Part shown: one piece after another, positions 1 to 32,403 of the stretch
Position numbering within the stretch: position 1 is the stretch's first letter
Layout of the letters: each line of letters starts with the position of its first letter
Assembly (NCBI GenBank): GCA_022866045.1
Contig: JALHTW010000007.1
Coordinates: forward strand, 1 to 32,403
Origin: Candidatus Aminicenantota bacterium
Lineage (GTDB): Bacteria; Acidobacteriota; Aminicenantia; Aminicenantales; UBA4085
Direction of reading: 5' to 3'
Length of the DNA stretch: 32,403 nucleotides
Program-made: the position numbers and the translations under genes
Notes under the pieces: generated by a model
Told to the model about the DNA's origin: nothing
What the model saw: only the letters and a program-made list of their open reading frames with translations
Databases searched by the model: none

Positions 1-26
1 AATGTCTTTCTGCATCGAAAGGAAAA

Positions 27-100
27 TGGCGGCGGAGGGATTTGAACCCCCGACTCTGCGGATATGAGCCGCATGCTCTGACCAACTGAGCTACGCCGCC
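27..100 (-). tRNA. tRNA with CAT anticodon, probably elongator tRNA-Met
   Basis: The minus strand folds into a full cloverleaf: 7-bp acceptor stem (GGCGGCG/CGCCGCC), D arm GCTC/GAGC, anticodon stem TGCGG/CCGCA with loop CTCATAT (anticodon CAT at 64-66), and a T arm with TTCAAAT. The discriminator base is A, and CCA is not encoded because A is followed by TTTT. Initiator features are absent: position 1 pairs normally with 72, and there is no run of three G:C pairs in the anticodon stem. It is therefore elongator Met or the lysidine-modified Ile2 tRNA. I favour Met from general similarity to other Met tRNAs but cannot exclude Ile2. Confidence 0.93.
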
Positions 101-112
101 AGGGGTGGTAAG

Positions 113-141
113 ATTTTAGACAAATCGCCCGTTGAAGTCAA
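113..141 (-). promoter_or_regulatory. Sigma-70-type promoter of the tRNA
   Basis: On the minus strand TTGACT (136-141) is followed after exactly 17 nt by TAAAAT (113-118). This places transcription start about 5-7 nt before the mature tRNA 5' end at 100. The -35 box is the end of a hairpin repeat that also occurs at 16411-16450. Confidence 0.75.
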
Positions 142-173
142 TTTAGAGGGGGAATCCGCTCCGCGTCTCCCCG
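137..173 (-). repeat. Hairpin repeat ending in a -35 box (copy 1)
   Basis: Read on the minus strand, about 38 nt from here match 16410-16448 at about 33 positions. The repeat contains a GC-rich inverted repeat around GCGGAGCG and a CCCCCTC run, then AAATTGACTT, whose TTGACT is the tRNA -35 box. This copy's stem is less perfect than the 16411 copy. Confidence 0.6.
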
Positions 174-205
174 GGGCAAGCCAGGGCATATCAACCGTTC
201 GCCAA
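172..205. repeat. Partial copy of the CATATCAACCG hairpin repeat
   Basis: The stretch with CCCCGGGGCAAGCC, GGGCATATCAACCG and TTCGCC resembles the right half of the complete double hairpin at 6927-6978. The left outer arm is missing, so this is a degenerate or half copy. Confidence 0.5.
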
Positions 206-256
206 TTAAAGGTGGCGGGTCCTGCGAGAGCCTTGAGCAGGGATGACTTGAACTAT

Positions 257-346
257 TATTAGCGCCGAAGATAAGCGGGCGAGTTTCGCGACGCCGAAAA
301 AGGCGGAACACTTATGGCCTTAGGAATCCCCTAGAGGAGCAAATCC
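257..346 (-). repeat. Dispersed intergenic repeat family D, copy 1
   Basis: On the plus strand this segment shows AGCGCCGAAGATAA, GCGAGTTTCGCG, CGCCGAAAAA, CGGAACAC, GGCCTTAGGA and GGAGCAAATCC in that order. The same ordered blocks recur at 29230-29320 and 16561-16641, with the last blocks also at 15430-15485. It lies between the tRNA promoter and the 3' end of the NIF3-family gene. No ORF runs through it, and its function is unknown. Confidence 0.55.
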
Positions 347-354
347 TTTCTAAT

Positions 355-530
355 CTGAATTATTCATGAATTACGTTATCTCTCCCGGTCGTGAATTTGC
401 AGACGCGCGCCGAATTCGGGGACATGACCCAAATTCTCCGGAATTTGGGATCGTGTCCCCCTCGTCTTGAATTCGGCGCCATCTGCGAATTCTCTTCTCG
501 AAGAAATGACCCAATTTATGAATGATTCAG
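355..530 (+). repeat. 176-bp palindromic MITE/REPIN-like element A, copy 1
   Basis: The element begins CTGAATTATTCATGAATT and ends with its imperfect inverse, finishing in GATTCAG. The core is a long hairpin: GGGGACATGACCCAAATTC, a 3-nt turn, then GGAATTTGGGATCGTGTCCCC-like sequence. It is flanked by further complementary arms (GAATTTGCAGA with TCTGCGAATTC, GCCGAATTC with GAATTCGGC). The reverse complement of the whole unit recurs at 3644-3819 with identical length. It encodes no protein. The structure resembles non-autonomous elements mobilised in trans by a transposase, such as REP-associated tyrosine transposases; none is in the window. Confidence 0.85.
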
Positions 531-540
531 GCTAAAGCTC

Positions 541-1497
541 TCAACGTCTAATCCTCTCGAAACCGCCGACGGAAACGAACTCGAGCTTCTCCTCTTTCTC
601 GATTTCATCCAGCAGAAGATTCAACCCGAGGACATCGCTTGAAATATGGCCGGCCACGACGACGTTGAGGTTGGCTTTCTTGGCGTTGGCCAGATGCTCT
701 TCCGTGAAATGCATGCCGACGAGCGTGCTCACGCCGCCGGCCGCGATCTTGTCGAAGATATCCTTCGAGCCTTCGGTCCCGCCCGTCATATCGACGTAGA
801 TCTTGCCGCAGGAATTGCTCTCCGCGCCGCTGACGATCTTGGCCGGCACCTGGAGCTTCGCCGCCCGCTCGTATTCGGGAATGGCCTTAAGGAGCTTCAA
901 GAGGTCTTTCAGCTTCGCCGGCTTCTCTTTTTCGAAGAGCTTCGTGAGACAGTTTGTCACGCAGTTGTCGGCCGGTGTGTGGAGGCACATCAGCGGGATC
1001 CCGAGGATTCGGGCGACGTCGACCTCCCGAGCATGGTTGACGGGCATGAGCCGACGCTCGATCTCGCCGATCCGCTTTTCCATGAGCTGCTCGGCGACGC
1101 TGATCGTAACCCCGTATTTGGCCAGCAGCTTCGCCTGGAGCTTCATCACGTCATAGAGCTGGGCCGCGGCGAGTCCCATCGGATGGTGGGACAAGATCAG
1201 GTCCACGCGCGCATCCTTTTCCTTATTAAGAAGATGGGCCAAGAGGATCTCCCCGACTTCGATGTCGATTCCGATCATGATCTTCTTGACGCTGGCGTCC
1301 AAATCGCCGAAGAGCACCCGGCTGTCGGCAAAGTGATTGAACAGTCTGTCGGGATCGTAAAATCTCTTGTCGTCTTCCTTCAGGTCCTTGAATTTTTCCT
1401 GCTCATCGTCCAGGATCCGCCGAATTTCCTCTTCGTCCCGAAGATCATTGGCGATGCCGACCTCGACGGCCCTCTTATAAAATCGCTCGAGTCTCAT
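541..1497 (-). CDS. NIF3/DUF34-family metal-binding protein
   Basis: The product is 318 aa and cytoplasmic, with no signal peptide. It resembles the NIF3 (DUF34) family, a widespread group with a di-metal centre whose biochemical role is still unsettled. Visible family-like motifs are LILSHHPMG (His104/His105), CLHTPADN (His173, Asp177), MHFTEEH (about 262-268) and GHISSD (His284, Asp288), which would supply metal ligands. The first 65 residues form a charged helical extension before the NIF3-like core. The start is supported by an AAGGAGA ribosome site 7 nt upstream. The gene points away from the symporter at 1852 and shares its intergenic region with repeat element B1. The stop lies about 10 nt beyond the end of repeat A1. 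Family assignment is fairly safe; function is not known. Confidence 0.85.
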   Translation of the reverse strand: MRLERFYKRAVEVGIANDLRDEEEIRRILDDEQEKFKDLKEDDKRFYDPDRLFNHFADSRVLFGDLDASVKKIMIGIDIEVGEILLAHLLNKEKDARVDLILSHHPMGLAAAQLYDVMKLQAKLLAKYGVTISVAEQLMEKRIGEIERRLMPVNHAREVDVARILGIPLMCLHTPADNCVTNCLTKLFEKEKPAKLKDLLKLLKAIPEYERAAKLQVPAKIVSGAESNSCGKIYVDMTGGTEGSKDIFDKIAAGGVSTLVGMHFTEEHLANAKKANLNVVVAGHISSDVLGLNLLLDEIEKEEKLEFVSVGGFERIRR

Positions 1498-1516
1498 GAA
1501 AATCTCCTTTTTCGCT

Positions 1517-1534
1517 TGTTCGATCTCTCGAACA
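1517..1534. promoter_or_regulatory. Palindrome in the NIF3 gene leader
   Basis: TGTTCGA-TCTC-TCGAACA is a perfect 7-bp inverted repeat with a 4-nt centre. It lies between a possible minus-strand -10 box (TATAAG at 1545-1550) and the ribosome site. It could be an operator or an mRNA hairpin; I recognise no regulator for it. Confidence 0.35.
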
Positions 1535-1592
1535 TCCTTTTTATCTTATAACAAACGCCGGGGAATTTGCCACATCCCTCCGGCCTTGTTTT

Positions 1593-1724
1593 GCAATTCT
1601 TTTTCCGGGGCGCCGCTCGTCGAGCAGGGGTGGCGCGGCGAAGGGGCTCCCCGCGCGCAGCGGCCGGGGAAGAGCCGCGACAGGACCCCGCCCGAAATTG
1701 ACCTGACACCGGAAAAAGAATTGC
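1593..1724. repeat. MITE-like element B, copy 1 (132 bp)
   Basis: Perfect 16-bp terminal inverted repeats are present: GCAATTCTTTTTCCGG at 1593-1608 and its complement at 1709-1724. They enclose a very GC-rich core (GCGCCGCTCGTCGAGC, GGGGCTCCCCGCGCGC and similar blocks). The reverse complement recurs at 24282-24434. Open frames within it exist on both strands but are shadows of the repeat. It sits between the divergent NIF3 and symporter genes, just upstream of the symporter promoter. Confidence 0.82.
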
Positions 1725-1759
1725 TTGCCAGGCCGCCAGGCCCTCGGCGCTCCTTTTCA

Positions 1760-1788
1760 TTGACATTCGCTCCCTGCCAATATATAAA
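1760..1788 (+). promoter_or_regulatory. Promoter of the symporter gene
   Basis: TTGACA at 1760-1765, a 17-nt spacer and TATAAA at 1783-1788 form a near-consensus sigma-70 promoter. The predicted leader is about 55 nt. An ATG at 1797 opens a 22-codon frame that overlaps the symporter start. Confidence 0.75.
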
Positions 1789-1851
1789 TTCTAGCAATGT
1801 TTGGCCCCAGACCACAGACCAAACGAAATCGCAAAAAAGGAATTCTCTGTC

Positions 1852-3642
1852 ATGATGTTACATAACATTGACTGGATCATCATTTTTGCCTATTTCCTTT
1901 TGTCGCTTCTCGTCGGCGTCGCCTTTTCCAAAAAGGCCGGCTCGAGCACCTCGGAATTCTTCCTCTCCGGCCGCAACATGCCCTGGTGGCTGCTCGGCGT
2001 GTCCATGGTCGCCACGACATTCTCCGCGGACACGCCCAACTTGGTGACGGACATCGTCCGCAACAACGGCGTCGCCGGCAACTGGCTGTGGTGGGCGTTC
2101 CTCTTCACCGGGATGCTCACGGTATTCATCTATTCCAAGCTCTGGCGCCGGTCCAATGTCATGACGGATATCGAATTTTATGAGCTGCGCTACAGCGGAA
2201 AACCGGCGGCGTTTCTCCGCGGGTTCCGGGCCATCTATCTCGGCTTCTTTTATAACATCATCGTCATGGCTGCCGTCACCCTGGCCATGATCAAGATCTG
2301 CGGTGTGATTCTTAAGCTTTCGCCGATGCAAACCTTGATTGCGGCCATCGTGATCACAGTCATTTATAGCAGCCTCGGCGGGCTGTTCGGCGTCCTGCTG
2401 ACCGACCTTGTCCAGTTCGTGATCGCCATGACCGGCGCGATCTGGGCGGCCGTATACTTGGTCAAGCTTCCCCAGGTCGGCGGCCTCGGGAAGCTCCTCA
2501 GCCATCCGGAAATCCACGGAAAGCTCTCCATTCTGCCTGATTTTTCGCGAATGGACTTCGCCATCGCCGTCTTTTTCTTCCCTCTCATCATCCAGTGGTG
2601 GAACGTCTGGTATCCGGGCGCAGAACCGGGCGGCGGCGGATATATCGCCCAGCGCATGCTGGCCGCCAAAAACGAAAGACACGCCATGGGTTCGACGTTT
2701 CTTTTTAATGTCCTGCACTACGCTCTCAGGCCCTGGCCCTGGATCATCGTTGCCCTGGCCTCGCTGGTTGTCTTCCCCAACTTAGAAAGCCTCCAAGCCG
2801 CCTTCCCCCACATCAGCCCGAGCATTATGAAGCACGACCTGGCCTATCCGGCGATGATGACATTCCTGCCCCGAGGACTCATCGGGCTTGTGGTCGCTTC
2901 TCTTTTTGCCGCTTATATGTCGACGATCTCTACGCACCTGAACTGGGGCTCATCTTATATGGTCAACGATTTCTACAAACGCTTCCTCAAACCCAATACC
3001 TCGGAGAAAAAGCTGGTTATGATCGGTCGCATCAGTACGCTTGGCTTGATGTTTTTTTCAAGCCTCCTGGCCCTTCTCCTGCAGCACGCTCTCGAGGCCT
3101 TTCAGATCCTGCTACTTGTCGGCGCGGGCACGGGCTTGATCTTCATCCTCCGCTGGTTCTGGTGGCGGATCAACGCCTTCAGCGAGATCACGGCCATGGC
3201 CGTCTCGTTCATCATCGCCTTATACTTCAAGCTCGTCCATGCGCGGCTTGGCTTCAAGCCTCTTGAAGACTGGCAGCAGCTTCTCATAGGAATCATGATC
3301 ACCACGGCCTGTTGGATCACGGTGACAATGTTCACCCGACCCACGGACGAGGAGAAGCTTCGCAAATTCTACAGACTCGTTCATCCGGGCGGTCCCGGCT
3401 GGAAGCACATCATTGAAAAAGAGAAGGCCGCGGGAACTCTCATCGGGGCCGCGGCTGAGCCATGGGATCTGCCGACGGGCATCCTCTGCATCCTCGTCGG
3501 CTGCCTGGCTGTCTGGGGCTCCCTCTTTGCCGTAGGCTACTGGATATACGGCAATGACATCCCGGCCGTCATCCTGACTGTCGTGGCAGCCGTCTCGGGT
3601 TTTATTTTGATCAGGCTCTGGAGAAAGCTGAAGACTATCTAA
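1852..3642 (+). CDS. Sodium:solute symporter (SSS) family transporter
   Basis: The product is 596 aa, an inner-membrane secondary transporter that would import a small solute with Na+. The hydrophobic pattern suggests roughly 13-15 membrane helices. The N-terminal signature is typical of SSS proteins: an FFLSGRNMPWWLLG-like segment around residue 36, then GVSMVATTFSADTP, a conserved TM1-TM2 region that contributes to the Na+ and substrate sites. A hydrophilic segment before the last two helices (about 490-535) is cytoplasmic or linker. I chose ATG 1852 over an upstream in-frame TTG at 1801. The hydrophobic N-terminus starts there, AAAAAAGG lies about 11 nt upstream, and a strong promoter at 1760-1788 would leave TTG 1801 almost no leader. 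The substrate cannot be named; it may be a sugar, amino acid or organic acid. The stop codon is directly followed by repeat A2. Confidence 0.9.
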   Translation: MMLHNIDWIIIFAYFLLSLLVGVAFSKKAGSSTSEFFLSGRNMPWWLLGVSMVATTFSADTPNLVTDIVRNNGVAGNWLWWAFLFTGMLTVFIYSKLWRRSNVMTDIEFYELRYSGKPAAFLRGFRAIYLGFFYNIIVMAAVTLAMIKICGVILKLSPMQTLIAAIVITVIYSSLGGLFGVLLTDLVQFVIAMTGAIWAAVYLVKLPQVGGLGKLLSHPEIHGKLSILPDFSRMDFAIAVFFFPLIIQWWNVWYPGAEPGGGGYIAQRMLAAKNERHAMGSTFLFNVLHYALRPWPWIIVALASLVVFPNLESLQAAFPHISPSIMKHDLAYPAMMTFLPRGLIGLVVASLFAAYMSTISTHLNWGSSYMVNDFYKRFLKPNTSEKKLVMIGRISTLGLMFFSSLLALLLQHALEAFQILLLVGAGTGLIFILRWFWWRINAFSEITAMAVSFIIALYFKLVHARLGFKPLEDWQQLLIGIMITTACWITVTMFTRPTDEEKLRKFYRLVHPGGPGWKHIIEKEKAAGTLIGAAAEPWDLPTGILCILVGCLAVWGSLFAVGYWIYGNDIPAVILTVVAAVSGFILIRLWRKLKTI

Positions 3643-3643
3643 C

Positions 3644-3819
3644 CTGAATTATTCATAAAGTGCGTCGTTTCCCCGAGAAGAGAATTCGCAGATGGCGCCC
3701 AATTCAAGACGAGGGGGGCACGATCCCAAATTCCGGAGAATTTGGGTCATGTCCCCGAATCCGGCGCCCTTCTGCAAATTCACGACGGGGAGAGATAGCG
3801 TAATTCATGAATAATTCAG
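3644..3819 (-). repeat. 176-bp palindromic MITE/REPIN-like element A, copy 2 (inverted)
   Basis: This is the reverse complement of the 355-530 element with few mismatches and the same 176-bp length. It begins 1 nt after the symporter stop codon. Its right terminal repeat overlaps the 3' end of the TPR lipoprotein gene and supplies that gene's last codons and stop. The central hairpin with CCCAAATTC/GAATTTGGG is intact. Confidence 0.85.
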
Positions 3820-6800
3820 ACGAATAACTGCCAGAATATCTTTGGCTGGCGGCGCAGCCTTTTTCAATATCTCTGCGGCTTTCCGGCTCTCGCCCAATCG
3901 CCGAAGCGCCAGTCCGCCGAAATAAGCGCCGGGACCGCGGCTGTTCATGTGCTTGAGCGTGAAATCGGCGACGGCCGCGAGCGCTGCCGCGGCTTTATCT
4001 TTTTGGCCCATTTTCTGGAAGCAGAGATATTCGATATAATCCTGTAATCTAAAATCGGGCTCAAACGGCTTTCCCGTGCCCAATTTCTCCGGATACTCTT
4101 TGGATTTCTCCAACGATCGGACCGCGCCGGCCCAGTTTCTCGATCTGATGCTTTTCAACCCGAGCTGGATGTGGGTTTGGGCAAACAGGGCCTGGATCTC
4201 GCTCGCCCCTTCGAACGGCAAGGCCTCGATCGTGTCCAGGACCGCGGCGGCATCTTCGTAATTGTTCATGTTCATAAAAGACTTGACTAAATCCGCCCGG
4301 ATGGGAACTTCTTTGGGGAAAAGTTCCGCAGCTTTTTGAGCGGCGGCCAAAGCTTTGTCATGTTTTCCCTGCTTCGCGCTGAAGTCGATGAGCGTGTGCC
4401 AGTTCCTCCATGTCTTCTCGTCAATCCTGACCGCCCGCTCGTAGTCGGCGAAGGCCTCGGCGGGATCGCTGGCGCGGAAGAGATAGCCGCGGGCGAGAAA
4501 GAACGGGGCGAAGTCGGCGTCATCGCATTGGTTGAACAAGGCCATCGTCTCGTCCATGCGGCCCTTGGCCCAGAGGATCAATCCCAGATAATACTTGGGT
4601 TTCCAGTCCTGCGGCCGGGCGGCCATGACCCACTCGAAGAGCGGGATCTCCTCTTCGCGGAACGGGAAGACGAGTCGAGGCAAGAGCGCCGAGGCTTTAT
4701 CCAAATAGGCTTTGCTTTCGTCGGGCGATTCCTTCAGAAGAAGACGCGAGAGCATATAATAGACGGTCGGATATTCGGGCCCATTCTTGAGAAGCATCAC
4801 GGCGTCGTTGTCGCAGCCCCATCTCATGTACGTGATTGCCATCTCGAGGTAACTCTCCTGCGGCAGCTCGTTGCGGATCAAGGACTTGAAGCTGTCCAGG
4901 TTCTTTTGGGTCGGATTGAGAAGATAAAGCTCAAAGCGGGCCAGATGGTCGAGCGGATCGATGTCAAGGAGCTGGGTCAGGACGGCCTTCGCGGCTTCGG
5001 CCTTTCCCATCTTCCGGTAAGCGGCGGCCAGGGTCTCATACCCGCCGCTGTTGTATTTATTGAAATCGATCGACCGCTGGGCATATCGGGCGGCCAGGTC
5101 GAAATTCTTCTCGACGAACACGATCTCCGCAAGCTGGAGGTACGCCGCCGATCGAAATTCCATGGAGCGAGCAGCCCAGCCCAGGGCTTCTTTGGCCTCA
5201 ACGAGACTGCCGAGGCGGCGCGAGATCAGGCCATAGATGTAATTCGCCTCCGGGTCATACATGCTGTTTTCAAGGGCTTTCTGAGCGAAGGACAGGGCTT
5301 TTTGATATTCACCGCGGCGCGTATAGAGTTCCGCCACGCGAGCGAGCGCCCTGAGATGCAAAGGCTCTTTGTCCAGGCAGGCCAGATACTTCTGCAAAGC
5401 GACATCGAAATAGCGCCCTTTTTCCTGCTGCGCGCCGCTCAGGAACAGACCTTCGGCCGTGGACTCATCGACGGCCTTGAAATGGAGGGGGCGCTTCAGG
5501 TCATCGGCCGAGGGGTCACTTTGATAAAAGAGTTTTGTGCCTATCCTTACTGTGAAAGGCTCGTCGCCGGGATCGAGTTTCAGCTCGTTTTTATAGATCT
5601 CTTCCGGCTTCAGTTTTAAATGCTCACGGTAAAGCTCTTTGCCGGACGCTCGGATGACCAGGTCATCGTCGACAGCTTGGAGGGCGAAGAACCCGATCTT
5701 CACCGTGCCGCCGGCGGCCTCAGCGCCGAGAACGCCGTAGGGCGAAGCCTTGGCCAGCGGGCCGATCCCGTTGTAAGGGAACCAGAGCTCCTGCCAGCGG
5801 TCGGACCGTCCCGGCTTGAAGAATTCATGGTCGGATTGATTATACAAGCGGCCGGCCTGCGGCTCGGTGTATTGGCCGTCTTTATCGGTCAGCAAATCCA
5901 CCCAGATCTCGCCCGCGCGCGAAAGGTCCCAGATCCAGACTTTACGGCCGGGCATGTCGTCATAAAGGGCCCAGTGGCCGAACCCGGAATCAGAATTTTT
6001 ATACCAGGCGCCGTAGAAGTCGTTGTATTCGCCGACTGTGAAATAGCTCTTCGAACCGCCGAAATTATTGTTTTGATACCAGGAGAGATCGCGGCCCTGC
6101 TCGTCGACCGGCCAGGGCCTGAGGGGAACGGAATAATCGTGACCGATCTGGAAGCGGCCGGGAAAGATATATTTGAGGTCGTCGGCCGTCTTGATCGCCG
6201 CGCATGACCAGAAATAATAGGATTGGCTATACGGTGAGGGATTGGTCCAGGCGCCGTTGGTCTCGAAGTAGGCCTTGTCTTTAGGCAGCGTGATCGTGAC
6301 ACTCCAGCGCGTCCGCGAAGGAAGGTCCATGGTGCCGACAACACAACTCACGCTCCCGTCGGTGTTCTGGCGAAGGATATAATCCACGGGCGTGGCCGTC
6401 GAAGGCGCGTGGCCGACGATGCCGAAGTTGAACTCGATCCCGCCCGACGTCCACGGCCCGCGCAGGGCGATCTCCCGGAATTTCAGGACATGGTTTGTGT
6501 AAAGGAATTCGCGGTTTGTGGATTTCTCGGTGGCGCCCCAGACCTTGCCGCCGGCCTGGGGAAGGACGGCGACGGAGATGTACGGATTCTCCATGCGGAC
6601 GACCGTCCATTCCTTATCTATGCCCGTGCCGCTGAATTTATTGAAAAAGAAATACGGATAGAGCCGGGCGCCCTGATCCCACATGCTCGTCCGGGCGAAG
6701 ATCGGGACCGGGTCCGGGTCGGAAAAGGGATACGTTTTAATGATCTCTTGCTTTTCTTCGACGTGCGCCGCGCCGCCGGACGTTGAACTCTTACACGTTG

Positions 6801-6858
6801 CGAAAAGCGCGGCGGCGAATGCCAGAAAAACTCCCAGGGCCGGGCAAGTTTTTCTCAT
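3805..6858 (-). CDS. DUF5107 / tetratricopeptide-repeat lipoprotein
   Basis: The product is 1017 aa, exported and probably lipid-anchored. The N-terminus is MRK plus a hydrophobic stretch ending LFATC-K, with Cys22 a likely though non-canonical lipobox Cys (Thr at -1). Residues about 45-420 match the DUF5107 type: a beta-rich region with GGKVWG and WTSGGIEFNFG motifs. This resembles galactose-mutarotase-like folds and is often found in large proteins of Bacteroidota and Acidobacteriota. From about residue 480 to the end are many TPR units (for example A-L-A-R-V-A-E-L-Y-T-R-R-G-E-Y), a protein-interaction scaffold. The start has GAGGAAGG upstream and a possible promoter at 6888-6916. The last codons (LNYS and stop) lie in repeat A2, so the C-terminus may have been replaced by element insertion. 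Function is unknown; glycan handling is an inference from the DUF5107 fold. Confidence 0.85.
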   Translation of the reverse strand: MRKTCPALGVFLAFAAALFATCKSSTSGGAAHVEEKQEIIKTYPFSDPDPVPIFARTSMWDQGARLYPYFFFNKFSGTGIDKEWTVVRMENPYISVAVLPQAGGKVWGATEKSTNREFLYTNHVLKFREIALRGPWTSGGIEFNFGIVGHAPSTATPVDYILRQNTDGSVSCVVGTMDLPSRTRWSVTITLPKDKAYFETNGAWTNPSPYSQSYYFWSCAAIKTADDLKYIFPGRFQIGHDYSVPLRPWPVDEQGRDLSWYQNNNFGGSKSYFTVGEYNDFYGAWYKNSDSGFGHWALYDDMPGRKVWIWDLSRAGEIWVDLLTDKDGQYTEPQAGRLYNQSDHEFFKPGRSDRWQELWFPYNGIGPLAKASPYGVLGAEAAGGTVKIGFFALQAVDDDLVIRASGKELYREHLKLKPEEIYKNELKLDPGDEPFTVRIGTKLFYQSDPSADDLKRPLHFKAVDESTAEGLFLSGAQQEKGRYFDVALQKYLACLDKEPLHLRALARVAELYTRRGEYQKALSFAQKALENSMYDPEANYIYGLISRRLGSLVEAKEALGWAARSMEFRSAAYLQLAEIVFVEKNFDLAARYAQRSIDFNKYNSGGYETLAAAYRKMGKAEAAKAVLTQLLDIDPLDHLARFELYLLNPTQKNLDSFKSLIRNELPQESYLEMAITYMRWGCDNDAVMLLKNGPEYPTVYYMLSRLLLKESPDESKAYLDKASALLPRLVFPFREEEIPLFEWVMAARPQDWKPKYYLGLILWAKGRMDETMALFNQCDDADFAPFFLARGYLFRASDPAEAFADYERAVRIDEKTWRNWHTLIDFSAKQGKHDKALAAAQKAAELFPKEVPIRADLVKSFMNMNNYEDAAAVLDTIEALPFEGASEIQALFAQTHIQLGLKSIRSRNWAGAVRSLEKSKEYPEKLGTGKPFEPDFRLQDYIEYLCFQKMGQKDKAAAALAAVADFTLKHMNSRGPGAYFGGLALRRLGESRKAAEILKKAAPPAKDILAVIRLNYS

Positions 6859-6887
6859 GACGACCTTCCTCTCACGATTTTTCTTCC

Positions 6888-6916
6888 ATCTTATTTAAAA
6901 TAATTGAGAGACACAA
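6888..6916 (-). promoter_or_regulatory. Possible promoter of the TPR lipoprotein gene
   Basis: On the minus strand TTGTGT (6911-6916) is followed after 17 nt by TAAGAT (6888-6893). This gives a leader of about 25 nt that contains the ribosome site. The boxes are moderate matches. Confidence 0.4.
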
Positions 6917-6926
6917 TATCCCAAAA

Positions 6927-6978
6927 TTGACGAGCGGTTCCCCGTGGCAAGCCACGGGGCATATCAACCGCTCGTCAA
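6927..6978 (-). terminator. Double-stem hairpin, probable terminator of the prolyl oligopeptidase gene and a dispersed repeat
   Basis: A perfect 13-bp outer stem (TTGACGAGCGGTT / AACCGCTCGTCAA) encloses a perfect 9-bp inner stem (CCCCGTGGC / GCCACGGGG). An unpaired CATATC lies on one side. On the minus strand it is followed by a short T run (AATTTTGG) about 100 nt after the peptidase stop. A half copy of the same sequence lies at 172-205, so it is also a small dispersed repeat. Confidence 0.6.
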
Positions 6979-7076
6979 AAAATCAGATCAGCCTCCCCTA
7001 AAGCTTGGTAAGCTCCGTCTTCCTTTATAATAAGACACAACCCAGAGCCGCCGGCTCTCACTCGGCCAGCCATAAT

Positions 7077-9197
7077 TTATTCGTATTTCGGCCTCAGACC
7101 CACGTTGGTGAACACGAAGGCATAGGTATCCGTCAACTCATCGATGGCCTTGGTGATGTTGCTCGAGCCGTGGCCGGAGCGCGTTTCGATCCGGATGAGG
7201 ACCGGATTGTCCCCTTTGTGCTTTTCCTGGAGCGTCGCTATGAACTTGAACGAGTGAGCGGGCACGACGCGGTCGTCATGGTCGGCCGTCGTCACGAACG
7301 TCGCCGGATAAGCGACGCCGTCTTTGATGTTGTGAAGCGGGGAGTAAGAAAAGAGGTTCTTGAAATTCTTTTCGTCGTCGCTCGAGCCGTATTCCACGGC
7401 CCAGCCCCAACCGACCGTGAATTTGTGATACCTCAGCATGTCCATGACGCCGACCGCAGGCACCGCGACTTTAAAGAGCTCCGGATGCTCGGTCATCGCG
7501 GCGCCGACCAACAGCCCTCCGTTCGAACCGCCCGCGATCGCCAGCCGATCCGCCGACGTATATTTTTCTTTGATCAGATATTCCGCTGCGGCGATGAAAT
7601 CGTCGAACACATTTTGTTTGTTGAGAAGCATCCCCGCTTTGTGCCAGGTCTCGCCGTATTCGCCGCCGCCGCGCAGGTTGGGCTCGGCAAAAACGCATCC
7701 GTTCTCGAGAAGGACGATGTTCGCCGGGCTGAAGGCCGGCTGGATGCTGATGTTGAATCCGCCGTAGCCCGTGAGGTAGCAGGGGTTCTTGCCGTTGAGC
7801 TCGAGCCCTTTCTTAAAGACAATGAACATCGGGACCTTGGTCTTGTCCTTGCTTTCGTAAAAGACCTGCCTAACCTCGTAATCCTCGGGGTTGAACTTCA
7901 CTTCGGACTTGCGGAAGACTTCGGACTTGCCGCTGGCGATATCGTATTTATAGATCGTCGGAGGGAAGGTGAAGGAGGTGAAGGCGTAGAAGAGGATCTT
8001 GTCGTCCTTCCAGCCGCCGAGCCCCCCCGCCGTCCCGAGCGCCGGAAGTTCGATCTCGCGGACAAACTTGCCGTCCAAGGCGTGCTGATAGATCTTCGTG
8101 TTGGCGTCCTTGAGGTAGCTCACAAACAGCTGTCCGCCGCCCGTGTTCGCCCCACTCAACACCTCGGGCTTTTCGGGGATGACCGGCTGCCAGTTCTCTT
8201 TCGCCGGCTTCTTGGGATCGATCAGAACAACTCTGTAATTGGGCGCATCGACGTTGGTGTAGACGAGACATTTGTCGCCGACGTTGTCGATGGCGGCGCT
8301 GTCGAAGTCGAAGCCCTTGATGAGGGGCTCGAACGTAACACTCTTTTTCGTCAGATCTTTATAATAAAGCTCCGTCCCCGACGTCCCGGCGGATACACTG
8401 AGGAAAGCATATTTCTCATCCTCACTCACGCCCAGCCCGAAATAAAGCAACGGATGCTGTTTGTCTTCATAGACGAGCGCATCGTTCTCCTGCGGATCGC
8501 CCAATTTATGATAGAAGACCTTCTGGAACTCATTTTTCGCCGTCAGCTCCTTGCCGGGAGCCGGCTTGTCATAGCCGCTGTAGAAAAATCCGTTGCCGAA
8601 CCAGGCCGCGCCCGAGAACTTCACCCACTGGATGCGGTCGGTTCCTTCCTTTTTCGTGGCGAGCTCCAGCACCCGGATCTCGGACCAGTCCGACCCGGCC
8701 TCGCTCCGGGAGATCGCCCCAAATTTTTTATCGCCGGAAAAGCCGCTCAGTCCGATGCGCACCGTGCCGTCGGGCGAAAGCTGATTGGGATCGATGAGGA
8801 CCTCGGGCTGGCCCTCGAGCCCTTTCTGGATGTAAATCACGGCCTGGTTCTGGAGGCCTTCGTTCTTGAAAAATATGTAGTATTCGCCGACGCGGAAAGG
8901 CGAAGAATAGCGCGGATAATTGAAGATATCGGTCATCCGCTTTTGGATCTTCTCGCGGAACGGAATCTTTTTTAGATAATCAAAGGTGACGGCATTCTGC
9001 GCTTGGACCCACTTGCCTGTCTCTTCGGATCTGTCGTCTTCGAGCCAGCGGTAGGGGTCGGCGACTTTCATGCCGAAGTAGTCGTCCACCTGGTTGACTT
9101 TCTTTGTGACCGGATAGGTGATCTTTGCGGCTTTTTTGCAGGCTGGAAGTCCGATCAGGAAAAACAAAACCACGAGGGCTATCCATTTCTTGTCCAT
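7077..9197 (-). CDS. Prolyl oligopeptidase (S9A) lipoprotein
   Basis: The product is 706 aa. It is a serine peptidase of family S9A that cleaves short peptides after proline. The N-terminus MDKKW plus hydrophobic segment ends LPAC, a clear lipobox, so it is predicted to be an exported lipoprotein. Next comes the N-terminal part of the hydrolase with the DPYRWLED motif (about 47-54), a seven-bladed beta-propeller (about 75-430), and the catalytic alpha/beta-hydrolase domain. Catalytic residues visible are Ser558 (GGSNGG), Asp641 (ADHDDRV) and His676 (SGHGSS), all at family spacing. AAGGAGG stands 6 nt upstream of the ATG. It is monocistronic, with a possible promoter/operator at 9227-9254 and a terminator hairpin at 6927-6978. 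Peptide scavenging outside the inner membrane fits with the M1-like peptidase at 29336. Confidence 0.95.
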   Translation of the reverse strand: MDKKWIALVVLFFLIGLPACKKAAKITYPVTKKVNQVDDYFGMKVADPYRWLEDDRSEETGKWVQAQNAVTFDYLKKIPFREKIQKRMTDIFNYPRYSSPFRVGEYYIFFKNEGLQNQAVIYIQKGLEGQPEVLIDPNQLSPDGTVRIGLSGFSGDKKFGAISRSEAGSDWSEIRVLELATKKEGTDRIQWVKFSGAAWFGNGFFYSGYDKPAPGKELTAKNEFQKVFYHKLGDPQENDALVYEDKQHPLLYFGLGVSEDEKYAFLSVSAGTSGTELYYKDLTKKSVTFEPLIKGFDFDSAAIDNVGDKCLVYTNVDAPNYRVVLIDPKKPAKENWQPVIPEKPEVLSGANTGGGQLFVSYLKDANTKIYQHALDGKFVREIELPALGTAGGLGGWKDDKILFYAFTSFTFPPTIYKYDIASGKSEVFRKSEVKFNPEDYEVRQVFYESKDKTKVPMFIVFKKGLELNGKNPCYLTGYGGFNISIQPAFSPANIVLLENGCVFAEPNLRGGGEYGETWHKAGMLLNKQNVFDDFIAAAEYLIKEKYTSADRLAIAGGSNGGLLVGAAMTEHPELFKVAVPAVGVMDMLRYHKFTVGWGWAVEYGSSDDEKNFKNLFSYSPLHNIKDGVAYPATFVTTADHDDRVVPAHSFKFIATLQEKHKGDNPVLIRIETRSGHGSSNITKAIDELTDTYAFVFTNVGLRPKYE

Positions 9198-9226
9198 GCA
9201 AGCCTCCTTATGGGAATAGCGCTGGA

Positions 9227-9254
9227 ATCAGATCTATCCATCTGATCAATTATA
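9227..9254 (-). promoter_or_regulatory. Possible -10 box and operator of the prolyl oligopeptidase gene
   Basis: On the minus strand TATAAT (9249-9254) would set the start of transcription near 9242. The perfect inverted repeat ATCAGAT-N6-ATCTGAT (9227-9246) overlaps that point. No good -35 box is visible, which would fit an activator or weak promoter. The regulator is unknown. Confidence 0.35.
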
Positions 9255-9292
9255 TCCAAATCTTTATTCGTTCACACGTTTTTATCAAATGT

Positions 9293-11386
9293 TCAGACCT
9301 GACCTCGAATCGATCTTTCCAAAAGCTCCGCCGTGTGGACGGCGCGGACACGGAGTCCACTTCGGTGGCAGCCGCCGCGGATCTGAAGGAGACAGCCCGG
9401 GCAGTCCATGGCGACAACCTCGGCGCCCGTCTTTTCGATGGCGGCGAGCTTGTCCGCGAGCAGGGCGGCCGAGATCTCGGGATTATCCAGGCTGAAGCTT
9501 CCGGCGAAGCCGCAGCATTTGTCCGGCTCTTCCATGTCGAGGATCTCGCTCTGCAGGGCAAGTTCAACGAGTTTTCGGGAAGCCTTCTCGGCTTTCCAAA
9601 GATTCTTATGATGGCAGGAATCATGATAGGTGGCTTTCTGCTTTTGCCGTCCGCTCTTCATCAGGCTTGTCAAGTTCCCAAGCTCATTCTCAAAAATGAA
9701 CCGGCTGAACGGTATCGCCCGACCGGCTAAGTCCCTCGCCTTTTCGGAATCGACGACTTCCCGTCCGCGCCTGGCCAGCATGGTCGTGCACGTCGGGCAG
9801 AGAGTAATGACGGGGCCCTCGACTTTCAATTTTTTCAATAAAGCGGCAAATGCCTCGCCGGACGCTTTTCCGAATCCCGCGTTTGAGGCCGGAAATCCGC
9901 AACACAGGCTTGGTCCGACCTTCACATCATAGCCAAGCTTAGAAAGCACTCGGGCTGCGGCCATCCCGATCTCGGGGTAGAAATGCTCAATCAGGCAGCC
10001 GCCGAAGATCGTGACCGTCCTTTTGGCCGATTTTTCGGCAGCTGCGAGGGGCGCGAATTCCTTTTTGAACACTCTCGAAAAAGGCTTGGCCGCCGGCGCG
10101 GGCAGAGCTCGGAATCGGTCATATTTTTTCATCCAGGCAGGGAGTTTTCGCGAAAAGCCATCCTTTCGGCCGATCACCTTGCGGGCTTTTCGCGCCGCTT
10201 TGAACGCGGCCTGCTGGATTCCCGGGCTGGCCATGACTCCGTCGAAGGCGAAGCGCTTCCACATCGCCGTTCCCGTTTCATTTTTAATGCGTTCGGCCAG
10301 CGCCGTGATCAGGTCCGCGATCCTGATTTTCGTCGGGCAGTATTCCTCGCAGCGGTGGCAGCGCAGACAGACCCTGGCCAATTCTTTCGACTTCTTGAGC
10401 CCATGGATCCAGGCCGTGAACAGAGTGCCGATCCCGCCCATATAGATATGCGAATATTCCTCGCCGCCGATGATCTGATACACGGGGCAGACATTGAGGC
10501 AGGCCGAGCACTTGATGCAGCGGAGGACCTCCCGGAATGTCGGATCGGCCAGCATGTCCGAACGGTGATTATCGAGGAGGATGATATATTGCGGTCCCTG
10601 GTGCGGCCCGGCGATGAATGAAACATAGCTCGTGATCGTCTGGCCCGTCGCGTTTCGCGGCAGGAGTTTGAGGACGAGAAGCGCGTCGTCGACCGCCGGC
10701 AGGACTTTTTCGATGCTCGCCAGGACAATATGAACGGGAGGAACGGTCGTAACCAGCCGGCCGTTGCCTTCGTTGGTGATGAGCATGATCGCGCCGTTTT
10801 CGGCGATGAGCGCGTTCGCGCCCGTCAAGCCGGCCTGGGCGGCGAAGATCTCTTTGCGCATTTCGCTGCGGGCGTTACGGACGAGCGAAGGGATGTCCTC
10901 AGGAACCTGTTTCCCGGTCTTTTCGGAAAAGAGCACAGCCACGTCGTGCCGGGTTAAGTGGATGGCCGGCATGACCATATGTGTCGGCGCTTCGGCGGCG
11001 AGCTGGACGATCCATTCGCCGAGGTCTGTCTCCCGTGCCTCGATGCCGCGTCCGGCGAGAAAGCCGTTCAAGCCGGTCTCTTCGCTGACCATGGACTTGC
11101 CTTTGACCATTTTTTTAATGCTGTGGTCGCGGCAGATCTTGAGGATGAGGTCGTTGGCTTCGGCACCGTCGCGCGCGCGCCAGACGTTACTGCCGTGCGC
11201 CCGGGCTTTATGCTCAAAGCTGGCCAGGAGGTTCTCGTTATGGTCAAGGGCCTTGTCTTTAAGCTCGGCCAGCGCCGTCCGCAGCTCTTCAAAGTCATAG
11301 CCCCGGAGGACGCTTTGGCGCTTAAACTGATAGCTTTGGGAGAAGTCCTGAAGGATCTTTTTGAGGACGGGATTGATCTTTTTCAT
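9293..11386 (-). CDS. LutB-LutA fusion: LUD-domain Fe-S lactate utilisation protein with CCG domains
   Basis: The product is 697 aa and cytoplasmic. It belongs to the LutABC lactate oxidation system, in which LutB carries the LUD domain and Fe-S clusters and LutA carries CCG (heterodisulfide-reductase-like) domains. Residues about 1-280 are the LUD domain (MVSEETGLNGFL, AENGAIMLITNEGN). Two 4Fe-4S motifs follow: C290-x2-C293-x2-C296-x3-C300 and C340-x2-C343-x2-C346-x3-C350. Residues about 456-697 hold two CCG modules, with C464, CC495-496, C530/C533 and C591, CC624-625, C662/C665. In Bacillus these are separate proteins. I start at ATG 11386, not at the in-frame upstream ATG 11446, because this ATG overlaps the LutC stop by 4 nt (ATGA). 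Possible substrates are L-lactate or another 2-hydroxyacid; a glycolate-oxidase-like role is the alternative. Confidence 0.88.
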   Translation of the reverse strand: MKKINPVLKKILQDFSQSYQFKRQSVLRGYDFEELRTALAELKDKALDHNENLLASFEHKARAHGSNVWRARDGAEANDLILKICRDHSIKKMVKGKSMVSEETGLNGFLAGRGIEARETDLGEWIVQLAAEAPTHMVMPAIHLTRHDVAVLFSEKTGKQVPEDIPSLVRNARSEMRKEIFAAQAGLTGANALIAENGAIMLITNEGNGRLVTTVPPVHIVLASIEKVLPAVDDALLVLKLLPRNATGQTITSYVSFIAGPHQGPQYIILLDNHRSDMLADPTFREVLRCIKCSACLNVCPVYQIIGGEEYSHIYMGGIGTLFTAWIHGLKKSKELARVCLRCHRCEEYCPTKIRIADLITALAERIKNETGTAMWKRFAFDGVMASPGIQQAAFKAARKARKVIGRKDGFSRKLPAWMKKYDRFRALPAPAAKPFSRVFKKEFAPLAAAEKSAKRTVTIFGGCLIEHFYPEIGMAAARVLSKLGYDVKVGPSLCCGFPASNAGFGKASGEAFAALLKKLKVEGPVITLCPTCTTMLARRGREVVDSEKARDLAGRAIPFSRFIFENELGNLTSLMKSGRQKQKATYHDSCHHKNLWKAEKASRKLVELALQSEILDMEEPDKCCGFAGSFSLDNPEISAALLADKLAAIEKTGAEVVAMDCPGCLLQIRGGCHRSGLRVRAVHTAELLERSIRGQV

Positions 11387-11916
11387 GTTCCAATCAGCAA
11401 AATGACGAGCCTCGCCGGGCCGTGGACGCCAATCGTCAACTGGCATTCGATGTCAGCGGTCCGGCTCGGCCCGGTGACGAGCGAGACCTGGGGCGAGGAA
11501 ATGTCAGTCCTGGCCAAATGGCTCGTAATTTCCGGAGCGATGGCCTCGAGATGAGGAACGATCTTTTTCCTTTCCAGCAGGCAGAGGCAGGTTTCCGGCA
11601 GCGTCCAGACGTTTTTCTCCTCGTCGCTCGCATCGAAATGAATAAGCGTCCCGGTCTCGGCGATCCCGTAATCCGCTGAGACGATCCCGGCGTCGACCCA
11701 GATGGAATCCGCCGAGAGCTGGCCGCTAAGGCTGGAAAATTCCTTATCGAACGGGTCGCGCTTTTTGAGGGCTTCGGAAATTATAGCCCTCTTGATCTCG
11801 TTTTTGGTGAAAAAATCTCTCAGGAATTGAACGGCCCTCTGAACACTCGGGAACAGCTCGACCTCGGCGTCCGCAACTTTCGCTTTTTCTATGAATTTAT
11901 CGATATTCGCCAGCAT
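11383..11916 (-). CDS. lutC: LutC-like LUD-domain protein
   Basis: The product is 177 aa, a single LUD domain as in LutC, the third component of the LutABC lactate dehydrogenase complex. The visible pattern is VSADYGIAETGTLIHF (about 80-95), then LPETCLCLLERKKIVPHLE and SLVTGPSRTADIECQLTIGVHGP, both strongly family-like. It is slightly shorter than many LutC proteins. The ATG used has no clear ribosome site; no in-frame ATG, GTG or TTG lies in the roughly 36 nt before it. It sits 95 nt after the aldolase stop and overlaps the LutB-LutA gene by 4 nt, so these two are translationally coupled. Confidence 0.85.
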   Translation of the reverse strand: MLANIDKFIEKAKVADAEVELFPSVQRAVQFLRDFFTKNEIKRAIISEALKKRDPFDKEFSSLSGQLSADSIWVDAGIVSADYGIAETGTLIHFDASDEEKNVWTLPETCLCLLERKKIVPHLEAIAPEITSHLARTDISSPQVSLVTGPSRTADIECQLTIGVHGPARLVILLIGT

Positions 11917-12011
11917 ATATTTAATCAGCGTCGGGCGGGTGGCACCAACCGGAGCGCCCCCTCGCCCGCAGCGGAAGGAACCCCTAAAATTTATGTCCGT
12001 CGCTCATTTTT

Positions 12012-13334
12012 TTACCATTTCTTCGCTTTCTTGGGTTCCATCTTCCGCAGATCCAGGCCCCGCTCGAAAGCGCCGATGCGGTAGAGGCAAATCTCGCGGA
12101 GCGAGGACGGATGATGAAGCACTTCGGACAGCGATTGATGCCCCACCGCCCACACGCCGCCGCCCCTCACGACCACGACTTTGTATTCATGGAGCAGCCG
12201 GATGAGCGTATCTTTATCCACCTTGGGCGGAACGACGGGAATGACCAAATAAAGGAAGCTTCCCTCGGCGTCGATCGGCACGATCCGGTCGTGCGGCGCC
12301 TCCTCGCCCGGATAGCGGAAATGCGAATGGGCTTCGGCTTCGGGCAGATAACAGTGCATGACGGTCTGGAAGTCGGTTCCGGCATAGATCGTCTTGTGAA
12401 GGGCAAGCTCGGGCGAATCCGATGGATTCGATCTCAACGACACCTTGAGCAGCGGACCGCCGACCTCGCGCGGCATCGAGGCTTTCGGCGCGTAAAGCAA
12501 ATAGTTCACGCCCCGCACCGACATCGATCCCGTGTGGAACGGAGATAACCGCGATTCGAAGATGCGCCCACCCGCTTTATGGAATTCTCTGAGGATTTCG
12601 GTTTCCTCCGGGAATTCGTTGACCTCGTCGCTAGCGACGGCGTAGGGATCCGGCGGATAAGCAAAGAATGAGTCCGGCCCGGCTTTCAGCCGCTCGCGCA
12701 GCGCTTCGACATCGATGCCCAGTTTTCGGGCCGTTCTGACGACCGCGCCCGCATTGTTGGCCAGGCACTGGAGGAAAAACGCCTCTTTGAGAGTCTGTCC
12801 CCGGGCGAACGTTCCGTGCGTCTGGATGACCGTTACAGGGTGGTCGGCCAATCGTTTCGGGATGATCTCGGCCATCTCCGGCGAACCGCTCGGCACGGCG
12901 ACCCAGTCCACGTGGATGTGGCCGCCCAGATGATACCAGCCGAGCGGGTCAATGGGCACGAAATCCGCCGGCTTGTTGGGTTTGTCCGCGTCATCGAACG
13001 TAACGATGGCCAGGTCTTTCGTGTGGGCGTGGATCGATGCCCGGACGCCCTCGATATTCAGGATCCGCTGATGAATGTCCGTTTCGGAAGAAGCCTTATA
13101 GTAGCCATAGTCGGTGTCCGTGGCGGACAGAAAGCAGATCTGGTCAGGCTCGAGGTCGCCTTTTTGCGATCCCGAAGAGGTGATGATGATCTGATCTTCG
13201 TCGGCTTCGCCCTTGACCCGGATGGCCATGTTTCCACTGTGGCTGTCCTGAATGTCGTAGATAAGCGAGGCGCGGCCGATAGATTGAAAAAGCCGCAAAA
13301 TTTCTTCGCTGACTTTCCATTTTCGCCGGTTCAT
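12012..13334 (-). CDS. Tandem class II aldolase/adducin-domain protein
   Basis: The product is 440 aa, about twice the usual length of this family, and contains two class II aldolase domains in a row. Domain 1 (about 10-215) keeps the zinc-site residues expected from fuculose-1-phosphate aldolase: Glu84 (SSET), His102 and His104 (IHAHT), and His173 (QTHG), with the SGNM and SSGSQKG phosphate-loop-like segments. Domain 2 (about 245-425) has Glu309 and His327 but Tyr329 and Gly391/392 where the other His ligands would be, so it is probably non-catalytic. Family activities are retro-aldol cleavage of sugar phosphates, decarboxylation or epimerisation; which one applies is not shown. The start codon overlaps the AOR stop by 4 nt (ATGA), so it is co-translated with the AOR. 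Confidence 0.85.
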   Translation of the reverse strand: MNRRKWKVSEEILRLFQSIGRASLIYDIQDSHSGNMAIRVKGEADEDQIIITSSGSQKGDLEPDQICFLSATDTDYGYYKASSETDIHQRILNIEGVRASIHAHTKDLAIVTFDDADKPNKPADFVPIDPLGWYHLGGHIHVDWVAVPSGSPEMAEIIPKRLADHPVTVIQTHGTFARGQTLKEAFFLQCLANNAGAVVRTARKLGIDVEALRERLKAGPDSFFAYPPDPYAVASDEVNEFPEETEILREFHKAGGRIFESRLSPFHTGSMSVRGVNYLLYAPKASMPREVGGPLLKVSLRSNPSDSPELALHKTIYAGTDFQTVMHCYLPEAEAHSHFRYPGEEAPHDRIVPIDAEGSFLYLVIPVVPPKVDKDTLIRLLHEYKVVVVRGGGVWAVGHQSLSEVLHHPSSLREICLYRIGAFERGLDLRKMEPKKAKKW

Positions 13335-15184
13335 TTTGTCCGCCCCCCGATCCTCAGCGATCTTATGAGACTCTCGCTCGGACGGCCGGCCCTATCCCAG
13401 CCCCGCACTTCATAATAATCCCTCCGCATTCGCTCTTGAGCTTCGACCGACACGGTCTTCTCCTCGCCGGCAACGAGGATCGGGACTTCGCTGAATCGCG
13501 GAGGCAGGCGGTCGTCGTCCGCGGTCGCTCCCGCCTCGATATTGAACAGCCGCTCGAGCGAGGCGGTCCGGTTGGCGATCTCTTCGAGCCGCGCCTCGGA
13601 AAAGTCCATGCCGGTCACGCCGGTCATCATCCGGGCCCAGGGTCCGGTGTCGAAGGCGAAACCGGTGAAGCGGCAGACGCCCAGGCTGTCCTGGAGGATG
13701 CCCTTGTTCTGCATGTTCCGGACGGCGATGGGCGACTGGAGCAAGCTGAAGCGGGGAATCTCTTTGGCTCCGCCGAAGAAAGCGAGGGAGACCGCGTATC
13801 CGCCGCGGAGATGGCAAGCGCCGGTCGGAGACGTCATGTACCCAAGCGCCTGGGTAAACGAGGCGCGCGGATCGTAGCCGGGAATCTCGAGCCGTTTCAC
13901 GGTCATGGACAATTCGGGATGACCGAAACGGTTCGCCAGCCGGAACGATCCTTCGGCGAGGAGATCGCCGATGCCGCGGCGGCAGGCCGTGTCCCGGGCG
14001 AGCTGTTCCAAGATACCGGCGTTTCCGAATCGCAGCTCGAGGCCGCCGGTCGCTTCGGGCCGCAGATATCCGCGTTCAAAAAGCTCCATGGCGCAGGCCA
14101 CCGAACCGCCGAAGCTCATGGTGTCCATCCCGAGCTCGTTGCATCGGTAGTTCGCCCGCGTGATCGCTTCGAGGTCATACACATCGCAGACCGGGCCCAT
14201 CATGACAACGGTCTCATACTCGGGCCCCTCGCCTCTTTCGCTTTTGCCGTCGCCGGTCTCGACGCGCGTGTGGCGCTGACAGCCCATGGAACAGAGAAAA
14301 CAGCCGCCGGCGCGCTCGAGCAATGTCTTGGCGAGCGTTTCTCCCGATATCTTTTCCAGGTTCTCTTCGAGGTGAGCGCTGTCCGCGAAATTCTTATGCG
14401 GCAGCATGTTGATGACGTTGATCAACTCGACGAGCCCCGAGGTGCCGAGCTCGCGGAGCAAGCGTTTCGTAATGGGCGCCTGCTGGATGAGGTAGAGCGC
14501 CTGCTCATAGCCGGACTGGTAGCGCTCTTTGTCTTGGACCTGGATCTTGGCCTTCCCCGCGACACGGATGGCCTTGAGATTCTTGCTGCCCCAAACCGCG
14601 CCCGGACCGCACCGGCCATAAGCCCGGTTTTTATCGTTCATGACGGCGGCAATCCGGACGAGGTTCTCGCCGGCCGGTCCGATACACAGCACTTTGGGGC
14701 GGCTGCCGGGTTCGCCTTCCGCCGTCAAGGCATCGGTCGTCTGATGAGTGTCGAGCCCCCAGAGATGGTTCGCGGGAAGAACCTCGACCTTTGCCTGGGT
14801 GATGTCAATGAAGACGGGCGCCGGAGCGCGCCCTTTGACGATGACGGCATCATAACCCGTTGCCTTGAACGCCGCGCCCCATGTTCCGCCCGAATTCGAG
14901 GTCCCGATGATGCCGGTCAGCGGTGATTTAAAGACCATGTGCCCGCGGCCGGCGGTCGGAGCGTTTGTCCCGAGAAGGGGTGAAGTCGCCAGGGCGAAGA
15001 CATTCTCAGGACCGAGCGGGTCGCATTGGGGGTCCACGGCATCGTAAAAAAGGCGCGCGGCCAGGCCCCGGCCGCCGAGGTAATCGGCGATCATCGCCGC
15101 TCCGAGCGGCTTGACCCGAATATCTCCCTGGGAGAGATCGATCTCCAGAACTCTGCCGTGAAAGCCATAATAAGACTCTCTCAT
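13331..15184 (-). CDS. Tungsten-type aldehyde:ferredoxin oxidoreductase
   Basis: The product is 617 aa, cytoplasmic, of the AOR family. These enzymes use a bis-pterin tungsten cofactor and one 4Fe-4S cluster to oxidise aldehydes to acids with ferredoxin as acceptor. The N-terminal domain (1-210) has the family's YLGGRGLAARL and GTSNSGGTWGAAFKATGYD segments. Cluster ligands are Cys295, Cys298, Cys302 (CFLCSMGC) and Cys504 (LGVCRF), with spacing close to the Pyrococcus enzyme. Length is normal (about 605-620 aa). It is first in an operon with the aldolase and LUD genes, and its promoter is at 15218-15246. A three-codon frame (ATG GAC ATA TGA) ends on the AOR start codon, so the AOR may be translated by coupling to it. 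The aldehyde substrate is unknown. Confidence 0.93.
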   Translation of the reverse strand: MRESYYGFHGRVLEIDLSQGDIRVKPLGAAMIADYLGGRGLAARLFYDAVDPQCDPLGPENVFALATSPLLGTNAPTAGRGHMVFKSPLTGIIGTSNSGGTWGAAFKATGYDAVIVKGRAPAPVFIDITQAKVEVLPANHLWGLDTHQTTDALTAEGEPGSRPKVLCIGPAGENLVRIAAVMNDKNRAYGRCGPGAVWGSKNLKAIRVAGKAKIQVQDKERYQSGYEQALYLIQQAPITKRLLRELGTSGLVELINVINMLPHKNFADSAHLEENLEKISGETLAKTLLERAGGCFLCSMGCQRHTRVETGDGKSERGEGPEYETVVMMGPVCDVYDLEAITRANYRCNELGMDTMSFGGSVACAMELFERGYLRPEATGGLELRFGNAGILEQLARDTACRRGIGDLLAEGSFRLANRFGHPELSMTVKRLEIPGYDPRASFTQALGYMTSPTGACHLRGGYAVSLAFFGGAKEIPRFSLLQSPIAVRNMQNKGILQDSLGVCRFTGFAFDTGPWARMMTGVTGMDFSEARLEEIANRTASLERLFNIEAGATADDDRLPPRFSEVPILVAGEEKTVSVEAQERMRRDYYEVRGWDRAGRPSESLIRSLRIGGRTK

Positions 15185-15217
15185 ATGTCCATCGAAGCTA
15201 TAAGAAAATGAGATTTT

Positions 15218-15246
15218 AGAATACTAAATAGAACCTCGCCTGACAA
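15218..15246 (-). promoter_or_regulatory. Promoter of the AOR operon
   Basis: On the minus strand TTGTCA (15241-15246) is followed after 17 nt by TATTCT (15218-15223). The leader to the AOR start would be about 28 nt. Confidence 0.6.
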
Positions 15247-15340
15247 GAAAAAGCTCGTTTAAGTAAGCATCTCTATTTCCGTGATGATCAAAAATTATGA
15301 TTCTGTAGGTCCTGTCGCCGACCAGCATCGTGCTTAATTT

Positions 15341-15437
15341 CCGGAGACACAGCTTTGGGACTCTTAATTTTTAACATCAATCCTCCCTTCCCCCCTTGGA
15401 ATTCAAGGGGGGCCCGGAAATATGTACGCGTCTCCGG
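15341..15437. repeat. Degenerate palindromic segment with an inner perfect hairpin
   Basis: CCGGAGAC (15341-15348) and GTCTCCGG (15430-15437) form an outer inverted repeat. Between them CCCCCCTTG-GAATT-CAAGGGGGG (15390-15412) is a perfect 9-bp hairpin. The 410-nt space between the AOR and the NTPase-MoaD gene otherwise holds only the AOR promoter and repeat D3; I see no gene in it. Confidence 0.5.
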
Positions 15438-15485
15438 CTAAGGAGGTGAGAGAACGGCGTTAAAAACCTGGATGGGAGCAAGGCC
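15430..15485 (-). repeat. Dispersed intergenic repeat family D, copy 3 (partial)
   Basis: Only the distal part is clear: CGGCGTTAAAAACC followed by GGGAGCAAGGCC on the plus strand. This matches GGCGTTAAGATC and GGGAGCAAGCTT at 29290-29320. Confidence 0.4.
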
Positions 15486-15594
15486 GTTTCCGGATCTTCT
15501 CCAATAATCCTTAACCCACAAAAAATGGAAAAGAACCAGATAAAATCTTCATACAAGCTATTTCTTATCCCCCTGAATTGTACCCCAGAGCCCT

Positions 15595-16380
15595 TTATCC
15601 TCCGCCCATCAAAGGGAAGATGGAAACAACATCGCCGTCTTTGATTTTGGAATCCAGGCCGGTCGCTGCCGGCGGACTAGCCCCATTGACCATGACGACC
15701 AGATGCGGCTTGAGCTGATCGCTGGCGAAAACTTCGGCGCGCCGGGCGGGCGTGTCGCACAACGCATTGAGGAGCTGGCGAAGGGTCACGCTCCGGGAAA
15801 ATTCTAGATCCCTTTCTTTTAATCCGAAAATTTCCCGGAAATAGGCGAAAAATTTGACTTTGACCGAGATCTCGTTCATTCTTATTATGCTTTTCGCCAG
15901 ATCCGCCCTCTCATTTTCTTCGAATATCTTAACGGGGAAAGGGTCAAAAATTCTCCCATATTCCGCGACCAGGTTCCGCCTGATGACCAGGAGAGCGGAG
16001 CGCTGCTCATCGAAAAGCGCTTCTTTGAGGGCGGGCCAGAGGCCTTTTCCTTCGAGTTCAAGCTGTCCGATTTCGTCCACAACCAAAAGGTCTGATGTCC
16101 GGCTCCGGAGGATGATATTCTCCGCCTGGGCCAGCCCTTCAGGAAGAAGGCAAAAGGCCCCGACTTTCTGCCCATCTCCGCAGCCTATTCTCCGAAGGAA
16201 CGGCCTGCTTCTCCCTTCTTGAATGTCAAAGAGATCATATCCCGCGGTCTCTCTCCCCTCCATCACTCTCAGACTGAGGAACCCATCCATGCTGACTCCC
16301 GCCGAGCCCAGCTCTTCGGTAAGGCTTCGGAGGAACGTCGTCTTCCCCGATTTGACAGCCCCCGTGAGGATAAAAATCAT
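15595..16380 (-). CDS. THEP1-like P-loop NTPase fused to a MoaD-like sulfur carrier
   Basis: The product is 261 aa, a fusion. Residues 1-168 form a small NTPase of the THEP1/DUF265 type: Walker A GAVKSGKT (7-14) and a Walker B-like VVDEIGQLEL (100-109). Residues about 171-261 are a beta-grasp MoaD/ThiS-type domain (VKVKFFAYFREIFG, VVMVNGA, DGDVVSIFP) ending in a free Gly-Gly-Gly tail, as used for thiocarboxylate formation in molybdopterin synthase. An internal Met at 168 has no ribosome site before it, so a real fusion is more likely than two genes. Promoter boxes TTGACT/TATTCT place the -10 only 6 nt from the ATG, so the transcript is probably leaderless. Its position beside the AOR gene suggests a role in tungsten-pterin synthesis; the NTPase's part in this is an inference. 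Confidence 0.85.
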   Translation of the reverse strand: MIFILTGAVKSGKTTFLRSLTEELGSAGVSMDGFLSLRVMEGRETAGYDLFDIQEGRSRPFLRRIGCGDGQKVGAFCLLPEGLAQAENIILRSRTSDLLVVDEIGQLELEGKGLWPALKEALFDEQRSALLVIRRNLVAEYGRIFDPFPVKIFEENERADLAKSIIRMNEISVKVKFFAYFREIFGLKERDLEFSRSVTLRQLLNALCDTPARRAEVFASDQLKPHLVVMVNGASPPAATGLDSKIKDGDVVSIFPLMGGG

Positions 16381-16386
16381 GGATTA

Positions 16387-16415
16387 AGAATAGAGGAGGC
16401 AGCCGGCAAAGTCAA
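16387..16415 (-). promoter_or_regulatory. Leaderless promoter of the NTPase-MoaD gene
   Basis: On the minus strand TTGACT (16410-16415) is followed after 17 nt by TATTCT (16387-16392). Only 6 nt (TAATCC) separate it from the ATG at 16380. Transcription would begin at or next to the start codon. Confidence 0.65.
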
Positions 16416-16450
16416 TTTGGAGGGGGAACCCGCTTCGCGTTCCCCCCTCT
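16411..16450 (-). repeat. Hairpin repeat ending in a -35 box (copy 2)
   Basis: On the minus strand a GGGGGAAC/GTTCCCCC stem with a GC-rich loop is followed by CTCCAAATTGACTT. The same arrangement is at 137-173. In both places TTGACT acts as the -35 box with a 17-nt spacer. Confidence 0.6.
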
Positions 16451-16482
16451 AGCTGCCACCGGCAAGACCCGGTCGGACACTC

Positions 16483-16517
16483 TTGGAAGGAAACCCTGGG
16501 AATGGGTTTCCTTCCAA
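16483..16517. repeat. Perfect 14-bp hairpin
   Basis: TTGGAAGGAAACCC, a 7-nt loop and GGGTTTCCTTCCAA form a perfect hairpin. It lies between the secretin 3' end and the NTPase-MoaD promoter. There is no T run, so it is not a classical terminator, though it may stabilise or end the long pilus mRNA. Confidence 0.55.
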
Positions 16518-16560
16518 CGGTCACTTCGCTCCCCGCCTTCTTTCCAAGGAGCATTTTCCG

Positions 16561-16641
16561 CTGAAGTCTTCTGGGCGAGTTCATCGCCGCTCGAAAAATG
16601 GAAAGTCTGACAGCGTGAAGAACCTCTGCGAGAGCGAATCC
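16561..16641 (-). repeat. Dispersed intergenic repeat family D, copy 4
   Basis: The plus strand shows CTGAAGTCTTC, GGGCGAGTTCATCGCCG, CGAAAAATGGAAAGTCTGAC, GCGTGAAGAACC and CGAGAGCGAATCC, in the same order as copies at 257 and 29230. It sits just past the stop codon of the secretin gene. Confidence 0.5.
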
Positions 16642-16654
16642 CCTTCCCGAACGC

Positions 16655-18808
16655 CTACCGGATGATGATCCGGGATTGGCTGGTCGTAAGGTTGACGCTC
16701 CCGCCGGCGGCGCTGATCGCCGAGACGTTCGTGACGGTGATGTAACACTCCCCTGGGCTCTTCGCCTCAAAACGCAGCGTAGCCAGGGTCCCGCCGCCCT
16801 TGATCCCTTTCCCGGTCTGGGGACTGGAAAAGCCGATCGTGCAGATCCCCGCGTTGTTATCGAAGTTCTTGAGGAACGGCGGCTTCTCGCCGAATTGCCT
16901 GGTCATTCCGCCTTCGGCCACGTCCTTCAGATTGATCACCTTGGGATTGTAGTTGAGGACGAGAGACATGTTGCCGATCTCCTGGTCGCTGCGGAGATTG
17001 ACGGAGACCGTGAACTCACCGCCGGCCGGACGCTCGTAATTGGCCGGGCTGAGCGTGATCTGGTTCAACCCCAGGTCCTGCTGCGGACGCCTCGCCTGGA
17101 GCGCCCGTTCCATATCGCGGATATCGAGTGGCCGTCCGAGCAATTCCTCTTCAAAAACGCCGCTCGCCGTAGACCCCGTATCCACGTCCACCCAGAGAGG
17201 CTTGTCGTCCTCCGCCGTCAAGGGAATCGAGCGGATGATATAGGGCGTGATCGTCAGGATGACATCGGTCTGCTCAAGGGTCGTGTCCTCGGCGCCGAAC
17301 AGCCGGCCCAGCACCGGGAGGTCTTTAAGCCCGGGGATGCCCTTGAGGGTCTTTCTTTCTTCGTCTCTCAACAAGCCGGCGATGAGAGTGGTCTCGCCGT
17401 CCTTGAGCCGGAGAACATTCTTGACTTCCCGCGTGTTGATGATGGGAATGTCGGCGTATCCCTTGCCGCCGATGGATGTGACCTTGAGCTCGAGCGAAAT
17501 CGTGACTTCCTTCTCGAGATGGACCGAGGGCTTGATCTTGACCTCGATGCCGACGTCCTGCTGTTCGAAGTTCGTCAGAGGCTGCGAAGCATAGCCGCCC
17601 GCCGCGAACGGGGAGAACGTCGTCCGCGGAATGGGGATTTTCTGGCCGACGAGATGCCGCATTTCCTCGTCCGAGACGCCCCGAAGACGGGGCTGGGCGA
17701 TGACCTTGGTATCCGTGTCCGACTCCAGGAATTGGAGGAACGAAACAGGCAGGCTGATCGAAAAATTCTCGGCTTTCGACAGATCGATGTTCTTCAAGTT
17801 GAACCATCCCGTGGACGTCGTGTCCGTCGAGGACGTCGGCGGCCCTCCATATCTCAGGCCGACCATGTTCGTATCGAAGCTGACCCCCAATTGCCGGAGC
17901 TTGAGCCGCGAGACCTCCATGATCTCGAGGTCGATGACGACCTCGGCTCGGGGCTTGTCCCAAGCCCGGATGAGCTTTTCGGCGAGCTCCACCACCTGCG
18001 GCGTGTCGCGGATGGTGAGTGAGTTCAGGTTCTTGTCGGAACTGATCGTCGGCACCTTGGCCGTTCCGCGAAGCATCGAGATGAGAGAATTCTGCATGTC
18101 CTGGGCGACGACGTTGGATAGGTAGAAGGTCCTGATGACGTTCGCTTCGTACTGGATCCGCTTTATCGGGTTGTCGGGGACGATGACCACCGTCCTCTCA
18201 TCGACGATCCGGTAGAAATTCTTCGTCGCGACGCAGAGCGACCGGACAGCCTGCTCGAAGGTCATGTTGGTCAGGTCGGTCGTGAACGGGACGTCGCGGA
18301 ACTGCTCGTCGAAGATCATGCTGATGCCGGCGGTCTTGCCGAGGGCGAGAAAGATCGAGCGGAGGCTCGTTTCCACGGGAAACTTCAGCTGGAGGTTTTC
18401 TTCCTTGGCCTTAAGCTTGATCGGGAACTCGATCTTCTCTTTCCGGGGCGCCGTGTCCTTGGGAGCCTCGGTGACCGCTGCCAGCGCTTCCCTGACGATC
18501 GCTGTGTCCCGCGGGTTATAAGAAATGGATTTGGCGTATTCGGCCTTGGCCTCTTCCTTCTTGCCGAGGGCAATGAACTTCCGGGCCTCCTGGAGATGGA
18601 AAAGACTGGCCGAGATCTTCGCCCGCCCCAACGCCAACCGGTATACGGGCTCTTTGGGATTCTCGAGACTGGCTTTCTCGTAGTATTGGATGGCGTCTTC
18701 CCACTGCTTATTCAATTCCGCCTGGGTGCCGAGCCGGTATTGCGGGGTCAAGCCCACGCACGCCCAAAAGCTCAAGGCTATGACGATCAGCAACGCGTTC
18801 TTCTTCAT
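16655..18808 (-). CDS. TPR-secretin-cohesin outer-membrane channel (PilQ/GspD type)
   Basis: The product is 717 aa and would form the outer-membrane secretin ring of the pilus or secretion machine. The N-terminus is MKKN plus a hydrophobic stretch ending FWAC, probably a lipoprotein signal. Residues about 25-115 carry TPR-like helices, unusual for a secretin. Then come an STN/N0-type domain (about 135-222), an N1-type domain (about 228-292, with LNSLTIRDTPQVVELAEKLI), and the secretin core (about 300-535) ending in GIPGLKDLPVLGRLFG and VILTITPYII. The last 130 residues (about 588-717) resemble a cohesin-type beta-sandwich (GEFTVSVNLRSDQEIGNMSLVLNY). I start at ATG 18808, which overlaps the preceding stop by ATGA; an upstream in-frame ATG at 18898 lies inside the pilP-like gene. 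It is the last gene of the operon. Confidence 0.9.
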   Translation of the reverse strand: MKKNALLIVIALSFWACVGLTPQYRLGTQAELNKQWEDAIQYYEKASLENPKEPVYRLALGRAKISASLFHLQEARKFIALGKKEEAKAEYAKSISYNPRDTAIVREALAAVTEAPKDTAPRKEKIEFPIKLKAKEENLQLKFPVETSLRSIFLALGKTAGISMIFDEQFRDVPFTTDLTNMTFEQAVRSLCVATKNFYRIVDERTVVIVPDNPIKRIQYEANVIRTFYLSNVVAQDMQNSLISMLRGTAKVPTISSDKNLNSLTIRDTPQVVELAEKLIRAWDKPRAEVVIDLEIMEVSRLKLRQLGVSFDTNMVGLRYGGPPTSSTDTTSTGWFNLKNIDLSKAENFSISLPVSFLQFLESDTDTKVIAQPRLRGVSDEEMRHLVGQKIPIPRTTFSPFAAGGYASQPLTNFEQQDVGIEVKIKPSVHLEKEVTISLELKVTSIGGKGYADIPIINTREVKNVLRLKDGETTLIAGLLRDEERKTLKGIPGLKDLPVLGRLFGAEDTTLEQTDVILTITPYIIRSIPLTAEDDKPLWVDVDTGSTASGVFEEELLGRPLDIRDMERALQARRPQQDLGLNQITLSPANYERPAGGEFTVSVNLRSDQEIGNMSLVLNYNPKVINLKDVAEGGMTRQFGEKPPFLKNFDNNAGICTIGFSSPQTGKGIKGGGTLATLRFEAKSPGECYITVTNVSAISAAGGSVNLTTSQSRIIIR

Positions 18809-19302
18809 TTCCGTTCTCCTTCCAGGGCGAACTTCTGAGATTTCTCGTCCAGGCCCTGGATCTCGATTTCGCCGGCCGCGATCTTCGCGACCTTCCATGC
18901 CGAACCGAGCATGTCCCCTTCTCCCACGGCCACGGCCTGCCCTTCGAAAAGAACGAGGGCGATGAATTTGCTCTTGGCTTGAATGTAGCCGATATACCGC
19001 AGGTTCAAGACTGCTTCCTGAGGCGCCGCCGGAACGGCCCCCTCCCCTTGGTTCATGTTCGGCCTTTTCGCTTCGTCGGCCCCAGAAGGCGTCGCCATTG
19101 GTTCAACTGAGCTGCTGGGGACAAAAATATCCCTCTTCGCGAAAGCGGCCGCCCGCTCCTTCTTCTGAAGCAGGTCCATCCGGATCAAGAATTTCTGCGC
19201 CTTCAAAGCGCCGGGCTTTTCGGCGGAGGACGTTTTGTCCTGGCTCAGGCCAAAGACCGCACCGGCGAGCCCACAGATGAAAAGGATATGTTTAATCTTC
19301 AT
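18805..19302 (-). CDS. PilP-like inner-membrane/periplasmic pilus assembly protein
   Basis: The product is 165 aa with an N-terminal hydrophobic segment (residues 5-20), then a Pro/Ala-rich linker. A C-terminal beta domain has LNLRYIGYIQAKSKFIALVLFEGQAVAVGEGDMLG, the pattern of PilP and GspC homology regions. In the family it links the inner-membrane PilMNO complex to the secretin. It overlaps the PilO-like gene by 11 nt and the secretin gene by 4 nt. Sequence similarity alone is weak; assignment rests on pattern plus position. Confidence 0.75.
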   Translation of the reverse strand: MKIKHILFICGLAGAVFGLSQDKTSSAEKPGALKAQKFLIRMDLLQKKERAAAFAKRDIFVPSSSVEPMATPSGADEAKRPNMNQGEGAVPAAPQEAVLNLRYIGYIQAKSKFIALVLFEGQAVAVGEGDMLGSAWKVAKIAAGEIEIQGLDEKSQKFALEGERK

Positions 19303-19852
19303 CGTAACCCGCGAGGCTGATCCTGAGGTCGAGCAGGCCGGGCTGTTTCCCGATGCTCAAGAAGTCGATCTTCTCCACGTGGAGGAACCGGGGATGACGC
19401 TCGATCGCGTCCAACAATCTTTTGAGCATGGCGTAGTTCCCGGAAAAACGGAATTCCACCGTCACTCTCTGGAGGCTCTCCTTCACGAGCTTTAGATACC
19501 CGTAGTTAATATCGGTCACCTGGATGCCGGTGGCATCGAAGATCTGCTGGAGGTCCAGGCGGAGAGTCTGCATGATCTTTTTGCTGTCGTAGAAATAGTT
19601 CGCCCTCAGCGCCTCCATCTTTTTTAGGGCATCCTGCCACCCCTGCCATTCTTTTTTGATGTCGTTCCTCGATTGGCTGAGGGCCTTATAGTCAAGCTCC
19701 AGAGTCTTCAGCTCGGACAACACCCGGTTGGCGGTGCCGTGCTGCTTGATGGAAACGAAAAGAAAAAGGCACGACGCCGCCCCGAGAACGGCACCCAGAA
19801 TCGACGCCGTCCGGCGTTCCTTCATGTTCAAAAGGCTAAAAAGCTCGTTCAT
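19292..19852 (-). CDS. PilO-like pilus assembly protein
   Basis: The product is 186 aa: a short cytoplasmic N-terminus, one membrane helix (about 16-36), a coiled-coil stretch (about 40-85), and a small ferredoxin-like periplasmic domain (about 100-186). The last contains VTVEFRFSGNYAMLKRLLDAIERHPRFLHVEKIDF, a typical PilO/GspM pattern. It would dimerise with the PilN-like protein. It overlaps both neighbours (17 nt with the PilN-like gene). Confidence 0.8.
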   Translation of the reverse strand: MNELFSLLNMKERRTASILGAVLGAASCLFLFVSIKQHGTANRVLSELKTLELDYKALSQSRNDIKKEWQGWQDALKKMEALRANYFYDSKKIMQTLRLDLQQIFDATGIQVTDINYGYLKLVKESLQRVTVEFRFSGNYAMLKRLLDAIERHPRFLHVEKIDFLSIGKQPGLLDLRISLAGYDED

Positions 19853-20396
19853 GGCTGAGGGCTATTTCAGAAACGAGTTGTCCCGGCTGGGAGACCTCGT
19901 TTTTCATGGAGACGTTTCTGAAGCCGAGGGCATCGAGCTTCTGGATGAGGGCAAGGAGGTCGCTGAGGTTCTGGGAAACGACCTTGAACTTGAACTCGAA
20001 CTTCCCTTCGGCCGCTTGGATGGGAGCGAACCAGGAAATGGAGCTCCCGGCCGGAAGCGCTTCTTCAAGCTTGGAAAAGAAATCGACCCAGGAAAAGCTT
20101 TTTTTCAGGATGATGGCGTTGATCGAGTCGATCTTGTCCTGGTATTTCCGCGACAGGTCGCGGATCTGAAGGCTCCAGTCATTCTTTTCTTTGTGGGCCG
20201 TCTGGGTCAACTGCTGCATCTGGACCAGGGAGCCGCGGACCGACCCTTCGCGGGCCCGGCTCTTGAAGTAAGAAAGCGCCGCGAGCGCAGCGACAAGAAG
20301 AAACATCCCGGCGGCCAAGGACAGGAGAGCGAAAAAGAAGCGGCGGTTGCGGAGAGGCTGGCTGGCCAGGTTCACATTCGCCTTTTTCCCGTTCAT
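19836..20396 (-). CDS. PilN-like pilus assembly protein
   Basis: The product is 186 aa. The N-terminal NLASQPLRNRR motif (residues 8-18) is the conserved PilN segment that docks onto PilM. It is followed by one membrane helix (about 21-43), a coiled coil, and a periplasmic ferredoxin-like domain with FEFKFKVVSQNLSDLLALIQKL. The start codon ATG at 20396 shares its A with the PilM stop (TGATG); a GTG one codon earlier is possible. Confidence 0.85.
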   Translation of the reverse strand: MNGKKANVNLASQPLRNRRFFFALLSLAAGMFLLVAALAALSYFKSRAREGSVRGSLVQMQQLTQTAHKEKNDWSLQIRDLSRKYQDKIDSINAIILKKSFSWVDFFSKLEEALPAGSSISWFAPIQAAEGKFEFKFKVVSQNLSDLLALIQKLDALGFRNVSMKNEVSQPGQLVSEIALSHERAF

Positions 20397-21331
20397 CACA
20401 GCACCTGCCCGATCAGAGGAGACAAGAGTTGCTGGTCTTGGGACCTCAGAGGTAAAGGGGCTGAGAATTCAGCGACTTTCAAAGACGGCAGTCTCTCTTT
20501 CAATGCGGAGGCGGTGCCGCCGTCCAGTCTCTGGACTGCCGCCCGGACCCAGACCACGCCGATCTTCTTTTTCTCGTGGTCCTCGATGAAATGGACCGTG
20601 TTCTCGATCTCGTTGACGATCTGGTCCATCTTTTGAAGAGGGCTCATCGGGTTCTGGGAATCCTGGAGGAACGGCTTGAACCGGTAAAGGGAAACCTCGC
20701 CATCAAGGACGGCGAGCAGACTGACATAATCCTCCTCCATGTTGACGATCATCGCGTGGCCGGATTTCTCGAACCGGACGAGGCCCACCAGGTTGAGCAC
20801 GGGCATACCGATCGTCCTCACCTTCAATCCGAGACGGCTGAAGAGGTTTTCATATTCCCGGACGACATCCGCCCTGGCCAAGGCGAGCAAGACCTTGACC
20901 TGGCCGTTCGATTTGAGGACATCATAAGAGATCCGCATGTCGGCGGACTTGAACGGCACGAGCTTGTTGAGCCTCCAGCGAAGGATCTCCTCCCGTTCCG
21001 CGGGCGATGACGGCAGGGAATCGAACGTCAGGACAAACACCCTGAGACAGATTTCCGGGATGAGCAGCGTCACAGCACCGCCGTCCTGGCCAAGCTTGGC
21101 CTTCCCCTCTCTCAAGGTTTTCTCCAGGGCGGCGGCATTCTGGATGTTCTTTTTATCGAAGGACGGCTCGAGGATGCCGGTCATGAGCGGCAGGATGAAA
21201 TGGGCGGTGACCTTTTTCTCCTTTTTTGAATAGTGGATGCCGCTGAGACAGGTCCGCGTGAGATGAAAGACCGCGGGCGGAAAGACCGGCTCCGAGAGGT
21301 AATCCTTTATGCGGTCGATGAACGCGATCAT
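20396..21331 (-). CDS. PilM-like actin-fold protein with degraded nucleotide motifs
   Basis: The product is 311 aa, cytoplasmic. Position between the PilB- and PilN-like genes and the overall pattern (EEILRWRLNKLVPF, about 114-127; ALARADVVREYENLFSRLGL) mark it as PilM-like. The usual first phosphate motif (DIGSSSVK-like) is replaced by FHLTRTCLSGIHY (22-34). The second, normally DIG-type, reads MIVNMEEDYVSL (194-205). ATP binding is therefore doubtful, which recalls GspL-like variants. In the complex it would sit at the cytoplasmic face and hold the PilN tail. Confidence 0.8.
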   Translation of the reverse strand: MIAFIDRIKDYLSEPVFPPAVFHLTRTCLSGIHYSKKEKKVTAHFILPLMTGILEPSFDKKNIQNAAALEKTLREGKAKLGQDGGAVTLLIPEICLRVFVLTFDSLPSSPAEREEILRWRLNKLVPFKSADMRISYDVLKSNGQVKVLLALARADVVREYENLFSRLGLKVRTIGMPVLNLVGLVRFEKSGHAMIVNMEEDYVSLLAVLDGEVSLYRFKPFLQDSQNPMSPLQKMDQIVNEIENTVHFIEDHEKKKIGVVWVRAAVQRLDGGTASALKERLPSLKVAEFSAPLPLRSQDQQLLSPLIGQVL

Positions 21332-21334
21332 CTC

Positions 21335-22945
21335 TTATTCCACAAACGTCACTTTATTGAGCTCTTTCAAGCTGGTGATCCCTTTGAGGACCTTCTGGAC
21401 GCCCACTTCCCGGAGAAAGACCAAGCCCTCGGCCTTGGCCTTTTTCCGGACTTCGGACAAAGGTTTGCGCTCCAGGATCATTTCCCGGATATTGTCCGAC
21501 AGCTCGAGGATCTCGGCGATGGCCGTCCGGCCCTGATAGCGGGTGAAGTTGCATTCCGGGCATCCTGGGGCTTCATAGAACATCTGTTTTCTGTGTACAT
21601 CGGGGTTGAGACCGGACTCGAGAAGCTGCCGATCATCGTAGCTGAGGGGCACCTTGCACTTCGGACAAAGGACGCGGACCAGGCGCTGGGCCAGGATGCA
21701 GTTCAAGGCAGAAATGAAACTGTACGGATCAACCTGCATGTGAAGGAACCGGCCGATGACGTCAAAGACATTGTTGGCATGGACGGTCGTGAAGACGAGG
21801 TGCCCGGTCAAAGCCGATTGGATGGCGATCTGAGCGGTCTCGGGATCACGGATCTCGCCGACCATGATCTTGTCCGGGTCGTGGCGGAGGATGGACCGCA
21901 GCCCGCGGGCGAAGGTCAATCCTTTCTTTTCGTTGACCGGGATCTGGGTGATACCGTCAATCTGGTATTCGACCGGGTCTTCGATCGTAATAATCTTGTC
22001 TTCGGGCGATTGGATCTCGGTCAGCGCTGCGTAGAGCGTCGTCGTCTTGCCGCTTCCGGTCGGGCCGGTAACCAGGACCATTCCGTAGGGCTGGGTGATG
22101 TAGCGGCGGAATTTTTTGAGGACTTCGTCCGAAAAACCGAGGAGGTCGAGCCTAAGCTCCGAGATGGCCTCCGTAATCATTTCCTTGTCCAGGATGCGGA
22201 TGACCGCGTCTTCGCCGTAGATGCTGGGCATGATCGAGACGCGGAAGTCGATCGTCTTATCCTTGATCCTCAGCCGGAACCGGCCGTCCTGCGGAACCCG
22301 ACGTTCGGCGATGTCCAGGTCGGACATGACCTTGACGCGGGAGATGATCGGCGCGTTGAATTTCTTGTCGATCGGCTCCATCGCCTCGCTGAGAACGCCG
22401 TCGATCCGGTATTTGATCCGGACCCCGTCTCCTTTGGACTCGATATGGACATCGCTCGCCCGCTTCTGGACGGCGGTGAAGATGATCGTGTTGACGAGCT
22501 TGATGATCGAGTCGTCTTGGTCGGCCAGCTTCTCGATCGAAATGACCTCTTCCTCTTCCCCCCCGTCCTTCTCCACCACCTGCATGATGAATCCTTCGGT
22601 GGCGTCCCTGAGAACCTGGAGGGCGGCCTCGCTCTTGCGCAGGGCTTCGTGGATGGCGCGCTTGGGAGCGGTATGGACCTGGACCTTTTTCCCGATCAAG
22701 GCCTCGACGGCGTCGACCGTGGCGATGTCCGAGGGGTCGGCGATGGCAATCTTGAGGATGCTCTCATCCATTTCGATTGGGATGAAATTCGACCGGTAGA
22801 GAAAGTCGGGCGGGAAGGACTGGACAAGCTCCCGGTTGATCGCGGCTGTCGCGAGGTCGATATAGGGGATGTGGTACCGCTCGGCCAGTTTCCGGGTCTC
22901 TTTCTCTTCCGTGAGCTGGATCTTTTGGGATTCTTGTTTATCCAT
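21335..22945 (-). CDS. Type IV pilus/type II secretion assembly ATPase (PilB/GspE)
   Basis: The product is 536 aa, a hexameric cytoplasmic ATPase powering pilus extension or secretion. An N-terminal MshEN/GspE-type domain (about 10-115) precedes the ATPase core. Visible motifs are Walker A GPTGSGKT (294-301), Asp box ITIEDPVEY (319-327), Walker B KIMVGEIRD (359-367), and His box TTVHA (386-390). A zinc tetracysteine follows, with Cys427, Cys430, Cys462 and Cys465. Glu residues of the Asp box and Walker B are intact, so it should be active. One nucleotide separates it from the PilC-like stop. It looks like an extension ATPase; no PilT retraction ATPase is in the window. Confidence 0.93.
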   Translation of the reverse strand: MDKQESQKIQLTEEKETRKLAERYHIPYIDLATAAINRELVQSFPPDFLYRSNFIPIEMDESILKIAIADPSDIATVDAVEALIGKKVQVHTAPKRAIHEALRKSEAALQVLRDATEGFIMQVVEKDGGEEEEVISIEKLADQDDSIIKLVNTIIFTAVQKRASDVHIESKGDGVRIKYRIDGVLSEAMEPIDKKFNAPIISRVKVMSDLDIAERRVPQDGRFRLRIKDKTIDFRVSIMPSIYGEDAVIRILDKEMITEAISELRLDLLGFSDEVLKKFRRYITQPYGMVLVTGPTGSGKTTTLYAALTEIQSPEDKIITIEDPVEYQIDGITQIPVNEKKGLTFARGLRSILRHDPDKIMVGEIRDPETAQIAIQSALTGHLVFTTVHANNVFDVIGRFLHMQVDPYSFISALNCILAQRLVRVLCPKCKVPLSYDDRQLLESGLNPDVHRKQMFYEAPGCPECNFTRYQGRTAIAEILELSDNIREMILERKPLSEVRKKAKAEGLVFLREVGVQKVLKGITSLKELNKVTFVE

Positions 22946-22946
22946 G

Positions 22947-24155
22947 TTAGCGGGCGACCTTGATGATATTGAATATGGGCAGATAGACCGAGAGGAGCAT
23001 AACGGCGACGAGAAGCCCCATGAAAATGATGACGACGGGTTCGATCAGCGACACGAACGTGTCAATCTTGGCCTGGATGCTCTCATCATAGACGTCGGCC
23101 ACCTCCTTCAACATCTCTCCGAGATTGGCCGAAGTCTCGCCGATCCGGATCATATCCAGGGAAAGCGGAGGGAAGAATTCGGTCTTGGCCAGCGACTCGG
23201 ACAGGCTTTCGCCGTTCTTTATGCTGCCCGGCAGGATGGCCGTCCGTGAAGCGAGGTATTTATTCGGAATGGCCTGGCAGGCCAGCCCGACCCCCGTCAG
23301 CAGCGGAATCCCCGCCTGGAGAAGAAGAGACAGAGTGCGGCTGAAAAGCGAGATGGCCGATTCGGTCCAGATGACCCGCCCGAGCGGGATCTTGAGCTTC
23401 ATCTTTTCCAGCCAGAAGAGGGTCTTTTCATTCTTCTTCAGCTGAACGTAAGCGAGGACCAGAAGGGCTGCCAGGGCGATCCAGAGCGGCCAATGGCCCC
23501 TGACGAATACGGAGAAGCTCATCAGCAAGGCCGTGATGATCGGGAGCTGCGCTTCGAAGTCCTTGTAGAATTCCGAGAAATTGGGCAGGACGAAGTTGAT
23601 CAGGATCCCCAGAAGGGCGGACGAAAAGATGAGCAAGAGAATAGGATAGGTCAGGGCTGATCGAATCCGGCGCTTCGTCTGGGCGATGACCTTGGCATAC
23701 TGGATGAATTGGCCGACAGTGTCGGGCAGGTTGCCGCTTTGCTCGCCGGCCATGAGCGCCGCCGTATAGATCTTCGAAAAGCGCTTCTCGAACGGGGCGA
23801 ATGATTCCGACAAGGCCTTCCCATGGCGGATGTCGATCTCGACCTTCCGGAGGACCTCTTTCAGATAGGGATTCTTAACCCGGTTAGAAATGACCTCGAT
23901 GCTGCGAAGGACCGGATATCCGGCCCGAACCAGGGCCATGAGTTCCTGGTTGAACATGATGAAATCCCTGTCTTTGACCTTTTTTTCGAACGAAAGCGAG
24001 GACAACCGCTGCTTCTTCCAGTCTTTTTGGATCGAAAGGACGCAGAATCCCTCGGACTCGAAATGGCGCCGGCATTCGTCCTGAGAGGTGGAGAGGAACG
24101 ATTCCGTGAAGACGCGCCCGTCCTCTGCGGCAAGGCGGCAAAGAAAATATGGCAT
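22947..24155 (-). CDS. PilC/GspF inner-membrane platform protein
   Basis: The product is 402 aa, the polytopic membrane platform on which the assembly ATPase acts. Two T2SSF domains are seen (about 70-190 and 270-395), each with GEQSGNLPDT- or GETSANLGEM-type motifs. There are three to four membrane helices: near 172-192 (LTYPILLLIFSSALLGILINFVLP), around 220-240, and at the C-terminus (VVIIFMGLLVAVMLLSVYLPIF). The start has GAGGAGAG directly before ATG. It is the first gene of the minus-strand operon, with a good promoter at 24233-24261. Confidence 0.93.
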   Translation of the reverse strand: MPYFLCRLAAEDGRVFTESFLSTSQDECRRHFESEGFCVLSIQKDWKKQRLSSLSFEKKVKDRDFIMFNQELMALVRAGYPVLRSIEVISNRVKNPYLKEVLRKVEIDIRHGKALSESFAPFEKRFSKIYTAALMAGEQSGNLPDTVGQFIQYAKVIAQTKRRIRSALTYPILLLIFSSALLGILINFVLPNFSEFYKDFEAQLPIITALLMSFSVFVRGHWPLWIALAALLVLAYVQLKKNEKTLFWLEKMKLKIPLGRVIWTESAISLFSRTLSLLLQAGIPLLTGVGLACQAIPNKYLASRTAILPGSIKNGESLSESLAKTEFFPPLSLDMIRIGETSANLGEMLKEVADVYDESIQAKIDTFVSLIEPVVIIFMGLLVAVMLLSVYLPIFNIIKVAR

Positions 24156-24232
24156 CTCTCCTCGCTTCTGTCTTCGGCTAGATCTCGACGCCCAGCCGGT
24201 CCACCTCTAAGAATTCGGTAAGCAAAATCCTC

Positions 24233-24261
24233 ATATTAGGTAAATATCCCCCTTATGTTAA
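24233..24261 (-). promoter_or_regulatory. Promoter of the pilus assembly operon
   Basis: On the minus strand TTAACA (24256-24261) is followed after 17 nt by TAATAT (24233-24238), a good sigma-70 match. The leader would be about 70 nt. I found no sigma-54 (-24/-12) box in this region despite the NtrC-type regulator nearby. Confidence 0.6.
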
Positions 24262-24281
24262 ATACGTTAAGGCATCGGTAG

Positions 24282-24434
24282 GCGATTCTTTTTCCGGAGT
24301 CAGGCCAATTTCGGGCGGGGTCCTGTCGCGGCTCTTCCCCGGCCGTGCTCGCGGCCAGGCCGCTGCGCGCGGGCGGGGAGCCCCTTCGCCGCGCCACCCC
24401 TGCTCGACGAGCGGCGCCCCGGAAAAAGAACTGC
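24282..24434. repeat. MITE-like element B, copy 2 (153 bp, inverted)
   Basis: It is the reverse complement of the 1593-1724 element. Terminal repeats are GCGATTCTTTTTCCGG (24282-24297) and CCGGAAAAAGAACTGC (24419-24434). It is longer by 21 nt owing to a 17-nt and a 4-nt insertion in the GC-rich core, around GTGCTCGCGGCCAGGCC. It lies directly upstream of the pilus promoter. Open frames across it are repeat shadows. From 24435 to 24593 I see nothing identifiable. Confidence 0.82.
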
Positions 24435-24593
24435 TTACAAGGCACTGACACACCTGAAGTTATATGCCTGTTACAATTCCTCCTTTATTGTCCCAAGGGG
24501 ATTTAATCAAATTCTCAAATATGTCTAAATTCGGACTTATTAACACAGCTGTCTGCTTGCCAGATTCTTTAGGGAAGATCCGCCGATCATCAT

Positions 24594-24622
24594 TTGACAA
24601 ATAGCGAGCCTCATTATATCTT
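24594..24622 (+). promoter_or_regulatory. Promoter of the small exported protein gene
   Basis: TTGACA (24594-24599) is followed after 17 nt by TATCTT (24617-24622); TATATC with a 15-nt spacer is the alternative. The start codon is only 9 nt past the -10 box and has no ribosome site, so translation may be leaderless or nearly so. Confidence 0.5.
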
Positions 24623-24631
24623 TATTTCATA

Positions 24632-24892
24632 ATGAAGAAAACAAAAGCCGGGAGGATGGTGCTTCTGCTCGTCTCTTCCCTTCTTTTTGTTTTTTCTCTC
24701 TGCCCCCAGGATATCAATCCGGGCCAGCAGAACGAGCCGCCCAAAAAGCCTGTTTTAGATTATATGAGCACGTTTCTCTCGAGGAACACAAAGCCCCTGG
24801 GGCTGAAAGAAGACCAAGCCTTGCAGAGGCTGCTCAAGCAGCCAAGTATCAAGTGGGCCGTCCGGGCAGCAGCCCGCCACATTCTGGATTAG
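24632..24892 (+). CDS. Small exported protein of unknown function
   Basis: The product is 86 aa. A clear signal peptide is seen: MKKTKAGR then a hydrophobic run (9-22) ending SLC-P. The Cys near residue 24 lacks a good lipobox. The mature part is about 60 aa, Pro/Gln-rich at first (NPGQQNEPPKKP), then an amphipathic stretch with LGLKEDQALQRLLKQP and AVRAAARHILD. I recognise no family. It lies just upstream of the histidine kinase gene in the same direction, so it might feed a signal to that sensor's periplasmic PDZ domain; this is only suggested by position. A recognisable promoter precedes it. Confidence 0.6.
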   Translation: MKKTKAGRMVLLLVSSLLFVFSLCPQDINPGQQNEPPKKPVLDYMSTFLSRNTKPLGLKEDQALQRLLKQPSIKWAVRAAARHILD

Positions 24893-24921
24893 TTGATTCA
24901 TATATATATTTTTTATAAGAT
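24893..24921 (+). promoter_or_regulatory. Possible promoter of the kinase-regulator operon
   Basis: TTGATT (24893-24898) is followed after 17 nt of AT-rich spacer by TAAGAT (24916-24921), giving a leader of about 15 nt. Confidence 0.4.
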
Positions 24922-24942
24922 GGATTCAATTTTTTGGATTTC

Positions 24943-27792
24943 ATGAATAAAAAGGTATACTGGCTTCTCGTCCCGCTCGCCGCGCTCCTCGTCCTGGGCG
25001 GGCTCAACGTCTACCGGAAGATCATCTGGAAGGAGCCGACGGATGGCGTCGTCTGGGAAAAAAAACCAGGCGGCCTGACGGCCATCAAAGTCAACCCGAA
25101 CGGCCCGGCCTATATCTACGGCGGCATCAAAAAGGGAGACATTCTTTACTCCATCAACACCAACCCTATCAATAACAATATCGACCTTGTGAAAACCCTC
25201 TGGAAGGCAGGCGGCTCGGGCCAAAAACTCACGTATCAGATCAACCGTCAGGGCGCGCTGCTCTTCCCGTCCCTGACCCTGGTCCTGAAGGGCGTCAGCC
25301 TCATCTATTTCTACCTAGCCCTTATCGGGCTGACAACGCTGATCATCGGCCTCATCGTCTTTCTTAATTCGACCAGGCCCTTCACTATGCCAAACATCTA
25401 CTTTTACTTCCTGTCCGCCATTCTCTATTCCTTTTATATATTCTCGCCGACGGGTGAGCTCGACATCCTGGACAGCGTCTTTTTCTGGCTGGACAAGATC
25501 GCCTTCCTCGCCTTTCCCCCGCTTCTCCTCCACTATTTCCTCATCTTCCCGCAGCGAAAACTATTCCTGAAAAAGAAACCGTCTTTCATCTATCTCTTCT
25601 ATCTCCCGGGCGTCTTTCTCCTCCTGGCCAAGGTCCTCTTCCACCTTCCTTATTTCAACAACCTGGACAACAACCTGATCCTCCGCATATACGGGATGCT
25701 CGAAAAAGCGGACCTCTTCCACTTCGCTCTTTACACGTTCCTGACGCTGGCGACGATCTCGGACAGCTACTTCCGCCACCCCAGCTACTTGGTCCGCAAA
25801 CAGCTGAAATGGATCGTCTACGGGCTCGGGTTCGGGGTCATACCCTTCACCCTTCTCTATATCATTCCGTTCCTGGCTGGACACGCCCCAACGCAGGTCG
25901 CGGAGCTGACGATCCTTCTCCAGGCTTTCATTCCGCTCGCCTTTTCCTATTCCATCTCCCGCTACAAGCTGGTGGACCTCGAGGTCATCCTCAAAAAAGC
26001 CGCCACCCTCATTTTTTCATATTTCGTCCTCGCCCTTCTCTATCTCGCCGTTGGAACCCAGATAAAGTTCTTCTCGGAAAACAAGCTGAAGCCCCTCCTC
26101 CTCTGGATTCTGGCCATCATCTTGGGCGCAACGCTGCTCTCTCCGATCAAAAAGCTTTTTCAATCCCTCTTCGACAGGGTCTTTTACAAACGCAGCTATC
26201 AATACCGGAAGACGCTGCTTTCAATCAGCAAGGAGCTCAGCCGGGAGCGGAACCTTGAAAACCTTTCCCGGTCGATGCTGGAGCTCATCGCCAAGGCGCT
26301 GTCCCTGCGGAATATCGCCCTCCTCCTGCCCGTCGAGGGTGAACTTCGCGCTTTTTCCGTATTCAGCTCCAAGGGGGAATTTACCTCCCTCTCCCCGCAG
26401 CTTGCGATCTCCCCGGAGCTCTATGAAGACCTGAAGAAAAACGACTCACTCTCGTTGTATTCCTTGAGCGATAAAGAAGAACTCCGGGAAAAGTTCGAGG
26501 AGCTCAGGACATTGGGCTTCGAGCACGTCCTGGCCCTCAAGGTCGAGGACAAAATGGCCGGATGCCTGGCCATGGGCAAAAAAACGGATGCCACGTTCCT
26601 GACCAGCGAGGACTGGGAGCTGCTGACGACGATCTCCTCGCCCCTAGCCCTAGCCCTGGAGAACGCCACTCTGTATAACCAGGCGAACCTCCGTACCCAG
26701 GAGCTCGTGAGGCTGAAGGATTACAGCGAGAACATCATCGAAAGCTTGACTGTCGGCGTGGCCGTGCTCGACCAGCGAGGAAGGGTCATCGGCTGGAACC
26801 GCGTCCTCGAAGAGACCTTCGCCAAGAAGAAAGCGGAGGTCATCGGCGATTCCTTGATGCACATTCTCAGGCCCGAGAATTTCGCCGCCATTTTTCCTCC
26901 CGACACGCAACAGGATTTTCATCTTATGAGCGAAATCCCCCTGGACATCCCCTCGGGCGAGAAACGGATCTTCGACATCGCCAAGACGCCCCTCCTCGAC
27001 AACCAGCTCAATCCCTACGGCACGATCATCGTCTTCGAGGATATCACCGATAAAATCCGCCTCCAGCAGCAGCTCGTGACGTCTGAAAAGCTGGCCTCCA
27101 TCGGCCTCCTTTCAGCGGGTGTAGCCCACGAGATCAACACGCCGCTCACGGGCATCTCGAGCTACGTCCAGATGCTCCAGAAACAGATCTCGGACACCCA
27201 TTTCGCCCAGATCCTGGAAAAGATCGAGGCCCAGACCGACCGGGTGTCGCGGATCATCAAGAACCTGCTGAACTTCGCCCGCAATCCGGCGGACTTCGCC
27301 TTCCATCGCGTCAACCTCAAAGAAAACCTCCAGGAGATCATCTCGCTCATCGATTACAAGCTGAAGACCATGAACATCCACCTCGAGCTGGATCTCGCCT
27401 CCGTCAAGCCCATTTGGGGCCAGGGCGAGCGGCTCCAGCAGGTCCTCATCAACATCATCCTGAACGCCATCGACGCCATGCCGCAGGGCGGCACGCTCAG
27501 CCTCGCCTTAACGGAAACCAACGGCGAAGCCCTGATTAAGATCACCGACACGGGCACGGGGATCAAGGAACAGCACTTGCCTCACATCTTCGACCCGTTC
27601 TTCACGACCAAGGGCCTCGGCAAGGGAACGGGCCTCGGTCTGTCCATCAGCTATGCGATCATCAAGGAGCATGAAGGCCGCATCACCGTCCAAAGCGAGA
27701 TCGGCAAAGGGACGAGCTTCACGATCGCGATCCCCAAGGACCTGGACAACAAAAAATTGATCTCGGCCAAGAACGAACGCCCGAATAAATGA
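24943..27792 (+). CDS. PDZ-domain multi-spanning sensor histidine kinase with GAF and PAS
   Basis: The product is 949 aa, an inner-membrane sensor. The order of parts is: one N-terminal membrane helix (about 6-22); a PDZ-like domain (about 40-105, GPAYIYGGIKKGDILYSIN); about nine hydrophobic segments (118-400); a GAF-type domain (about 430-575); a PAS domain (about 590-700); and HisKA with phospho-accepting His729 (AGVAHEINTPLTG). An intact ATPase domain follows: N box ILNAIDAM, G1 DTGTGIKE, F box FDPFFTTK, G2 GKGTGLGLS. I start at ATG 24943; an in-frame TTG lies three codons upstream. It is followed after 13 nt by its NtrC-type partner. Location divergent from the pilus operon suggests a PilS-like role, but the sensor layout differs from classical PilS. 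Confidence 0.9.
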   Translation: MNKKVYWLLVPLAALLVLGGLNVYRKIIWKEPTDGVVWEKKPGGLTAIKVNPNGPAYIYGGIKKGDILYSINTNPINNNIDLVKTLWKAGGSGQKLTYQINRQGALLFPSLTLVLKGVSLIYFYLALIGLTTLIIGLIVFLNSTRPFTMPNIYFYFLSAILYSFYIFSPTGELDILDSVFFWLDKIAFLAFPPLLLHYFLIFPQRKLFLKKKPSFIYLFYLPGVFLLLAKVLFHLPYFNNLDNNLILRIYGMLEKADLFHFALYTFLTLATISDSYFRHPSYLVRKQLKWIVYGLGFGVIPFTLLYIIPFLAGHAPTQVAELTILLQAFIPLAFSYSISRYKLVDLEVILKKAATLIFSYFVLALLYLAVGTQIKFFSENKLKPLLLWILAIILGATLLSPIKKLFQSLFDRVFYKRSYQYRKTLLSISKELSRERNLENLSRSMLELIAKALSLRNIALLLPVEGELRAFSVFSSKGEFTSLSPQLAISPELYEDLKKNDSLSLYSLSDKEELREKFEELRTLGFEHVLALKVEDKMAGCLAMGKKTDATFLTSEDWELLTTISSPLALALENATLYNQANLRTQELVRLKDYSENIIESLTVGVAVLDQRGRVIGWNRVLEETFAKKKAEVIGDSLMHILRPENFAAIFPPDTQQDFHLMSEIPLDIPSGEKRIFDIAKTPLLDNQLNPYGTIIVFEDITDKIRLQQQLVTSEKLASIGLLSAGVAHEINTPLTGISSYVQMLQKQISDTHFAQILEKIEAQTDRVSRIIKNLLNFARNPADFAFHRVNLKENLQEIISLIDYKLKTMNIHLELDLASVKPIWGQGERLQQVLINIILNAIDAMPQGGTLSLALTETNGEALIKITDTGTGIKEQHLPHIFDPFFTTKGLGKGTGLGLSISYAIIKEHEGRITVQSEIGKGTSFTIAIPKDLDNKKLISAKNERPNK

Positions 27793-27805
27793 GGATAAAG
27801 ACGCC

Positions 27806-29191
27806 ATGAGGACCAAAGGCTTGATTCATGTCATCGACGACGAACCCGTCATCCACGACATCCTGAGCCAGCTCCTGACATCGGAGGGATATGACATTGA
27901 GATCTCCTCCTCCGGGGAGGAAGCGCTTGAAAAATTTGAAGTCCGGACATTCGACCTCGTCCTTCTGGATCTTCTCATGCCGGGCATGAACGGCATCGAA
28001 ATCCTCAAGGCCGCCAAAAAAATCGACCCCCAGGCCTTGATCATCATCCTCACCGCCTATGCCTCGGTCGAATCCGCGATCGAGGCAATGAAGATCGGAG
28101 CCTTCGATTACATCCAGAAACCGTTCAAACACGAGGAACTCCTGCTGACCATCGCCCGGGCCCTTGAGCACAAGAACCTTCAGAAAGAGAACGTCCGCCT
28201 CCGGGACGAGCTCAAACGGAAATTCAGCTTCGCCAACATCATCGGCAAGAGCAAGGTCATGGAAAACGTCTTCGACCTCATCAAAGCCGCTGCGCCGACG
28301 CGGAGCACGATCCTCGTCGAGGGCGAGAGCGGGACGGGCAAAGAACTCGCCGCCCGGGCCATCCATCAGAACTCGAACCGGTCCGGATTTCCGTTCATCG
28401 TCGTCAACAGCGGTTCGCTGCCGCCCGATCTCCTCGAAAGCCATCTCTTCGGCCACGTCAAGGGCGCCTTTACCGGGGCCGTGAGCGAAAAGCAGGGGCT
28501 GTTCGAGGCCGCCGACAAAGGAACGATCTTCTTCGACGAGATCTCATCGATCGGCATGGAGACACAGGCTAAGCTCCTCCGCGTCATGCAGGACCGGGAA
28601 TTCATGCGGCTGGGCGGAACGAAGACGATCAAAGTCGATGTCCGGATCATCGCCGCGACCAACAGCGACCTCGAGGAGCTCATCCGGCAGAAAGCTTTCC
28701 GCAAGGACCTGTTTTACCGCCTGAACGTCATCAAGATCGAGCTCCCGCCCCTCCGCGAACGGAAAGAGGACATCCCCTTGCTGGTCAAACATTTCCTCGA
28801 TCTCTACGCCAAGGAAAACGGCAAGGAGATCGACCGCGTCTCCGAGGACGTCCTTGAAATCCTGGAACGGAACGCCTGGCCGGGAAACGTCCGCGAGCTC
28901 GAGAACCTCATCGAGCGGGCCGTCGTGTTCGCCAAATCCAAGATCATCACGCGCGAAAACCTGCCCGAGATCTTTCTTTCTCCCCGGAAGAAAGGGGCGG
29001 ACGTTTCCGCGGCTGAAGATGAGGCGAAGAACCTGCGCGATCAGACGCTCGCCTTTCAAAAACGGCTCATCGAAACGACGCTGCGAAAAGCGAAAGGCGT
29101 CCAGAAGAACGCGGCCCAGATGCTCGACGTAAAACCGACGACGCTCAACGAAATGATCAAGAGGCTCGGGATCGACGTCTCTGAATTTTAA
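27806..29191 (+). CDS. NtrC-family sigma-54-dependent response regulator
   Basis: The product is 461 aa, a cytoplasmic DNA-binding activator. The receiver domain (1-120) has acidic Asp11/Asp12, phospho-acceptor Asp55 (LLDLLMPG), Thr83 and Lys105. The AAA+ domain (about 143-370) has Walker A GESGTGKE (173-180), the sigma-54 contact loop GAFTGA (220-225) and Walker B IFFDE. The C-terminal Fis-type helix-turn-helix (about 420-461) has AAQMLDVKPTTLNEMIKRLGI. All key residues are intact, so it should activate sigma-54 promoters when phosphorylated by the upstream kinase. A GAGGA ribosome site lies 10 nt before the ATG. It is PilR-like by context; ZraR, AtoC or other NtrC types are possible, and its targets are unknown. 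Confidence 0.95.
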   Translation: MRTKGLIHVIDDEPVIHDILSQLLTSEGYDIEISSSGEEALEKFEVRTFDLVLLDLLMPGMNGIEILKAAKKIDPQALIIILTAYASVESAIEAMKIGAFDYIQKPFKHEELLLTIARALEHKNLQKENVRLRDELKRKFSFANIIGKSKVMENVFDLIKAAAPTRSTILVEGESGTGKELAARAIHQNSNRSGFPFIVVNSGSLPPDLLESHLFGHVKGAFTGAVSEKQGLFEAADKGTIFFDEISSIGMETQAKLLRVMQDREFMRLGGTKTIKVDVRIIAATNSDLEELIRQKAFRKDLFYRLNVIKIELPPLRERKEDIPLLVKHFLDLYAKENGKEIDRVSEDVLEILERNAWPGNVRELENLIERAVVFAKSKIITRENLPEIFLSPRKKGADVSAAEDEAKNLRDQTLAFQKRLIETTLRKAKGVQKNAAQMLDVKPTTLNEMIKRLGIDVSEF

Positions 29192-29229
29192 AAGGGCATG
29201 TCTGTCGCCAGCCAAAAATTAAACACCTT

Positions 29230-29320
29230 ATTGACGCTGAGGATGAACGCGCGAGTTCCGCGCCGCCGAAAAAAAAACGGAAGCACGCAGGCGTTAAGAT
29301 CTCCGCCCGGGAGCAAGCTT
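29230..29320 (-). repeat. Dispersed intergenic repeat family D, copy 2
   Basis: The plus strand reads TTGACGCTGAGGATGAACG, GCGAGTTCCGCGCCGCCG, an A9 run, CGGAAGCACGCAGGCG, TTAAGATCTCC and GGGAGCAAGCTT. Blocks and order match copies at 257 and 16561. It occupies the gap between two convergent genes. Confidence 0.55.
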
Positions 29321-29335
29321 CTTCCCTGAGCCCCC

Positions 29336-31948
29336 TTAATTGAAATTCCCGGGGACGAATTTATCGGGGTTGATCTTGATCTTGGCCGGCCGGGACGCCG
29401 CGCGGAACTCGAATTCCTGGGTCGCGGCGCTGACCTCGAACTTCTGCCGGACCTTTTTCCCGTTTTCCTCCCACTCCACCCAAAGCGGGAAGACGAAGAC
29501 GTCTCGGGTCTGGTTGACCCTGAACTTCAAGACGAAACCGTCACTCTCCTTGCGGATGTCGTGGGCCACATGGACCTCAGGAAGGAGGTGCGAATCGAAC
29601 CAGCCCTTGAAGAATTGTTTCAGGTCCCTGCCCGCAACCTGCTCCATGCTCCGGATGAAGTTGTTCGTCCTTGCCGAGCGGTATTTGTATTTTTCGAAGA
29701 ATTCCCGCAGTCCTTTGAAAAAGACCTCTTCGCCGAGGAGGTCAAGGAGCATATTGAGCGCTACGGCGGACTTGTTGTAGACGATCGCCTGATAAGCATC
29801 AAAATCAAGATAGCTCAACCGGGACCCTAGAGTGATCGGGCCCCATTTGGATTTTCGTTCCGTCCACTGCGAAAATCTTTTGATGAGACCGGCGAACGTG
29901 CGTTCGCCCAGTTTCGCTTTCAAATATTGAACGACGGCGAACTGGGCTAACCCTTCACTGAGCCATTGGTCGTGGTATCGCTCCCCGGTCACAGCTTGTC
30001 CCCACCACTGATGGGCGATCTCATGGGCAATGTAATATTCCCTGTAGCGTGAAAGGTCCACCGGGCTGTCCGGATTGACCTGAAGCGGTCTGTCGGGCGT
30101 CCGCGGCATCTCGTTGAGAACAACGAAGGAGGCCGGGCTGTGTCCGCCCCCCGTCGGCCAAAGGCGCTGGACGACGCCCAGTTTTTCATAGGGATACGAG
30201 CCAAACCATTTCTCGTAATTCTCGACGATCGCCTTGGCTTCCTGGAGCATCCCCTTCCACTGGACGTGGATCTCCGTGGAAATGAATGCCTGGAGGTTGG
30301 GGGAACCCGGTCCATTCAAGTTCGACAGCCTATCGAACTTGCCGACGATGAAGGACAGATATTTTATGGGGAATTTCGTCTCGAACTCGTAGAGGGAATT
30401 TCCCACTTTCTCGAGCGCCATCACGCGCCGGACCGAATCGAGCTTTCCCTCTTCAGTCAGCTCGCCGTTCGCCACGCAGATGAAGCCCGGCGGGACACTG
30501 AACTTAAGACTGGCCTGGAAATAGTCCTCTTCGGAGGGCGATGGATACCAGCAGGCCGACTCGCTGTAAAGATAAGTCTCGTAGCGAGGGCCCGCAAGCG
30601 ATATGGTATCGGTGTACTGGCCGCCGGGAATGACGTCCGATGTTGGGACGGGTGGCTCAAGCGTGCCGCGATAATAGATCTCAATCGCTCCCGTTTTGTC
30701 CTTCTGGAGGGGACTGACAAAATAGACGTAGAGGAGCTTGCGCAGCTTGTCCCGGGTGTAAAAGAGCTCGTGGCCTTCCTGGTCAAAAATACGAAGGATG
30801 TCGAGGCTCGGATTGAAAAAGAATTTGAGGCTTTCGGCGGCGTCGATCTGGGCTTTGACCTCGATCCTGGCCCGCGCCGAGAGATATCGCTTATCCGGCT
30901 GGAAGTCCACTTCGAGGTCACAGCGCTGGACGTCGATTTTTTCTCCGAACGAAACGAAGAGTTCCCGGCCACCCTCCCCCTGCTTATCGGGGGAATAGAG
31001 GTTGATGGCCTGTTCGGACTCGCGCTTCACGAAGTAGATCTCCTCTTCGGAAAACGGCGAATAAATGTAGGCGAGCTCTCCCGTGTTTTTCCCGTTCAGC
31101 TCGAAAACGACCTGCTCGCCCCGGGGCTCGAACGAGAGGAGTTCGCTCGTCAAGGAGTTTTCAATCGTGAACGAACCGGGATAGTACTCGCTGAAGAGCG
31201 AATAGGCCCTGTTGGATTCCGCTTGGGTCAGCGGAGGGATCTTGTCCGGCGGGGCTTTTTGGATGGTAATATTGTTTTGAAAAAAGGAATCGGAAAAGCG
31301 AAAATAGGCGTATCCCAGCGTGTCTTCGACGAAATTCCTTTTATAGCGCAGCTCGAGCTGATGTTTTTCCGTATCGCTCGAAGGCGAGAAATGGAATCGC
31401 CCCTTGCCGATGACGATCAAGGCTGTTTCCAGGTCCGGGATGTTGTCATAAAAGACCCACGCATCCTGGAACGCGATGCGGATGTCTTGATGTTTGATTT
31501 CCACAAGGTCGGCCCTTTCCACTCTGCCTGAAGGAATACGGACCTTATAGAGGGAGGTGACGTTGCCCGTCACCTCTTTCTTTTGGATCAACCATTTGTC
31601 GTCCGTCTTCTGGAGCCAGATATGCCACATTTCGAGCATCGCGGAATGGTCGTTCTCGTAGAGGACCTGGAGAAAAAGACCCGGATCCCCTTCTTTGTCC
31701 GGACCCCGGCTGGCCCGGTATAATATCACCCGGTCCATTTTCCAGAGATGCATGAATGAAGAAACCGCGGCGCTCTCCCGGTCCCGGATGTCCGGGGTAA
31801 AAGCGCTCGAATAAGAAGCCAGGTCCTTGTCGGCGAAGGATTTTTGAAGGCGGGCAAAAAAGTCATCGATGGTCTGGCTGGCCAGAGGAAGGCCTAAAGC
31901 TAAGGTCGCCGCGCATCCCCAAAAAATGCTTCGGACCGTCCCTTTCAC
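29336..31948 (-). CDS. Exported M1-like zinc metallopeptidase
   Basis: With a GTG start at 31948 the product is 870 aa and begins MKGTVRSIFWG plus a hydrophobic run ending PLASQ, a good signal peptide. This GTG lies 6 nt after a TATAAT box, so the mRNA is likely leaderless; in-frame ATGs at 31990 and 32083 are alternatives. The N-terminal 300 residues are not clearly assigned (first part resembles an NTF2-like fold). Residues about 340-560 form the M1 beta domain. The catalytic site is His642-Glu643-x2-His646 with Glu665 (HEIAHQWWG, WLSEG). The usual GxMEN substrate motif is absent; GGGHSP stands near its place. The conserved active-site Tyr is in IVYNKSAVALNML. It would hydrolyse peptides in the periplasm. 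Confidence 0.88.
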   Translation of the reverse strand: MKGTVRSIFWGCAATLALGLPLASQTIDDFFARLQKSFADKDLASYSSAFTPDIRDRESAAVSSFMHLWKMDRVILYRASRGPDKEGDPGLFLQVLYENDHSAMLEMWHIWLQKTDDKWLIQKKEVTGNVTSLYKVRIPSGRVERADLVEIKHQDIRIAFQDAWVFYDNIPDLETALIVIGKGRFHFSPSSDTEKHQLELRYKRNFVEDTLGYAYFRFSDSFFQNNITIQKAPPDKIPPLTQAESNRAYSLFSEYYPGSFTIENSLTSELLSFEPRGEQVVFELNGKNTGELAYIYSPFSEEEIYFVKRESEQAINLYSPDKQGEGGRELFVSFGEKIDVQRCDLEVDFQPDKRYLSARARIEVKAQIDAAESLKFFFNPSLDILRIFDQEGHELFYTRDKLRKLLYVYFVSPLQKDKTGAIEIYYRGTLEPPVPTSDVIPGGQYTDTISLAGPRYETYLYSESACWYPSPSEEDYFQASLKFSVPPGFICVANGELTEEGKLDSVRRVMALEKVGNSLYEFETKFPIKYLSFIVGKFDRLSNLNGPGSPNLQAFISTEIHVQWKGMLQEAKAIVENYEKWFGSYPYEKLGVVQRLWPTGGGHSPASFVVLNEMPRTPDRPLQVNPDSPVDLSRYREYYIAHEIAHQWWGQAVTGERYHDQWLSEGLAQFAVVQYLKAKLGERTFAGLIKRFSQWTERKSKWGPITLGSRLSYLDFDAYQAIVYNKSAVALNMLLDLLGEEVFFKGLREFFEKYKYRSARTNNFIRSMEQVAGRDLKQFFKGWFDSHLLPEVHVAHDIRKESDGFVLKFRVNQTRDVFVFPLWVEWEENGKKVRQKFEVSAATQEFEFRAASRPAKIKINPDKFVPGNFN

Positions 31949-31954
31949 CTTTTT

Positions 31955-31984
31955 ATTATAACAAAAAAAGAGCCGGGACGTTAA
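31955..31984 (-). promoter_or_regulatory. Leaderless promoter of the M1-like peptidase gene
   Basis: On the minus strand TTAACG (31979-31984), an 18-nt spacer and a perfect TATAAT (31955-31960) are followed by AAAAAG and the in-frame GTG at 31948. This spacing equals that of the NTPase-MoaD promoter. Confidence 0.55.
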
Positions 31985-32152
31985 TCTCATCGGTGCGTGC
32001 CTTGACTCATAAAAAGCATCTTTTGTGCCAAGAAACATCCTCCTCCTGACAGGGACGGAGGAGCGTGATGAACGCAACGTCATGGAAAAATGGGGGAAAG
32101 ATGTTTACGTTTTGTAAATAATATTTACAGATTTTCCCGGGGACGGACGAGC

Positions 32153-32403
32153 CTACTTCTTTTCGGGAGTCCTGTTCAAATGCTTTTTGAAATCCTCTTC
32201 CCAGGTTACGAAGCTGTGGAAGAATTTCCAGTCGCCTTCATCGATGCCCCGCGTGATCTCAGTGATGTGGGAGGTGGAGGCCCCGAACCCCTCGACCGCA
32301 AAGACGACGGCTTTCTCCGGGTCCACGTGGCTTCCACACGTGTAGATATCCAGCGCCGCATAGCGCATTTCCGGCCAAGTATGGGTTGAGATGTGCGATT
32401 CCG
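32153..32403 (-). CDS. speD: S-adenosylmethionine decarboxylase proenzyme, C-terminal part (runs off the window)
   Basis: The visible 83 codons begin at the family's self-cleavage site. The first complete codons are Glu-Ser (ESHIS), whose Ser becomes the pyruvoyl group. They continue through STHTWPE (processing His) and YAALDIYTCG (catalytic Cys), a typical prokaryotic SpeD alpha-chain. The enzyme decarboxylates S-adenosylmethionine to give the aminopropyl donor for spermidine synthesis. The C-terminal tail (FKKHLNRTPEKK) is polar. The N-terminal part, promoter and any polyamine neighbours lie beyond the right edge. Confidence 0.9.
   Translation of the reverse strand, partial: ESHISTHTWPEMRYAALDIYTCGSHVDPEKAVVFAVEGFGASTSHITEITRGIDEGDWKFFHSFVTWEEDFKKHLNRTPEKK

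Follow-up and report, generated by a model that had tools for sequence, protein, structure and literature searches.

A single reading frame in an uncultured Aminicenantia bacterium encodes a THEP1-type P-loop NTPase joined to a MoaD-like sulfur carrier, and lies next to a gene for an aldehyde:ferredoxin oxidoreductase (AOR) of the tungsten family. We analysed this gene within the window, i.e., the whole 32,403-nt stretch of DNA, which comes from an Acidobacteriota/Aminicenantia metagenome-assembled genome (MAG; 3.28 Mb, 94% complete), and found the fusion to be genuine. Its product is probably a bipartite maturation protein that serves the neighbouring AOR, composed of a WorX-type carrier and a THEP1-type NTPase. 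The carrier is already known, and we rate the recurrent NTPase partner as what is new; a literature search of open-licence papers found neither an NTPase–MoaD fusion nor a link between THEP1 and AOR. The occurrence of one THEP1/NTPase_1 lineage with Mo/W maturation genes, either fused to them or encoded alongside, in several separate settings suggests a specific hypothesis for its role that can be tested. The features of the window that bear on this reading are listed in Table 1.

Table 1. The fused gene, its two domains and neighbouring genes in the window
Feature	Position	Strand	Evidence or remark
Fused gene, THEP1-type NTPase + MoaD-like sulfur carrier	15595..16380 (including stop)	-	261 aa, single frame
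NTPase_1/THEP1 domain, residues 1-167	15880..16380	-	PF03266; Foldseek 2i3b, 1ye8; Walker A 7-14, Walker B DE 102-103
MoaD/ThiS-like (WorX-type) carrier domain, residues 168-261	15595..15879	-	PF02597, TIGR01687, Foldseek SAMP1/MoaD; free C-terminal GGG
Aldehyde:ferredoxin oxidoreductase (AOR/WOR large subunit), 617 aa	13331..15184	-	AFOR_C 2.9e-118, AFOR_N 1.5e-74
Two-domain class II aldolase/adducin protein	12012..13334	-	PF00596; conserved next to AOR
LUD-domain protein (LutC/LdhG-like)	11383..11916	-	PF02589
LUD + 4Fe-4S + CCG protein, L-lactate dehydrogenase LdhH-like	9293..11446	-	NF045670, 766 bits, below cutoff 800
Secretin of type II/IV pilus-like cluster	16655..18898	-	Directly upstream of fusion; conserved neighbour

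The sequence-only reading of this DNA had described one frame combining an NTPase with a complete MoaD domain. This description was borne out, with the addition that the frame lies on the minus strand, and the Walker A motif (G7-AVKS-GKT14), the Walker B motif (VVDEIGQLEL, residues 100–109) and the C-terminal GGG (within MGGG, which provides a free diglycine) are located where that reading had placed them. In comparisons with Pfam, PF03266 (NTPase_1) matched residues 3–141 (E 1.4e-19, 71 bits, curated cutoff 23.9) and PF02597 (ThiS) matched residues 175–261 (E 2.2e-12, 47.8 bits, cutoff 22.5). The MoaD half also passed TIGR01687, moaD_arch (59.1 bits, cutoff 49.5). The NTPase did not reach the NCBIfam equivalog PRK13695, which is narrower than PF03266 (63.3 of 156 bits), and the MoaD domain reached neither the equivalog TIGR01682 (23.6 bits, cutoff 66.15) nor SAMP1, NF041918 (57.7 of 60). 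Alignment of NTPase homologues showed that G7, G12, K13, D102, E103, G105 and W115 were invariant among the 37–38 sequences aligned at those positions (38/38 for D102 and E103), and that the GGG tail was conserved alongside the Walker residues. An AlphaFold2 model based on 67 sequences (the window and its relatives) had a mean pLDDT of 94.9 and a pTM of 0.84; confidence was low only at the extreme C-terminal end. Foldseek matched the NTPase half of the predicted structure to human NTPCR (2i3b, E 6e-9) and THEP1 (1ye8, E 1e-6), and the second half to SAMP1/MoaD structures. The final NTPase helix (155–168) of the model passes straight into the first strand of MoaD (170–177), with no flexible linker between them.

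The possibility that a sequencing frameshift had joined two genes was ruled out by comparison with 142 Aminicenantia genomes. Full-length fusions were present in G085 and G086, which belong to another genus of the same family (58 and 57% identity, no stops), and a separate, fourth fusion was found in a different family (G045), where residues 60–261 are retained and the first 59 residues were lost at a contig end. In most relatives, the NTPase and MoaD are separate genes in the same order, and these genes overlap in several of the relatives that were read base by base, e.g., G048, G057 and G055. A tree of the concatenated domains grouped the fusions of the window, G085 and G086 in one clade (99/94), apart from that of G045; the fusion arose at least twice. 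Among 396 genomes sampled across the phylum, no NTPase–MoaD fusion was found outside the class. It had also been argued that, with no internal ribosome site, the frame should not yield two products. This argument is strong for G085 and G086, whose junction codons (in G085, CTT CTG CGG GGC GCA GGC GGG TTC TCC GTC AAG) include no ATG, GTG or TTG, so that the MoaD half can be produced there only within the fusion. It is weak in the window, where an in-frame ATG occurs at codon 168 (15877–15879), just ahead of the MoaD domain, because the fusion gene's own start lacks a Shine–Dalgarno sequence just as this ATG does. The MoaD of these genes is thus not a standalone small protein, being fused and, in G085 and G086, devoid of an internal start codon.

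The AOR gene is the next one downstream, separated from the fusion by 410 bp and sharing its strand, and its product carries the CxxCxxxC and DSLGVC (DxxGxC) motifs. The conserved order in the fetched loci is secretin, NTPase, MoaD, AOR and class II aldolase. A domain search for further fusions and their linkage to AOR, as the sequence-only reading had suggested, yielded those of G085, G086 and G045; AOR directly followed the fusion in 3/3 testable loci, which is the opposite of a fusion that never occurs with AOR genes. AOR also directly followed the unfused NTPase–MoaD pair in 20 of 22 testable loci, and it adjoined the MoaD gene in 23/25 testable loci overall. Exceptions were G044, where NTPase, ThiF and MoaD lie in a row on a short contig, and G046, which has no AOR within 8 kb of the pair. 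Outside the class, G324 (L135) has MoaD, AOR and aldolase without the NTPase; the NTPase is therefore not universally needed. Conversely, G011 has NTPase, AOR and aldolase without MoaD or secretin. In the G058 locus (L117:5985-6776), the order is secretin, NTPase, AOR and aldolase; the NTPase frame has 264 aa, and no MoaD could be recognised between it and the AOR. At two loci of the Saccharicenans type (L003:5814-6275 and L007:7956-8357), the frame upstream of MoaD resembles the C-terminal part of the NTPase (VAEYGKI-like), giving the impression of a decayed NTPase beside a retained MoaD.

Close relatives of the NTPase are also linked to other Mo/W enzymes. Thirteen NTPase loci adjoin genes for XdhC and a MocA-like transferase, which act in the maturation of molybdenum hydroxylases, without MoaD, and most of them have a molybdenum-hydroxylase subunit nearby; these loci include L060:3-3013, L053, L055, L107–L111, L114, L115, L118 and L120. 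In an example locus, XdhC was closest to the XdhC-family AOR maturation factor NF045664 (284 bits, below the cutoff of 350) and MocA to MocA/YgfJ TIGR03310 (184 bits, below the cutoff of 186). A similar arrangement is found in SDMH loci, in which yqeB (XdhC-like) and ygfJ (MocA-like) cluster with the accessory gene yqeC (PMC2276186); the NTPase, however, belongs to PF03266, and no YqeC family was matched. An AOR of another type adjoins the NTPase in G016, G019 and G020. G016 and G019 also have MobB at a distance of about 2 kb, and G020 has the AOR alone. Twelve further NTPase copies have a neighbourhood without a recognised Mo/W gene, and in G018 and G038 the NTPase is present and no AOR or ThiS/MoaD was detected in the genome. 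On the NTPase tree, gene contexts were strongly clustered (5 changes vs 17 in shuffles). The loci L095, L096, L097, L100, L101 and L102, from other Acidobacteriota and from G079 of Aminicenantia, have NTPase_1 at the C-terminus of frames of 400–640 aa whose N-terminal regions had no Pfam match. As a comparison, the long frames of the other Acidobacteriota (L095–L102) were uninformative, their N-terminal regions being unrecognised.

These contexts bear on the alternative that the MoaD half alone serves the AOR and that the NTPase is a neighbour from the secretin/pilus cluster, fused through a lost stop between overlapping genes and sharing no function with the carrier. Nearly every locus of the window type has the secretin immediately upstream, including three (G039, G040 and G089) in which the NTPase is beside the secretin only, with no recognised MoaD or AOR, and the Saccharicenans-type loci retain secretin and MoaD with no NTPase detected. 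We nevertheless consider this alternative unlikely: no secretin was found within the fetched stretches of the 13 XdhC–MocA loci, in G016 and G019 the NTPase accompanies another AOR with MobB nearby, G011 combines the NTPase with AOR in a locus lacking both MoaD and secretin, the fusion has two or more origins, and every catalytic residue of the NTPase is kept. The secretin is probably outside the function of the fusion. In the window, it contains TPR and a C-terminal cohesin-type domain and is the last gene of the type II/IV pilus-like cluster.

The carrier half corresponds to a protein that has been described before. A role in tungsten cofactor synthesis was proposed for AOR-linked MoaD by Iyer et al. 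in 2006 (PMC1779556), and this protein is called WorX in a 2026 classification of WOR enzymes (PMC13328260). The aorD and aorE genes of Aromatoleum are similar (PMC6365974), and a ubiquitin-like carrier of Thermococcus takes part in tungsten cofactor synthesis (PMC11323500). Like WorX, the MoaD half of the fusion is a distinct MoaD/ThiS-like protein encoded beside the AOR large subunit and thought to serve the pyranopterin cofactor. The neighbours described in PMC1779556 and PMC13328260 are MoeB, MoaE, MoeA and redox partners, together with a MoaD–AOR fusion in Azoarcus; neither an NTPase partner nor an NTPase–MoaD fusion appeared in the passages searched. MoaX of Mycobacterium tuberculosis, a MoaD–MoaE fusion, likewise joins MoaD to another domain in one chain (PMC4326299). 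In MoaX the MoaD part is N-terminal and cleavage is required to free its GG, whereas the fusion described here requires no cleavage, because MoaD is C-terminal and its GGG is free.

The NTPase half belongs to the same Pfam family as THEP1 of Aquifex (aq_1292, 1ye8) and human NTPCR (2i3b), and shares with them the RecA-like fold (as modelled), the Walker A motif and a Walker B motif containing DE. Its subfamily differs in its association with Mo/W enzymes and in bearing a C-terminal MoaD. Structures have been solved for THEP1/NTPase_1 proteins, the human member included, and their NTPase activity is slow; they are not known to have an assigned role. A role related to nucleic acids has been guessed for THEP1/NTPCR (PMC1079890). 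The fusion NTPase also resembles MobB (PF03205) in being a small P-loop NTPase linked to the Mo cofactor, and a MobB-type role had been suggested for it. Membership of the MobB family did not hold: PF03205 was not matched at E 0.001, the fold matches were THEP1/NTPCR, BLASTP of the fusion against one MobB from Aminicenantia gave E 0.13, and true MobB genes stand separately in 95/142 Aminicenantia genomes. It is possible that the NTPase acts in a MobB-like manner as a generic maturation NTPase. The known role of MobB concerns the dinucleotide cofactor, which archaeal AORs are not known to contain.

As a whole, the gene context strongly suggests a role in Mo/W cofactor maturation, as had been proposed for the AOR. 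The best and most economical reading of these sequence comparisons is that the NTPase is a maturation NTPase of Mo/W enzymes, which would work with an AOR-dedicated carrier in one operon type and became fused to it in a few genomes. The C-terminal MoaD/WorX domain would carry sulfur, as a C-terminal thiocarboxylate formed after adenylation by a ThiF/MoeB-type E1, toward the pyranopterin dithiolene. The N-terminal NTPase would bind and hydrolyse NTP. The analogy of its relatives beside XdhC/MocA suggests that it may support a late step such as handling of the cofactor or its insertion into the apo-enzyme. The fusion would hold NTPase and MoaD at a fixed 1:1 ratio, and the overlapping genes of relatives probably do likewise.

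A more direct connection, in which the NTPase would be dedicated to MoaD as its energy-coupled activator or gate, e.g., by regulating how the GGG tail reaches E1 or a pterin-binding partner, seems improbable to us. It would fit the observation that precisely these two genes have fused repeatedly and often overlap, the direct helix-to-strand junction predicted by the model, and the consecutive NTPase, ThiF and MoaD genes of G044. Close NTPase relatives, however, lack a MoaD partner in G011, G058 and the 13 XdhC loci, and they are also present in G018 and G038, where neither ThiS nor AOR was detected; AOR-linked MoaD occurs elsewhere without the NTPase, as in G324 and in PMC1779556. The earlier suggestion of a dedicated activator is thus unsupported. 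MoaD is known to be activated through adenylation by a ThiF/MoeB E1 and not through P-loop chemistry; for this reason, and because the NTPase often occurs without MoaD, we favour a late step over activation of MoaD.

The remainder of the cofactor pathway is sparse in the source genome, which has three AORs and a single ThiS/MoaD, namely the fused one. No MoaA (C-domain), MoaC, MoaE (PF02391) or MoeA was detected in this 94% complete MAG, where the sole MoCF domain is that of CinA; the substrate of the carrier is therefore unaccounted for there. The only ThiF found is of the short, 211-aa type, and there is no dedicated MoeB beside the fusion gene. The absence of MoaA, MoaC, MoaE and MoeA reflects either real loss or unbinned contigs. 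In relatives such as G076, the moeA, moaA and moaC genes are clustered, so that a single missing stretch could account for the lack of all three, and incompleteness of the MAG could be behind part of the missing genes. MoaA, MoaC and MoeA were, however, missing in 5 of 13 well-covered genomes with an NTPase–MoaD–AOR operon, where incompleteness would predict 0.8; all four of MoaA, MoaC, MoaE and MoeA were lacking in 42 genomes that carry an AOR.

The usual partner of the carrier is missing more widely, since MoaE (PF02391) was absent from 136 of the 142 Aminicenantia genomes and found in 6; it was present in just 5 of the 75 that have MoaA, MoaC and MoeA. A hidden MoaE was sought in the moaA–moaC–moeA cluster of G076 (L086), and none was seen among its eight annotated neighbours (PBP/permease/ABC transporter, MoeA, MoaA, MoaC, MobB and ThiF). 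The lack of MoaE in a cofactor-making route is itself not new: earlier reports describe it in acetogens (PMC5039349) and in Geobacter metallireducens, whose genes include moaD and moeB (PMC2700814). The present data sharpen the question raised by those reports of how the pyranopterin is completed in bacteria with AOR and AOR-linked MoaD but no MoaE. That NTPase–MoaD might form the core of a MoaE-independent tungstopterin assembly or insertion system, with the NTPase instead of MoaE as partner of the AOR-dedicated carrier, is a conjecture we regard as very unlikely. If true, it would help to explain how the cofactor is completed in AOR bacteria that have MoaA, MoaC and MoeA without MoaE, and would give the orphan THEP1/NTPCR family its first pathway role.

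It is likewise highly doubtful that the MoaD domain of the fusion serves to modify or regulate the AOR by SAMP-like conjugation instead of carrying sulfur for the cofactor: Haloferax SAMP1 is among its best structural matches, Thermococcus ubiquitin-like proteins perform both jobs (PMC11323500) and genes for cPMP synthesis were undetected in the host, yet the annotated neighbours include no JAMM protease or conjugation gene, AOR-linked MoaD is generally found with cofactor genes, and the domain passed the moaD_arch cutoff and not that of SAMP1.

Promoter and terminator scans around the fusion gene gave consensus matches only, and a search of the window for a Moco/Tuco riboswitch found none, giving only a tRNA at 27–100. 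The class II aldolase, LUD (LutC-like) and LdhH-like genes at 9293–13334 form a possible operon for making an aldehyde and oxidising it to lactate and pyruvate. Considering the LUD and LdhH-like genes downstream, the AOR may be part of aldehyde-to-lactate metabolism.
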